A stretch of DNA of 64,000 nucleotides, taken from the NCBI GenBank assembly GCA_001839685.1, contig MLAK01000635.1, forward strand, positions 1 through 64,000, written 5' to 3'. The stretch is from Tritrichomonas foetus (Eukaryota; Parabasalia; Tritrichomonadida; Tritrichomonadidae). The notes beneath the pieces were generated by a model. It had not been told where the DNA came from. It saw nothing but the letters and a program-made list of their open reading frames with translations, and did not search any database. A program made the translations under genes and the position numbers. Positions 1 through 64,000 of this stretch are shown here, piece by piece. How positions within the stretch are numbered: the first letter of the stretch is position 1; every line of letters begins with the position of its first letter.

Positions 1-531
1 CTCGTGGAGGAGTGTGTGATCATTCATGAATATGTGGTGGTGTTTGTGGTTGATCATTTTGAAGCGCAAGAGTACTTGGAACTGTGAATCGAACTTCAAA
101 CAAAAGCAAAATTAAATATAAAAAATGCGTGAAAATGAAAATTTATCTTTAAAATATCATATCATAATTCAAAAATAAAAGCTGGCATAAATTAAAATCA
201 AAATTGCGCGAAAAATGANTAATGTCAATGAAAATATACATTAAAATATAATTTGTGAATTGAAAAAGATCTATATTGTCTTTTTAGACCGTTTATAATT
301 TTCTATTGTCATCCGTAGTTAATGAGTAACTTCATATATGCATTCAAATGACTCAATTATACTTAAAATCATCAAATTAATATTAATTTATAATTAATTT
401 ATTAAGTAATGGTAAAATAATGGTAAAATAATAGTTAAATAATAGTATAATAATATATTCCTTTTGTTGATTTATTCTTTTTGTTGATCATCATGGAGCC
501 TCAGTAAATCGAATTTAATTTTTTTTTTAAT
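1..531. other. Left edge, mostly AT-rich non-coding DNA
   Basis: The first 85 or so bases are clearly richer in G+C than what follows and are open in a plus frame that stops at 85-87 as well as in minus-strand frames, so the tip of a neighbouring gene may lie here; its strand cannot be decided. From about 90 onward the DNA is AT-rich with many stops in every frame. An ambiguous base (n) sits at 219. A degenerate run of about 12-base units based on TAATGGTAAAA lies at about 407-450. No RNA gene was recognised. Confidence 0.4.
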
Positions 532-1497
532 TTATTCTTCTTCAATAATTAAGGTATTGCTATCATTCTGTATTTCTGAACAAGAAAGTAGGATAAAAGC
601 TTTAGAATTATTATTGCCATATTTCCTTATAATAAATGGCAATTTTGAATCACTTTCATTCATTAATATATCTATATTTCGCAATATTATCTGGGCAAAG
701 CCATGCATCCCAACATTAATAACACTTAAATTTGTTTTTATTATCATATTTTCTAATTTAATTGATCCTTGCCCAAATGATAAACTATTTGATCCACTAA
801 TCACAAATAATGCAGCTAAATCATCATGAGATTCAATATAGCTTTTGCCTTTTTGAAATGATTGAATATTAACATCAATATTAACATTTCTAATTTCTAG
901 AGTTGATGATAATGGAATTACAATCCGAGTAAATATTGAACAATTATTATTTGTTATGAAATCATTCACAATAATTTTTGGTTTCTTGTTTTGATCCCCT
1001 TCTATTCTTAAATTAAAATTGAGAGGCAATTCCACTTGATTATTGAACAAAATAGAAACTTCATTCAATATTTTAATTGTTAGGTTTTTACAAGTCTGGA
1101 TTTTTGAGTTAATCAAATGTGAAATATCACAGTTTTCTGTAATAATTATTTCCAAATTTTCTTTATATATTTCATTTTGAAAAACCATATCATCTTTTTT
1201 GATCAATAATCCCACATTGGAATGGTTTTCTAAAATCACTGAACTATCATAAGTAGTTTGTTGATATTGTTCGATGATTGCATTTATTTTTTTAACATCA
1301 ACACTTGCTTTATTTAGAGCACTTTCAATAATTTCTATGTTTTCGTCACCCAACTTTTTTTCCATAATTCTAAATCCTTCACCCATCTTTTTCAATTCAT
1401 GTCGTGTATTTTCTATAATCATTTTATACCTTTGTATTTTCTGATCCACACAAGATTGTAGGAATGAAATCGTATTAACTCTTTCCTGGCATTTCAT
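532..1497 (-). CDS. Hypothetical protein: N-terminal coiled coil, beta-rich C-terminal half
   Basis: I do not recognise a family. The 321-residue product begins with an ATG (MKCQERV). It has a charged helical stretch at about residues 15-80, rich in Lys, Glu and Ile and suited to a coiled coil. The remainder alternates hydrophobic and polar residues with many Asn and Ile (for example around residues 160-290). That pattern resembles solenoid or right-handed beta-helix proteins, but no diagnostic repeat is visible. There is no signal peptide or membrane segment, so a cytosolic place is likely. The length and the change in composition at both ends support a real gene; the function is unknown. 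Confidence 0.7.
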   Translation of the reverse strand: MKCQERVNTISFLQSCVDQKIQRYKMIIENTRHELKKMGEGFRIMEKKLGDENIEIIESALNKASVDVKKINAIIEQYQQTTYDSSVILENHSNVGLLIKKDDMVFQNEIYKENLEIIITENCDISHLINSKIQTCKNLTIKILNEVSILFNNQVELPLNFNLRIEGDQNKKPKIIVNDFITNNNCSIFTRIVIPLSSTLEIRNVNIDVNIQSFQKGKSYIESHDDLAALFVISGSNSLSFGQGSIKLENMIIKTNLSVINVGMHGFAQIILRNIDILMNESDSKLPFIIRKYGNNNSKAFILLSCSEIQNDSNTLIIEEE

Positions 1498-1791
1498 TCG
1501 ATATTTTTTCTGAAAATCACTTTGAATAGTTTATGCGTCATTGAGAATGTCAGACTTCACTTTATTTGAACTGAAAAATCAAATCTCGTCACAACCATAT
1601 TGACTAACAGGGGGATAAATCACTTCTAATATAGAATTTCGAAGAGAAAAAGATTTTATTTCGTGTTGCTTGAAGTATGCTTGAATCAATATCTAAACAA
1701 GATGAAAACTCTGAAACAAAAAAATTTAAACAAAAACACTGCTTCATAGTATTCTTTACACATCTCGAAAATAAATAAAATATCAAAACCA

Positions 1792-2832
1792 TCAAAAATC
1801 TCGCCTTGGTGTTGAAGGACTTCTTCTCGGTGTAGAAATTTGATTGCTTCTCGGGGTCGCTGACGGACTGCGACTTTTCACCGACGAAACACTTTTCGGC
1901 GTCGACGGACTTCTCCCCACATTTGAAGGACTCCTGTTTCTCATTGGAGATGGGCTTCTTTTGAGGACTTGCGCCATTCCTTTTATTTCACTGCTTTTGA
2001 GCGATTGTGGTGTTAGTTGTGGCCCGATTCGTTTTTCACCAACAAGGAGTTGTTCGGGAATCGGGCAGTCAAACTCATTCAAAATTGCTTCAAACTGTTT
2101 ATTGAAACAATCAATTGGTGCGCATTTTTTGGCAACCGGTGTTTGTTTTGTCCATAAGAAGGTGAATTTTTGGTGAATGTTAATGATTTGCTGTTCGCGA
2201 GTTTTATACAAATCATCAAAGCAATCAGCTTTTTTTGTATGAATGCTCGCTAAATTTCTTTGAAGTAAAGATACCAAATTTTGAATTTCACGACTCATTG
2301 TTTCCAAAGCATTATTTTGAATTGCTTCATATTTATCGTTAATTCTTTGTTCTCTCTGTTCGAATATTAAAGCGGCCACTTCACTTGATTTATCTCGGAT
2401 TTGTTCGGCGAGTTCGTATTTTCCGACAGCTGCTGCTTTTTGCGCATTGACAATCATATCTTCGTATTCTGGAACTGGGCGCGATCTTTCTTTCAAAATG
2501 GCTTTGACTTGCTTCATTTGGATTTCTGAAAGGATTTTCATATGCAGACTTTTTGTTTGTGTAAATTTCGTATCGTATTTCGAGCGGACAAACTTTTCTT
2601 CCTTGAAAAACATTAATCGTTTTTCTTCAACAATATTATCGAACTTTTCTAAATAGCTTGTGAGTTGGTCCAGTGTTGGCTGATAAAGATGCTGTTTATT
2701 CAGCTTCGCGTTGCCAGCTTTGATGTTGATAATTTCTTCATCGATTTGTTTAGCGTATGCGAAATCTAGGACAGCAATTGCTTGTTTCTGTCTTTGGCGT
2801 AACTCCGCTATTTTCGCGCTTTCCTCATTCAT
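1792..2832 (-). CDS. Coiled-coil protein with Ser/Pro/Arg-rich tail
   Basis: The product is 346 residues if translation starts at the second in-frame ATG (MNEESAKIAEL). An upstream ATG at 2890-2892 would add 20 residues. I prefer the inner start because the repeated charged helical pattern begins there and TCATAA, matching the trichomonad initiator, lies about 20 bases upstream. Two segments near residues 10-30 and 150-170 (for example VGKYELAEQIRDK) look like UVR-type helical hairpins. Residues 40-260 are alpha-helical with coiled-coil character. The last 55 or so residues carry many SPS/SPT/TPRR motifs, likely phosphorylation sites for proline-directed kinases. I infer a cytoskeletal role; no catalytic domain is visible. 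Confidence 0.8.
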   Translation of the reverse strand: MNEESAKIAELRQRQKQAIAVLDFAYAKQIDEEIINIKAGNAKLNKQHLYQPTLDQLTSYLEKFDNIVEEKRLMFFKEEKFVRSKYDTKFTQTKSLHMKILSEIQMKQVKAILKERSRPVPEYEDMIVNAQKAAAVGKYELAEQIRDKSSEVAALIFEQREQRINDKYEAIQNNALETMSREIQNLVSLLQRNLASIHTKKADCFDDLYKTREQQIINIHQKFTFLWTKQTPVAKKCAPIDCFNKQFEAILNEFDCPIPEQLLVGEKRIGPQLTPQSLKSSEIKGMAQVLKRSPSPMRNRSPSNVGRSPSTPKSVSSVKSRSPSATPRSNQISTPRRSPSTPRRDF

Positions 2833-2852
2833 TTTTTTTACGTTTAAAATAT

Positions 2853-2858
2853 TTATGA
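2853..2858 (-). promoter_or_regulatory. Candidate initiator (TCATAA)
   Basis: On the minus strand TCATAA matches TCAYWW, the initiator consensus known from Trichomonas vaginalis. It lies about 20 bases before the preferred start at 2832, which fits the short 5' leaders of trichomonads. In DNA this AT-rich the match could be chance. Confidence 0.3.
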
Positions 2859-2892
2859 AATGTGATGTGATATATTTCGCATCAACGAACAT

Positions 2893-3351
2893 TATATCAT
2901 TTTCCGTTCGGATATGAAGAGACAGAATTGTTTCAGTTTTTTATTCAGATTATATGTGTAAAAATTGATCATTATTTCTATTTGATTTTCTGGTTTATTG
3001 TAAAACCATCTTTTCCAATAATAATTTTTTAATTTTTTAATCTCTGAGAGAAATTCTGTCTGGATAAAGTGAATTAAAATGTTCTATGTATCTTAAAATA
3101 AAAATTTTCTATATAATCAAGATTGTCAAAGAAACATGGGAAAATAGAATGATAAAAAACTACAATTCATACATTTAAAGAAATTACTTTACTTCTGAAA
3201 TCATTGCTTGTTAGAATGTCAGACATTTAAGATTCATGTATTATAATATTCCAGAATAACAAAGTTCAATCATGATGGATAATAATAAAAACAATTATAA
3301 ATTAAATTCAATAAATTATTTTAAAATAACAACAAAAAAATACAGGGTTTT
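2893..3351. other. Intergenic AT-rich DNA
   Basis: This is the gap between two minus-strand genes. It holds the 3' flank of the RPA1 gene and the upstream region of the coiled-coil gene. A 61-codon plus frame starting at 3272 overlaps the end of RPA1 and is not credible as a gene. No RNA gene or repeat was seen. Confidence 0.4.
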
Positions 3352-5823
3352 CTATTCGAATTTGTTGATTTCATTAGCAAAGAATATTGCACCTTCAGCA
3401 AAATCAACTTTTGACGCAGCAAATATATTCATTTTTACAGTCGACATTCCACCATAAGTATCTGTTTTCATTCTACACCTCACCTTTAACGGCATAAAGA
3501 ACTGAGGTGACACAAGTTGGCGAATTTGGGCTTCTTCCATATCATCTGTTTCATCATGCCATTCTTGTGCTGTTTTTCCACCAGTAAAAAGTGCTCCGAT
3601 TTGATCATCACCAAGAATTGACATTGTGACCGATCCACTGAAGTCATTTAGCTTTACAGAAAAGTTATACCTATAGGCAGGGGTATCATACAATTTTTGA
3701 CAACGATTACAGAAATATGAATCATTATTTAAAGTCAAACCTTTAAACTTACAATCAGGATTTGGACAAGCAACATAATAAAGTTTTCGGTTCACATAAA
3801 TATCTGATAGAACAAGATAAGCTGTACCATAATCAGGTTTCTCTGGTTGTGTTCCTAAACCAAGCTCATTTATTTGAGAAAGAAAGATAAATTGACGATG
3901 AAAGTCACCACCACCGTTTGAAACTGTCTCAAGTTTATCAAAATCAACACCAGAATCAATCCAACTTTGAATTGTATAAATTTCTGGAAAAGTTGTCGGT
4001 CGAACTTCAACAATTGTTGGTGATGAAAGTGTTCGACCTTTAAAATCACTCAATTTACAATCTTTAAAAGCACAAACAAACCCAGGTGTATTAGGAAAAG
4101 CTCTTGCTTCTTTCTCCCAAAGAGTTAAATCACATTTGACTCCAGAATCATCACAAATTACAATTTCACGTTTTTCTGTTTCATGATCGCGAACATTTAA
4201 TGTAGAGATTTCGCCAACACTAACAACAAAAGCAATAATGTCAACAGTTGAGCGAGGAGGATAGTTAGGAAGATTTGCGAGTTTTACAAAACGATAACTA
4301 AGTTTTCCAATGGTTGGATCATCAGGCAAAGGTATAAATTTGGTGAGAGAATTAAAAGATATTTCATAATCATGTGGGGTTGTATTAAATCGAGGATTTT
4401 TATATTTAATTATGCCTCCACTAACTTGATACACTTTATCTTGCTCAATCGAAGGCTCAAAAACATCAACTTGTTCATTAAAAAATGTTCCACGAATTTC
4501 ACCACCCCCACGATCTTTCAAAGTAATATTTAGAAGTTTCCCTGGACGGCCATCCTTGCCAGAAAATGTGAAAATCGTGCCTTTCATTACAACACGAGCA
4601 ATGATAGTCCAAGTTCCAATATAAGGATTCAAATTTTCAATATCAATCACGTGTTGGCGACGAGCTGTGTTTTGTGTGGCATTAAAGAATGTTTGCAAAT
4701 TCTGTTGATTATTTTGATTTAAATTCTGATTTTGATTCACATTTGGGGTTTGATTTTGGATGTAAGCTGTACGGTGTGGTGGAGAGGAAGAAGGGAGAGA
4801 AGATGGAATTGGTGCTGGTGCTGGAATTGCATGATTTGGCTCATGTTGATAGTCATTGTAGTTCTCAAAATCATTTGCAACAATATATTCATTGTTCCTG
4901 TGATCCTGGTTTTGATTTTGAATTGGTTGTCTTTGGAACTGGTTTTGGTTTGTGGTTGGAGTTGGGTAGTCAAGTGAAGATTGTCCGCGGCTGTCATATT
5001 CAGAGAGAAAAGCGTGCTGACTTCTTTGCAGAGGCCTGGAGATGTTTTGTTGGTTATTTTGAGGTCTATTATATTGATTTTGTTGATTTATTGAAGTATT
5101 ATTTTGATAATCAGCTGTGGTTTGCTGTTGTTGTTGTTGTTGTGGAGGAGGAGGAGGGTTTTGTCGATTTTGGTAATTTTGGTTAATTGGTGGGTTTTGA
5201 TGATTTATTGGTGGAGGCCGAATTTGCTGTTGTGGTTCTTGTTTAACAGCGCGAATGCTTTGAGACGGAGTAAGATGTTGGAGTTGAGAAGTTGTTGCTG
5301 TTTGCACTCCTGATTGTCTTTCAAAGTTTTGTGGTGCTTCTTTCTTCACTTGGCTAAATCCAGTCATGCCTGTGTTGTTTGGATTATAATTGTTAATGCT
5401 ATTAACAATGGCTTGGTTTTGAGACCTTTGTTGTTGTGAATGCAATTGCGATGCTTGAGACGTCTGCGATGAAATAGTTACAATATTTTGAGGGCTTCCA
5501 ATCACGTACTGAAGCTGGCAAACCGGTTCTGTATTGATAATAACAAGTAAGTCTTTGTCTTTAGTCGGCGTGATGACAAACTCTTTTAATCTGACAATAG
5601 CATAAATCGTGATTTCTTTGCTTTCGACTTTATCGTTGAGAGCGTGACTCAACAATCCGGATGAAAAGTATACTCCATCAGATATTGCAACTTTGTATTT
5701 GTGGCCTCTCATTTCGCGAAGATCGATAATTTGCAAAACTGGATTGAATGGCTTATCTTTTTTCACCATGATATCAAAAATCGATCCTTGATCGAGGACT
5801 GGAATAGATTGTCCCATAATCAT
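3352..5823 (-). CDS. RPA1: Replication protein A large subunit (RPA1/RPA70)
   Basis: This is the large subunit of the nuclear single-stranded DNA binding complex used in replication, repair and recombination. The N-terminal OB fold (about residues 1-115) has the pattern VLQIIDLR...YKVAISDGV. A linker of about 280 residues, rich in Gln, Asn and Pro, follows to about residue 395. DNA-binding domain A begins near IGTWTIIARVVMKG, then come domain B and domain C. Domain C holds a zinc ribbon C-x4-C-x13-C-x2-C at Cys686, 691, 705 and 708, the same spacing as human RPA70. At 823 residues the protein is longer than the human one, and the linker explains the excess. The start ATG ATT ATG leaves two candidate Met codons two apart. 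Confidence 0.95.
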   Translation of the reverse strand: MIMGQSIPVLDQGSIFDIMVKKDKPFNPVLQIIDLREMRGHKYKVAISDGVYFSSGLLSHALNDKVESKEITIYAIVRLKEFVITPTKDKDLLVIINTEPVCQLQYVIGSPQNIVTISSQTSQASQLHSQQQRSQNQAIVNSINNYNPNNTGMTGFSQVKKEAPQNFERQSGVQTATTSQLQHLTPSQSIRAVKQEPQQQIRPPPINHQNPPINQNYQNRQNPPPPPQQQQQQQTTADYQNNTSINQQNQYNRPQNNQQNISRPLQRSQHAFLSEYDSRGQSSLDYPTPTTNQNQFQRQPIQNQNQDHRNNEYIVANDFENYNDYQHEPNHAIPAPAPIPSSLPSSSPPHRTAYIQNQTPNVNQNQNLNQNNQQNLQTFFNATQNTARRQHVIDIENLNPYIGTWTIIARVVMKGTIFTFSGKDGRPGKLLNITLKDRGGGEIRGTFFNEQVDVFEPSIEQDKVYQVSGGIIKYKNPRFNTTPHDYEISFNSLTKFIPLPDDPTIGKLSYRFVKLANLPNYPPRSTVDIIAFVVSVGEISTLNVRDHETEKREIVICDDSGVKCDLTLWEKEARAFPNTPGFVCAFKDCKLSDFKGRTLSSPTIVEVRPTTFPEIYTIQSWIDSGVDFDKLETVSNGGGDFHRQFIFLSQINELGLGTQPEKPDYGTAYLVLSDIYVNRKLYYVACPNPDCKFKGLTLNNDSYFCNRCQKLYDTPAYRYNFSVKLNDFSGSVTMSILGDDQIGALFTGGKTAQEWHDETDDMEEAQIRQLVSPQFFMPLKVRCRMKTDTYGGMSTVKMNIFAASKVDFAEGAIFFANEINKFE

Positions 5824-6194
5824 TTTCGCAATTAGTTTTTGGTGAAAAAAATTTAGTTGATTGAATTCAAAATGAACTTCCCCCGGAGAGAACGTTTATA
5901 TTTCCAACTTTTTGAAGAAACACATAAGGATAAATTAATTCATGATAACCGAAAGCCTTCGCAAAAATATTTTAAATACATATATGGTCATCTTGTATAA
6001 AAATTCAATTCTCAGAATATTTTGAAATCACACAGAAAAATTCGAAATTATATTATGAATTCTTCTCAATGTTTATATCCTTAAACTTTTTTTTCCTATT
6101 CAAATTTACCGAAATAATTCTTTAGTATATTGAAAATTATTTCTCCACAATATAAAACTTCAGAAAAAAAAATTCAGAAAATAATCAGTCAGAG
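5824..6194. promoter_or_regulatory. Divergent intergenic region, RPA1 and PP1-like gene
   Basis: About 370 bases lie between two divergently transcribed genes, so the promoters of both must be here. TTCATTTT on the minus strand, about 50 bases before the RPA1 start, fits TCAYWW. No clear initiator stands before the phosphatase start. The region is AT-rich with no open frame. Confidence 0.35.
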
Positions 6195-7499
6195 ATGAAA
6201 GTAATTAATCCATTACGTTGTTTCGAAGAGATTTTAAAATTTTATTCTAATGCAATCATCACATCAAGTGCTGAAGACTACGCTAATCGTCGCAAACGGT
6301 TGAAACTGCCTGTCATTCCAATTCCAATTCTCGAAAGCCTTCTCGAATATACTGCTGATATTTTTAAAGAGGAACCGGTACTTCTCAAATTAAATTCACC
6401 TTTCATCATCGTTGGAGATATTCATGGGCATCTTCTCGACCTTTTTCGAATCTTAAAAACTTTTTCTTTACCGCCAAAAGTGAATTATTTATTTTTAGGT
6501 GATTTAGTAGATCGTGGTGAATTTTCAACTGAAACCGTTTCTCTTTTTTTCATTCTGAAGTCACTTTTTCCGAAGAACGTTTACATTGTACGTGGTAATC
6601 ATGAATTTTCTGAACTTTGTGATCGTTCAGGATTCTATAGTGAACTGTTAGAGATTTATGACAATCCACATTTATGCCAATCATTTGAATTTGCTTTTTC
6701 TCATATGCCACTTGCAGCTGTGATAGATGATTCGACATTATGCATACATGGAGGAATTGGACCTTCTTTTAAAGATGTGAAAGCAATTGAAGAAATCAAA
6801 AAACCGATTTCTGATTTCCATGATAACATTGTTTCAGATATTTTATGGTCTGATCCATCAGAAATAATTTCCATGTATATCCCATCAAATCGAGGAACAG
6901 GAAACATTTTTGGTCAAGTGGCTTTAGAGTCATTTTTGGAAAATTCTAATCTAAAAAATATCATTCGTGGTCACCAATGTGTCCAAGCTGGATGTGAAAC
7001 AATATTTGATGGAAAATTGACTACTGTCTTCAGTGCATCTAATTATTGTGGTTCAATCGATAATAAAGCAGGAGTTCTTCTTCTAAATACAAAAACTGAA
7101 ACATCACAAAATGCTTCTCAAAATCAAAATCTGAGTGATTTAGTAAAGATGAAGAATAATTTTAGAACTTTTGATCCTCTTCCTGCTTTTGGGCGAAAAG
7201 ATACAAACTTCTTGAAAAGTGAAAGTGAATACCAATTTTCTTTGCCTCAGCATTCTTTGACACTTTTGTCGAGACTAAACACATCAAAAATAAATCAAAC
7301 CAAAGTGCCTGCACCTGCGCCAAGGAGAACATCATTGAAAAATCAAAGCATTGCGGCACTGACACGATGCTTGTCTGATGTGACAAAGAATCCACCAAAA
7401 GAAAGACCTATCCTTTCCAAAACATCGAGAGAAACGCCAAAACTCCGTCATAAATCAGTTCCTATCAGCAATCCAATTGTTCATAGGCTTTCAATATAA
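6195..7499 (+). CDS. PP1/PP2A-type serine/threonine protein phosphatase catalytic subunit
   Basis: This is a metal-dependent phosphoprotein phosphatase of the PPP family, 434 residues. The signature motifs are in order and intact: GDIHG at 74-78, GDLVDRG at 102-108, RGNHE at 133-137, HGG at 185-187, LWSDP at 217-221 and RGH at 258-260. The usual SAPNYCG loop reads SASNYCG at about 280-286, a small deviation. Spacing is closest to PP1. After the catalytic core (to about 300) comes a tail of about 130 residues rich in Ser, Thr, Lys and Arg that PP1 lacks, probably for regulation or targeting. Trichomonads have many PPP paralogues, so the exact orthology is open. Confidence 0.93.
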   Translation: MKVINPLRCFEEILKFYSNAIITSSAEDYANRRKRLKLPVIPIPILESLLEYTADIFKEEPVLLKLNSPFIIVGDIHGHLLDLFRILKTFSLPPKVNYLFLGDLVDRGEFSTETVSLFFILKSLFPKNVYIVRGNHEFSELCDRSGFYSELLEIYDNPHLCQSFEFAFSHMPLAAVIDDSTLCIHGGIGPSFKDVKAIEEIKKPISDFHDNIVSDILWSDPSEIISMYIPSNRGTGNIFGQVALESFLENSNLKNIIRGHQCVQAGCETIFDGKLTTVFSASNYCGSIDNKAGVLLLNTKTETSQNASQNQNLSDLVKMKNNFRTFDPLPAFGRKDTNFLKSESEYQFSLPQHSLTLLSRLNTSKINQTKVPAPAPRRTSLKNQSIAALTRCLSDVTKNPPKERPILSKTSRETPKLRHKSVPISNPIVHRLSI

Positions 7500-7811
7500 C
7501 TAATAATGATTTCTCATGGTTATAGATTGTTAATTAATCAATTTTTGAATTTGTATGAATTTTTAATAAAATGATTATTTGGTAACATCTATTCGATATA
7601 AAATATTTCCTATTATGAATTTTGAATGAACTATTTGGTAGCGTGAAAACTAAAGGATTAGAAAAATTAAAAAGTGAAATTAAGATAGTTTACTAATCTA
7701 CCATTAAATTATTATTTACAGTGTTGAAGAATATGCGAAAAATATTTAAATAAAATAACAAAATATGTTTTGTCAACATATACAAATAAACAACAAAGAA
7801 CTGAAATCTTC
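7500..7811. other. Convergent intergenic region
   Basis: These 312 AT-rich bases separate two genes that converge here. They include TAAA and AATAAA-like strings that could serve as polyadenylation signals (trichomonads use UAAA near the stop codon). Nothing else was recognised. Confidence 0.4.
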
Positions 7812-10766
7812 TTATTCAGTATTCGTGTCAATACAAATCACCGAATTTTCTTCTGTAATTAATTCTTCTAAAGTTATTTCTTTTTGTGTTGTGAAATTGG
7901 TTATCTTGAAATGATTTGATTTAATTAAACCTGATTTTGAAGTTTCATTTATCAAATCTTGGAAAGTTGATCCTTTATTTATTAAAATGTGAAGAAGTCT
8001 CTTCATTGATTCTTTCACATATAAAATTCTTACAATTAGTTTATTTTCAAAATCATTTTGTGCATCTTTGAATTTATAAGCAAAGTAATATAATTCATTC
8101 GTTGACTCGTCTCTTGGAATCTTACCAACAGTTTGATAATTACAATCAATTAATGAAGCTGTCATTGGATTAGCGATGGATGAAGATTTAAGAAGACAAA
8201 GTTTATCATTATCGTCAAATTGAATCCTAGTATGAATTTTCAATCCTTCACAAACAAGTTCTTTTAATGTTGGTAAATCCAGATCATTTGGTACTTTAAC
8301 TTGGAAAATTTCATCATGGTAGCGATAAGACAATGATAAATTCTGTGCAAAAGTGAAAATATGTATAGTTGTACTATAAAATCTAATTTTGAAGAAAAGA
8401 TCTAATGTTAATGGTGTATATTCAGGCATTAACTCGGCAATAACCAGCTTTTTCCTTTGCTTATCCAGAAATATTGGATGCTTTTCGGTTTCAGATTTAG
8501 TTAGTGATTGTTCAGGGGGAAGTTGGAAGTATAAAACTGAGAATTGTTTAATATTATTTTCTATAAATGTTTTTGTTGTATCTAATTTCCTAGGTAAGTA
8601 ATCAGTATCATCTACATAACATAAAAATTCTGGACTATCTTTACGTTTCAGTAAATCGGAGAGCATTGGGAATAACAAAGAAACAGCTGTATCTTTTTGA
8701 ACAACTTTTCGATCAATATATCGAATTTGCTTATGAAAATTATAATAATCAAAAAATGCAAGAAATACAATGAATTGATTTTCAGGCAAATTAATTGGAT
8801 CGTCGATACGTTTTGATTCACAATAGATTTTTTGATGCTTCTCTGTGATATCAAATGGGCCATCAATTGGAATAATATATTCAGGAATGTTATCTTTTGA
8901 ACAGTGCCAAAGTCTGATCCTTTCAACTTGACAAGCTCGATAATGGGCAAATGCTTCATAAAGTGAATGATTGGTTTCTTCAATTTTTACAGAAACAACA
9001 ATTCGAGAAGTGGCATCTTTAAATTGTCTTCCACGTCCATCAACAGAAACTCTCAAATTATTTTCTGACATCATAATAGTCGGTATTACATTAGATTTAT
9101 CAGCAACTTCGTTCATATGATTAATAATTTCTTCAGATAATCCAGATATTTCAAAAGGTGCCATAAATGTAGAAATTAAATCAGCGCGAACATACATCAA
9201 AATATAAGCCGAAAAAGTGGTAATCATATTCTTATTTGTGACAAATTGTGACTGTGTCCTCGTCATTTTCTTGCTGTTGTTTCTAGGAAGTCCAAAGTTT
9301 AGTTCAATAGGATTACCTTCAAATTCACTGACATGTGAATCATCAAATTTATACCATTTTTTCTCTCTTTGCGTATGAATGTAAGAAATATAGTGTCCTG
9401 ATGTGGCATAGCCTCTGTGTGCTATAAATGAAACTAGTTCATATTTTGAACATTCTTTTCGATCGATGCATTCTTGTGAACAAAAGCGAGACAGATCAAT
9501 TGAAGGTGTGAATTCAAATGAACTGTTGATTTTATTCACTTTGTTAGTCTGTTCATCGTATTTAAACCTATTTAAATGAACTGGAAGGAGTGGTGGACAT
9601 TTTGAAATAGATTTTGATATGGTTTTGGTAGGTGAAATTTGATCAGGTGAGAAATAATCATTTAAAGCATCATTTAATGTTTCTTTATCGACTGGAACGG
9701 AAATATCATAAAGAACATCGTTGTTTTTTGAAATTTCTGGTTCATTTTCACTGTTTCCTGGGTTTGTTGTTGTGATTACATTTTCTATGACCATTCTAAA
9801 TAAACCAGAAAACTTTTGAAGATCATCAGGATGATCCTTAAGGCATTTTTCAATTTCGTCAATGAAATCTCTGAAGAATTCATGAGAATCTCCTTCAGCC
9901 AGAAAATAGTGCCTTGACCATGGGAGTGAACTAGTTAATTCACGAGTGGATGGATATTTCCTACATGGAGATGATGAAATAACAGTTGCCATTGTCGTTT
10001 TTTGATTTTCATTATTTTCAGTGTTGTTGTTGTTGCTTGAAGTGTTATCACTTGCAGAGTTGGTGATGCTGCTTGCGATGTGATTTTTTATGTTTTCTTG
10101 GTTGAATGACGCCATTTTGAAAAAGAGGCGCTGGAGGGCGGTAATCACTTCATTTGCATTATTGGGCGAAATTGAGAAGATTGTTCGGCAGAACTCAGGA
10201 ATATGAAAGAGAGTCTGGAGAATAACATTTGCAAAGCATGTGTGGCCCTGATTGGCCAATCCAACATATGGGCAAAAATTAATTAAGTTTGGCGATTTGC
10301 TGTTTCCCAATGAGAGGGATCTGTCTGGCGCGTTCGAAATTTTATTATTTGGAGTAGAATTTAACAAATTTGGTGTTTTTGGCGGTGGCGTGATTGTAAA
10401 GCGAATTGAGAACTTATCGCCCGTTAGAAGTCCTCCTTCTTGTAGTTGATCGATTGTAAATTGTGTTACGCACGTTTTTTCGACTTTATCGTCTTCGAAA
10501 TTCAAAATCAGATTGATGTTATCGATTTGGTTGCAGTTTAGAGGGTCAATAAGCATCAGCATGGCTGCTGCTTGAAAAGGATACGACGGCGCTTTGGGAC
10601 AACTAATTTTAAATTGAAGAACGTTTGATGGAGGTGGATGCTCGATTTTGATAAAAAAACTAATTGATGAAGAGCCAATCTCTTTTTCTTTTTTAACATC
10701 TCGAACCTTGCTCCAGTTATCGAAGCACCAGGTTCTGGCAAGTAAAAAAGGTCGCTGAGGTTTCAT
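7812..10766 (-). CDS. Ubiquitin carboxyl-terminal hydrolase, USP7-like (MATH + USP)
   Basis: This is a 984-residue deubiquitinating cysteine protease. An N-terminal MATH/TRAF-like domain (about 5-130) precedes the USP domain, the order seen in USP7/HAUSP. The Cys box GLANQGHTCFAN gives Asn172 and catalytic Cys177. The His box (HRGYATSGHYISY) gives His458, and YKFDDSHV supplies the acidic residue at 475-476. An Asn/Thr/Ser-rich insert sits at about 235-260. The C-terminal half (about 540-984) probably holds ubiquitin-like folds as in USP7, judged by position and length only. All catalytic residues are present, so activity is expected. USP7 relatives act in nucleus and cytosol on ubiquitinated regulators; substrates here are unknown. 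Confidence 0.93.
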   Translation of the reverse strand: MKPQRPFLLARTWCFDNWSKVRDVKKEKEIGSSSISFFIKIEHPPPSNVLQFKISCPKAPSYPFQAAAMLMLIDPLNCNQIDNINLILNFEDDKVEKTCVTQFTIDQLQEGGLLTGDKFSIRFTITPPPKTPNLLNSTPNNKISNAPDRSLSLGNSKSPNLINFCPYVGLANQGHTCFANVILQTLFHIPEFCRTIFSISPNNANEVITALQRLFFKMASFNQENIKNHIASSITNSASDNTSSNNNNTENNENQKTTMATVISSSPCRKYPSTRELTSSLPWSRHYFLAEGDSHEFFRDFIDEIEKCLKDHPDDLQKFSGLFRMVIENVITTTNPGNSENEPEISKNNDVLYDISVPVDKETLNDALNDYFSPDQISPTKTISKSISKCPPLLPVHLNRFKYDEQTNKVNKINSSFEFTPSIDLSRFCSQECIDRKECSKYELVSFIAHRGYATSGHYISYIHTQREKKWYKFDDSHVSEFEGNPIELNFGLPRNNSKKMTRTQSQFVTNKNMITTFSAYILMYVRADLISTFMAPFEISGLSEEIINHMNEVADKSNVIPTIMMSENNLRVSVDGRGRQFKDATSRIVVSVKIEETNHSLYEAFAHYRACQVERIRLWHCSKDNIPEYIIPIDGPFDITEKHQKIYCESKRIDDPINLPENQFIVFLAFFDYYNFHKQIRYIDRKVVQKDTAVSLLFPMLSDLLKRKDSPEFLCYVDDTDYLPRKLDTTKTFIENNIKQFSVLYFQLPPEQSLTKSETEKHPIFLDKQRKKLVIAELMPEYTPLTLDLFFKIRFYSTTIHIFTFAQNLSLSYRYHDEIFQVKVPNDLDLPTLKELVCEGLKIHTRIQFDDNDKLCLLKSSSIANPMTASLIDCNYQTVGKIPRDESTNELYYFAYKFKDAQNDFENKLIVRILYVKESMKRLLHILINKGSTFQDLINETSKSGLIKSNHFKITNFTTQKEITLEELITEENSVICIDTNTE

Positions 10767-11056
10767 TTCGTTTAATCACTTTCCAATTTTTTTTTCCACT
10801 TTTTGAAATAATCAATTGACCTTGACTTAATGAAAACATCAAAAGACCATTTAAACTTTAATTTGACCGGATAATTTCACAATATTCGATTCAATGATAT
10901 CTTTCCTATAAATATTACAAATGATATTTTCATAGGATTAAAATGCTTTTATTTTAATAAAATATATTTCCTTCAAAAATAAAAGATGATTTTCTATTTA
11001 GAACTAAGATATTTAGGAATTAATAAAAAAAAAGATTAAATTTATATTTGGTCACT
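10767..11056. promoter_or_regulatory. Divergent intergenic region
   Basis: These 290 AT-rich bases lie between the divergent USP gene and the large IQ/pseudokinase gene and must carry both promoters. A clear initiator is visible only on the plus side, at 11052-11057. Confidence 0.35.
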
Positions 11057-11057
11057 A
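11052..11057 (+). promoter_or_regulatory. Initiator TCACTA overlapping the start codon
   Basis: TCACTA fits the trichomonad initiator TCAYWW exactly and its last base is the A of the ATG at 11057. If transcription starts at the central A (11054), the 5' leader is only three bases, at the extreme short end for trichomonad mRNAs. This site also argues for the ATG at 11057 over the longer frame starting at TTG 11048. Confidence 0.5.
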
Positions 11058-14000
11058 TGAGCCCGTTTAAAAATAAAGCGCCAATGTCGAAATCTCCTTA
11101 TACAGTTGTGCACCGCTTTTTACTTAAGTTATTTCGACAACAAAAATTCCATGAAAATGTTGTACGACAGCAATCAGCAATAAAAATTCAGAGGGCATTC
11201 AGGAATCATCTCAAAAGAAAGGAAACAACAACTTTGTACATAAATCAATGCGCACAAAAAATTCAAAGAAGATTTAGAAAATTCCAACAAGATTTAAGAA
11301 ACAATGAAGCCCGCAGGAATTATTTTAACTTTCGTTTATCTCAAGTTCGTGAACAAAAAATGATTTTTCTATTAAATAATATTAAATCAAGCCTTAAACA
11401 AAGTGGTTCATCAAATGAGCCAAGAAAAAGAAAGACAATTATCGACTTGCCTCAACCTTGGACTCAGAAAAAGAAGAACACATATTCACAAAGGCAAATA
11501 GAAGACTTTGTATCGAATCAAATTAGTGATCTCAAATGGGTGAAACAATGGATCACACCAAAATTTACAAAGAAGATATTTTTTGACATTAAAAATCGTG
11601 ATGAAGTAAGAGAAAGGAATAATGAATTCATGGAAAGATATGTTTCAAAAACATTTTATACATTTGTGAATAGATCAATACATTCTTTAAATCCAATTAT
11701 TTCAACTCACTTTCACGAATCAACTTTTCGTATTTTTGCTGTGCATACTGATGGATTGTCTGTAATTAAAATTAATAAGAATTACGAAGACACTGTCGAA
11801 TATTTCCATATAGAATTCCCCATCTTAGATTCAGCTATGGATAAAAGATGTGGAAGAATTATTGTTTTACTTAAAAATTGGACTATGGCTTCATTCGAAA
11901 ATGGTTTCTTTACTAAACCCAGAAAACTATATAATATTCCAAAACCTGTTTTACCACAGAAAAAGTACATAATTATCGATAAATTTGGACAAATTTTCTT
12001 AATACTTACACAAAAATATAATACAGTATATTACATCGATTCATTATGCTTTTCATTAATGAGTTCGTTTTCGGGATTCTCTTTTTATGCATCAGGAAAA
12101 ATATCTGCAATTTATCCAATTTATGCTCGATTAAGACCAATAGGCTTCTTTGCAACATGTAATTCCTCATCTCAATTCTATATTTTTGATGAAAAAGAAA
12201 ACAGAACTACAACTATTAATGACCATTCAAAATTCACACCGAATTTTTATGTAAACTCAAATTTTGTTTTCACTTACGCGGCAGATAAAAAAGTATTTGT
12301 TTATAAAAGGACAATTCTAAGCAATGAACAGAAATTAACATTATTGACCAAATATGAATTTTCATGTATTCCAACATGTTTGGTATACATAAAAGGAATG
12401 TCATTGTTGATTATTGGTTTTGCAGATTCTACAGTTCGATTTTTTACTTTCAGTCATAATGATAATCACAACTTGACTATTCCATATTCATCATTACCAA
12501 ATGAACTCCAACCATATGCAAAAGATGTTATTGGTACACCAAAAACCACTAATTTGTATACCCAATATAATTGTATTTTAACTAAAAGGGTAGCTTTTAA
12601 ACCAGTAAATATTCACAGCACCTATTTTGGTAACAATAATGCATTTATTGTAATTCAGCTTGGAACTAACCAAGTATCTACATTTTGGCTTCATAGAAAA
12701 AACCAGAAATTAAAATGCTCATGCTTTGATACAATGAATGTTCTACCAATACTAATGAATCCATCAATTTATGCCAGTAAAAAAGCTGAAATGGATTTTA
12801 ATGCTATTTTTGATGCAATTATGAAAACGAGGAATCAGCTAGAAATCGATGGAAAGTACATAAAGCTTGTTGGAAGAGAATTTGAAAAAAGAATTTTAGC
12901 TTCAACTTTTATGAAAAGATCTTCTGAAAATGCTGTATCTATTTTATTTCAATCTCCATATAATAGATGGCTAAGATGGCTTGAATTTTGCAATAAAACT
13001 AATGTAAGTAGCTATAGAAGAAATGAGAATCCAATTCGAAGAATCTCCATATATGAAGTTTTTAGTCTTGTGAGCAAATTTGATGTTTTTGTTCCTTCCT
13101 TATATAATGTTGAAACGTTCAATATGTTTTTAATAGAATCGATGCCTGAAATTGCAATTTCTCCTGTTGGGCCTTTTTATTCGACTATTGGAACAACTTT
13201 TTCAATCGATGAATTAGCTGTTGGATTTGATATTCTACACGCAGTTATTGGAGCTCAATTCACTGATTACCAAAGCTTAAAAACTGTTGTATTGTCTTTG
13301 GAATTAACTATTCCATCAATCCAATTAAAAGCAGCCATTCGTGATTTTAATGATTTAGCTATTTTACGATTAATCGAAATTGAAAATATTGTAAAAAATA
13401 AGCTTAGAGATATATCGCTGAAACAATCAATTGAAGAATTATTAGGCTCCAACAATGCTAGAAATAAAAGAGAGAGAAATCAAAATAGCTACTATACATA
13501 TCAAAGACAAAATTCCACACCTAAAAAAACAGCTTCAAAAATACCTAAAATTATACCTGAAAGATATATTCCACCACTCAATAATCGAATTATCAAGAAA
13601 AGTCAGCATGTTTTACCAAATCCATTGCTTGAAGCTTATAGATTTAAAGATAGCAGAGAAGTGAGTGTACAATATTGTTCTTATGGAAGGGATTATCCTG
13701 CTGCTAGATTAATCACATATAATTGTCCCATTTGCTTACCCAATGATACTAAAAGTCATTCTGAGGAGACGATCGTTATTAAGTCAATGGCTAAACTTGG
13801 AATGACAATTGATTTACTTGCTGTATCAGATGATAAAACTCAATTTCTCTATGAATATCCATTAAATTATGTGCCTTTCAATTATATTCTATCATATAAT
13901 CAATTCAAATGTGGATTACCACGAACAGTAAGAACTGCCTTTTTATGGCTCTCAAAATTACTGATAATCATGGCAAGTGCACATAAAGCTAATATTGTTA

Positions 14001-16762
14001 TCCGATCACTTATTCCAGAAAATATATTAGTTTCAAATGATGGATTTGAAGTAATTATTCACTCATTAAGTGAATTTGCATATTCAAAATCGCCATTTAA
14101 GACAGTTTCATATGAGCGAAAAAATACTCCCTGGCTTCCACCTGAATACTGGGCACAGAAAGCTATTACACAGGCCTTTGATATTTATCAATTTGGAATC
14201 TTGCTTGTTGTTGTTCTCACTGGATTCGTTCCTTCTTCCTTCGGTGAAATCATTGCCACTCATTTAAAGTTTAGAAACGAAGATGCAATGGAAATTGCCA
14301 AGTCACAAAAGTTTTTCTATGATCCTTTAGATGGATTTCCTTATTCAGAATTTCCTTTTTTTGCTGCTAAAAATTTCGAACTAGAAACTCTCCTCCAAAT
14401 TACTTCTAAATCATCTTTATTAGAAGTTGCTGTTGCTTGTCTAGATATCGATCCAATTAGGCGTCCAACTGCAAAACAACTTCTTGATCTTCCATTTTTC
14501 AAACTATCTCCTCAAACTATACAAAATGCTGGAAACATAGGATACTCATTAATAAGGAAAATTCCATTACCAATTTTCACAGAGGCATTTTTTACATCTC
14601 TACTTTCTATGATCGAAAAAGAAAGAAATGAAGATCCGAGAGATATTCCAACATTGGAAACAGCAATTGATATTATAAACTTTTTCATTAATAAAAACTC
14701 AAGTGGAATCAAACTCGAATTTCCAATCGATGAAGGAAAAGTAAACGAAGTAACTGATGAGATATTTAAACAAGATATATTTGAAAAAATACTCGGATAT
14801 GTAATGGGACGCTTACAAATAAACTTTGAATATATAATTGATATCAAAACTGATATTCCGTTTAAAAAGGTTCATCAAATATTTCAGATATCAATATTAA
14901 ATCCCAATGTCGCAAAATCTTTCATTTATTTTTGTACAGGAATGAGTGGAAATATAGACTCGCATCGGTTATTTTGTTTTCTCCATAATAATCTTCGGAA
15001 AATGGTTGAATACTTTTTCCAAAATGCAACAAAAGAAGTTAAACATATACTAGGAATTTCTGAGTTTTATTCTTCCCATTTCCTCCAATTTTATGATAAT
15101 TCACGCGATTTTGCTGAGGCATATGAAGATCAGTCAGAAAGAAGACATGCTGCGGCACTTAATTTTTTTTCAACTTTTATTGACAATTACCCAAATGCTG
15201 AAACAATGAGATTGCTAATTGATTTTAAAATTCAACACAAAATTGAACATTCTTTATGCTTTTCTGGGTCAATTGTTAGAATTGCTGCACTTGAACTTTG
15301 TATTAAAGTTTTGACAATTCCCAATTTTGATGACCAGTTTTTTATGGGCTATTTATTTCATTCATTTCCTGTATATTTAATGAGTGGAAAACAACCATAT
15401 GAAGAAAAAATGACTATGTTATGCGTTATTCGAGATGTTTTGTTTTCTAAATCAGTTCCAGCAATTATTTCATTACTTTCATCAGGAATTTTACACGCAA
15501 TAGCTGATTGTATGAATATGAAACTGGATAAAAATAGTCCCAATGTTTGGGGTCAAGAAACAGAGTTTCCTGTTTCTACAGCATGTTATCATTTGCTTTG
15601 CGAAATATGTGAAAAGGGAATCACAAGTGTTATTAAGGTAATATTTACTGACGAAGAATTGCTTTCCTGCTGTTTAAGAAATGGAGTTGTTCGGGAATTT
15701 GGACACAAAGAGTATGATGTTATGATTGGTAAGCTACGTGATAAAAACTTTGTTGATGATTCACTTTTGACCACATTATTAATAACAGAAAATTCATCAC
15801 TAGCAACTATTGCAGCCGTTACATGTCAAAGTCAGCAAAGTTTTGAAAATTCTATTAATGAAATATGCTTATTTTTAATTAGGATAGAAGATAAAAGGTA
15901 TAAGTATGATCAATTATATCAATCTGTGTTAAAGATATGGCATTTCCATGGTTTTGAGATAAACGAAAAGCTGATCAAGGCTATAATAGAAGGAATTACA
16001 AAAAACTATGAGGGACATATTGAAATGGCCATTGAAACTCTTCAAATATTGCAAATGACCAAACTCCCTTTATTTTTTGGTGATTTCCCTAAAGTATGGT
16101 ATGAACAAATTCATAGGAGCTATGATCAAATTCAAGAAATGATTAATAGAAAATCAATTGACCTGATTTTGTTAGATCGTTATAAGAATGATAGAAAACA
16201 AAGGTTGCGTTTCTTAAAAACATTAATAACACATCCAGATAATGGCATTTCTGTTGATTTTATTACGCAATGTAATTTTGCTTCATATTTACTCAATGAG
16301 ATGCTTTTCAATGATTCAAAATTCGAAATTAAGCTGAAAGTCGTTCCAGAAACGTTCTCTAAATATAATAACACATATCCAATTAGGAGTGAAGGAATCA
16401 TCTTTCTTCGAACAATACTCAATAACAAAGCTAAATGTAATATGATGTTTAGAGTTTTAACAACAAAAATGCATGAATGCGATATTTTGAAACGGGAGAA
16501 CGAGTTACTTGAGCGAATTGATGATTTTGATTTTAGAAAGAGCTCGGTGCAGCTTTTCAAAGTTTTAAATGATCCAAATGACTCATTTCAAATTAATGAA
16601 GCACTTCTTAAGAGTAATGCACTTAGAAAACTCAAAGAAATTGCACTTGACAATTGGGAGGATATAGAAATGAGGAGAGGTGTTTTGAATCTCGATGTCA
16701 TGAAGAAGAACTCGGAAGCTTTCAGCGACATACAATCACTGTACGATTCATTCATTTGGTGA
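11057..16762 (+). CDS. Giant IQ-motif / propeller-like / pseudokinase protein
   Basis: The protein has 1901 residues and no full-length relative that I recognise. Two IQ motifs (IKIQRAFRNHLKRK about 42-55; AQKIQRRFRKF about 66-76) predict calmodulin or EF-hand light-chain binding. Residues about 200-560 show beta-strand-rich blocks like a WD40-type propeller. Residues about 900-1155 are a protein-kinase fold. Lys909 could be the ATP lysine, and the APE-like motif (LPPEYW), the F-helix Asp (FDIYQFGILL) and the end motif DPIRRPTA are kept. However, HRD is replaced by IRS (Ser984 for Asp) and DFG by SLS (1003-1005), so it should be a pseudokinase. The remaining 740 or so residues look like helical ARM/HEAT repeats. 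I infer a calcium-linked scaffold. Confidence 0.85.
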   Translation: MSPFKNKAPMSKSPYTVVHRFLLKLFRQQKFHENVVRQQSAIKIQRAFRNHLKRKETTTLYINQCAQKIQRRFRKFQQDLRNNEARRNYFNFRLSQVREQKMIFLLNNIKSSLKQSGSSNEPRKRKTIIDLPQPWTQKKKNTYSQRQIEDFVSNQISDLKWVKQWITPKFTKKIFFDIKNRDEVRERNNEFMERYVSKTFYTFVNRSIHSLNPIISTHFHESTFRIFAVHTDGLSVIKINKNYEDTVEYFHIEFPILDSAMDKRCGRIIVLLKNWTMASFENGFFTKPRKLYNIPKPVLPQKKYIIIDKFGQIFLILTQKYNTVYYIDSLCFSLMSSFSGFSFYASGKISAIYPIYARLRPIGFFATCNSSSQFYIFDEKENRTTTINDHSKFTPNFYVNSNFVFTYAADKKVFVYKRTILSNEQKLTLLTKYEFSCIPTCLVYIKGMSLLIIGFADSTVRFFTFSHNDNHNLTIPYSSLPNELQPYAKDVIGTPKTTNLYTQYNCILTKRVAFKPVNIHSTYFGNNNAFIVIQLGTNQVSTFWLHRKNQKLKCSCFDTMNVLPILMNPSIYASKKAEMDFNAIFDAIMKTRNQLEIDGKYIKLVGREFEKRILASTFMKRSSENAVSILFQSPYNRWLRWLEFCNKTNVSSYRRNENPIRRISIYEVFSLVSKFDVFVPSLYNVETFNMFLIESMPEIAISPVGPFYSTIGTTFSIDELAVGFDILHAVIGAQFTDYQSLKTVVLSLELTIPSIQLKAAIRDFNDLAILRLIEIENIVKNKLRDISLKQSIEELLGSNNARNKRERNQNSYYTYQRQNSTPKKTASKIPKIIPERYIPPLNNRIIKKSQHVLPNPLLEAYRFKDSREVSVQYCSYGRDYPAARLITYNCPICLPNDTKSHSEETIVIKSMAKLGMTIDLLAVSDDKTQFLYEYPLNYVPFNYILSYNQFKCGLPRTVRTAFLWLSKLLIIMASAHKANIVIRSLIPENILVSNDGFEVIIHSLSEFAYSKSPFKTVSYERKNTPWLPPEYWAQKAITQAFDIYQFGILLVVVLTGFVPSSFGEIIATHLKFRNEDAMEIAKSQKFFYDPLDGFPYSEFPFFAAKNFELETLLQITSKSSLLEVAVACLDIDPIRRPTAKQLLDLPFFKLSPQTIQNAGNIGYSLIRKIPLPIFTEAFFTSLLSMIEKERNEDPRDIPTLETAIDIINFFINKNSSGIKLEFPIDEGKVNEVTDEIFKQDIFEKILGYVMGRLQINFEYIIDIKTDIPFKKVHQIFQISILNPNVAKSFIYFCTGMSGNIDSHRLFCFLHNNLRKMVEYFFQNATKEVKHILGISEFYSSHFLQFYDNSRDFAEAYEDQSERRHAAALNFFSTFIDNYPNAETMRLLIDFKIQHKIEHSLCFSGSIVRIAALELCIKVLTIPNFDDQFFMGYLFHSFPVYLMSGKQPYEEKMTMLCVIRDVLFSKSVPAIISLLSSGILHAIADCMNMKLDKNSPNVWGQETEFPVSTACYHLLCEICEKGITSVIKVIFTDEELLSCCLRNGVVREFGHKEYDVMIGKLRDKNFVDDSLLTTLLITENSSLATIAAVTCQSQQSFENSINEICLFLIRIEDKRYKYDQLYQSVLKIWHFHGFEINEKLIKAIIEGITKNYEGHIEMAIETLQILQMTKLPLFFGDFPKVWYEQIHRSYDQIQEMINRKSIDLILLDRYKNDRKQRLRFLKTLITHPDNGISVDFITQCNFASYLLNEMLFNDSKFEIKLKVVPETFSKYNNTYPIRSEGIIFLRTILNNKAKCNMMFRVLTTKMHECDILKRENELLERIDDFDFRKSSVQLFKVLNDPNDSFQINEALLKSNALRKLKEIALDNWEDIEMRRGVLNLDVMKKNSEAFSDIQSLYDSFIW

Positions 16763-16930
16763 CTTTAGAAGTATTATACAATGTAGTTTTGATATAATTA
16801 TTATTATGATTAGAATTATTTGTATTTATAAAATGTTTGTATTTAATTAATTTGAATTTATGTTACTTATAAACATATAAAGTAGATTTCATCCATAAAT
16901 GTTTAATATTAATATCAAGTATAAATAGAT

Positions 16931-18406
16931 TTAAACAATCATTGCTCTTAATTCGTCAAGCGAAAGAGGTTTATTTGAATCTATAGTTGTTTTTGATTGA
17001 ATAACTACTGACATATCTGGTTTAATATGTTTTGAATTTGGTGATATTTCCGACATATTTTCCGCCAGAAGGGTTTTCGGATCTTGGCCTCTCATTTGGT
17101 ACATCATTTTAGCTTTCTCGCAGACATCATTCATTATCGTTGCTGATACATTTTCAATTTGTGATAAACAAAACATTGCATTCGTTGGGCCAACAGTCGT
17201 TCTTTCATCAGGAGCATTGTCCCATTTACATTCAAGAAAATTAAAAAGTTCTTCTATTTTTGCATAAATTACAGTGAAGTTTTCTTCATCTTTCTGTTTC
17301 TTTTCTAAAGTTTCATCTAACACAGCTTGAGTATCAGAAATTTTCTTTGTCAGTAATTCCAAATCATTGCTTTGTTCTCCATCTTTTTGGGCAACTTGTG
17401 ACAATAAAGATTTATGTTGAAGTTCAAGAGCATCTATTTCATCTTGAAGCTTTGATTTTGCTGCTCCATGCTCAACAACAAAGTTATAAAGTGAGAAATT
17501 TTCTCGCTCAGCATTATCAGCAGCCTCAAATAACTCCTGAACAGTTGCATGTTTTGTTATATCGAGTGTTCTTTGAATAGTAAGTTGTAATTGGTCAGTT
17601 AATGCAACAAGTTCTTCTTGTTGATCACTTTGTGATCCAAGTTGACTATTTATAGAAGGAATCACAGATTGTTGCTGAGGTCTATTTTGAGTAATTTTTT
17701 GTCCTTCAATTGTTTGATTGAGTCTTGTTAGTTCTGATTCATAAAGTTGAATATCCTCTTTTTCAGCTGACTTAATACGATTAAGTTCCATTTTCATTCT
17801 ATCTCTTTCAGCATAGGCATCATTAGATATTTCAATAAGATCTGCAATATGGGCATCACTTCGATTTAGCTCGTTTTCAGCAGCTTTTAAAACATCACGA
17901 AAGGTGTGTCTGTTTTTGCGACATTCATCAATTTCTGCTCGCATGTTTGCCAATTTTGTTAATGTTTTATTATAGCGAACAAGCGCTTTATCAAGCCGGT
18001 TTTCCATTGTTCGAACTTGTGCTTGTAACACTTCATTTTCCTTTGACTGTTTGAAAAAACCGCCGGCTTTCGAATTTGCACGAGAAACTTCTTCTTCGAG
18101 TTTCTTTCGTTTCCCCTCTTCGGCTGCAAGATCCGCTGAAACAACGCTGTTCTTATTTGTTAAGCTTTTGAATTGCTGTTGAAGGCGTTGAAGTTCTTCA
18201 TTCGTTTTGTATTTTTCTATATCGTGATCTAAATTAGCGATTTGTTTTTCATATTCGGTTATTTCGTTTCGAATTGTATCGTTGGCTAATTTTTGCTTGT
18301 GGATGGCTCTTTGTTGTCTTCGAACAACATTCAAAATGTCTTCTTGCGGAAGCTTCATCATTCGCAATTTATTACGAAGCTCCTGAACTTCGGCGGGATT
18401 CTCCAT
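16931..18406 (-). CDS. Outer-dynein-arm docking complex-like coiled coil (ODA1/CCDC63/CCDC114 family)
   Basis: The 491-residue product (start at the ATG MENPAEVQEL; the longer frame begins at TTG) is coiled coil almost throughout. The early block KLPQEDILNVVRRQQRAI and the block LDKALVRYNKTLTKLANMR followed by EIDECRKNRHTFRD match in order and spacing the conserved helices of Chlamydomonas ODA1/DC2 and vertebrate CCDC63/CCDC114. These proteins anchor outer dynein arms to flagellar doublets. Trichomonads have motile flagella, so this role fits. A Gln-rich break at about 255-275 interrupts the coil. The gene ends about 170 bases from the stop of the convergent IQ/pseudokinase gene. Family assignment is from pattern alone and moderately sure. 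Confidence 0.75.
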   Translation of the reverse strand: MENPAEVQELRNKLRMMKLPQEDILNVVRRQQRAIHKQKLANDTIRNEITEYEKQIANLDHDIEKYKTNEELQRLQQQFKSLTNKNSVVSADLAAEEGKRKKLEEEVSRANSKAGGFFKQSKENEVLQAQVRTMENRLDKALVRYNKTLTKLANMRAEIDECRKNRHTFRDVLKAAENELNRSDAHIADLIEISNDAYAERDRMKMELNRIKSAEKEDIQLYESELTRLNQTIEGQKITQNRPQQQSVIPSINSQLGSQSDQQEELVALTDQLQLTIQRTLDITKHATVQELFEAADNAERENFSLYNFVVEHGAAKSKLQDEIDALELQHKSLLSQVAQKDGEQSNDLELLTKKISDTQAVLDETLEKKQKDEENFTVIYAKIEELFNFLECKWDNAPDERTTVGPTNAMFCLSQIENVSATIMNDVCEKAKMMYQMRGQDPKTLLAENMSEISPNSKHIKPDMSVVIQSKTTIDSNKPLSLDELRAMIV

Positions 18407-19911
18407 TTTGAGGAATTTACAGATAATGAAAGATTGATTAACGTACAATGTGCATTCAAAAATTTGAGTGAAATTGAGGAAAATTACAGTAATTTCTGAA
18501 AAAATCGTTATTCAGAAAATTTAAATGATTCACGTTAATTTCTTTTAAAAATTCAATATGTACTATTTTCTATACAACTTTTTCTAACTCATCAAACTTT
18601 TTCATATTGATAGAATTGAAATCTATTTGTGACTTTTAGTGAAGTGATCATCTTCTTTGGAAGATCGTTTAAGAACAAAAAAATTTGGTTTAGAATTATT
18701 TATTGATGAATGGATTCATTTCGATGTCACAAATTTATATCTATATCTTCTCTTGAAAACTTTCCAATTCTAATATTATCTATAACTAAATATGAATTTT
18801 TCATGCAATAGTTGATGTTTCATTTATAGTAATGACAAATTAATAATGGAAATCTATTAAAACCATATAATTTTAATGGAGCAGAATCTGAGATACAAAT
18901 TTTTGTCTTTGCAACTCAAATTAATTTGGATTTGAGAGAGAAACATGATACTTTCATTTGTTGATAGAGATGATCACATAATTATTGATCAAGTACACTG
19001 TAGGCTCTGATCACTTTGCAGCTCTTTCCAATGATTGGTCTATTTATAGATGGAGGACAAAATGATTGGAAATGTCTTGGATGAATTGCAATATCAAAAA
19101 AGTACAACATCCAACTCAAATAAATGGCCTCCCTACCATTCTTGAAACTTTTTCACATTTCTCTTAATGAAACCCACAAAGTCCTCATTACATCAATTGA
19201 AAACAAACCGATTTAGTAGAAGAAATCCTATTGAATGAGTAAATTTATTAATCTACTGTTGACTAATTCAAGTGAACATATCCAAAACAAATTCTATTTA
19301 TTTCATCATCGGCTTTTTTAATTTCTGAAACTTGGCAAGCCATGCTCTCCCATAAAATGGATTCGCTAATTCGAAAATAATGAATATCATTTCCCAATTA
19401 CTGAAAGTGATTTTCAATTTCGGGCAAAATTGAAAAGGACCAATGAAAAAAACATTGTTAAATTTTGGGAACTCATCTCATGTTTTTATACTTACTTATG
19501 ACTATGAGGTGTTTGGATGGGTTTAAAATTAGTTTATCAACTTGGGATTTCACACGAAAAAAACGAGTATAATCTACTATTTTTCTTATATTAATATTGT
19601 CGATATCTCTGCAGGAGAGTCCATTTCTTTCTTTGTATATTCATATGGTAATGTATATGTATATTGTGATGTGACATGGTGTAATTCACTTCATTGTAGA
19701 TTTTATGATTCTTTGTTAGAACGAAGTAAATGCTCCATCTAGATGTCGAAATACTTTTTTTACATGTGTAAATATTCCTAGACAATATTTCGCAAAATGA
19801 ATGAAAATCAATTTTTAACTCCTTCCTTATAATTAATTTGTTGCTTAAGATTCTCTCTTTAATAGTATAAATTTAATCAAAATATAAGAAAAATAGTTTA
19901 TTTTCTCATTT
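18407..19911. other. 1.5 kb intergenic region, no gene recognised
   Basis: The region between two minus-strand genes is AT-rich and broken by stops. Around 18960-19210 base composition is a little more gene-like, and one plus frame reads a short stretch (LFIDGGQNDWKCLG) interrupted by two stops, perhaps an old relic of a transposase or other gene but too short to name. Small plus and minus frames near 19540-19790 look random. No tRNA or snRNA was seen. Confidence 0.4.
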
Positions 19912-20565
19912 TCAGCATGCGCATTCTGCACTATGCTTCGTCATTTCGCCTGTAATATCTATTATTGATGGCTCTTTTGATTCATGAGGAACGGAATTAT
20001 TTTGGTTCTTTCCAGCAATTGTAATTTTTCCCATTCTAATGTTATCAAACATTGCCCTTGCAACTCTGTCAAAAGATTCTTTAATGTTATGTGATGTAAC
20101 AGCAGATGTTTCTAAGTATGTTAAAAGATTATCCTTGGCAAATTGTTCTGCTGTGTCTGCAGAAATTTCCCTTTTTTCTACTAGATCAAGTTTGTTTCCA
20201 ACTAATAAAATAACAGCATTAGGATTTGCAAGTTGTCTAAATTGAGTGAGCCAAAATTGAAGTTCATTAAATGAAGCTTGTGATGTAAGGTCAAATACTA
20301 ACACACAACCAACGGCATCTCTAAAATATGATTTAGCCACTGATTTGTATGTTTCTTGCCCAGCAGTGTCCCATAATTCGAGTTGGATAATATTTTGGCT
20401 AATGTTTACTTTATATGGACGATAATCAACACCAACTGTTGTTTTTGTCACTTCATTATATTTACCTGTGAGTAATTGATCAACCATAGCTGTTTTCCCA
20501 GATCCTGCTGCTCCAATGACAACAACTTTTAATCTATAATCAGGATCTCCTACTTCTTGTGTCAT
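19912..20565 (-). CDS. Rab-family small GTPase
   Basis: The 217-residue product starts at the ATG MTQEVGDPDY; the longer frame begins at TTG. All nucleotide-binding motifs are intact: GAAGSGKT at 18-25, the effector Thr in TTVGVDY at 42-48, WDTAGQE at 65-71, NKLD at 124-127 and ETSA further on. The C terminus ECAC gives the XCXC pattern for double geranylgeranylation, so the protein should cycle on and off endomembranes in vesicle traffic. The switch region (DTAGQETYKSVAKSYFR) and FDLTSQASF are typical of Rabs of the Rab2/4/11/14 type, but I do not assign a subfamily. Trichomonads encode very many Rabs. Confidence 0.95.
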   Translation of the reverse strand: MTQEVGDPDYRLKVVVIGAAGSGKTAMVDQLLTGKYNEVTKTTVGVDYRPYKVNISQNIIQLELWDTAGQETYKSVAKSYFRDAVGCVLVFDLTSQASFNELQFWLTQFRQLANPNAVILLVGNKLDLVEKREISADTAEQFAKDNLLTYLETSAVTSHNIKESFDRVARAMFDNIRMGKITIAGKNQNNSVPHESKEPSIIDITGEMTKHSAECAC

Positions 20566-21027
20566 GATCACTTCAAAAAATGATGTGATAGACAAAACTT
20601 ATCAAATTTCTGTTCAATAATTACATGTAAAGCTATGAAAAAAATCTAAGTTCTAATAAACATATGCGATCAACATTTCTTAGGTGTATTAAAAAAATGA
20701 TCGTATTTTACTTGATGTGAATGACAGCTGCCTGAGTTGAAGATAAGGACTATAAAGATCTCAAATACTAATCTATATATTATACTTAAGGTTTACTATC
20801 ACTCATGTTTTTTTGCATTGAAATCATAAATATATACGTATTGAAAGACGAAGTGTATCGAATAAATATAAATGCAACAACTTTAAACATGTTTTACTCA
20901 ATAAGTTTTCTTCAAAAATAAAAAACAATTCTCTAAATCATGATATTTCATTATTTCTTTACTTACAAACAAATATACTATATAGAAACAAAAACATACA
21001 TGGCATATATAAAGTATAGCATAATAT
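20566..21027. other. Intergenic AT-rich DNA
   Basis: About 460 bases between two minus-strand genes: upstream region of the Rab gene and 3' flank of the Asn-rich gene. All frames are closed and no repeat or RNA gene was seen. Confidence 0.4.
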
Positions 21028-23157
21028 CTATGCAATAGGAGACTTTTCTCCATTTTCTATTGTATTAGGTTTTTTTAAACTTGATGGTGCTGTTTTTCTA
21101 AATGGGCTATTTCCTTCACTTAGTAAAAGCTTCACTTTTGCAGATGCTGGTTTGGGAGGTGTCTTTGAAAGGGGTGAATAATTCAACATGTCTTGTGTAG
21201 AGCTATCAAGAAACATAGAATAATTCGATACACCTGCATTTTTTGGTCTTCCACACGCAAGACAATAACACGGTTTCTGTCCAATTGCCGTGCTTCCAAC
21301 GTCTTGTAATACATTTTCGTTTGTTAAAGATAGTAAATCTTTTATTGTTGCAACATTTTCTAGTTTATGATTTGTTACATTCATTTCATGTCTGATTTCA
21401 CTGATTGCGTTTTGAAATTCATTATACATTTGTTGCATTCGTGCTTGATTCGCTGTATTTATTTCCTTTTCACGAATATTCACAATATTATTTATCACAT
21501 CTTCAATTGGTGCACCAGAATACCCAGAAATCGAAACAAGTTGTTGTGTTTGTTTTTCGAGGATATCTTTTAGAGTGGCAAGTTCATTTTCTAGGTCGTG
21601 ATTACTTCGAGATGAATGAAAATCACAATCATCACATCCAGAATCCCTTGAACTTACTACATGACCATTTGGATTGGTTGTATAATAATTTTGATCATTA
21701 TGATTGTAATTATTGTGAAGAGGACGAGTTTGACGTGGTGAATAAACAAAACTTGTATGTGCTCGTAAACCATTCGAATTCTTACTTGATCTCTGAACAT
21801 TCAAATCTTTTGATGACTTAACTTTCTTTTTCTGCACTTCATCTTCTTGACCATCATCATCCACATCCCTTCCACTTCTATCGTCATTATTTACATCATT
21901 TACGTTTTTAGAATGAGGATTTGAATGATTTTCAATGTTGTTTTTATTGTTAGATGATGATTTTGGGTTTCGATTCAAGCGATCATATATTTTAGAGGAT
22001 CTTCCAGAAAGTGGATTTTTTCGAGTTGAGAAGTTTTTGCCGGTTAAAGAAGGAAGTATTGGTTTTCCTTTATCGTCAAAAACAACTGTTCGACTTTCTT
22101 CCTTTGAATTTCCTCTTGAGGATGGTTTCGATTGATTTTCAGTTTCACTATTCATGTTGCTGTTTGGGTTACTATTCATATTACTGCTTGTGCTGCTATT
22201 TTCATTTGCAGTTGCAGTAGTTTTCTTATTTGCATATGAATCCTTCCCAACTTTACTCAATCCTGTCACACTTGAAAGATTATCATTATTGCTGTTACTT
22301 CGACTATTGTTTTCTTTCTGAAGATTATAACTATTATTTCCATTATTATTTTTATCATTGGAAATATTAATTTGATTCTGATTGTTATTATTATGATTAT
22401 TAATTTGATTCTGATTGTTATTATTATGATTATTAATTTGATTCTGATTGTTGTTATAATTAATATTATTTTCATTTTCGTCATTTTCAATGTTTTGTTG
22501 ATTATTATTTTGATTATTGTCACTGATATACGCGTTATTAACATTATCATTGGAAAAATTTAAATTATTATTACTTTTTCTATTTTCATCAACTTTTGAA
22601 GCTAGGCTTGAAGATTTTCTTTTTTTTCCAACTTTTGAATCATTTTTTTTCGGTTTTCTTGAGGAGCGCAGATCTTTTCCTTCGAATTCGAATGAGTCAG
22701 AACGTGAAGACAATAATTCACTTACACTATCGTTGTCAAAACCGTTTTCAAGTCTTCGTTGGATATCCTCAATTTTAAATGGAATGTTAATTAATGGATT
22801 AATCATTCGTTCGAGGCGAGACACATTTTCATTTATCGATTTATTTAGATTGTGATTTGATTGTTCGAGTTGTTCGCGCATCATCGTTTGATGTTCACTA
22901 TTTGTTTTGACTAGCGAGCTTATAGTTGCCGCAAAATTCTCCAGCTTCTTATTTGTCTCATTATTGATTTCGTCGACATGTTGGCTGAGTTTTGAAAGGC
23001 GATCGTTTTTTATCATATCGTTATATTGTTGGTTTAAAAAGCCGATTTCTTTTGCGAGTCTGGTGACTTCGGTATACAAAAATAGAATGATCTCTTTAGC
23101 GGTATCTGTGTTTACTGAAATTTGAAGAAGTTTCTTATTCGCTTCGAGAACTTCCAT
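21028..23157 (-). CDS. Asn-rich coiled-coil protein with C-terminal CxCxxC motif
   Basis: The product has 709 residues. Residues about 1-140 are a coiled coil (starting MEVLEANKKLLQ). A long low-complexity region (about 150-470) follows, dominated by Asn, Ser, Gln and Lys, including tandem copies of an NQNQINNHNNN unit. A second helical region lies at about 520-620. Then comes the compact motif CYCLACGRPKNAG near residue 640, which could bind zinc. Its position after a coiled coil recalls the C-terminal Cys motif of DUF4795/QRICH2-type flagellar proteins, but that link is a guess. A Ser/Pro/Lys tail ends the protein. Function is unknown; a cytoskeletal role is plausible. Confidence 0.8.
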   Translation of the reverse strand: MEVLEANKKLLQISVNTDTAKEIILFLYTEVTRLAKEIGFLNQQYNDMIKNDRLSKLSQHVDEINNETNKKLENFAATISSLVKTNSEHQTMMREQLEQSNHNLNKSINENVSRLERMINPLINIPFKIEDIQRRLENGFDNDSVSELLSSRSDSFEFEGKDLRSSRKPKKNDSKVGKKRKSSSLASKVDENRKSNNNLNFSNDNVNNAYISDNNQNNNQQNIENDENENNINYNNNQNQINNHNNNNQNQINNHNNNNQNQINISNDKNNNGNNSYNLQKENNSRSNSNNDNLSSVTGLSKVGKDSYANKKTTATANENSSTSSNMNSNPNSNMNSETENQSKPSSRGNSKEESRTVVFDDKGKPILPSLTGKNFSTRKNPLSGRSSKIYDRLNRNPKSSSNNKNNIENHSNPHSKNVNDVNNDDRSGRDVDDDGQEDEVQKKKVKSSKDLNVQRSSKNSNGLRAHTSFVYSPRQTRPLHNNYNHNDQNYYTTNPNGHVVSSRDSGCDDCDFHSSRSNHDLENELATLKDILEKQTQQLVSISGYSGAPIEDVINNIVNIREKEINTANQARMQQMYNEFQNAISEIRHEMNVTNHKLENVATIKDLLSLTNENVLQDVGSTAIGQKPCYCLACGRPKNAGVSNYSMFLDSSTQDMLNYSPLSKTPPKPASAKVKLLLSEGNSPFRKTAPSSLKKPNTIENGEKSPIA
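22367..22452. repeat. 33-base tandem repeat inside the Asn-rich gene
   Basis: A 33-base unit is present in about 2.6 copies: 22367-22399, 22400-22432 and a partial third copy. The first two are identical. Being a multiple of three it keeps the frame, and on the minus strand encodes an 11-residue Asn/Gln/Ile/His unit. Recent slippage or unequal exchange explains it. Confidence 0.85.
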
Positions 23158-23415
23158 ATTTGTTTTTGATAGGATATTTGGCCTCTAAGGATAAATTTTA
23201 TCATCATTAGGAAATTTTTTACCATTAATTTCACCAAATTTCAATAAAGTATTGAAATCAACGAATTTTGTTTACTTTATTTTCGTTTTTGATAAACGTA
23301 ACAAGGATATACCACAAATATTGATTGATTAGGCTTTTCAGTAATTTATCATTTTTCAATACAAGTTTCCATATAAAAATAGAAAAAGTTAAAATATATT
23401 TTTATCAACAATTCA

Positions 23416-24690
23416 ATGGCGCAACTCGCCCAACAAGCAGTCAATGCTATTATTCGTCCACCTCGAAAAGAATATGACGAACTTTCAATTCCCCAATATC
23501 TTCAAGGCGAAGACGGCACAAAATTTATTCGCCATCCAATCGGCTTCGTTAATTCACGCAATATCCCCCTCGTTGGTTCTTATTATCATGCTGTCGATGC
23601 TCCAGCTACCGGTGGAGGTCCCTGCGTTTTTTATTTGCACGGTAATGCATCAAGTCAATTAGAAGGCCAATTCCTTGTTCCAAACCTTTGTCCGTACGGC
23701 ATATATGTTTGCTGCTTCGATTTTGCCGGGTGTGGCTGCAGCGGTGGCGACTACGTTTCCCTTGGATATTTCGAAAAACAGGACACAGAATTTTATATCG
23801 AGCAAATGCATCAAATATTCAATCTAGGCCCATTCATTTTATGGGGACGGTCAATGGGCGCAGCCACCGCCCTTCTTGTGAAGCATCCCCTCGTTGTTGG
23901 CCGGATCGTCGATTCGGCATTCACATCCGTGCCTGACATGTGCTCAGCCATTGCGCAATCTATGCACCTTCCATCCTTCTTTGTTCCCGCCGTTATTTGG
24001 TTCCTCAAAAAGCAGGTTATTCAGCATGCATCATTCGACATTGAAGAAGTATCACCGATTTCTGTTGAGAATGAAAAGGAGGTGCCTGCAGTGTTCGGTC
24101 ATGCAGATGAGGATCAGTTCATTCCTTTCGAGCAATGCCGTCGCCTGTTTGATCATTATAACACAAAAGAAAAGTTTTTGATGACACTCGAGGGCGGACA
24201 CAACAGTCGCCGCAAGAAAAGCTGGATTAGATTAGGCGTGTCGTTCATTTTCCAGCAACTGGGAATCGAAGTTGCCGAGTTGCAGATTTCAACATGCAGA
24301 AAACTACAGGAATCTGTTTTTCACTTTTCCAGCTTCACTGCAATGGTTGAAAAGACTGATGCAAAAGGTGGCGAAACGACTGATCAAATTATCTCTGACT
24401 ATAGAGATGCAATGGAAAATGAGAAAGAAGAAAGAAGGAGAAGGAGAAAGAAGCGCCATCACCGCCATCATAGAAAACACAAGAAACACCACAGAAGGCA
24501 TCATCATAGCAGTGATGAAGATGAGGAGGACGAAAATAATGATGAAAAAGAGAAGGAGGAGAGTGAAGGAAGTGAGGAAGCGGAAAATGAAGAAAAAAGT
24601 GCGGGGAAAACAGCAACAAATGATGAAGACATGATTCAACTTTCTTCATCAAGTAACAAAGACAGTAATGAAGATGAAAATGATGAATAA
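23416..24690 (+). CDS. Alpha/beta hydrolase, ABHD17/S33-like serine hydrolase with basic-acidic tail
   Basis: The 424-residue product has an alpha/beta hydrolase core at about 50-285. LHGNASS (74-80) forms the oxyanion region. The nucleophile elbow GRSMGAA gives Ser146; Asp231 in GHADEDQFIP and His262 in EGGHNS complete the triad. The pattern is closest to ABHD17/BEM46 proteins, which include protein depalmitoylases, but the substrate here is unknown. No signal peptide or membrane segment is visible. The C terminus is unusual: about 340-375 is packed with Arg, Lys and His (RRRKKRHHRHHRKHKKHH), followed by about 50 mostly Glu/Asp/Ser residues. The 5' part of the gene uses more G/C-ending codons than neighbouring genes, perhaps a sign of high expression. 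Confidence 0.9.
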   Translation: MAQLAQQAVNAIIRPPRKEYDELSIPQYLQGEDGTKFIRHPIGFVNSRNIPLVGSYYHAVDAPATGGGPCVFYLHGNASSQLEGQFLVPNLCPYGIYVCCFDFAGCGCSGGDYVSLGYFEKQDTEFYIEQMHQIFNLGPFILWGRSMGAATALLVKHPLVVGRIVDSAFTSVPDMCSAIAQSMHLPSFFVPAVIWFLKKQVIQHASFDIEEVSPISVENEKEVPAVFGHADEDQFIPFEQCRRLFDHYNTKEKFLMTLEGGHNSRRKKSWIRLGVSFIFQQLGIEVAELQISTCRKLQESVFHFSSFTAMVEKTDAKGGETTDQIISDYRDAMENEKEERRRRRKKRHHRHHRKHKKHHRRHHHSSDEDEEDENNDEKEKEESEGSEEAENEEKSAGKTATNDEDMIQLSSSSNKDSNEDENDE

Positions 24691-25046
24691 GAGGGAATAT
24701 TTTTATGTAAATGTTTGTTTTCATATTGATGCATTCATTCTATTTCATAGTTTTTCGTAATAGTGTTGTCATGAATGTGATGAAAAATTGAATGAAAAAT
24801 AAATTGGTTTAAGGTTTATTAAGTGATGCTTTGATTAGATGATGCTTATCAACTTTTAGTGAGATTGTTGAATCTCATAATTTTGCTATTATCAATCCAT
24901 TTTCAATATTTAAACTCATTTTTAAAATGCCAACGATTAATCATACAAAAAAACTTGAACTTTGGTTCCAAAAATATAAATAAATAAAAATTAGACTCAA
25001 GTTAGTAATAAATAAATAAAGTTAGCTAAACAATTAGATATATTGG
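24691..25046. other. Convergent intergenic region
   Basis: About 356 AT-rich bases separate the ends of two convergent genes. They contain several AATAAA/TAAA strings on both strands (for example around 24797 and 25008-25020) that could act in 3' end formation. No other feature was seen. Confidence 0.4.
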
Positions 25047-26648
25047 CTAAGGTGCTTCTTCATCTTTCTTTCCAAACTCGATTATTGCCTTTTTTTGCGG
25101 TTTCTCGATTTTCACACTTTGATGTTTTCTTGCCATTGCAATCATTGCTTTTTGTTCAGGATCGAGTGAGGTTGTATGGAATTTTGGTTTTTCAACAGAA
25201 ATTTGTGGAATCTTCTTGGTTTCCTGTTGCTGTGGTGGAGTAATTACAGGCGGTTGGATGATTGGCTGTTGTGCCCCTGGTTGTTGATTAATTAATTGCA
25301 TTTGCATATTCATCATCTGAATTTGCTGAATTGTTTGGATATTCATTCCAGGTGTCATTCCATTCGTCATACCATTATTTACATTTCTGATTCCAGAAAT
25401 TTGTGAAATATTTTGCATTCCTACCATTCCATTAATTCCCATGTTATTTGGCATGTTTTGGGCTCCTTGCATACTTTGCATAGATTGGATTGGTTGAGTG
25501 GTATTTGGTGGAGCTTGTGGAGTAATATTTTGAATTCCCGGCCTTTGCATTGGTACTGGAGCAGTGAGAACGACTGATGTAGAACCACCAGGAAGCATCA
25601 CTGTTGGTGGTTTATTTTTCACGTCACTGATATTGATATTATTTGGATGTTTTTTGATATTCATATTTTGTTTGTTATTGGAATTTGATTTATTATTGTT
25701 ATAATTATTTGATGCATTATTATTTTTATTGTCATTTGAAGGTGGGTAATAAACCATAGGATCTCTATTTTTACCTTTCTTCTTATTTCCAGCATTTGCT
25801 GAATTATTATTTGTGCGATTGTCTTTGTTTGGTTTTTGTCTGGATGATCTTTGTAATTCAGCGAGTTGTGCTTTAAGGTGAGAAATTTCTTCTTTCTTCT
25901 GGTCAAGAAGGATTTTCTGTTTCTTCACCTTTCCTTCAATTGCATTTAAACGGTCGTGCTCGCTTCTAAATTTTTCTCTAAAGAAAAGCGTCAAGTTTGT
26001 CAGGAGAGTTGGCATTTGTGAAAGTGAGCCAGAATCCTTTGGAAGCATATCTACTGTAAAGAAGTCTTCAATCTCTTCTTCACTCAGTCTTTTTGGATCC
26101 AAAAAATTCATCAAATTATAGCAGTTAGATTTTGGCTCTTTTTGCAGATTTATAAAGCTGAGAATGAATCGATACAGCTCGTGGTGGTCCCTGACATTGC
26201 ATTTTTTGTTTTGAAGAATCTGACTCAAAAAATGGGGCGGCACAAGAAGAAATTGTGTTTTGTTCAATAATACGTTGATATTTTCGGCCATGGTTGGAAT
26301 CATGTCTTTCACGGGTACTCTCGAATGAATTTTGTCTAAGAACTGAGTCAAAATTTCGTCGACATTATTTTTTTTGTTGAATTCGTCGATTTTCGTAAGA
26401 AGTGAGGAAACTTCCCATTCTTCGGCAAGAAGGGTAAGTTCGTCGACACTTTCGTGCGTGATTTGAGGATTCTTTCCTTGGACAAACGGCAATAATTTTT
26501 CGAATGATGAGATTGGAGTTTGACTTTGGATTTTCATGGATTGCTCGGGATTATAATAATTCGCAAAAACGTTTGAGCTTTTTGAGAAAAGATCTGGATC
26601 GACAGAAAACTCAACGTGATTGTAAATAATCACGTAAGAATCGGTCAT
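25047..26648 (-). CDS. BTB-like domain protein with Met/Gln/Asn-rich tail
   Basis: The 533-residue product opens with a BTB/POZ-like pattern at about 5-95: VEFSVDPDLFSKSSNVFANYY, then FEKLLPFVQG and the ELTLLAEEW helix. A BACK-like helical region follows (about 95-215), including the block HELYRFILSFINLQKEP. A short coiled coil (about 230-265) precedes a long disordered tail rich in Asn, Lys, Met, Gln and Pro. BTB-like heads of this kind occur in large trichomonad families, often with ankyrin repeats, which are absent here. BTB proteins commonly dimerise or recruit cullin-3 ligases; no specific partner can be inferred. Confidence 0.75.
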   Translation of the reverse strand: MTDSYVIIYNHVEFSVDPDLFSKSSNVFANYYNPEQSMKIQSQTPISSFEKLLPFVQGKNPQITHESVDELTLLAEEWEVSSLLTKIDEFNKKNNVDEILTQFLDKIHSRVPVKDMIPTMAENINVLLNKTQFLLVPPHFLSQILQNKKCNVRDHHELYRFILSFINLQKEPKSNCYNLMNFLDPKRLSEEEIEDFFTVDMLPKDSGSLSQMPTLLTNLTLFFREKFRSEHDRLNAIEGKVKKQKILLDQKKEEISHLKAQLAELQRSSRQKPNKDNRTNNNSANAGNKKKGKNRDPMVYYPPSNDNKNNNASNNYNNNKSNSNNKQNMNIKKHPNNINISDVKNKPPTVMLPGGSTSVVLTAPVPMQRPGIQNITPQAPPNTTQPIQSMQSMQGAQNMPNNMGINGMVGMQNISQISGIRNVNNGMTNGMTPGMNIQTIQQIQMMNMQMQLINQQPGAQQPIIQPPVITPPQQQETKKIPQISVEKPKFHTTSLDPEQKAMIAMARKHQSVKIEKPQKKAIIEFGKKDEEAP

Positions 26649-27787
26649 TCGTTCAATTTCTATTTCGGGAAGAAATGTTATGTGAAAAATTTTGTAGTTG
26701 AGTAATCGAAAAGTAATTTATTGTGAATTTTTGGACCATTTATGCATTGAATTACTGCTTAAATCACAAACGAATCCGCTTTTCAATGATATTGCATATG
26801 TTTTAATGATGTTGAATTTGTACCTGTATAAGAAGTAGTAAAAGTGAAATTGTAAAAGGAGAATAGTTGATGTTAATTTTTCTCTGATTTAGATTTCTTT
26901 TAAAATCACAATCAATAATTTATTTATTTTTTTAATATCTATGCCTTCTCTTCTTAGGATGGTCAGAGCAGGAGTCTGGAATTTTTGAATAGAAATCAAG
27001 ATATTTCCATATTGGAACAACTCATTCTTAAAAAAAATTAGAAACTTGATTTGTGCTCACATATGAATACAAATCGCATATGCAAACCGTTGGTGAGGAT
27101 TTACTCAAAAAGGGAAGAACCGTATTAGCGAATAGGAAATACACATCGTGATTATTGCGAAACAGCCATCTCGCTAATGGTATATTCATACACCTTTTAC
27201 AATCGTTTCTAATCGGCAACATACACGAATATACTTCGGATGTCGCGACAGAATGCAATAAAGTAGATTGATATCAGACAGAATGAAAAATGAAATAATC
27301 AAACATTCAGGAAATGAAATCAGGTCAGTGAATCTAATCAAAAGTGATGAGATTATATATAATAATTAAAATAAGAATGCAGTGGAAAGAAATATAATGT
27401 TCAAAAATGAATGAATTTGAGATGAGGCAATGTTACAAAAGTTGCTGATGAAATTTTTGAAAAATGGAGAATGACATCATTACTATTATATATTTGATGA
27501 TTACATTCAACAAACTTATCATCTTGTCATTTGGAGTTGCTGTATAAGGAAGCATATTCATTCTTTCGACTGTTAAAGTATTTAATATCGTTGTTATATT
27601 CTATATTTTATGATTAATTTTGCATTTATTGAAATGGTAATAATTAATTTCTGTAGAGCTGCAAACAATAAATGGCTTCTGTTGAACAATGTCTAAAATA
27701 ATCTAATGCTAAATAAAAAGATTTTTGGAAAATTTAAGAAATAAAATACAGTACCTTTTAAATAATTTTAATAAAATGATAAACAAA
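26649..27787. other. 1.1 kb intergenic region with a less AT-rich island
   Basis: No credible gene. Most of it is AT-rich, but about 26940-27290 is clearly less so, without a good reading frame. Inside it ATTAGCGA (near 27126) pairs perfectly with TCGCTAAT (near 27172). The island could hide a structured RNA gene or a decayed gene; neither a tRNA nor a spliceosomal RNA could be fitted. A 76-codon minus frame at 27028-27258 has no recognisable feature. Confidence 0.35.
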
Positions 27788-30700
27788 CTAGAGAGAGTAT
27801 AAAATGAACTGGCAGAAATAGACAAGTAAAGCTAACAAGCATAAAAAGCTTGAAATATTATCTCTGAAATAAACAAAAGAAAATGATTCCCTATTAAGAG
27901 ATACAGATTCCATGTTCGTTGAAATGCAGATTTCTGCTTCGCTGTCATTTAAGCACTCCGTAGCCATGCTCATTTGAAGATATTGTTCTGGTTCAAATCG
28001 AACTTTTGTTTGTGTAGAAATTGTCGATTTGTTGTTGTCTTTTCTTGTTGAAGATATGTTTGGTAGCGAATCTAATTCGCTTACTTCACACGAAGCTTCA
28101 TAAGAAAGAAAGTTTTCAAGTGAAAGTTTCTTCTTTGGTTTCATAAGTTTACTTGTGATATAATTTTTCTTGTCAACTATACCACTTTGTTGTACTCGCT
28201 GCATGATAGCCTGTTGTAGTTCAAAATGATTTGTTAATCTTGCTGGTTTGGCTTGAAGTGGCTGTCTTACATTCATTACAGTCGCATTTGATTCCAAATG
28301 ATTTGTGAATCCTTTATTTTCTAATTTTGAAGTATTATTCGAAAAGATTTTCGTCAAATCTTCATCGTTTTCTGATGAAATTCTTCTTTTGATTTGACTT
28401 TTAAGCATTGCATATCTTACATCACAATTAGAGGAATTTGTGTTTTCATTCCTTATTTCTGGGCCAGTTAACAATTTTGTCTTCTTTGTTGTTAAATCAT
28501 ATTTTTCATTTTCAATGTTATGTGCCAGTAGCTGTTGTTGAAGAGATTTAGTTGGATATGAAACTTCTTGTATTCTATTATAATTCTTTTCGAGATTATA
28601 TGAATTTTCATGATTATTAGGAGTAGAAGATGTAACCATGATATTGCTGTTGTTGTTGTTATTGTGTAACCTCAAAACCTTATTTTGCTGAATTAATATT
28701 TCTTTTTCTTTTTCAATAGTTTCTTTTTCTTTTGTTAATTTCTCAATTTCACTTTTTTGAGATTCGATTTGATCACCAAGTCTAATTAATAAAGAATCTT
28801 TTTGCTCCATTCTAGTTTTCATTGATGATAAGTTTAAATTGTTTCCTTTTATTTGCGCATCTTTGCTTGTCATTATATTTTTAAGAGATTCAATTTCTTC
28901 TTTAAGTTGAGTGATTTCAGATGTTTGAGAAATTGATGCGCTACTGTTTTGCTCAATGAGCGAGTTTTGGAATTCTTTGACTTTTTGAATGAGAATATTA
29001 TTTTCTTTCTTTAAGATAATGTTTGCTTCATTAGCTTGTACCAATTCATTTTTTAGATGTTCTATTTTTTTGTTTTTCTCATTTTCATCATCTTGTTGAA
29101 TTGATTCTTGGGTTGTTAGTTCATTCTTTAATTGATGAATTTGATGATTCATTTCATTATGTTCTTTTTGAAGCTGATAAATCATTTCATCCTTTTCTTT
29201 TAAAGCTTCCTTCAAATCTTGAATTACTTTTTCATATTCTGTTATTTTTTCGTGGAAATTTTCACCTTCATTCTCTATTTTCAATTCATTTTCTTTGATT
29301 TCTATTTTTTCTGAACTACGATTTTCGATTCGATTTAATTGTTCATGTGATTTATCAATCTGGTTATTTTTGTGATTTGTGATTTCGAAATCATTTTCTT
29401 CAGGAACAAAAGAAAACAAATTGGTCTTCTTTTTCTTCTTTGGAAGAACAATTGGGCTTACTGAAGCAGAAACATTATTGTTAAGCTCGATTGTAGTTTC
29501 AGCATTAATTTCTTTGGAAGGACTTATCAATAATTCTTTTTTCCTTTTTGGCGCCTTCTTAGGTAAAACTGGAATTTTTTCTGAGAAAATATCATCGGAA
29601 CCTTCTGAGGAATAATCGGAACCTTCTGAGGAATAATCAACTTCATCATTTGAATTTTGATGATTATATTGATTAGATCTATTATCAAAATCAACTTCTT
29701 TATTCATTATTTCAGCATCATCATACAATGCATGTCCAATGTTATCATAATCTTCACCGATATCTTTATCAATTTCATCTTCAATTTCTTCATCATCCAA
29801 TCTATTGCACTTTTCTTCAAGTAAATAAAATGAATCATTATTATCTAAACATTCTTTCCTTTGTTTTTGGGTCATTGTTATATATCTTGTTGTATCGAAT
29901 TGACTTGTATCCAAATTCTCAAAAGTTTGTTCATCTTTATCATTAATTATCCCACGAAGCATTTCAACTTCTTTTTCTAATTCTTTAATGCGAGCTTCTT
30001 TTGTCATGCATTTATTAATTTTTGGTTCATTCTTAATTTTCATTGCTTTTTGTGCAAATCTTAAAGTTGTTTCACTTGTTGATTTTTGTGAAGCTTCACT
30101 ATTTATTGCACAAATAATTGCAGTATGAGCACATCCACCAATTGAATCTCTTAAATAATAAGTCAAAAGTGAATCACGATAAGATACAACAGTTTTGTTC
30201 TTTTGAAGTGCATCAATTAATTTAGAAAGTGCTAATAAAGATTTATTAATATTTGATGCCTCAAGTTGACGACTTCCTTCTGCGTTTGTATTCTTTTGGC
30301 ATTCACTTCCAGCTAAATCAACGAGATTCAAAACCGATTTATAAATTACACCCCTTTCACCACGTGGTTGTGATTCTAAAACAATTCTAACAATAGCATG
30401 TGATCTGCTACTGTGATCATTCATTGAAGTTGCGCCAGTTGAGCGGTTAACTTCAGCAGCCTGAATTGTTTCAAAAACCATTTGTGCAGATGTTGCAGTT
30501 TTACTAGTTAATTGTTTTTCATTATGATTTGGCTGTAAAAGATCGCGAATTTTTTCATTGTATATTTCGAAATATGAAAAAGACACTTTATATACGTTTG
30601 CTTGATTTTGGAAAAGACAATTAAAAATGTGTTCAACGGCAAGTGGAATAATTCCTGGAAAATCGTCATTTCCCATCATCGTTTTAAATGTCTTTCCTGA

Positions 30701-30943
30701 TCCAGTTGATCCATATGCGAAAATTGTTCCATTTGCGCCGTTAACAAAGCTTTGAATAACATTGCCGGCCATACTATCGTAAATTTCAATTGTTTGGGCT
30801 TCTGGCGGAAATACATGATTGAATGTGAAAACTGTGCCGCCATTTTCGGTTGTAATGGTGTTGTTTTCTTCGTCTATGTCCCATATTTGGTCTTCATTAA
30901 AGGCTGGCTTAACTCGAATCCCAACCTGAATTGAAGAAATCAT
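27788..30943 (-). CDS. Kinesin motor protein, N-terminal motor, hydrophobic C terminus
   Basis: The product has 1051 residues (start at ATG; the longer frame has a TTG one codon earlier). The motor occupies about 1-325: P-loop GSTGSGKT at 78-85 (commonly GQTGSGKT), switch I NDHSSRSH at 175-182, switch II DLAGSE at 209-214, and a neck-like RFAQKAMKIKNEPKIN. The general look is CENP-E/kinesin-7-like. The segment between EIYNEKIRDLL and NRSTGATSMN is some 15 residues shorter than usual. Residues about 540-790 form a coiled coil. Acidic repeats (DYSSEGS twice) lie near 440. The last 19 residues (FLCLLALLVYFCQFILYSL) are strongly hydrophobic, like a tail anchor, which is rare in kinesins. Confidence 0.93.
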   Translation of the reverse strand: MISSIQVGIRVKPAFNEDQIWDIDEENNTITTENGGTVFTFNHVFPPEAQTIEIYDSMAGNVIQSFVNGANGTIFAYGSTGSGKTFKTMMGNDDFPGIIPLAVEHIFNCLFQNQANVYKVSFSYFEIYNEKIRDLLQPNHNEKQLTSKTATSAQMVFETIQAAEVNRSTGATSMNDHSSRSHAIVRIVLESQPRGERGVIYKSVLNLVDLAGSECQKNTNAEGSRQLEASNINKSLLALSKLIDALQKNKTVVSYRDSLLTYYLRDSIGGCAHTAIICAINSEASQKSTSETTLRFAQKAMKIKNEPKINKCMTKEARIKELEKEVEMLRGIINDKDEQTFENLDTSQFDTTRYITMTQKQRKECLDNNDSFYLLEEKCNRLDDEEIEDEIDKDIGEDYDNIGHALYDDAEIMNKEVDFDNRSNQYNHQNSNDEVDYSSEGSDYSSEGSDDIFSEKIPVLPKKAPKRKKELLISPSKEINAETTIELNNNVSASVSPIVLPKKKKKTNLFSFVPEENDFEITNHKNNQIDKSHEQLNRIENRSSEKIEIKENELKIENEGENFHEKITEYEKVIQDLKEALKEKDEMIYQLQKEHNEMNHQIHQLKNELTTQESIQQDDENEKNKKIEHLKNELVQANEANIILKKENNILIQKVKEFQNSLIEQNSSASISQTSEITQLKEEIESLKNIMTSKDAQIKGNNLNLSSMKTRMEQKDSLLIRLGDQIESQKSEIEKLTKEKETIEKEKEILIQQNKVLRLHNNNNNSNIMVTSSTPNNHENSYNLEKNYNRIQEVSYPTKSLQQQLLAHNIENEKYDLTTKKTKLLTGPEIRNENTNSSNCDVRYAMLKSQIKRRISSENDEDLTKIFSNNTSKLENKGFTNHLESNATVMNVRQPLQAKPARLTNHFELQQAIMQRVQQSGIVDKKNYITSKLMKPKKKLSLENFLSYEASCEVSELDSLPNISSTRKDNNKSTISTQTKVRFEPEQYLQMSMATECLNDSEAEICISTNMESVSLNRESFSFVYFRDNISSFLCLLALLVYFCQFILYSL

Positions 30944-33328
30944 CAAAATTTTGTATTTCTAAACGTATCTGATATTTTCATTTTGGATTTTTTCGGCCAA
31001 ATATAGGATTTTTATAGTAAATTCTGGGCAAGAAATAATGTTTGTATAATAGATAATCCTAATAACTAATATAAAAAAATTATTGTTCATAAAAATGAAA
31101 ATTCTTATATTATTTATAGGAATTGCTGAATCTAAGTCAGAAGATTATAAAATAAACTGTTAACATGAAAAAATTTTTCATCTGCTTTTATAATCTTAAA
31201 AATCATTCATGAAAAATTTCATATTTTGTATTTTCAATAAAAAGTATAAACAAAAAACAATTTTGGTGGATAACGCTAAAAATTATGATCTTTATTAATA
31301 CTAGTGCGATGAATATCATATACTTTTATATCCAACAAAACAATAATTGACAATAATGTGGTTACATTTTCCGACTTTTGATTGATGAAAGAAAATTGAT
31401 GTCTACAAAAGCCACCCTAGTGGGATGTATTTTTAATCAAATTAAAAAATAATAAAAAAAAAAATAAAGAGATCATAAAATGTGATTAATTTTATTGAAG
31501 AAAAAAAAAATGTTAAAAAATCAAAAAACAAAAGAGAAATGAATAGGCTGAACTTCTGATTGATAAAAGATGAAGCTTTGTTCCTTTAATTTTGCAATCT
31601 GTGTGTTAGAAATTTACGAAATTTTTTATTCCTCAGATAAAACGAATCATCTTTATCAGAACAGGTCCGTAGTTATCATCAGAGGAAAAAAATGAACATA
31701 CGTTGTCAATATTTTTGGTTCAGTCGAAACAAAAACAACGAGAGTGTGAAAATCGAAATGGCTGATCAAACCGTTTTCCTTCAATTCAAATTTTAATGAA
31801 ATTCAGTTAACAATTTAAATATTAACTCTCTAAAAGAAAGAAAGGCCATTTAAGTAAACAAAAACTGATAAGAGTTATCAATTATTGCATATCACTTTTT
31901 TGCTGACATAAGTAAGATAAACATCTAAATGTTTTGGAGTGACATCTACATTGATAGATTAAGTATTTTAATATTTATTTGGCAAAAAATCCTTGATAAA
32001 AATTCGCATCAATAGTCGCATATAAGAATAATAATAGTTCGAGTAGATTTTCTTCAAAACCAAAATTTGTTTTGTTTATAAAAAGAATATTTTATTTAAT
32101 GATTGATAAAATCAGATAATTAATTAGGATTTTTCATAATAAAATTTATGATATCTTCCCTTTGCCAATAACGTTTTTAAGCAGCAAAAAAAAAAAAATT
32201 GATTTTAAAACATTTCTAAATAATGAATAGCTTTGGGAATATTTGGATATTTACTTTTGGTAATGTAAGTCCAAATATTATTGAGAAATATGATCATTTT
32301 GATTGACTGCAAGTTCAAAATAATGTACAGATTTTGAAATATCTGGAGGAGTATATTTAGCTTCATAGTTTAATCTCCATAAATTGTATAGTTCTGGAAA
32401 ATCATTTTATTTTACAGCAAGTTCTAAATAATAAATCGCTTTTGAAATATTTCGCCGAAAAAATTGAAGAAAACAATCAAATTATTGGGAATTTCTATCT
32501 ATTTCAGATGGTGTAAATTGCATTAATTGATAAGTAATGTCTTCAATCATATTTTTTCATTTGGATTTTCCTTCAGACATTGTTGTATAATTTGAGAAAG
32601 AATATCTAATTGTGAGAACTCCTTCATATTTGGGAAAACTAATTTTATTTTTTGAAAAACCTGTGAATTTTGTCATTGGTGATTTTTTAGAATTTTTTCT
32701 CTACATTATTAAAATAAGACTTTTTCGATGACTTATCTTCATCTGAAAACAATTTTTGTAAGTAATCCTAATATATAAATGTGGAAAAATTAACTATTAT
32801 GGTAAACCTTCGTTATTAAATCCATTGGATTTTGCTCCATTTTATTTTTCAGCAGATGCATAAAGAGCTTCATAAAACATGCTCAGTTTGATTAAACTAT
32901 TTTTCTGTTTAAGTATTAAATGACTCTTTAAATTTACAAAAACTGAGAAAAAAACATTGTAGAATGTGCTTTTATTGATTTATTTATACAAAGACATTTT
33001 TTCATTTAAAAATATGAATTATTCCTTTTCATTGTTCAGGTTAATTATTCAAAAATATGAGGGATATTGTGAGTTCCAATTTCAACAAATGAAAAAACAT
33101 ATCCACAATAAAATGCAACAACACTTTATTTGTTTTGATCATGGTTCTTCTTTTTATATCAGGATTTGACCTGAAGCATCAATAAGAGCATAATATGAAA
33201 ATCTAATGAATACTATTCATTCTTTCATTTATAATGATTCTTTATATATTAAAAAAATTATAGATTTTCAATATCAATATTTAGATGAGATTTTTTTCTA
33301 AAAGGTTTTAGAAACCAAAAGGGTTCAT
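30944..33328. other. 2.4 kb intergenic region containing a pseudogene
   Basis: Between the kinesin start and the DUF4419 gene. The kinesin promoter must lie at the left end. From 31000 to 32180 the DNA is AT-rich with no open frame. The part at about 32200-32680 is a decayed kinase/Sel1 gene, described separately. A 67-codon plus frame at 32966-33169 looks random. Confidence 0.5.
32200..32680 (-). pseudogene. Decayed protein kinase / Sel1-repeat gene
   Basis: Read on the minus strand, short stretches in shifting frames spell a known trichomonad architecture. From 32630 down: IIQQCLKENPNE (end of a kinase C-lobe), then after a frameshift MIEDITYQLMQFTPSEIDRNS. Then come Sel1-type repeat units: NISKAIYYLELAVK, a stop codon, NDFPELYNLWRLNYEAKYTP, PDISKSVHYFELAVNQN, a stop, and in another frame PNIPKAIHYLEMF. 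The period of about 36 residues and the (K)AxxYxELAxxQN pattern are those of Sel1 repeats. Several stops and at least two frameshifts mean it cannot be expressed as one protein. The kinase N-lobe could not be traced upstream. Confidence 0.75.
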
Positions 33329-34336
33329 CTATTTTGAATTTTTCACCATGATCCATCCTATTTCTAGTTTCAAATTAAATGTTTTAGGATCTTGTGTTAA
33401 ACCAAAGAATCCACCGTAAATAATACAGTCATATTCTATTTTTCCGACATCAATAAACGTCAGTGTCATAGGAACTTTTAGAACTTCTGGTGGTGGTTTT
33501 TTATCTTGATAAATGCAGCTTAATGAGTTTCTATAACCATTTTTATCATAAGGATAAAATGCACAAATCCATCCGTCAATACGTGCTGGGTCATAAAATC
33601 CTTTTTCATCTTTATATCTAACCATATGAAGCCAAAAGTCTCGATTAATAATTCCTTTCTTCGTATTGATGACTTCTTGAATAATTGGATAAAGTTTTGA
33701 AACCCACCATTCAAGATCATATGCTTCAATAACTTTTAACTTTTCCTGAATTTGTTCCCAATCTTTAATGGTGCCTTCAATTGTAACTGAAGGAATCCCG
33801 CAACCACACACCATCAAATTATAAGCAAAATATTTTTTCACAGTTGCCATAATACTAATCAAACCTGCTGTATAAGATGTTGGCGTAGTAGTAGTGAAAT
33901 TTGGAATTAATGTTTTTGTTAATTCTTCTCCTGTATATTCAGAAATTTTCGAAACAAAACCACTAAAAATGCCTTCCCATTTATGAGGATCTGAAATATC
34001 AAAACTATAGGTATCAACAGACAATTTTTCTTTACCTTGAAAGTTCACAAATTTCGATCTTAATTTTTCTGAATTATACTCCACGTGATATGAAAATCCT
34101 TGAACAATTAAAAGCCATAGAATATCTGGACTAATTGTGACTGGTCGATGTTCAATGTAAGCACGAACAAAACCGTCTAAAACTGGATGTTCCCTAAATA
34201 CCACAAGATCATTCTTAAAAGATGAACAACAAGCATTTGAATATCGGCTCTGAATAGACTCGGGGCTCCTAAAGTATAAAAGATTCTGGGGTGGAGTTAA
34301 TTCTTCGAGTTCTAACGTAATCTTTTCGATTTCCAT
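33329..34336 (-). CDS. DUF4419 domain-containing protein
   Basis: The 335-residue product starts at the ATG MEIEKITLEL; the longer frame begins at TTG. Nearly the whole length fits the DUF4419 family, which is widespread in fungi and protists. Seen here: HRPVTISPDILWLLIVQGFS (about 65-84), a SYTAGLISIMATVKKYF block, and the very typical GCGIPSVTIEGTIKDWEQI near residue 190, followed by a Trp/Tyr-rich region with WICAFYPYD. No biochemical function is established for the family. There is no signal peptide or membrane segment, so the protein is probably cytosolic. Its upstream neighbour encodes a metallophosphoesterase in the same orientation about 360 bases away, with no sign of co-transcription. 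Confidence 0.88.
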   Translation of the reverse strand: MEIEKITLELEELTPPQNLLYFRSPESIQSRYSNACCSSFKNDLVVFREHPVLDGFVRAYIEHRPVTISPDILWLLIVQGFSYHVEYNSEKLRSKFVNFQGKEKLSVDTYSFDISDPHKWEGIFSGFVSKISEYTGEELTKTLIPNFTTTTPTSYTAGLISIMATVKKYFAYNLMVCGCGIPSVTIEGTIKDWEQIQEKLKVIEAYDLEWWVSKLYPIIQEVINTKKGIINRDFWLHMVRYKDEKGFYDPARIDGWICAFYPYDKNGYRNSLSCIYQDKKPPPEVLKVPMTLTFIDVGKIEYDCIIYGGFFGLTQDPKTFNLKLEIGWIMVKNSK

Positions 34337-34692
34337 CAAATTATGCAATGAAGTCAAGTTCTGATTTCAGAATTTCTGAACAGCTTCTTCACCACCAGGT
34401 AAAATTTAGCATTTCAGGAAAAAACAACTCAAAAAGTTTCGTCATATCACAATTTATTTATTAGGGTGTTGTCTGTCAAATTTATTCTATTCAATATCAT
34501 GACATCTCAAAAAATTTATTCAATAAGTTCTGTTATAATAGTGCGTAGTAACATCACGGTATAGAGATTGGTATAATGAAAACATAGGAAAAGAAATGAT
34601 GAAGTAAGGAGTTTTGACAAAATCTCAAATAGTAGATTAGGTGATTCATGTATTTGGGTACAAAATTGAAATGAAAATTTCATTTCATATAA
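34337..34692. other. Intergenic AT-rich DNA
   Basis: About 356 bases between two minus-strand genes, expected to hold the promoter of the DUF4419 gene. No open frame, repeat or RNA gene was recognised. Confidence 0.4.
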
Positions 34693-35415
34693 TTACTCGA
34701 GGGTTATATTAGAAATAAAATTAATTTCGTGTTGAAATTTGAATTCTGGGTTAAATGTAATGATTCCATAGCTTGATTCTTTCAAATCACATGAAAAAGG
34801 ACCAAGTGTATAATTATTGGTTTCTTCATCATCAATATCTTCATGTGTATGCCCAATAATCAAAACATCACTATTTTTCATTCTATCTTTACAATATTGG
34901 CGAATTTCATTCATCCATTTCACAACAAATTCATGAAAATGAACAAATTGGTTGTATCGAATATCATGACCAAGAAAAAGAGAAAATTCATTTGAAAATT
35001 GGATTTCTAATAAATCAACATCAATTGGATAAATATTATTATCTTTTTTATATTGCGTAAAACAATTTTCTTGTACAGGAAATAATGTATAATCATGATT
35101 TCCAGGGATTATAAAAATTGGACATGTAAAAAGTTGAGCAAGACTGTCAAAAAAATTAAAATACCAGTCATCTTCTCGAGCAAAATTATAATGAAAAATA
35201 TCACCAAGAATGAAAATATGTGTTGGCTGCACTTTTTCAACTAATAATTGAAGATTTTCAAATATTTTTTTTTCTGATTCTTCTCTCTCTAAAATGCATC
35301 CTATATGAAAATCTGCGACAATTAGTCCCTTAAATGTTTCAAAATCATCAATGTGAACTTCAAAATAAGTTGGAGAACACATTCCAAAAATAAAATAACC
35401 GTTTTCCAAGGTCAT
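34693..35415 (-). CDS. Calcineurin-like metallophosphoesterase
   Basis: The 240-residue product is a compact binuclear-metal phosphoesterase. Motifs in order: DFHIG (Asp35, His37), GD at 71-72, GNHD at 105-108, LGHD near 150 and GHTH at 188-191, covering the expected metal ligands and catalytic His. The architecture and size resemble the stand-alone phosphoesterases related to bacterial and archaeal YfcE/MJ0037-type and DNA-ligase-associated enzymes rather than PP1-type phosphatases. That similarity raises the possibility of lateral acquisition from a prokaryote, which only a phylogeny could settle. Substrate unknown. No signal peptide is evident. Confidence 0.9.
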   Translation of the reverse strand: MTLENGYFIFGMCSPTYFEVHIDDFETFKGLIVADFHIGCILEREESEKKIFENLQLLVEKVQPTHIFILGDIFHYNFAREDDWYFNFFDSLAQLFTCPIFIIPGNHDYTLFPVQENCFTQYKKDNNIYPIDVDLLEIQFSNEFSLFLGHDIRYNQFVHFHEFVVKWMNEIRQYCKDRMKNSDVLIIGHTHEDIDDEETNNYTLGPFSCDLKESSYGIITFNPEFKFQHEINFISNITLE

Positions 35416-35714
35416 TAATTGACAAATGTCCCACTTTTTTTTAATTCAAACTCACATCATACTTCAAATATCGAATATATATCCAACAAAATCAAGATCA
35501 AATGTGTAGAGTTTCCATTTCATAAAATATTTTCCCTCAAATAATAAAACAAAATGAAAGTAAATACAAAATGAATCAAAATATGAAAATTCATAAATAT
35601 CAAAATATGATAAAAGGAAAAACAAAACAAAAATGAAATAAATATAATTATATGACAGTATTTAAACAAAAAAGGTGATTGATATATAAATATGGAAAAT
35701 ATAAATAACAAACT

Positions 35715-37193
35715 TCATTGTGGAACCAATTTCTGACGCAGATATTGTAATATAAATGCTAGCAAATCCGTTGAACTTGTGTCCGCGCATAATATTATCG
35801 AACTTGCACCCGCACCATTATTCGATCCAGCACTATTTGGTTCATCTGTAATATGAAATGATACTCTATATTCATTTTTCTCTTTGTGAAGGATGATCGA
35901 TGGTGAATTAGAAATTGGCGATGATACGCAGCACTTCTGTCGAATTGAAAAAGAATGAAGTGCAGCAAAAACAGTACATGCGGAAACAGGGAAGCTTTGT
36001 TTCTTTTCAACAATAGCAACATTAGCAACTGGTGGTGGTGCGAAGAACATTCCTTTTTGGCCATTTTGCTGAGATGATGGATCATTCATATTAGGTGGTG
36101 TTTGAGTCGGCTTTATTGTAATTTGTTCTAATCCAGTTGTTCGGATTCGATCTTGCTTCCTTTGGAATAGCATGAATATAATCTTTTCTCTATTCATTTC
36201 TTGTACACCAAGTCTTGAAGTGAACAGTTCAGGTTGCATTCCAAGAACTTGAGAAAGTCTCGAAACGATAGAACTTCTCTCAAGATCATAAATACTTTGA
36301 GGATTTGAGGGCGTATTTGGCTGGCTCCCTGAAAAAGGAGAATTATCGAATCTGAGTGACGATAAAGGAATTTTGGGGCGTGTTTGAGTCGATTTGAGAA
36401 GGGGAATGCCGCGACATTCGGTTGCTGATGGCCGCTGTTCAGGATCGACCGATAGTAACATTTTTATTAAATCGTGGAAGTCCCTCGGTATCGGCGAAAG
36501 GTCAATTGCTGCTTCAGAAAAGTTGTAATCTGGTGTTACATTTGGGAAGGGAAGCTTTCTGGATAAAATTGCATATATGACGACTCCAACGCTCCACATG
36601 TCGGCTTTGAATCCGTCAAACTCCGGTGCTCGAATTGCTTCAGGCGCTGAGTACTCGTATGAGCCGCAGTTTCCGCGAATTCGTCCATCGAATGTAATCG
36701 TCGCCAATCCAAAATCGCATAATTTGATGCCGCCGTGCCTCGAGAGAAGGATATTCTCTAGCTTAATGTCGCGGTGGCAGATACCGACTGAATGGAGGTA
36801 CTCAACGGCTGATAAAAGTTGATCGATTAATCGAATGGCAATGGAGGTCTCAAAAGGAGTCTTCCGAAGCTTGTGGAGGAGGTCCCCATGCTCGGCAAAC
36901 CGCATAAACTGGAATATATGGCTGTCTGAGTCGGCAATCTCTTGGATGTCGATTATGCAGGGATGATCGACGAGCGGCGCGAGAATGGTTTCGTTGAAGA
37001 GAATGTGTTTTGAGCGTGGGCAAGTGGCGAGTTTCGATTTGGATATACATTTTACGGCGTATGGCTTCTTCGATCGATAATGAAATGCGACCCGAATTGA
37101 AGAAAACGTTCCCCGTCCAATCGGATCGCCAATGTTGTAGTCATGCACCTTCATAAACTGTTCACTCCCCCCGCGGACGCTGGGGTTTGTCAT
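35715..37193 (-). CDS. CAMK-like serine/threonine protein kinase
   Basis: The 492-residue product starts at the ATG MTNPSVRGGS; the longer frame begins at GTG. The kinase domain (about 20-275) is complete: GRGTFSS loop at 26-32, VAIK-type Lys48, Glu68, HRDIKLEN from 140, DFG at 160-162, APE at 183-185 and the F-helix DMWSVGV. Overall pattern is CAMKL (SNF1/MARK/CHK1 type). Residues about 300-365 hold a helical segment (SSIVSRLSQVLGMQPELF) that could be a UBA-like region as in AMPK-related kinases. The last 100 residues may form a KA1-like domain (VSFHITDEP...AFILQYLRQKL), an assignment by position only. Catalytic activity is expected. Confidence 0.93.
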   Translation of the reverse strand: MTNPSVRGGSEQFMKVHDYNIGDPIGRGTFSSIRVAFHYRSKKPYAVKCISKSKLATCPRSKHILFNETILAPLVDHPCIIDIQEIADSDSHIFQFMRFAEHGDLLHKLRKTPFETSIAIRLIDQLLSAVEYLHSVGICHRDIKLENILLSRHGGIKLCDFGLATITFDGRIRGNCGSYEYSAPEAIRAPEFDGFKADMWSVGVVIYAILSRKLPFPNVTPDYNFSEAAIDLSPIPRDFHDLIKMLLSVDPEQRPSATECRGIPLLKSTQTRPKIPLSSLRFDNSPFSGSQPNTPSNPQSIYDLERSSIVSRLSQVLGMQPELFTSRLGVQEMNREKIIFMLFQRKQDRIRTTGLEQITIKPTQTPPNMNDPSSQQNGQKGMFFAPPPVANVAIVEKKQSFPVSACTVFAALHSFSIRQKCCVSSPISNSPSIILHKEKNEYRVSFHITDEPNSAGSNNGAGASSIILCADTSSTDLLAFILQYLRQKLVPQ

Positions 37194-37699
37194 GGGAGGG
37201 ACAGTTTTTTGAATATTTTTTTTTTCCACTTTTTTTTACTAAACTTGAGAAAAAGTTTATGGTTTGAAAACTTTTTGATGGGATTTATTTTGTAACATTT
37301 TATTTTATTTCCTATTTTTTCATAAAAAGTTATAGATTTCTTATTTTTATTGAAATTTTTAAAATTTATGAAATTAACCGTTTTCTTAATAAACTATAGA
37401 AAAAACGGTTTTCGTCACATTATTTTCTGGGATATAAGACCATTTACAACATTCAAATGATTTCTATGTATTTGATTCAAAAAGCTTATGGACCTTAGAA
37501 ACGATTAATTGTTAACAATCTTTCTTCTCATGATAAAAGAAATATTAAAATAATAAATAAAGTTCATGAAATTGGATTTTCACAAATAAATTTGTTAGAA
37601 CAGAATTTTCAAAAATAAAAATGGCGCGTTCGAAAATTGAATTTGACTTGTGATCTAAAAAAAGAAGATTCACATTGAAAATATCTCTCGGAAATTTTA
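37194..37699. promoter_or_regulatory. Divergent intergenic region
   Basis: About 500 AT-rich bases between the divergent CAMK-like kinase and M16 peptidase genes. Both promoters are expected here. TCACAT at 37670-37675 fits TCAYWW and lies 25-30 bases before the first ATG of the peptidase gene. Confidence 0.35.
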
Positions 37700-39067
37700 A
37701 TGTATGGATATTTGGTTGATGATTCTGAACAACTTTTTGATATTATCGTCGCGCATATGAACAACTTTTTGATAAGCATTTCCAAAATGCTGAAGTTACC
37801 AAAAGATCCACTCTCAACAATAGTGACATCGAAAAATAATGTAAAAACCGCTTTGTTAAACTCTGTTGCTGGACTTTCAGTTATTGGCTCAGTTTTTAAT
37901 TTTGGAGCTGAGGATTCTGAAATTTCTGGTCAAACATTTCTCACACTTCAAGCCAAACTTCTCGACTCGATAGGATCGCCAGAAAACATGTTTCGGCACG
38001 GAATCTCGCCACAGCTGCTTATTCAAAGGGATAAATCAACTGTTTTATTATCATTCATTCCAGGTTCAGAAAAAGTCGCCAATTCTGTCCTTGACGTGTT
38101 TTTTTCAAACTCCGCTCCATCTACGCACTCGCTTGGACAAGCCCGCCGGATTCTCTCCGAACAGGAGAAAGTTGGAAATATTTCGCCATCTGAATTATTT
38201 GAATGCGCGGCCTGTGCAGCCTCCTATAATGATCCGCATCATCATGTTGATATTTACAACAATGAACCATCCTCATTAGTGGCGAATTCCAAAATCCTTG
38301 AAAATTTGAAATCATCTGCAATTTTATTTGGAACAAACGACCAAGAAAAAAATCTTGTTTCTCTTGCTTCCACTCTCGAGCCACGTAAAGAAAAAGTTAT
38401 CAAACCATCACAATTTCAACCTGGAACTTTTACAAAGAAACCGTCAAAAATTGATTTCAAAGGAAATGTTCTTCAAAAAAATCGATCAATGGAGTTGGCA
38501 GTTATTTCATTTCCAGCAGCTTCTGCTTCTTCCGATGATTTCTTTACATATAAAGTCATTCAGAAGATTTTTGGTGGCGCTTCAGAATTTTCATCTGAGG
38601 GGCTTGGCGTAGGTTTAAACTCTTTACTTTATATCAATTCTAGTGCATTTGGTTGTGAATTCAATTATTGCCATTATTTCCCATACGCCCAAAATGGCCT
38701 CATTTCATTTGGCTTTAAAGCAGAAGCTGATTCTTTCGCCACCGTGGCACGAAAAATAGCAACATGTGTGAAAAAATCATTCGACGTTAAAAATGACTTA
38801 ATTGAATCTGCAAAAGAACAAGCTATCGTCGAAATATTGAAAGGTGTTGATGATGTTAAAGATAGGTTCTTCGAATTTGCTGCACAAAATTACATGTGGG
38901 GCGAGGCAAAACAGGTTTCAAGCATTGTTGAAGCAATTCGTGCTGTTCCACGTGAAAAGATCTTGAAATGTCTTGAACAGACTTTTGCAAATAGTCCATC
39001 GATTGGAATCATTGGTGAAGCACAGCCACAAATCATCCAGAAGTCATGGCAATTAAATATAAAATAA
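37700..39067 (+). CDS. M16-family processing peptidase alpha-like subunit (hydrogenosomal, inferred)
   Basis: The product has 455 residues from the first ATG, or 426 from the ATG at 37787 (MLKLPKDPLS). The second start resembles the short presequences of hydrogenosomal proteins, while the possible initiator at 37670 favours the first; undecided. The fold matches M16 peptidases of the mitochondrial processing type. The zinc motif HxxEH is absent; the matching place reads TFLTLQAKLLDS. A glycine-rich loop is present at about 291-305 (FGGASEFSSEGLGVGLNSLLY), the feature by which alpha-MPP binds presequences. This points to the non-catalytic alpha subunit acting with a separate beta subunit to cleave presequences. 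A core-complex relative is less likely. Confidence 0.8.
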   Translation: MYGYLVDDSEQLFDIIVAHMNNFLISISKMLKLPKDPLSTIVTSKNNVKTALLNSVAGLSVIGSVFNFGAEDSEISGQTFLTLQAKLLDSIGSPENMFRHGISPQLLIQRDKSTVLLSFIPGSEKVANSVLDVFFSNSAPSTHSLGQARRILSEQEKVGNISPSELFECAACAASYNDPHHHVDIYNNEPSSLVANSKILENLKSSAILFGTNDQEKNLVSLASTLEPRKEKVIKPSQFQPGTFTKKPSKIDFKGNVLQKNRSMELAVISFPAASASSDDFFTYKVIQKIFGGASEFSSEGLGVGLNSLLYINSSAFGCEFNYCHYFPYAQNGLISFGFKAEADSFATVARKIATCVKKSFDVKNDLIESAKEQAIVEILKGVDDVKDRFFEFAAQNYMWGEAKQVSSIVEAIRAVPREKILKCLEQTFANSPSIGIIGEAQPQIIQKSWQLNIK

Positions 39068-39347
39068 ATAAATAAAGACATAAATTCGATATTCGTTGTT
39101 TTGGTTTTTCTTCTTCTTTAGAAGTAAATATATTATCATATATCATATTCTCATTCCATAAAATCAGAAAAATTATTGAAATGATGTGAAAATGTGAATC
39201 ACATTTGATCAGCCTTTTTCAATTGAGTGAATCACTATATATTCAATGTTTAAATGGTCTTATTTTGAATTCGGATACATAGAAATTCACAAAAAGTTAG
39301 AATTGTTGTGTGTACGTTTATTAAAAAACTACATTCCATAAAAAAAG

Positions 39348-40313
39348 ATGGAAAGAAAGAGTTTTTCTCAGAGCAGCTATGAACAAATTGTCAATCTTAA
39401 AGAATTGATCGCCCAAATTACAGATGAAAGTCAACAAGAAATTAACGCTTTGAAGCAAAAAATCGCTGAATATGAAAACAATCCAATCACCATATCACCA
39501 AATTCTCCAACGAAAAATGAAAAAGCGCTTCTGAAAGAGCTTGCCAAATTACGAAGAGTAAATAAAGAAGAAAACACAAAAATTAACACCGAAGCGCAAA
39601 AAGAAATCTCTTCACTTCAATTCCAGATCGCTGAACTGAAAAATGTGATTGCGCAGCAAGATGCCAATAATGCACAATTAACATTGGAGAATTTATCATT
39701 GAAAACCAAAATTCATAAATTAAATGATGAATTATCAGACAAGCATGTAGAAATCTTAAATTATCGGCATTCGTTTGAAGAAGGCGCGTCTCAATTAATA
39801 CAATCACAAATGAAATCTCATCGCGAAATCATTCATCGTCTTTCGCAAGCTCAGAAAGAGCAAAGTAAAATGTTAGAGAAGTCGGAAAAATTAATGCGTG
39901 AATTAAAACTCGCTCGTGAAATTGCAGCACATAATGAAACAGCTGTTCATTATCTTGCTAATGCATTAACAACTATTTCCGATATGCCTCAATCCAATAT
40001 TCCAACTGCTGCTGATTTAATTGATAATCCAGACGCTTTAATAGATTTTGTGAAAGAAGTGGAAACAATAATTAGGCATGAAAGAAATTCCCTTCAAAAA
40101 GAAATTCATGAAACAACGCAGACACTTTCGAATACTTTGGTCAAAGCACAGCAGCCACCGCTAAGTAGACCAGTTGCACGTGTTTTAACAAATCTTGGTG
40201 CGGTTATTCTTGATGTTACTGAACAAATGAATGAAGAGCATAAGCAAACAATGAAATTACTTGAATCTACAAATGAAATAGATACAAATTTATTTGATGA
40301 TTCTTTTATATGA
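39348..40313 (+). CDS. Coiled-coil protein, function unknown
   Basis: The 321-residue product is almost wholly coiled coil from residue 10 to about 225, with heptads of Leu, Ile and Lys/Glu (for example LKELIAQITDESQQEI and SLQFQIAELKNVIAQQ). A short proline/serine break (ITISPNSPTK) lies near residue 50. A helical C-terminal part follows (LANALTTISDMPQ, DFVKEVETIIRHERNS). No enzyme motif, signal peptide or membrane segment is seen. Trichomonad cytoskeletal organelles (costa, pelta-axostyle, basal bodies) are built of many such proteins, so a structural role is plausible but unproved. Confidence 0.8.
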   Translation: MERKSFSQSSYEQIVNLKELIAQITDESQQEINALKQKIAEYENNPITISPNSPTKNEKALLKELAKLRRVNKEENTKINTEAQKEISSLQFQIAELKNVIAQQDANNAQLTLENLSLKTKIHKLNDELSDKHVEILNYRHSFEEGASQLIQSQMKSHREIIHRLSQAQKEQSKMLEKSEKLMRELKLAREIAAHNETAVHYLANALTTISDMPQSNIPTAADLIDNPDALIDFVKEVETIIRHERNSLQKEIHETTQTLSNTLVKAQQPPLSRPVARVLTNLGAVILDVTEQMNEEHKQTMKLLESTNEIDTNLFDDSFI

Positions 40314-41113
40314 TTTCATATTTGTTTTTTATTAACTTTTCTGTATTTATTAAATTGTATTTTAATTTTAATTGAATTCAATGTTTATTATTTTTTTCTT
40401 AATGGTTATGATGTATTCTAGGGCTTAGAATTGTGGCATGGACAAAAATAACTCTGTCATAAACCACCTAAAAATAAAATGGTAATTGTATTATACTTGA
40501 TTCCCCAATATATGGAATCGGCCAAAATTCCTCTTAAATTTTGGTGTTAATGAAATGTTAGTTAACTATTATGATTTTTCATTTACTCCTTTACATATCT
40601 ATCGAACGATAGTGACGAAAATCAAAACATGTATGATTATTGTCACAACACATATTTATTAACGGCACACTTACAAGCCCTAATTTTGTCTGTTTTTTTC
40701 GAGATTTCACTCGGAAAATTGGAGTTCCTTTTTCCAATTCTTGTGATCAATTCAGATTCATTCAGAAAAATTTATATATCGTATCATACAAAATATTTTA
40801 CGCCATTCAAATGTACACGAATAAGAGAGGCAATTTTCTAAAAATTTGATGAATACATTTGCGATAAAATCTTTGATAGTATTCATCTCTTATAAAGAAA
40901 TTTAAATTTTACAAAAGTTAAGCAAAATAATACGTTTGATGATGCGTTCTAACAAATACTAGATATTGATCGGCATATTATGAAAAAGTCAATATCGTTT
41001 TCTATTTGAGTAAATAGTTATTATAAAATTCATAGAATTATTTCCCTAGCGACATTGAAACCTAATGACAAAATTCAATATAAATTCAAGTTTTCGTCTC
41101 AAATTTTTATTTG
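40314..41113. other. 0.8 kb intergenic region
   Basis: AT-rich DNA between two plus-strand genes. A small inverted repeat, GATTCC and GGAATC with a short loop, lies near 40500-40520. Two overlapping short plus frames at 40629-40849 show no protein-like pattern. The promoter of the Cache receptor gene should be at the right end, but no clear initiator was found. Confidence 0.35.
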
Positions 41114-43726
41114 ATGCTTCAAGTGTCCTTATCTTGCTTTCAAGAAGCGCAAATGAAAGATGATCAAGATGAACGCTTCATTCATGCAAAAAGGATGCAG
41201 ACATCGATATTTTCCCGCTTCACTGCCAAACGCGGAGCTGGGCGAATCGAAAGATATTTCGTGAAATTAAGAAACCAGCAAATTAACTTCATGATTATTC
41301 TCACATCATTTGTTTTGAATGTGATTTTGATTGTTTTATACAATTATTTGCATGTTTTATTATTCCAAAATTTCATAACCGAAACAGTGAATGACATGAT
41401 GGAATCGACACGTGCACATAATTATTATAGCACTGTGAATATTTTTTTTGAAGCATTTTATTTTTCTTCAGTTTTTTCAGATTTTTTTTCTTATCCATCA
41501 ATTTTTTACCCAGTTGATGAAAAAAATGCAGAAATGATTACCAAATTGTCATATTTTGAACACAAAATATTTCAGTCTGTGAACATTCATAGCTGCTTTG
41601 TTCATGACTTTGGATTTATTTCAGGGTCTGTTGTCTCTGTTGAGACACAAAATTATAACATAAATGATGTGCTTTTATGGTATGCTAATGTTTCTTCTGG
41701 TACTCAAGGTTATCTTTGTTCATGGGCAGCTGATGAAAATGGATTGAATGAATCTTTTCCAATAAAAGGTGGAATTTGTTTAACAGAACCTTTTACAACA
41801 CGTACAAGAATGTGGTTTCAATACGCTGATAGCTTAAACCGATCAACATGGACTCCAATTTATTATGGAATATTTTATAATTCAATTACAATTCCAGTCA
41901 TATCGGCATCAGTTCCAGTATATAGTAAAAACGGTGTTTTTCAAGCAATTGCATCGTCTGATATGAATTTAGAAAATATTCGTCAAATATTCACTTCGCT
42001 GTTACCTGGAGGGAATTCAAGGTATGCTTTAATTTCTGAAAATGGAGTAATTCTGACAGCAACTGGAAGTGAATCACCAATTGATTTCTATAAAGGTGAC
42101 ATTGTGACTAAAACCTTGTGGGAACTGAGAGATCCTGTTTGGAAAGCTATTACAGATGAAATGGATTCGAAAAACATGGTGAATAAAACCGTGAAAATAG
42201 AAATAGATGATCAAATACTTGATTATTCAATCACAATTCATACAATTATTCCTGCAAAGCATCATGAGTGGCAATTTATTTCTGCTGCTTGCATTTCTGA
42301 AATTTATCCAGTTGAAAAATTCAATTATGAAGGTTCTTATATATCTTCAATGATTACTTTAGTTGCAGGTTGGTTTCTTTTTTTCGTATTTAGTTTTGTT
42401 TTTGAATATTTGATTGGAATTGAGCAAAATCGTCTTCTTTCGTCGAAATATGGAAAGCCATCAAAGCATTTAAGAATAATTGGAATTGAATTAGGTCTAT
42501 CTTCATTAAAACGATTAATTCGATCACATGCTGATAATCCTGATATTTTAACTAGAATAAGAAATGTAATTCTCGATCTCCAACTTGAACATGATAATAT
42601 TTTTTTTTCTAGAAATAAATTTTATAGTGGAATTTATAATTCAAAAGTTCGTTCAAAATTCGAACAACTTTATGGAGCCAACGATGAAATGAAAGACACT
42701 TTAGGTTCATTAAGTTCATTAAATGATAATCCTATTCTATATCCAAAGAAAATAGCACCTCATCCAAGTAATGAATCAATATCTTCTATCAAATCATCTT
42801 CGATGAAATCTGTGTCAATTAAATCGGTTGATGCTAAATCAAATTCTAGCAAAACAGCATCGTTTAAATCATTTGGTATTGCATTGTCTTCAGTTTTACA
42901 TCAATCATTCATCCGAAGGAAAGGGACATTAACAAATAATAGAGAACAATCAATTGAATATATAAAATCGCTTTTACAAAAATATAACTCAGCACAGCCG
43001 TTGTTTGATTTTGATGATTTTGACTCGATTATTGAAGAACTTTTGAATTCAATCGATGATTCTTTAATTTCACTGTGTGCAGATTCACTTGAATTTGTCA
43101 TTATTATGCTTCAATGGAAATTTCAAGACATGATTATTCATTCTGATTACGCTTTTGCATTATTGATTTCTTGTTTTATTTGGCAATTGGCAATGCATAA
43201 GCGAAATAAGGAAAATAAGCCATTAATTCGAAGATATTTTGTTGAACAGAAAAAAATCATGGAAACAACTAATATGGTTTTGACAGCCCTATATCAAGCA
43301 TGTTTGAATGATGATGAAAATCTTGTAAATGGAAATGGAAATGAACGATGGGAAAAATTTGTTGAAATTATTCTCAAAATTATTTATGTTTCTTCAATTG
43401 ATAAACATTTAGAAGTAATTTTGAAAGTTAAAATCTTAAATAAAACAATGAAAATAAATAAACAAACTCTACAAAGAAATAGCAAAGAAACCATTGATAT
43501 AATGAGATTGTTATATATTGCTTCCAATTTATCGTTTTATTTCCATGGTCAGGTCTCCATTCGAAATGTCAGGTACATCATTAATACTGATTTTTCTTCA
43601 AACGAGGACAAAATTACATCTTTTTTGTTTTGTATGAAAAATGAATATTTGAAGCACCTTTCTACTTGTCTTAACACAATTTGTGAGAAGAAGTTCATGA
43701 AGAAGTTTCATGAAGAACTTTCCTGA
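41114..43726 (+). CDS. Cache-type membrane receptor with degenerate PDE-like domain
   Basis: The 870-residue product (ATG at 41114; the frame has a TTG just before) has two membrane segments, about 60-85 and 410-434, flanking an extracellular domain of about 320 residues. That domain shows dCache features (TRTRMWFQYA...TWTPIYYGIFYNS, then ISASVPVYSKNGVFQAIASSDM). After a Ser/Lys-rich stretch (about 555-605), residues about 640-870 follow the helix pattern of class I cyclic nucleotide phosphodiesterases: FALLISCFIWQLAMHKRNKEN against ALIxxxxHDxDHxGxxN, KIIYVSSIDKHLEVI against IVLATDMSKHxxLL, and MRLLYIASNLS against MxxKCADxSN. The metal ligands are lost (HD to WQ, the CAD Asp to Asn), so a non-catalytic sensor is inferred. 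Confidence 0.75.
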   Translation: MLQVSLSCFQEAQMKDDQDERFIHAKRMQTSIFSRFTAKRGAGRIERYFVKLRNQQINFMIILTSFVLNVILIVLYNYLHVLLFQNFITETVNDMMESTRAHNYYSTVNIFFEAFYFSSVFSDFFSYPSIFYPVDEKNAEMITKLSYFEHKIFQSVNIHSCFVHDFGFISGSVVSVETQNYNINDVLLWYANVSSGTQGYLCSWAADENGLNESFPIKGGICLTEPFTTRTRMWFQYADSLNRSTWTPIYYGIFYNSITIPVISASVPVYSKNGVFQAIASSDMNLENIRQIFTSLLPGGNSRYALISENGVILTATGSESPIDFYKGDIVTKTLWELRDPVWKAITDEMDSKNMVNKTVKIEIDDQILDYSITIHTIIPAKHHEWQFISAACISEIYPVEKFNYEGSYISSMITLVAGWFLFFVFSFVFEYLIGIEQNRLLSSKYGKPSKHLRIIGIELGLSSLKRLIRSHADNPDILTRIRNVILDLQLEHDNIFFSRNKFYSGIYNSKVRSKFEQLYGANDEMKDTLGSLSSLNDNPILYPKKIAPHPSNESISSIKSSSMKSVSIKSVDAKSNSSKTASFKSFGIALSSVLHQSFIRRKGTLTNNREQSIEYIKSLLQKYNSAQPLFDFDDFDSIIEELLNSIDDSLISLCADSLEFVIIMLQWKFQDMIIHSDYAFALLISCFIWQLAMHKRNKENKPLIRRYFVEQKKIMETTNMVLTALYQACLNDDENLVNGNGNERWEKFVEIILKIIYVSSIDKHLEVILKVKILNKTMKINKQTLQRNSKETIDIMRLLYIASNLSFYFHGQVSIRNVRYIINTDFSSNEDKITSFLFCMKNEYLKHLSTCLNTICEKKFMKKFHEELS

Positions 43727-44154
43727 AGAACAATAATTGGAGATTTATTTACTCTATCAGAAAAATTATTAGAGAATAGAAAACTGTAGATTATGAAGCC
43801 AAAAATAGAATTTTTTAATAAATGTATGTATTCACACATATCTAACATTATTATTATAATTTTCCTCCGATTCATTAATTTATTTCATGAATTATTTGAG
43901 AAAGATGTTTTTATTATTATTATTTTTATTTTATTTATTTATTTTTATTATGTGTTATTTTTACAATCTTTGGATATTACATGAAATGGGAAAAAAAGCT
44001 ATATTTTCAAAAATATGAAAGTTATATAACTGTTATATAGTCAAAAATAAAATCGTAGGATTTAGAATTAGATTTTCCGTTTAATTAATTTATTTCTATT
44101 AAAAACAATATTTAAACATGATCCAACAAACAAAATAAACAATATATAAATAAA
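43727..44154. other. Convergent intergenic region
   Basis: About 430 very AT-rich bases between convergent genes. The run at about 43905-43950 is almost pure ATT/TTATT repeats. A 63-codon plus frame across it (43793-43984) is a product of that composition. No RNA gene was seen. Confidence 0.4.
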
Positions 44155-46257
44155 TTATTGCTTAAGAAGTGGAAGTGTTGATTGGAATTTTGTTTCCATT
44201 TGAATTCTTTGAAAAGAAGCAGATCTTGGTGACTGCTCATGTAAACTTTCATTATTGCTTCTTTTCATTTTCAAAAGATTTTTGTATTCCCTTATCGGTG
44301 ATCTACAATGGCCATTTTCAATAAAATTTTTAGTTTTTCTGATTTCTTCTTCAGCTTCTGAAATCAACAAACTTATATTTTTAAGTTGCTTCTGTCTTTT
44401 CTTTTGTTCATCAATGATTTGGCTGTTGTAACTTGTTTGAACTTTTTCGATTAATTTCTTACTGTTTATCTTAATTTCATTCAATTCACATTTTTTCTGT
44501 TCAATTTCTTTTTGATGCTCATTTTGAATCACCGCCAATTCAACTTTTGGTATTTCACCTTTCTTTATCTCATTTAATTGTTCAGTAAGTCGGTTTATAG
44601 TTTTTTCTTGATCATTTAGTTTCTCTTTCTTTTCGATTTTTGAGAAGATTTTGGAAAAGGTATTCAAATTTTCGCATTCAAAATGAATATTTTCGATTTT
44701 TTGACTGATCGAAATATATTGCCTTTTTGATCTTTCTAATTCAGATTGTAAAATTTGTTGATTAATATTATATTGTTCTTCTACTGCTTCGATGGCGCGA
44801 CTTAATGAAAGGATTTCCAAATTTGAAGATTTCTCTAAATTGACCACTTTCTCATCAATATTTGAATCAAGATTATGTTGTGATTCAGTTCGTCGTGGTG
44901 ACTTCAATAAAGGATGAATATCTGTATTATTAAATGACCTAATTCTATCTTGTTGTTGAGCAAGTTTTTGTTGGCGGACTTGTCTTTGTTCTTGAGTAAT
45001 TTTTGTTTCATAAGAATTATTTGAAGATACTTTTGCCTCTTCCTCTTTCATTGTTTGTAGTGAAATTTGATGAGATCTTTCAATTTCATCTCTTTCAATC
45101 TGATTTTTTTCTTCAAGAAGTTGAATTTCTTTATCTTTAGAATCTAAAGTTGATTCTGTACGGTTATTTATTTCATTTAATGCATTTTGAAGTCTCACTT
45201 CACTTTCTGCGACAATTTTTTCATTTTCTTGAATTTCTTTCTTAATTTTTTGCGAAATTCGTTTATTTTGTTTTTCGACGTGAGTAATTTTTTTATTTAA
45301 TTGTTTTTCTCTTTCTTTAAATAAAGCCTCGAGTTGTTCTTTCCTTCGTTCATAGTTTGCTTGCTGTCTATTAATTGATCTCTGTAAATTTTTTTCTTGA
45401 TTTTTTTTAGCAGCATCAATTTTCGAAAGTAATTCTTCTTTTTCTGAAATATATTTAGACTTTAGAGTATTCAATTCTTCAACCAATCTCAGTTTCTCAC
45501 TTCTTTTTCGTTCAACTTCTTCATTGAAATTGAAACTGCTCAATGATGTGTAATTGTCTCTTTCTATGCTATTCAAATTATTCACTCGATTGCTAAAATT
45601 GCTATTTTTTCCATTATTTGAGTTAAAATTGCTTCTGATATTGCTGAAGCTCTGGCATTCAAATTCTGCCTCTCTTTCTTTGACCGCCATTATTTGAGCA
45701 TTCAAAAAGCTGTTTGTTTCTTCATAGTCTTTTTTCAATTGTATTAATTGTTTTTTGATTTCATTTCGTTCAGCGAGCTGTGCAGAGAATTCTTTCTCTA
45801 TTTGGTCTTCATAGTTGTCTCTCATCACATCAAGCGTGTTTTCCATTTCAACTTCTTCGTTGTGGTTCCTGATAATCAATTTTGTTATCCGCGTTTGATA
45901 GTCTTTGTTCAAGGCATTTATTTGGTCGGCGAGGATCTGTCGGGCGTTTGTTAGCGTTTCATCGAACGAAATTTGTTGATTTTCGATATCAAATGTCAAT
46001 TCATCAATTTGCTCCTTTAATGCCTGAATTTGAAGATCGAGGGCATAGAAATGATCAGGAATAACGATTTCTTTTTCAATCGACTGTTTTAAAATTGATG
46101 CTGCTTCTGAAAAAATTGATGAAATTTCCGCATTTATCGAATTTTCGGCTGGAAAACGAAGAAATTGAACGGGTTTCTGAAGTTGGTCGGCTAAAGAGTG
46201 GTATATAGATGATGCTGAAATGATATCTTCTTTGAGTTTTTGCTTCCTGAGTTCCAT
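44155..46257 (-). CDS. Long coiled-coil protein
   Basis: The 700-residue product (ATG, MELRKQKLKE) is dominated by coiled coil: about 55-205, 240-430 and 475-645, rich in Glu, Lys, Gln and Arg (for example RERQLNKKI-like and EIQLLEEKNQIERDEI stretches). An Asn/Ser-rich linker (about 205-235) and a break near 435-465 (HPLLKSPRRTESQHN) interrupt it. The C-terminal 40 residues contain SPIREYK and SPRSASFQR, likely phosphosites. No motor or enzyme domain is present. A cytoskeletal or flagellar-base role is plausible by composition only; I recognise no family. Confidence 0.8.
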   Translation of the reverse strand: MELRKQKLKEDIISASSIYHSLADQLQKPVQFLRFPAENSINAEISSIFSEAASILKQSIEKEIVIPDHFYALDLQIQALKEQIDELTFDIENQQISFDETLTNARQILADQINALNKDYQTRITKLIIRNHNEEVEMENTLDVMRDNYEDQIEKEFSAQLAERNEIKKQLIQLKKDYEETNSFLNAQIMAVKEREAEFECQSFSNIRSNFNSNNGKNSNFSNRVNNLNSIERDNYTSLSSFNFNEEVERKRSEKLRLVEELNTLKSKYISEKEELLSKIDAAKKNQEKNLQRSINRQQANYERRKEQLEALFKEREKQLNKKITHVEKQNKRISQKIKKEIQENEKIVAESEVRLQNALNEINNRTESTLDSKDKEIQLLEEKNQIERDEIERSHQISLQTMKEEEAKVSSNNSYETKITQEQRQVRQQKLAQQQDRIRSFNNTDIHPLLKSPRRTESQHNLDSNIDEKVVNLEKSSNLEILSLSRAIEAVEEQYNINQQILQSELERSKRQYISISQKIENIHFECENLNTFSKIFSKIEKKEKLNDQEKTINRLTEQLNEIKKGEIPKVELAVIQNEHQKEIEQKKCELNEIKINSKKLIEKVQTSYNSQIIDEQKKRQKQLKNISLLISEAEEEIRKTKNFIENGHCRSPIREYKNLLKMKRSNNESLHEQSPRSASFQRIQMETKFQSTLPLLKQ

Positions 46258-46459
46258 CTTTCGTTTTAATTTTGTAATGATAAGTTTTTATTTAACTTTT
46301 TCTGAAAAAATATTTTCTGAATAATATGTTATAAACTTATGAAAATCACACTTTTTGAATATCCAACCCGTTAATATTTTTTTAAGGAAATCACTAAAAA
46401 GTGGTTACATTATTCCTAATGAGTTATCGTCAGAGATATCTCCAAACCTTTTTCTTTAG

Positions 46460-47563
46460 ATGAAAAGGTCAATTTTATATTCTGAAGAAAATGATCGTTG
46501 TCATATTTGCTTGAAAGGATTCATGAATATTTCCCTTCTTTCTTTGACTCTCTTGAGTCAAACTACACTATCACCTTTCATGACATTATATTCATCATAT
46601 GGAAGTAATAAATATTGCTTTCAAATAATCCATGCAAATTTGATATTTTCCCATTTTATTCATTCTAAATATTTTGATGAAATTTTAGTGAAAGATTCTT
46701 CATTTTCTTATTTTTTATCAAATCCAATTCACTTGGTATCAGCTAATGATTTTACTGGTGTGAAAAATTCCAAAAGAATAGTAAAATCTGGAAAAAAAAA
46801 TATTACTTGTACTAGTTGCACTTTTTCAAATTGTAATAGTATCAGCAATTCTTTTGGAAGTTCTTCATATGATGCAGATGATCATGGAGGAGCGATTCTC
46901 ACTTCAGGATGCAATACTTATATATGTTTCTGTATATTCACAAATAATAAAGCTACTTTTAGCGGAAGTGTAGAAATTCAAGATTCACCAATTGGAATCG
47001 TAAATGATTCTTTAATCACCAAAAGTTATGCACAAAGATTTGGTGCAATGATGCTTGATGGACACGAACACACAAATATAGGAAGTATTTATCGCACCAA
47101 TATAACAATGAATAAAGCAGAAAAGTGGATTGGTGGTGTGAGGACTCAACATAATGGTGGTGTGGTAAAGGATTCTAATTTTGTGAAAAACCATGCAAAT
47201 AGTTATGGCGCTTTTTGGGACTATAGCCATAAAACATCAACTCGAGAATTAGATCATATATATTTTGTAAATAATACAGCTGACGAAATAGGAGCTGGCT
47301 TTACAAGTTATCATCTTCTTTTCCAAGGAGAAGCAAAATACTGTGTTTTTTATGGAAACAGGAATTTGAATGATTTTGGTGGACGATCAATTTTGGTTCA
47401 TTCCGATACTGCTCTATTGAAAGTTATGAATTGCGTATTTGAAGGGAAGAAAGACATAGAAATGCTTGCATATTTTGACACATCAAAAATCATCGAAACT
47501 GAAGAAAATTATTTCAATGGAGAGAATATGGATATGAATAATATTGAAGAACTATTAACTTAA
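46460..47563 (+). CDS. Right-handed beta-helix (Pmp-like) protein
   Basis: The 367-residue product shows the irregular repeats of Pmp-like parallel beta-helix proteins known in trichomonads: GGAI at 143-146 and several FxxN-type turns (FTNN near 160, FVKN, FVNN, FYGN), with rows of Asn, Ser, Thr, Gly and Cys. An inner Met at residue 22 (MNISLLSLTLLSQ) would start a moderately hydrophobic segment, perhaps a signal peptide; the first 21 residues are charged. There is no C-terminal membrane anchor, whereas larger relatives have one, so this may be a short, soluble or truncated member. A surface or secreted role is inferred from the family. Confidence 0.7.
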   Translation: MKRSILYSEENDRCHICLKGFMNISLLSLTLLSQTTLSPFMTLYSSYGSNKYCFQIIHANLIFSHFIHSKYFDEILVKDSSFSYFLSNPIHLVSANDFTGVKNSKRIVKSGKKNITCTSCTFSNCNSISNSFGSSSYDADDHGGAILTSGCNTYICFCIFTNNKATFSGSVEIQDSPIGIVNDSLITKSYAQRFGAMMLDGHEHTNIGSIYRTNITMNKAEKWIGGVRTQHNGGVVKDSNFVKNHANSYGAFWDYSHKTSTRELDHIYFVNNTADEIGAGFTSYHLLFQGEAKYCVFYGNRNLNDFGGRSILVHSDTALLKVMNCVFEGKKDIEMLAYFDTSKIIETEENYFNGENMDMNNIEELLT

Positions 47564-48224
47564 TAATTTTAAGTTGGGCGAGTAAGAATGTTAGTTCAAG
47601 CTTTTTTTGTTATTTGTAAATATTATATTTAGATATTTTGATCCCTATTCATTAATATTCTTTGTAAATGTTATATTTAGATTTATTTTATTTAAAAAAT
47701 CAGGACACAAGCTATGAATACATAAAATTAAGCATAAAAATCATGAAACTATAAAAAATATATAATTAAACATTGCTTTTAGAGACATTCATATTTTCAT
47801 CAAGTTTTAAATATCATTTGAATGAAATATCTTTCTGATTTTAAAAAGTTATTTATCTTCGATTGAGAAAACTACATTACATAATGCAGGTGAAAAGAAT
47901 AAACTTGAAATTATTAAACACTTCATTCTAAGAAATCGCTGAACATTCATCATAAATAATTTATGATCAAGATCTTGATAGAATTAGACAACTTTGTTTT
48001 ATTAAGGATCCATTCATGATATCCAATACACGTGCAGAGACGCCAACATATTAGCATTATTGGAAAAAACATACATTCATAATTTACGAAAAATCATGTT
48101 TCTCCAGAACATAATTTTGCCAAATTTTTGAATACAGCTTCTCAACAGGCCTGTTCATGTCCTTCGTATTTTTTTTTTTAAAAAAACACTTAATATTTGA
48201 CTATAAATAAGGGCGTGTAATATT

Positions 48225-48325
48225 CCTCTGCATTACAAAAATTGAACAAGATTGCTACAGTAAGTTTGGTCAATTCAAAATGTGAATCAGAATTTCTGGC
48301 TTCACTTTTGGCCTTAATGCAGAGG
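48225..48325. repeat. 101-base element with perfect 11-base terminal inverted repeats
   Basis: CCTCTGCATTA at 48225-48235 is the exact inverse complement of TAATGCAGAGG at 48315-48325. The string GTGTAATATT occurs just outside both ends (about 48215 and 48333), as a direct repeat. The interior is less AT-rich than its surroundings and does not code. It could be a MITE-like insertion or a structured RNA gene; the sequence alone does not decide. Confidence 0.6.
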
Positions 48326-48580
48326 TATACTGTGTAATATTTATTAACAAAATAAATGCATAGAAAGCCATACTAAGTAATTCATGTTTTATGAATTGTG
48401 AAACATAAATAAATAAATGTGATTATGAATGAACTTTTAGAATACATATTTAGCCTTTCATCTCTCTTATTCAAAATCTAGAATTGAAATAATGCAATCA
48501 ATTTTGTCCGAATTCACTTTTACAATTTTTATTCAGCCTGAATTTGATTGAACAAGACCATATAAATACAGAAACTCTTT

Positions 48581-48586
48581 TCATAA
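48581..48586 (+). promoter_or_regulatory. Candidate initiator (TCATAA)
   Basis: TCATAA fits TCAYWW and would place the transcription start 24 bases before the ATG at 48607, a normal leader length for trichomonads. In AT-rich DNA chance matches are common. Confidence 0.35.
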
Positions 48587-48606
48587 AAAAGAAATAAAAT
48601 AGACAA

Positions 48607-50055
48607 ATGAGCGGTGGTTCCTTCTACGTTACAAAAGGTTTCGCATCGATTGCATATGATGACTCACTTGCGCGACTTGTTTACATCGAACAACTTCCAA
48701 TGATTGCCGAATGTTTAACATTTGATCATTTCAGAGCCGAATTAGAAACCGTTCTCAAATCGATTGCTCAATTTTCGAACATGGTTACAAAATTCACAGA
48801 AGTTCTTCCATCAATTCTGGAGGAACTTTCAAAAAATGAGCAAAATAAATCATCCGCCATAAGTATCGTTTACATGGCGGGCGACAAGTTTTGCATCTCA
48901 TCGGAAGAAAAATCAAGAAACTTATTTTTGAACGCCGCTGAAGAATATCTCACAAAACTCAACGATATCGAATTCGAATATAATAATTTCTTAAAACCCC
49001 AGCTACTCACCCAGATTTCAGATAATACGCTTTCCGGTAAATTTTCGCTTTGGCGGCTGGCCCGTCTAACAGTTTTGTCGAACGATTACTCGAAATATGA
49101 AGATTTAATATTTAAAATTTTCGCTGGAAACGACATTTCGATTTCGAACGCATCAGAAGCGCTTCCAATAATGCATCCAAACCTGGCAAGGAAATATCTC
49201 GTCAAAGCGCTGATGAGTCCATCCGACCAAACAAGAATAAATGCAATTAAAGCGATCGAAGCCTACGATATTGATACAAACGATCAGTTCATTGCAATGG
49301 CGTTTGAAAACGAAAACAGTACCAACGTTCTTTTACGAATCTCGAAATTGCCCGCGAAATTGATTTCAGAAAATATGCTCAGGAAATTGATTAGCCATGA
49401 GGACACATCAAAGTATGCATCAAATGTTGCTCTTTCGTCGCCGTATTTCCAAAATATGCTATCGGTCTTGAAGGAAAAAGGTGGCGTCGGGTGCGAAATT
49501 AATTTGCTTGATTTCGATCTTGTTAAGAAATGCGAACCAATACCTTTCGACTTCCTTTCGATGCTGGTTCGTGAATCAAAAGAAATAATGAAAGATTCGA
49601 CGATAGATAAAATTTTGACACTTGACGAAGGTCAAGTTATGGTCAAATTACTATTCCCTCGAATGAACGAAAAAGGGAATTGGAGATCAAGATTTAATGC
49701 GATAAAGATAGGAAGAAAAATATTAGAAAGAGCTAAAGAAGGTAGACAGGAACTCGACCAAACAGATATAATGAACTTTGCAGGGTTTGTGGTAGCAATG
49801 GGCCTCGATCATGTTTATGCTGTCCGCGAAGCAACATTTAAATTGATTAACTTATTTCCACCAAAAGATGCTCATTTTATCATCGAATCATACATTTCTA
49901 TTGTTTCAACAACTGACGATTTCCAAAAACAGATATTGAAAGAGTTTTTGATGATTGCCAGAGATGTAATTGCGACTAATTATGACAGAAAGAAGATTGA
50001 AGAAGTAATGAAAAAGATAGATATGGACTATCCAAATTACTTTGATGGGAAATAA
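48607..50055 (+). CDS. HEAT-repeat protein, PP2A scaffold A (PR65)-like
   Basis: The 482-residue product is all helical with HEAT-like spacing of about 38-40 residues. The N-terminal part (DDSLARLVYIEQLPMIAECLTFDHFRAEL) fits the opening repeat of PP2A regulatory subunit A, where the helices read as NIRKLxxIAxALGxERTRxEL. A later unit, KGNWRSRFNAIKIGRKILERA, matches the WRVRxAIIE-type repeat. PR65 usually has 15 repeats and about 590 residues, so this one is shorter and divergent. If correct, it would scaffold PP2A catalytic and B subunits. Another HEAT/ARM protein cannot be excluded. The start is supported by a candidate initiator 24 bases upstream. Confidence 0.6.
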   Translation: MSGGSFYVTKGFASIAYDDSLARLVYIEQLPMIAECLTFDHFRAELETVLKSIAQFSNMVTKFTEVLPSILEELSKNEQNKSSAISIVYMAGDKFCISSEEKSRNLFLNAAEEYLTKLNDIEFEYNNFLKPQLLTQISDNTLSGKFSLWRLARLTVLSNDYSKYEDLIFKIFAGNDISISNASEALPIMHPNLARKYLVKALMSPSDQTRINAIKAIEAYDIDTNDQFIAMAFENENSTNVLLRISKLPAKLISENMLRKLISHEDTSKYASNVALSSPYFQNMLSVLKEKGGVGCEINLLDFDLVKKCEPIPFDFLSMLVRESKEIMKDSTIDKILTLDEGQVMVKLLFPRMNEKGNWRSRFNAIKIGRKILERAKEGRQELDQTDIMNFAGFVVAMGLDHVYAVREATFKLINLFPPKDAHFIIESYISIVSTTDDFQKQILKEFLMIARDVIATNYDRKKIEEVMKKIDMDYPNYFDGK

Positions 50056-50532
50056 CGATCTGATGCTCAATTAACATGTTAATTTGATTCTTTTATTTTT
50101 ATAAAACTTTATCATTTTGTTTGTTTCTTCTTTCTTTCTTTCATTTTTATAAAACTTTATCATTTTGTTTGTTTTTTTGTTTCTTTCTTTCCTCGTTTGT
50201 TATTCGATTTCCGTGTTGAAATTCTTCTGGATGAATGCAACATTTCCGGAGAACATGTTGAGGACAAGATCTCACTTTTCTATTCCAGTTATCAAATCAA
50301 CAGCGATTAGTGATTTTTCATATAATCTAAGATATCACAATGATATATGATTCAATATCAAGAATTTACTACTTTTATGAATCTATCTTTCTTTCCTAAT
50401 GACGCAGTTATCCTTCATGATGAACGCCTTTATCCTTCATATCATCTTTCTGATTCCAATTTATCATATCACATATCATGATAAAAACATTCAAAAAAAT
50501 TCCATCATGCCGTTAAGAAATAAACGGTCAAA
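50056..50532. other. Intergenic region with a duplicated segment
   Basis: Between two plus-strand genes. It contains a tandem duplication (50095-50174) and a pyrimidine-rich stretch after it. A 61-codon plus frame (50165-50350) has no protein-like pattern. The upstream region of the next gene contains several ATATCA/ATGATA strings without a clear motif. Confidence 0.4.
50095..50174. repeat. Tandem duplication, period 48 bases
   Basis: The 32 bases at 50095-50126 (starting ATTTTTATAAAACTTTATC) recur exactly at 50143-50174, separated by a TTTC-rich spacer that is partly repeated afterwards. It lies just past the stop of the HEAT-repeat gene and so may duplicate a 3' processing region. Confidence 0.85.
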
Positions 50533-52164
50533 ATGAGCTCCATCGCATCTGGAAGCCGCTTTTCTCGGAAACGTAGCCCAAGTCCAACACGATCACCACG
50601 TTCAGTTTTAAATTTGGATGACCTAACCCTCGAAGACCCAGTTGACGCGGACCTCAAAATTATCCATCAAAAGGAAAAAGCAGTTTTCACCTTGAACGAT
50701 GAAGTTGTCGCCTTAACATCGGTTATCAAAAACGAGACAAACGAACAAGCAATGACGGAAAATATGAACAGAAAGCGGAAACTCAGATTAATCGATTATC
50801 AAGAAGAATTGGACCATCGAAGCGCCGAAATTTCAAAGCTTAAAGATATCTATCACGACTCCGTTACCCGAAACGTCCAGTTGCATAAACTTCTTTCATC
50901 GAACCAAGACGAAATTTTCCAACTCAATCATAACATCGAAAACGACTTCGCCGAGTTTTCTCAGACCCTCTCGAATGAAGACGAAATTGAGAGGAACATT
51001 CCGAACGCCAGAAATGAACTCGAGGCCCTTCGCGATAATGTGAGGGTATTGAATTATTCACTACAGAGACGCCGCGATTTCGTAGACGAAGGTCTTCAGC
51101 TTCAGCACGACAAGAACAGACTTCTCGAAGAAGCTTCGCAGCAGGAATTAGTTCTGATTCCTCAAAAGGAGGAGTTGCTTTCAAAAATCAATGCTTTACA
51201 ACAACGATCACTAACCGCCACAAAAGCCATCAGTTTGAATCCAGCCGACACTCTGCAAGATGAAATACGAGTAATTAATGAAATCGAACAAAGTGTTACA
51301 CACATTGAAAAGCAAATTCGAAAGACAATAAATGCTGATGAAAATATGGCTGCCGAGGTAGAAAAAGTTCGTGAAGAATGTGAAGCTTTCTGTCAGGAAG
51401 TTGCAGCACGTAAGAAGAAACTGACCGTCTGGAGAGCATCAATGCAAAATGAAGCTGATGCAATTGATCGTCGTCTCAACAAAAATGATAAATTAACAAC
51501 TGGCACATCAATTGCAAGTTCAATGGCCAATATCCAACAAAAGCTTGCCCAGACTCTTGTCGACAATATCTTTACGAAACTCGAAAAGAGGAGGAAGGCA
51601 GCTGAAGCTAGGCACGAGGAGATTGACAAACTCGAAATAAAGAATCGAAATGAAAGAGAAGAACGACAAATTGAATACGAACAAAAAATGAAAAAAGTTG
51701 CGAAACTTTCTGAAGCTTATGATATTTATGAAGAAATGTTTGTGGATGTGCAATTTGGAATTGGTCAAATTGATGCATTAAAGAAAGAAATTATTGATTT
51801 GGATTTCCAAATAGCAAAGGCTAAAAGATTGAATGCTATTTGCGAAGTAAATGATCAAAAAATTAATGAAGAAAATGAAAGACTTGAACCAATTAAACAT
51901 GATCTTGAAGGAAGAGAAAATACTGCAAATGAATGGGAACAAAAAATTAATGCTGAACGTGAAAGAGTCGAACAATATCAAAGTGACATTGAAAACTCAG
52001 AAAAAATGTCACTTCAAAGAGAAAAAGATACAGAAGCACTTGAAGAAGAAGCTAAACAACTTCAATCAAGATTGAACAACTTGGTGACACAAGTTGACAA
52101 TCAATTTGAAGTTTTCACTGCTGAACAGGCAACTACAGCAAAAGCAAGTGCAGCAACAGCTTAA
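50533..52164 (+). CDS. Coiled-coil protein with Ser/Pro/Arg head
   Basis: The 543-residue product starts with a basic, phosphorylatable head (SRFSRKRSPSPTRSPRS). Nearly uninterrupted coiled coil follows from about 45 to 520, with dense Glu, Lys, Gln, Asn and Leu heptads (for example EEASQQELVLIPQKEELLSK and KKEIIDLDFQIAKAKR). The tail is Ala/Thr-rich (TTAKASAATA). There is no enzyme motif or membrane segment. The 5' part uses more G/C-ending codons than its surroundings, suggesting an abundant protein. Major trichomonad cytoskeletal fibres are made of such proteins, but I cannot match it to a named one. A head of the same style, as a tail, occurs in the coiled-coil gene at 1792-2832. Confidence 0.8.
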   Translation: MSSIASGSRFSRKRSPSPTRSPRSVLNLDDLTLEDPVDADLKIIHQKEKAVFTLNDEVVALTSVIKNETNEQAMTENMNRKRKLRLIDYQEELDHRSAEISKLKDIYHDSVTRNVQLHKLLSSNQDEIFQLNHNIENDFAEFSQTLSNEDEIERNIPNARNELEALRDNVRVLNYSLQRRRDFVDEGLQLQHDKNRLLEEASQQELVLIPQKEELLSKINALQQRSLTATKAISLNPADTLQDEIRVINEIEQSVTHIEKQIRKTINADENMAAEVEKVREECEAFCQEVAARKKKLTVWRASMQNEADAIDRRLNKNDKLTTGTSIASSMANIQQKLAQTLVDNIFTKLEKRRKAAEARHEEIDKLEIKNRNEREERQIEYEQKMKKVAKLSEAYDIYEEMFVDVQFGIGQIDALKKEIIDLDFQIAKAKRLNAICEVNDQKINEENERLEPIKHDLEGRENTANEWEQKINAERERVEQYQSDIENSEKMSLQREKDTEALEEEAKQLQSRLNNLVTQVDNQFEVFTAEQATTAKASAATA

Positions 52165-52650
52165 GATTTTTTTGATTCGAAAAGGTTTTTTGTTGGTTCT
52201 ATTTTGAAGAGAGGCATTTATTTTTTTATTTTTTAGATTGGAAAAAAGAAGGAAAACAAAATTGTTGATAGGATTTATTTTGATTTGGCAGAAATAAAAC
52301 GAATAAATATACATTTTGCTAATTTCTGTTTTTATGTCTGAATATTCTTTTTGATTTTCGTTGACAGTATTTCGAAACTAATTCTATATTGATGATTAAT
52401 TCTTTAATGATACACTAATTCTTTAATGATACACTAATTCTTTAATGATACACTAATTCTTTAATGATAAACTATTTCTTTAATGATAAACTATTTCTTT
52501 AATGATAAACTATTTCTTTAATGATAAACTATTTCTTTAATGATAAACTATTTCTTTAATGAAAAAATCATTAATTCTTTGATTGATTTTTTTTTTAAAT
52601 CAAATAATAACAATATTGTGAAAAAGACGAATTATAAATATTTTATTATT
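52165..52650. other. Convergent intergenic region with tandem array
   Basis: Between the stops of two convergent genes. After about 230 bases of AT-rich 3' flank comes the 19-base tandem array (52398-52562), then a poly-T-like stretch. No coding potential was seen; the 82-codon minus frame at 52066-52314 overlaps the coiled-coil gene end and is spurious. Confidence 0.5.
52398..52562. repeat. 19-base tandem array, about 8.7 copies
   Basis: Units read AATTCTTTAATGATACACT (three copies), then a hybrid copy, then ATTTCTTTAATGATAAACT (four copies) and a partial last unit. The two variants are grouped, not mixed, which suggests expansion of a changed unit after the first copies formed. It is a minisatellite in convergent intergenic DNA and should vary between strains. 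Confidence 0.95.
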
Positions 52651-53763
52651 TCATTTTAGGAGTCCTTTTTCACTTAAAGCAAGCCCAACTAATGAAATTA
52701 AGCTATCAAGGCCACGAACTACTCCATCATCGTACTGTATGACATCTTGTTCACCTCCATCTTTCTTGACATCAAAGTGAACATGAGCAAGATCAATGAT
52801 TTTCACTCTCAACTCAGAATTGTTTACGCTTGCATTGTAAGCAACAAAGAGAGAGCTTGCATAGACTCTGAAACCAGGAAATTGATGCTTTGTCATGATT
52901 ATGATATCTCTTACTTTGTTTAATTCCTTGTAAAAAGTCTGCAAATGTTTATCAGTGAAAAATGACCGGAAAAGATTATTTACTTCCGAAATCGATTTCT
53001 CGATATTTGGTGAGACAGGAACATTTGTATATTTAATGAATGGCTCTTCATCATCACAGCTTTCATCACTTTTATTATGACTATTATTTGTACTGTGATT
53101 TTTATTATCATTGTCATTATCATGAATAACAGCGTGATTAGTATCATGACTAGTGCTCTCTGTCTGTGACATTTCATCATTTTTCGTGTGTGGATCATTA
53201 TTATTTTCAGTTTGATTATTAGTTTGATTAACATTATCATTAGTTTGATTATCATTATTATTATTAGTTTGATTATCAGGCTTCAGAGATATAATATGTT
53301 TATTGTTTGTGTTTCCTTTTAGTGTATTTTTTATCTTATTTGTTAGTTTTGATTTTGGTGAAAGTTGACATCTTTTGAAAAAAACTGCTTCAGTCACACG
53401 AAATCCAAAATCGTGACTTGTTGTGGTATTGACTAAGTTTGACAGCTTAGTGATCGCTCTCCTTTTAGTTCTTATGTCGAATGTTCTTGTTCCAAGTTTA
53501 ATATCAACCATATTTGGTTGTGAAAAACCAGATAATAAATCCTCCAATATCAAATATTCCTCATCCCCAAGTTTCCAAGTTCCAAAATGTTTTGGAACAA
53601 TTTCTTTTAATGACAATGATGAAATAAAGTGATAAATCGAAGATTCATTATGTTTATTTATTTTTGCAATACAAGGAACATTTCCAGGATACACGACACA
53701 TTGTGTCACATTATTATGCCTGTCTTTTTGTTTCTTCGGCAAGAACTCAACAAAGTCTATCAT
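52651..53763 (-). CDS. Inositol polyphosphate kinase (IPK family)
   Basis: The 370-residue product starts at the ATG MIDFVEFLPK; the longer frame begins at TTG. The family signature PxxxDxKxG is PNMVDIKLG at 83-91. A candidate ATP lysine (Lys34 in CIAKI) and the hinge ED at 74-75 precede it. Near the C terminus are YASSLFVAYNAS, the SSLL-type motif, and IIDLAHVHFD with the metal-binding Asp. These are the marks of IP6K/IPMK/IP3K enzymes, which phosphorylate soluble inositol phosphates in cytosol or nucleus. A low-complexity insert of Asn, Asp, His and Thr (about 165-250) splits the catalytic core, as in other AT-rich protists. Which inositol phosphate is used cannot be told. Confidence 0.93.
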   Translation of the reverse strand: MIDFVEFLPKKQKDRHNNVTQCVVYPGNVPCIAKINKHNESSIYHFISSLSLKEIVPKHFGTWKLGDEEYLILEDLLSGFSQPNMVDIKLGTRTFDIRTKRRAITKLSNLVNTTTSHDFGFRVTEAVFFKRCQLSPKSKLTNKIKNTLKGNTNNKHIISLKPDNQTNNNNDNQTNDNVNQTNNQTENNNDPHTKNDEMSQTESTSHDTNHAVIHDNDNDNKNHSTNNSHNKSDESCDDEEPFIKYTNVPVSPNIEKSISEVNNLFRSFFTDKHLQTFYKELNKVRDIIIMTKHQFPGFRVYASSLFVAYNASVNNSELRVKIIDLAHVHFDVKKDGGEQDVIQYDDGVVRGLDSLISLVGLALSEKGLLK

Positions 53764-53954
53764 TGAGCTCAAAAGAAGCAAAATAGAAAAGTTTTTTATT
53801 TGCTTCTTTTTCTGTGCATATATGGCTTTAATTTCAGAAATATGACCAGATATTTATGCAAATATTTGTATGTTTATATGGTCATTACTGAAAGAAGTCA
53901 AAAAGTTAAACAATATTATAATTTACTAACAATGAAAATCAGAAAAAATTGAAC

Positions 53955-56186
53955 TTATTCATCTTTTTCAATTCCTTCCTCTTCTTCTTCTTCAAATTCC
54001 TGTTGTTGCTCTTCTTCTTCAAATTCACCATTTTCTTGATTTTCTTGATTTTGTTGGAGTTGATCTTCTTCTTCTTCTTCGTTTGTGGCAGAATAGTGGC
54101 TTGGCTTTGGAAGTTGAGTAGTTTGTTTGAAATTCTCACAGAAAAGAAGGTGTTGAACGAAAGGATAGTATTTCATTTCTTCTGGATTTGAAAAAACTTC
54201 TCTGAATTTTGTTTCTGCTTCTTTTTCATCCATTTTGGGAGCAACAAGTAAAAAATCTTTCGCTTCTTGAAGCATTTCTGGACCAAGGCCCTGTTCAATG
54301 AATTGAATCAAGCAGTCTGCCCTTTCCAGACAAGTGATTGAATCAACACCAGGAATATCAATTGGTAATCCATTGAAATAGAATAATCCTGTTTCATGTG
54401 ACTTTTCATTACTTTTAATTCCATTTTCTGAATCTTCTGGTGGGATGTTTAATGTGTTCTTTGAAACTGCAGCAATTGCAATTAAATCGTTATTCTCATT
54501 TAATGGAATTTCTTGTAAAGGTGGTGCATGTGATCGAGCAGTGCTTGATCCACTTGTTTGCTTTTTGAATGTTTTTGGTTGTTCGACTGGGACTTGAACA
54601 TTTCCAATAACAATGACATCGTCGTCCAATTCTTGTAATTTTTTGGTGTGTTGAACTTCTTCACGTTTTTGATTAATGAGATCTACTAATAAGTTTGTTT
54701 CTCGCTCTCGGTCTTCCGCTGAGTAATTTCGAATTGGACCTACTGGTGCAGGTTTTGCTGCTTCAATCGCTAAATAGAGAAGATCTTCGACGAATTCAGA
54801 TTTTTTGGCATCTTTTGATTTTTCGCGAATCTTTTTGAAAGGTGCTTCCATTTGGTCGAATTCTTTTAATCTCTTTTTTGCTTCGAGTTGTAGTTCCTGC
54901 ATTCTTTGCATTCTTTCGGCTTCTTTTTCTTTCTGTCTCTGCTTGAGTTCTTTCTTTCTCAGTTCATAAAACTCTTCCTTTGAAGCACAGGAAGACTCCA
55001 AAACTAATTCTGATGTCTCTGTTGTACTTTTTGATTGGAGAACATCATATTTTTGTTGAGGCTTATGAACATTGAATGAAGCAGGATCAACACCCATTGC
55101 TTGAATTGAGAGATCTGCAACTTTTTGTTTCTTTGGAACACGCTTTGCTGTAGAAAATGCAGATGTTGATGATTTTGGTTGTTTAATAGAAGGCTTTTTA
55201 CTGAGAAACCTTTCTTTAATCTTTTTATCATCACCTTTATTACCTTTTGATTTATTTCCAGCGCCTCCAAGGTTCGGTCTTCCGAGATTTGGCCTACCGC
55301 ATTTGCTTCCTCCTCCATAACCACCATTGTTGATCATTGAATTTGACCTTTCACGAGCAGGCTTCGTTAGTTCTAATCGTGAAACAAAAGTTTTCAAGAG
55401 TTTTTCCATTGCTTCTTTAAGGAAGTGATAGCGAAGAACTTTATTGATAGACGGCCGTTTATTTTGATCACGCTCTAGTAAACAACTCACTAATGTCTGC
55501 ATATTCTGGCTATAAATGCGAGGAATTTCCACATCACCTCCCAAAACTGCGTTTGAAACAGTAGGACTAAATTGTGACCACTGTAAGGTACAGATTTGGT
55601 ATAGAAGTAAACCTAATGACCATACGTCACTTTTTGCAGTATATTGTAAACCTAGGCATGTTTCTGGACATAAATTATATGGTGTGCCGATATTTGCGTT
55701 CGGAAAGTCAGATGAATGGTCCAAAAGCTTGGCAAATGTAAATCCATATAGTTTGACTGATCCGTGATGTGTCAGAATGACGTTTGACAAATGAATATTT
55801 CTATGCAAAATATTTCTATCATGCGCGTATTTGACGGCAAAACATAGCTGTATGAACCACGAAAGAATTGTATCTTCGTCGAAATAATTCGTTGCGGACC
55901 TCCTAAGCGTATCTTTTAAGGAAGAGCCATCATTATAATCCGTGATGAGGCATAAGCTGTTTTTGTCGAGAAAGCAGTGATGATATTTTACAATATTTGG
56001 ATGGTTTATTTTTGGATACATTTCGAATTCTTCTAAAATGTCTTCTTTTTCTAATTTTGCGAGAGAAGAAAGAGAAATTTCGTTCATTACAAGTTCGTTT
56101 TTAATTTTGTTGTTTCGGCATCGAGCTGAATGACCATATATTCCTTCCCCAAGTGGGCAGGTAATATTAAAATCTTTCTTCAGCAT
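53955..56186 (-). CDS. NEK-family pseudokinase with NEK1-like C-terminal region
   Basis: The 743-residue product starts at the ATG MLKKDFNITC; the longer frame begins at GTG. The kinase-like domain (about 5-265) follows the NIMA/NEK pattern: GEGIYG loop 13-18, GTPYNLCPE near 167 and DVWSLGLLLYQICTL. The three catalytic positions are changed: the VAIK Lys is Asn35, HRD is HRN (Asn130), and DFG reads GFT at 148-150. It is probably unable to phosphorylate. Residues about 410-460 are a charged coiled coil. The block from about 615 to 690 (CLIQFIEQGLGPEMLQEAK...FREVFSNPEE) resembles the C-terminal region of NEK1. The tail is Glu/Gln-rich. NEKs act at basal bodies and flagella; a scaffold role is inferred. 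Confidence 0.9.
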   Translation of the reverse strand: MLKKDFNITCPLGEGIYGHSARCRNNKIKNELVMNEISLSSLAKLEKEDILEEFEMYPKINHPNIVKYHHCFLDKNSLCLITDYNDGSSLKDTLRRSATNYFDEDTILSWFIQLCFAVKYAHDRNILHRNIHLSNVILTHHGSVKLYGFTFAKLLDHSSDFPNANIGTPYNLCPETCLGLQYTAKSDVWSLGLLLYQICTLQWSQFSPTVSNAVLGGDVEIPRIYSQNMQTLVSCLLERDQNKRPSINKVLRYHFLKEAMEKLLKTFVSRLELTKPARERSNSMINNGGYGGGSKCGRPNLGRPNLGGAGNKSKGNKGDDKKIKERFLSKKPSIKQPKSSTSAFSTAKRVPKKQKVADLSIQAMGVDPASFNVHKPQQKYDVLQSKSTTETSELVLESSCASKEEFYELRKKELKQRQKEKEAERMQRMQELQLEAKKRLKEFDQMEAPFKKIREKSKDAKKSEFVEDLLYLAIEAAKPAPVGPIRNYSAEDRERETNLLVDLINQKREEVQHTKKLQELDDDVIVIGNVQVPVEQPKTFKKQTSGSSTARSHAPPLQEIPLNENNDLIAIAAVSKNTLNIPPEDSENGIKSNEKSHETGLFYFNGLPIDIPGVDSITCLERADCLIQFIEQGLGPEMLQEAKDFLLVAPKMDEKEAETKFREVFSNPEEMKYYPFVQHLLFCENFKQTTQLPKPSHYSATNEEEEEDQLQQNQENQENGEFEEEEQQQEFEEEEEEGIEKDE

Positions 56187-56913
56187 GAGATCAATGGTTA
56201 TAATTTCCACTTTTTCATAAATTTACATTTATTTTCAACCAAAAATAATCGGTCTCGAACAATTTCAAACGTTCTTTTATAAAAGTTCCTGTATATTGAT
56301 CAATACTGAATAAAAATGAAAAATAAATCATTTTTACATTATATATCGTTAATACCTTCAACTTAATTCCCAAGTTTTTCATATTCATCTTTCCGATAAT
56401 TGATTAAATATGAAATATGCTGCTTAGGCTTCTATCCTCTCATATTAGAGGAATACTCACTATTTTTACTATTTGTAAATGTGCTTGAAGCATCAATTTC
56501 ATTGCTAATAGCACCAGCTTACTTCAATATTTGAAAAAATTCATGATTTCTCAAATTCACAAGAATCAAATCTTAATAATTCTTTTAAATATTGAAAAAA
56601 TGAAAAAATAACAAATTAAACATTCCCAAATTGATCACTTTGCTTATAGAAACAATCATCAAATATTACACAATACGTGTTATACGATCAAACATGGTCA
56701 ATTATAAAGGTGAATATGAAATTTCTCGATTTTCATTTGGATGTCATACACAAAGATCCAAAAGGTTATATTGGAGCATCTGTGATGTGAAATTTCATGC
56801 CCACGATTTTCGCTGACCAAGATTATTTTGGGCAAAAGCGAGAACCCTACAAAGACGTCCTACATTTGACAAATGGCAAAAAATAAAAAAATTGTGCAAA
56901 ATAAAAGTTTTAC
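56187..56913. other. 0.7 kb intergenic region
   Basis: Between two minus-strand genes: promoter side of the NEK pseudokinase and 3' flank of the CapZ gene. A hairpin with TCCTCT/AGAGGA arms lies near 56433-56455. The stretch at about 56690-56880 is less AT-rich, with small frames on both strands, none convincing. No RNA gene was identified. Confidence 0.35.
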
Positions 56914-57729
56914 TCATTGCTTTTGTGCCTCGTGGAAAGCCATCCTCATTAAGTCTTGAGCTGTTGCTCCAGCGGCCGATCCCTTTGTGTATGACAAAAT
57001 TTCCTTCATTTTTCCAACATATATTTGACGAACCTTCTCCATAAAGCTTGATGTGCAATCCTCAATCATTGTTCCGACAGTGACGAGGTGCTCCTTTGGT
57101 GATGCTGCATTTCCTGTTTGCTCCCTTCTGTCTGAGCATCCACCTGAGAGTTTGAGTGGCTCACCCATGTTGGTGTCGACTTCCAACTCAAGCAAGATTG
57201 AGCTAACTAGGGTATATTTAAATCTATTTTTTCCGATTGAAGAAACTTCGATGACGTCCGTGCAGTTGATCGAGCCTCTGACTGGAGTAGAATCTCTTAG
57301 CCTGTCTTCGAGCTCCTTTTTGACGAAAACGCCGACTCCGAATATTCTATCGTCAACTGGCCAGCAGTAGACAGAAAGGACGCCACTGCCAAAATACTGT
57401 CGGAGGTATGTTCGAAAGCCTGTTTGTGCCAATTGTTCGATTTTTCGGAGTTCGTCTGGAATTTCGAGTCCATCATCAAGCGGAGGATAGTATTTATTCG
57501 AATATGGTGAACGATAGGAATCACCATCACGATTGTAATCACATTTGATGTAATGCTGCGAGTTTGTGGGGTCGATTGCTGTTTGTAAAGGGATATCTGT
57601 TGTTGATAATATATCTTCAGTGAGATCTTCGTTTAAACGAATAACATCATACATACGAGGTTCAATGTCCTTTGGAGGAACATGACGTAATAAGTCATAT
57701 GCTGCTTCACTTGGATCAGAATAGCTCAT
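56914..57729 (-). CDS. CAPZB: F-actin capping protein beta subunit (CapZ beta)
   Basis: The 271-residue product, the usual length for the family, matches capping protein beta along its whole length. Landmarks are AAYDLLRHVPP near the N terminus, the near-invariant CDYNRDGDSYRSPYSNKYYPPL at about 69-90, a Leu/Glu-rich helix (ELRKIEQLA), and YCWPVDDRIFGVGVFVKKEL. The C-terminal amphipathic tentacle region is present (QDLMRMAFHEAQKQ). With an alpha subunit it caps actin barbed ends in the cytosol. The start ATG (MSYSDPSEAA) is clear. GC content is higher than in the neighbouring genes, as expected for a well-expressed housekeeping gene. Confidence 0.97.
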   Translation of the reverse strand: MSYSDPSEAAYDLLRHVPPKDIEPRMYDVIRLNEDLTEDILSTTDIPLQTAIDPTNSQHYIKCDYNRDGDSYRSPYSNKYYPPLDDGLEIPDELRKIEQLAQTGFRTYLRQYFGSGVLSVYCWPVDDRIFGVGVFVKKELEDRLRDSTPVRGSINCTDVIEVSSIGKNRFKYTLVSSILLELEVDTNMGEPLKLSGGCSDRREQTGNAASPKEHLVTVGTMIEDCTSSFMEKVRQIYVGKMKEILSYTKGSAAGATAQDLMRMAFHEAQKQ

Positions 57730-58037
57730 TTTATTTGGCGGAAACGATTATTTTAAATTCAAAAAGTGCTCCAAATCGATATTCCACAAATGAGATGAAG
57801 GATTGATTTTTTTTACATATTGAGATAAGTTTAGTTTCAATTATTATATGGTTTCAGTGATATGATTATCTGAACAATTAGTAATAGAAATAACTAATTG
57901 TATGATATTTGATGTGAAAAATATTCTATTTCTGAACGACTTCTTATCTGAACACTATTTCTTTCCAAATTTGACTATTTTTATTCAATTAAATTTTCGA
58001 CATACATATTTACTTTCAAATTTCATCAAAAGACAAA
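57730..58037. promoter_or_regulatory. Divergent intergenic region
   Basis: These 308 AT-rich bases lie between the divergent CapZ beta and SLC12 genes and must contain both promoters. TTTCATC shortly before the SLC12 start is a partial match to the trichomonad initiator. Nothing else was recognised. Confidence 0.35.
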
Positions 58038-60854
58038 ATGAGGCGAAAATCTGATCAATTTGAACTCGATAATATTGTCGAACCAGACACAAGACTTGGT
58101 GTTCATATTGATACCGATATGCTTCATGACCATGAAACGAAAGCCCAAGCTTATCAACGATCGCCAAAATCCACGTCCAAAAATTCAAATCAGCTCGAAC
58201 AACCGCTAAATCCAGACTCGCAAGCCGATCCGAATTATTCAGAAAAAGTCAGTCTACGAAAACTTAACGAAAATAATAATTTAGATAATGATGTCGATTA
58301 TGAAGCTCAAGATTCTATTATGGTAAAGGCAACACTAAGCAATAGTAAAAAAGTCACATTCCACTGGTTTATCGGCGTTTTTATTCCAACAATAATAAAT
58401 GTGATATGCGTCACCTATTTTATGGATTTACATCGTTCAATCAATCATATTGGATGGGGCCTTGGATTTCTTTATTACACTTTTTCAATTGTTGCATCAA
58501 TTGGAACGTTGGTTTCCATTTGCGTCATTGCCACGAATGGTGAAATGAAGGATGGAGGCTGCTACTATTTAATTTCAAGAACACTGGGACCAGAGATCGG
58601 TGGTGTGATTGGCGTTACTTTGTTAATTGCTCACGCTTCCGCTCTGTCGCATAGGCTGCAGTACATTTCAGCGACAATCACGAACTTCTATTCAGGAAAT
58701 GTAACAATTTCACAACGATGGGATCGAACATTGTGGCACCTAATTTTGTCTTTTGTTGTGTTAGGAATTTGCTTACCTGGTATCAGATTTGTTTTAGCTG
58801 TTTTACCATGTTTAGCAATTTTGTTAATTGCTTCACTTTTTTCGATCTTTCTTGGATTTTTCGTTAGGAGAGCAGGAAATCCATCATTTTTCACCGGTTT
58901 ATCATTACAAACACTAACAGATAATTTCAAACCTGGTGTTTATTCACTTTGGGAATACTTCCAATTTCTTGGCGTTCTTTTCCCTTCAGCAAATGCGGTC
59001 ATGACATGCGCTAATTTCAGTGGTAATTTAAGGCCAGTTGGTCGTGCTATTCCACTTGGTGGTTTTTCAGCAATGTTTTTAGCTTCTGTTATCATTTGTG
59101 GAACATTTCTACTGATTGCTGGATCTTTCAAATTCTACGAAACTGAATCAGATGTTGACTATCTTTCTTTTGATGCTTCGTTAAGTCCATTTATCACATA
59201 TATTGGATTCATAGCAACTTGTCTTGGCTCAGCAATCACATTAAGTACAGGTGGTTCAAATATTTTGGCCAAAATGATTGAGGATCTTTTAATGCCCCAA
59301 TTTTTGAGAACACTTTTCTTTAAAGGGGAGCCATTTGGTTGTAATGTTGTTATGTTTGTGATAGCAAATATCTTTGCATTAATTGATAATCCAACAACAT
59401 CTACTCAAATTACAAATATTGTATATTCAATTCCATTTGCGTTGGTAAATTTTGCTGTTTGGAATGCTGAGTCTGCCCATTATCCAGGTTTCAGACCATC
59501 ATTTCGATTCTATAACAAATGGACCGCACTTTTACTAGCAGCTTTTTGTTTTGTTCGAATGTTTTTAATGAACTGGATTATGGCTTTATCTTCTTTACCT
59601 ATTTATTTCATTATTTGGTCGATTTATCACTACTATGTTAAGCCTGCAGATACTTGGGGAACAGTCACGCAATCTCGAATTTTCTATGCAACATTAAAAG
59701 AAGAATTGAGTTTATATCATATCAAACCTCACGTGAAAACTTATCGTCCAAATGTAATTTTAATCACTACTCAGCATCCTGACGATGAAAGAACTCACAT
59801 TGACTTCTTAAACCAACTTTTGCATGGACATGGAATGGCAGCAATTGGGCGAGTTTTTGTTACCGATCTTCAAATCGATTTTGCTACACTTGTTGAAGAA
59901 CGTGATGGTACTTATTTGACTGACGAAACTGGTTATCAAACTTTTTATGATGTTACAGCTTCAGAAACTTTTGCAGATGGAGTTCGTGATTTACTTCTTC
60001 TTATGGGAATTGGAATGATGCGACCAAACACAATCTGCTTATCCTTCCCTGAAGGTTGGCTTCAAACAGCAATCGCAAACATTAATAACGCAAGCTCTAC
60101 TACCACATCTACAACAAACTTTGAAAACAACAACGAAAACACGAATGAAGCTAATAATGGTTTGAATAAGAGTGAGAATGTCAATAATGGTATGAATAAT
60201 GATTTGGTGATGAGTGGCAAAAGTAGGACTGAAATTGAATATGATGATTTTGTGAACGCAATTTCCATGGCTTTCGATGCAAACTTTTCGTTGACTGTTT
60301 TAAGAAACATTGAATATTATTCTGATGTTGATCGAAAAGGATATATTGACGTATGGTGGCTTACAGATGATGGCGGTCTTTCTCTTCTACTTCCTTATTT
60401 GCTTTCACAACATAAAACCTGGAAAAAGTCGCATTTAAGGCTTATCACAATTGCTAATCGTGATGAAGGAAACACTTATGAAAAGCAGCACACCAAAATT
60501 GCAACGCTTTTGTATAAATTCCGAATTAAAGCTGAACCAGTTGTAATTGAAACTAGTATTAATGATGAAGTTCCAACACCAATGGCTCAGACACAATGGA
60601 ATAAAATGGTCGACGAGCTTCAATTACAAATGGATAAAGAATCATCAATAATGACTCATAAATATTTGATTGTGAGTGATCTAGTGCGTGAATATAGTTC
60701 AGGTTCTTCGTTTGTTGCTCTAACTATGATGGTTCCACGCGATACAATTGACCAGAAACTTTTTATGGCATGGCTTGAAGTTTTAAGTGGAATCAAAGTT
60801 CCATTCTGTTTTGTACGAGGAAATGGAGAAAATACTTTAAGTTGGACTGTTTAA
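58038..60854 (+). CDS. SLC12-family cation-chloride cotransporter
   Basis: The 938-residue product has a hydrophilic N terminus (about 1-110), a membrane core of about 12 helices (about 110-540) and a long cytosolic C-terminal region. The SLC12 signature in the TM3 region is clear: TNGEMKDGGCYYLISRTLGPEIGGVIG-type pattern, near residue 170, where most members have VKGGGAYYLISRxLGPE. The C-terminal region (about 560-938) follows SLC12 closely (FYATLKEELSLYHIKPHVKTYRPNVILIT; WWLTDDGGLSLLLPYLL; IDVWW). An Asn/Thr/Ser-rich insert sits at about 678-720. It should move Cl- together with Na+ and/or K+ across a membrane, for volume control; KCC or NKCC type is not resolved. Confidence 0.95.
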   Translation: MRRKSDQFELDNIVEPDTRLGVHIDTDMLHDHETKAQAYQRSPKSTSKNSNQLEQPLNPDSQADPNYSEKVSLRKLNENNNLDNDVDYEAQDSIMVKATLSNSKKVTFHWFIGVFIPTIINVICVTYFMDLHRSINHIGWGLGFLYYTFSIVASIGTLVSICVIATNGEMKDGGCYYLISRTLGPEIGGVIGVTLLIAHASALSHRLQYISATITNFYSGNVTISQRWDRTLWHLILSFVVLGICLPGIRFVLAVLPCLAILLIASLFSIFLGFFVRRAGNPSFFTGLSLQTLTDNFKPGVYSLWEYFQFLGVLFPSANAVMTCANFSGNLRPVGRAIPLGGFSAMFLASVIICGTFLLIAGSFKFYETESDVDYLSFDASLSPFITYIGFIATCLGSAITLSTGGSNILAKMIEDLLMPQFLRTLFFKGEPFGCNVVMFVIANIFALIDNPTTSTQITNIVYSIPFALVNFAVWNAESAHYPGFRPSFRFYNKWTALLLAAFCFVRMFLMNWIMALSSLPIYFIIWSIYHYYVKPADTWGTVTQSRIFYATLKEELSLYHIKPHVKTYRPNVILITTQHPDDERTHIDFLNQLLHGHGMAAIGRVFVTDLQIDFATLVEERDGTYLTDETGYQTFYDVTASETFADGVRDLLLLMGIGMMRPNTICLSFPEGWLQTAIANINNASSTTTSTTNFENNNENTNEANNGLNKSENVNNGMNNDLVMSGKSRTEIEYDDFVNAISMAFDANFSLTVLRNIEYYSDVDRKGYIDVWWLTDDGGLSLLLPYLLSQHKTWKKSHLRLITIANRDEGNTYEKQHTKIATLLYKFRIKAEPVVIETSINDEVPTPMAQTQWNKMVDELQLQMDKESSIMTHKYLIVSDLVREYSSGSSFVALTMMVPRDTIDQKLFMAWLEVLSGIKVPFCFVRGNGENTLSWTV

Positions 60855-63712
60855 TTTTACCATAATCTTTAGATTTTTATAATTTGGCGATTTGTATATT
60901 CTAGTATTTGTTTTCTTTTGTAAAAATATATCTTGTTAAATGATTTATATATATACACTTTTTTTTGAAACTAAATCAGAACCAAAAGATTTCTCTAATG
61001 AGAAAATAAAATAGATTTCATCAAATTTAGTTCGGTAATCAAACATGAAATATAGACTTTAGTTTTGTTAAATATATTCTGAAAAATCATTGAATTAATT
61101 TTGAGCTGAAATTATGATTTACAAGGTAGGAAAGATGAAATTGTTTAGGACACCCTATGTTTATATCAATATCTTCTTCAAAAGAAATCTTTTTTTTTTT
61201 TTTTTTTTCTTCAGAAAGATGAAATCAACGAATCCATGATGAGAATAAATCATATCATATGTGAAATAGATGATTGACTTTTTTATGAATTTATCAAAAC
61301 TCTGCAAAAAAAAATATACAATGAAATATTTTGTTTTTTTAGGTGTATGTGTTCGGAAACCATTAAAATCATGCTTTCTACGAAAAGTGAAATAAATATG
61401 TATGAAAGAAATGTTTTCCTCATTATTTATGATGTTATTACTCACTCAAATCTCAGAATATAGATTTATTCAAGGGATGAAAGATTTATTTTCATTGGCT
61501 CTAATTTTTGAAAAATTTATTTTTAAATGAAAAAATTGAAAATAGAAGGCGAAATGTATAATATATATATTTAAATAAAGAATTAAAATATCTCAAAGTA
61601 ATTTTTTTAAAAAAAATGGAGCAATATTCGATCAATTTTGAGATATCCGAAAATCATTGCTTTTGCTTAAAATTATGTCAAAAACATAACCATTATGTCA
61701 TTTGAAATCTAAATTCGTAATTCCTACGATTTTGATTTTCGATGAAGAAAATTTTATCAAAAATGAAATGAATTGATTAAATGATGGAATATTAAGAATT
61801 GTGAACACGCTAGTAAATCGATTATTGGTGTTTTGATTCACTAATTTCGGTCGTAAATGAATGGGGAAATGTATTGGCAGTGAGAAATCAATAGATTGGC
61901 AGCAAAGAGAGATATGCTTCTCAGAAAATTGAATTGATTGAATTGGAATCTAGACACAATGTGATTTGGTTATATCTCGACATAAATTGAATAGATGTTT
62001 TTCATTTATTTGTAAATAGAAATGTGGGTAAATTTAGAAATAAATAATATGATAAATAGGCCATTAAAATGATTAGGTAAGAATCGAAAGTGATATCAAA
62101 ATTCAATAAATTTTCATTGAATAAATTTGGGTTTTTGAAAATAATAATATCTCAATTCTCAACAATAGAATGTAATTAATATTGGATAATAATGATTAGG
62201 TTTATATTTTGGAATATATATTCAAAAATGAACAATATTCTCTCGTGATATAATGAAGATCTTAAAATCCTAATTTTTCTATTTACCTCAATATTTGACC
62301 ATCAAAAACAGTTTTATAATTACCAACAAACAGGACGAATTTGAGAAAAAACTTATTCTCACCTTAATGAATCTTGGAAAAGCATGTGAAAAGATCAATA
62401 GATACCCATATATTAATCTCTGTTGTCATTTTGATCGAGATCATGAAGAATTTTGATATTGGAATAATTGAATAGAATTTTTTTCATTTGTGAGGTTCCG
62501 ATAAAATTTGTGTCAAAAATTGGGTATAGCTTGAAAATTTAATAATTATTTCACATAATTAAAAGCTGAATATCTTGTATTGGTTTGGATATGAATTATT
62601 TATTGTTGGTGGAATTGTGTTTTTACTATATGTTGAAGTTGAAAAATTCGTTATGGCTCTATAATAAGAATATATTATAAGATAAATTTATGTATTGTTA
62701 TCCAAATTATTTCCATAAATTTTGTGAGGTTATGTCAGTTTATTTTTATCATTATGTTTATATTTCAAGATCAATACTAGATCATGATGTTAGTTGTCAG
62801 TATATACTGACTGTTAATAAAAATAACATAGTATTAACAGTAAACTCGTAAAATTAATCACTTCAATGGCTCAGAAAGTTTCAGAAGCTTTTTTATTTTT
62901 ATTTTAATAGCCATTGAATATTCTTAAATGCATTCAATATATTGAATAAAGAATTATTTCATTTATATTCGTCAAATTCTGAGAAACCCAATCCTCGATT
63001 TTACCTCAATTGAATTCACTTCGAAATGAATGAATATTCCTGAAACAGGATTCGAGGGACATTTTAGTAAAAAAAATAAATTCAATGTCCTTCATGGATC
63101 AATTTTTTTTGTGAGCATGACAAATAATTTTATAACAATTTACATTATTTTTTGGATAGTCTTTTTATATGATATTACATTAATATTCTTGACAAATGAA
63201 AACACACTTCCAGTCCAAAATATAATTTGAATTCATTTTTAACGGCCCATTCAGAAATCACCTATTTTTATTTCCATAATATCTTAAAGCTTCTTTTTAA
63301 AAAAACTTAATAAACCAAAGTTTTATAGTAATACTATATATATATAACAATTTCAACCACATATAAAATCGAATTCCCAATTATTTTGTGGACAACTTGG
63401 AAATATTTTACATGACCGCGAACAACAGAAATTCCTCAGAAAATATTCACTAATTAAGCTTCATTTTTCAAATATTGAGAGTTGTCTTTTTAATTATTGA
63501 GGATTGTCTTTTCAAATCTATGTAAACTTCATTCAAAAAGCAAATATTCGCTTGAAAAACGATTATCAATCAAATTCAAGAGAAGATAATTTTTCAGAAA
63601 AAAAATGAAAGATCATAGTCAAATACACACAAATATTTGTGCAATTGATCTATTTGAATTGTAGTAATGGTTGTTTAAAAAAAAGTTTAAAAAGAAGTCC
63701 AAATTAAAGCTA
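60855..63712. other. 2.9 kb intergenic region, no gene recognised
   Basis: The longest gene-free stretch of the window. It is AT-rich throughout, with a poly-T run at about 61190-61208, an overlapping palindrome and hairpin at 62796-62841, and a 14-base palindrome CACAAATATTTGTG at 63628-63641. A 94-codon minus frame (61161-61445) runs through the poly-T tract and is spurious; a 66-codon plus frame at 63030-63230 has no support. No tRNA or transposase relic was seen. Confidence 0.5.
62796..62841. repeat. Palindrome overlapping a hairpin
   Basis: GTCAGTATATACTGAC (62796-62811) is a perfect 16-base palindrome. Sharing its last two bases, ACTGTTAATA (62810-62819) pairs exactly with TATTAACAGT (62832-62841) across a 12-base loop. 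Two overlapping dyads in 46 bases stand out, but AT-rich DNA produces such structures and no function is known. Confidence 0.7.
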
Positions 63713-64000
63713 ATGCCCACCACACTCGACTTTATCATGGCCCTTCCTGCGCCATATCTCTTTGCAATCATCATGGTGGTGCCAAACGCTTTCTTGACAC
63801 ACTGCAAAATCCTTTTCACGACAATCGGCCACGTCAAAATCAAAGACACAGCAACAAGTTTCATCGCCGAAATTATCATGGATGCTTCTGGTCTTGCGTT
63901 TTTGGGCTGCATTCATTTTTGGATCAGTCGTTTTTGCATTAAGACATGGAAAGTATCGACGTTGCCAGTAAACGTCTTCTTTCTGGCTATTTACGTTATG
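63713..64000 (+). CDS. 5' end of a membrane-protein gene, cut by the window edge
   Basis: From the ATG at 63713 a plus frame stays open for 96 codons to the last base. Composition changes sharply at this ATG, from AT-rich to balanced with many C-ending codons, which marks a real coding start in this genome. The residues are hydrophobic in blocks (ALPAPYLFAIIMVVPNAFL; IIMDASGLAFLGCIHFWI; LPVNVFFLAIYVM), implying at least three membrane helices separated by short basic loops. The family is not recognised from this fragment. Minus-strand frames over the same bases (63619-63916) are judged shadows because their ends do not match the composition boundary. Confidence 0.7.
   Translation, partial: MPTTLDFIMALPAPYLFAIIMVVPNAFLTHCKILFTTIGHVKIKDTATSFIAEIIMDASGLAFLGCIHFWISRFCIKTWKVSTLPVNVFFLAIYVM

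Follow-up and report, generated by a model that had tools for sequence, protein, structure and literature searches.

We identify in the parabasalid Tritrichomonas foetus an 870-residue membrane protein that is very probably a catalytically dead dCache-TM-pseudophosphodiesterase receptor, with a chemoreceptor-like ectodomain held between two membrane segments and a cytosolic C-terminus predicted to fold as a class I phosphodiesterase (PDE). The gene lies in a 64,000-nucleotide stretch of contig MLAK01000635.1, hereafter the window. The pairing of a dCache receptor and a PDE-fold output domain that appears to have no metal site recurs in 12 of 12 full-length members of its family. We propose, at slightly better than even confidence, that as a whole these features are best explained by a plasma-membrane receptor that relays a ligand signal through its pseudo-PDE domain, the latter acting as a docking or allosteric module. 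We are not aware of any external input identified for the cyclase and PDE network of this organism.

Gene model and domain layout

The gene is a single intact open reading frame (ORF). P0002, the database prediction for the same gene, begins at residue 28 of the 870-residue translation, and an alignment of relatives places residues 1-8 opposite the starts of P0004 and P0005. The features of the gene, in window coordinates, are as follows.

41114..43726, + strand: whole gene, dCache-TM-pseudo-PDE receptor, 870 aa; unbroken ORF, its first residues aligned with where P0004 and P0005 begin
41171..41281, + strand: N-terminal segment preceding TM1, residues 20-56, ...FxAKRGAGRIERYFVKLR; 45.1% mean pairwise identity across 12 members
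41282..41347, + strand: TM1, about residues 57-78; hydropathy maximum of 2.59 (residue 57), modelled as part of a long helix, 40-126
41492..42328, + strand: dCache ectodomain, about residues 127-405, four N-glycosylation sequons; PF02743 match, PctB/PctA-type structures by sequence and fold
41792..41818, + strand: amino-acid-receptor-like motif, F227 ... R232-x-W234-F235, with Y250 and D283 downstream; position table of 12 members, motif definition from PMC9901441
42341..42409, + strand: TM2, about residues 410-432; hydropathy maximum of 2.19 (residue 412), modelled as part of a helix, 405-442
42452..42682, + strand: helical juxtamembrane segment, residues 447-523, ...RSHADN...; 32.6% mean pairwise identity
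42683..42883, + strand: linker of variable sequence, rich in Ser, residues 524-590; disorder predicted (pLDDT <50), 19.2% mean pairwise identity
42890..43723, + strand: putative pseudo-phosphodiesterase domain, residues 593-870
43061..43084, + strand: HNxxHAxD equivalent by profile alignment and position table, residues 650-657; His to S650, His to L654, Asp kept as D657 (12/12)
43181..43186, + strand: metal-binding His-Asp dyad replaced by W690-Q691 by profile alignment; aromatic plus Gln/His in 12/12
43523..43534, + strand: ADxSN equivalent by profile alignments and position table; metal Asp to S804, Asn to S807 (invariant Ser)

The receptor anatomy is solid, and computation establishes its domain order: two strong hydropathy maxima, from about residues 57 and 412, flank the ectodomain, as a preliminary description of this DNA had claimed. 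Residues 20-56, which in the inferred topology would face the cytosol, are the best-conserved segment of the family, and their genome matches at E<=10 are restricted to seven family loci. Residues 447-523 match five of the six other family loci and, elsewhere, only two loci (E 0.14 and 0.57). Both of these conserved stretches adjoin membrane helices and carry no Pfam match of any kind. Structure models were built on shallow alignments of 8-10 sequences, and the full-length model reached a pTM of 0.43.

Pfam scans of eight neighbouring ORFs gave no indication of a functional link. Elsewhere in the window, positions 33329-34336 on the - strand encode a protein that strongly matches the uncharacterised domain DUF4419 (E 2.9e-65).

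A family of at least seven loci

Protein searches with several queries place the receptor family at seven or more genomic loci (at least C245, C549, C618, C928, C3, C135 and C159); the different queries recovered these seven and no further ones, and all seven are uninterrupted ORFs of 817-908 aa. The six other genomic paralogues are 23-41% identical to the window protein; P0004 (TRFO_32439) is the sequence at C549 and P0012 (TRFO_34176) that at C618. Five additional full-length database proteins (P0003 and P0005-P0008) have the same whole layout. Because this layout is common to six further paralogues and five database proteins, it is not a product of chance.

Two further family members, P0009 (539 aa, on four contigs) and P0010 (549 aa, on three), stop before the PDE-like domain; they may be truncated predictions or contigs, or receptors without an output domain. 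Another match from the homologue searches, P0011, is a Cache-containing kinase that is otherwise unrelated. No proteins named T. vaginalis appeared in the homologue searches, whose limited sensitivity and mostly nameless matches mean that this is not evidence of absence, and searches with alignments A1 and A2 contributed little.

The ectodomain resembles bacterial chemoreceptors

Several comparisons bear out the dCache-like ectodomain proposed in the preliminary description. PF02743 (dCache_1) matches residues 259-317 over profile positions 125-183 of 240 with E 1.2e-5, though at 25.4 bits against a curated cut-off of 45, and full-length Pfam scans find it at E<=1 in half of the family (6/12). 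A family profile of 12 sequences, compared with solved structures, matches PctB (E 3.5e-6) along with other chemoreceptor domains. With the full-length model as Foldseek query, the best 50 matches listed are chemoreceptor or histidine-kinase sensor structures at probability 1.00; for the ectodomain, these 50 have E values of 5e-8 to 3.5e-6 and TM by target of up to 0.71 (PctA). The dCache assignment is real, with a tandem Cache fold predicted for the ectodomain.

The ectodomain also carries residues that resemble part of a ligand-binding signature. Amino-acid-binding dCache domains are described by the motif Y..RxWY and Y...D (PMC9901441), and in the window protein it can be read as F227, R232, W234, F235, Y250 and D283. 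Across the 12 members the Arg is kept in ten, the Trp in all and a Tyr or Phe after the Trp in all; the Asp position holds Asp in three and Glu in two, and so is acidic in five of 12. Amino acids or related compounds are plausible ligands of the window protein and of the members at C928 and C135, which also keep the Asp, and are doubtful ones for the rest of the family.

PctA, PctB, PctC and Tlp3, bacterial dCache amino-acid chemoreceptors, share with the T. foetus receptor the ectodomain fold, part of the ligand motif and two flanking membrane segments. The output of such bacterial chemoreceptors is a methyl-accepting coiled coil, whereas here it would be a pseudo-PDE, in a eukaryote, and the motif Asp/Glu is present in only 5/12 members.

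A class I PDE fold is predicted for the C-terminal domain

The preliminary description had likened the C-terminal region to class I PDEs, and structure predictions do give a PDE fold. At the level of predicted fold, we regard the class I PDE catalytic-domain architecture of residues 593-870 as real. The Foldseek E value for this domain is only 1e-3, and one of five domain models had a pLDDT of 56. Profile scans of residues 593-870 returned no convincing match to another family, so neither outcome that the preliminary description named as refuting its reading occurred. The Pfam matches listed for the window protein at E<=10 include none to PF00211, the cyclase domain, and a viral structure library contained no meaningful match.

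Sequence scores for the fold are weak. PF00233 is absent at E<=1 from full-length scans of all 12 members and, in isolated-domain scans, matches one of seven (E 0.021, 15 bits against a cut-off of 24.8); a profile of seven C-terminal domains matches no PDB chain at E<=10. A family HMM run against sampled T. foetus ORFs reached best E values of 0.05 and 0.06, its top three matches lying in or near the PDE domain. Profile alignment to all 23 soluble PDE rows sampled from the genome, and to the 12 rows that remain without the 11 described next, outscored all 60 decoys. Against 11 hand-picked soluble PDEs that keep the His-Asp (HD) dyad, the local profile score was not significant, being reached by 6/60 decoys, and the global alignment spans only 30 unrelated columns. 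Probabilities from hhalign against PDE profiles are low (local 19.6-31.7%, global 19% and 7%). The PDE profiles omit L026_+3668, an unrelated ORF, and include from L003-L008 only the + strand L003, L005 and L007.

Loss of the catalytic site across the family

In PDEs the His of HNxxH, the His-Asp dyad and the Asp of ADxSN are metal ligands, which hold the phosphate, while a further His serves as general acid and an invariant Gln contacts the nucleotide base. The equivalences given here were read from profile alignments rather than from superposed structures. In this alignment S650 takes the place of the general-acid His and L654 that of the first metal His. Global profile alignment reproduces two substitutions named in the preliminary description: the dyad aligns with W690-Q691, and CADxSN with IASNLS, its Asp falling on S804 and its Asn on S807. 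Family-wide, the dyad position holds an aromatic residue followed by Gln (4/12) or His (8/12), and the metal Asp of ADxSN is Ser in ten members, Met in one and Gly in one. A third proposed equivalence, METTN as the ENHH-type site, falls in an alignment gap and is not conserved in the family; we reject it as unproven.

None of the five catalytic and metal residues is retained in any of the 12 full-length members, as aligned. The preliminary description had suggested looking for paralogues with an intact HD dyad; the seven loci contain none, nor did these loci or the database proteins include any member whose PDE site is intact. Five positions, by comparison, are invariant in 12/12: N625, D657 (the Asp of HAxD), R697, S807 and C840. 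Because metal-site loss is family-wide and these positions do not vary, the loss looks old and the domain looks to be under selection rather than decaying. By its defining residues, as aligned, the receptor's domain lies outside the active class I PDEs; with neither the general acid nor any metal ligand left, hydrolysis is not expected, and the domain is probably unable to cleave cAMP or cGMP.

The base-binding Gln is less certainly placed. Its position is Leu in the window protein and Gln in one of 12 members, with alignment confidence digits there of only 1-2, and the Gly of the same motif aligns with Cys in 12/12.

Cyclases and soluble PDEs in the same genome

The assembly scanned (63.7 Mb, 1064 contigs) contains at least 73 PF00233 matches, all above the PF00233 cut-off, and at least 150 cyclase matches. 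T. vaginalis is reported to encode about 123 transmembrane adenylyl cyclases and 41 cytosolic PDEs (PMC2914791). Genome scans with PF02743 and PF22673 returned two loci each, confined to the receptor family; since they miss most of the seven family loci, such scans are insensitive. The many Cache-linked cyclases that the preliminary description ascribed to trichomonads did not emerge: both PF02743 loci belong to the receptor family, and two T. foetus cyclases examined with Pfam (150 were scored) have PAS and cyclase domains with no Cache match, which, given the insensitive scan, is not proof. L052 and L053 (G000:C820 and C662) are transmembrane cyclases of about 1560 aa in which membrane segments enclose a region large enough for an ectodomain, at about residues 317-659 in the first and 306-658 in the second. 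This region has no Pfam match above cut-off, with one weak TPR_TmcB match (E 0.021) in L052, and it is possibly an undetected sensor fold.

Four soluble PDEs scanned with Pfam, one over its first 500 residues only, have GAF domains and no Cache match above cut-off. In the soluble PDE sample, 8/23 keep all five catalytic and metal residues and 10/23 lack an intact His-Asp dyad; the sample, for which 20 regions were fetched from the 73 matches, was biased to low scores, so these counts are not an estimate of how frequent degeneracy is. The soluble PDE paralogues noted as degenerate, L030-L039, lie on G000 contigs C159, C240, C723, C908, C3, C116, C583, C226, C337 and C366.

Proposed mechanism and alternatives

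We propose that a small molecule outside the cell, most likely an amino acid or a related metabolite, would bind the dCache ectodomain between TM1 and TM2. TM2 would then move, and this movement would pass through the helical juxtamembrane segment and the flexible linker to the C-terminal PDE-fold domain. The role of that domain would most likely be docking or allosteric: it would bind another protein, the candidates being soluble PDEs and other components of the cAMP pathway. In this scheme the ligand class, topology, direction of signalling and partner are what we infer. The scheme suggests that an enzyme shape stripped of its catalytic residues now serves signal relay. We put the chances that the signal passes through a protein partner, not a nucleotide, at about even. 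A bolder version, in which at least seven amino-acid-sensing receptors share a purpose-evolved pseudo-PDE output and ligand switches the capture or release of active cAMP-pathway enzymes, we offer only tentatively.

The domain might instead still bind a cyclic or other nucleotide without cutting it, and thereby integrate the outside ligand with the level of cAMP. We consider this rather unlikely. The PDE fold is predicted to be kept, D657 is invariant where the Asp of HAxD would be, and the genome's cyclase and PDE complement amounts to a large cAMP apparatus around it. The base-binding Gln is aligned in a weak stretch, which leaves its loss less secure; but its position is Gln in only one member, the Gly of its motif is Cys in all, and the metal ligands that would hold the phosphate are gone. 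With the metal site absent and the base Gln probably absent, cutting of a cyclic nucleotide is not expected and binding is less likely. The preliminary description had envisaged output through a PDE fold that binds a nucleotide or a partner without hydrolysis: the loss of the metal site agrees with the absence of hydrolysis, and the nucleotide branch is weakened by a base Gln aligned in 1/12, at low alignment confidence.

Alternatively, the PDE-like domain could be a structural cap or dimerisation module only, signalling being left to the N-terminal AKRGAGRIERYF motif and the SHADN segment, or the protein could be a non-signalling ligand-binding surface protein. The N-terminal motif is better conserved than the PDE-like domain (45.1% against 25.8% mean pairwise identity), and P0009 and P0010 end ahead of that domain. 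Conservation of the PDE-like domain is, however, near that of the ectodomain (25.8% versus 27.8%, 12 members), the domain is present in 12/12 full-length members, and the two short proteins may be gene-prediction or contig truncations; we judge this alternative improbable. That the domain has some other all-helical fold, its PDE match being a modelling artefact of shallow alignments (8-10 sequences), is very improbable; in its favour count the low sequence scores, the absence of any PDB chain from sequence searches and the lack of a significant profile match to HD-keeping PDEs alone.

Relation to known systems and significance

The pseudo-PDE docking model can be set against several known architectures. 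Bacterial Cache-linked c-di-GMP phosphodiesterases (EAL or HD-GYP) also pair a Cache sensor with a second-messenger phosphodiesterase output; the enzyme family and the messenger are different. The soluble PDEs of T. foetus share the genome and the fold family with the receptor, and some of those sampled likewise lack the HD dyad; they differ in carrying GAF domains, with no Cache above cut-off in the four examined, and in that all 73 score above the PF00233 cut-off. Trichomonas TMACs are described as a large family of cAMP-pathway membrane proteins with extracellular domains (PMC2914791); unlike the receptor they end in a cyclase domain, and the two T. foetus examples combine PAS and cyclase without Cache.

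On its inner side the receptor resembles the choanoflagellate RhoPDEs, described as a membrane sensor, a linker and a C-terminal PDE domain (PMC7644710), an order that the T. foetus receptor shares. Two of these, CfRhoPDE3 and CpRhoPDE1, are reported to be without the predicted Mg2+ site and are termed non-functional (PMC8774190), and they are the only precedents for a receptor-linked dead PDE that we found in the open-access literature. The RhoPDE sensor is a retinal protein with eight TM helices, whereas the T. foetus sensor is a two-TM dCache and its site appears lost in 12/12 members. The preliminary description knew of no described Cache-TM-pseudoPDE receptor, and our search of the open-access literature likewise found no description of such a family.

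Animal dCache domains are reported only in alpha2delta proteins and Cachd1 (PMC9901441), so a dCache receptor in a protist, with output to the cytosol, is of interest. On the bolder version of our reading, a eukaryote would link a nutrient sensor of bacterial type to cyclic-nucleotide signalling by way of a component that neither makes nor breaks the nucleotide. If a whole family of receptors has a PDE output that was already dead in its ancestor, the concept of the pseudoenzyme would come to include PDEs linked to receptors, and a compact receptor family with a recognisable ligand-binding domain would offer a testable entry into the cAMP network of T. foetus.
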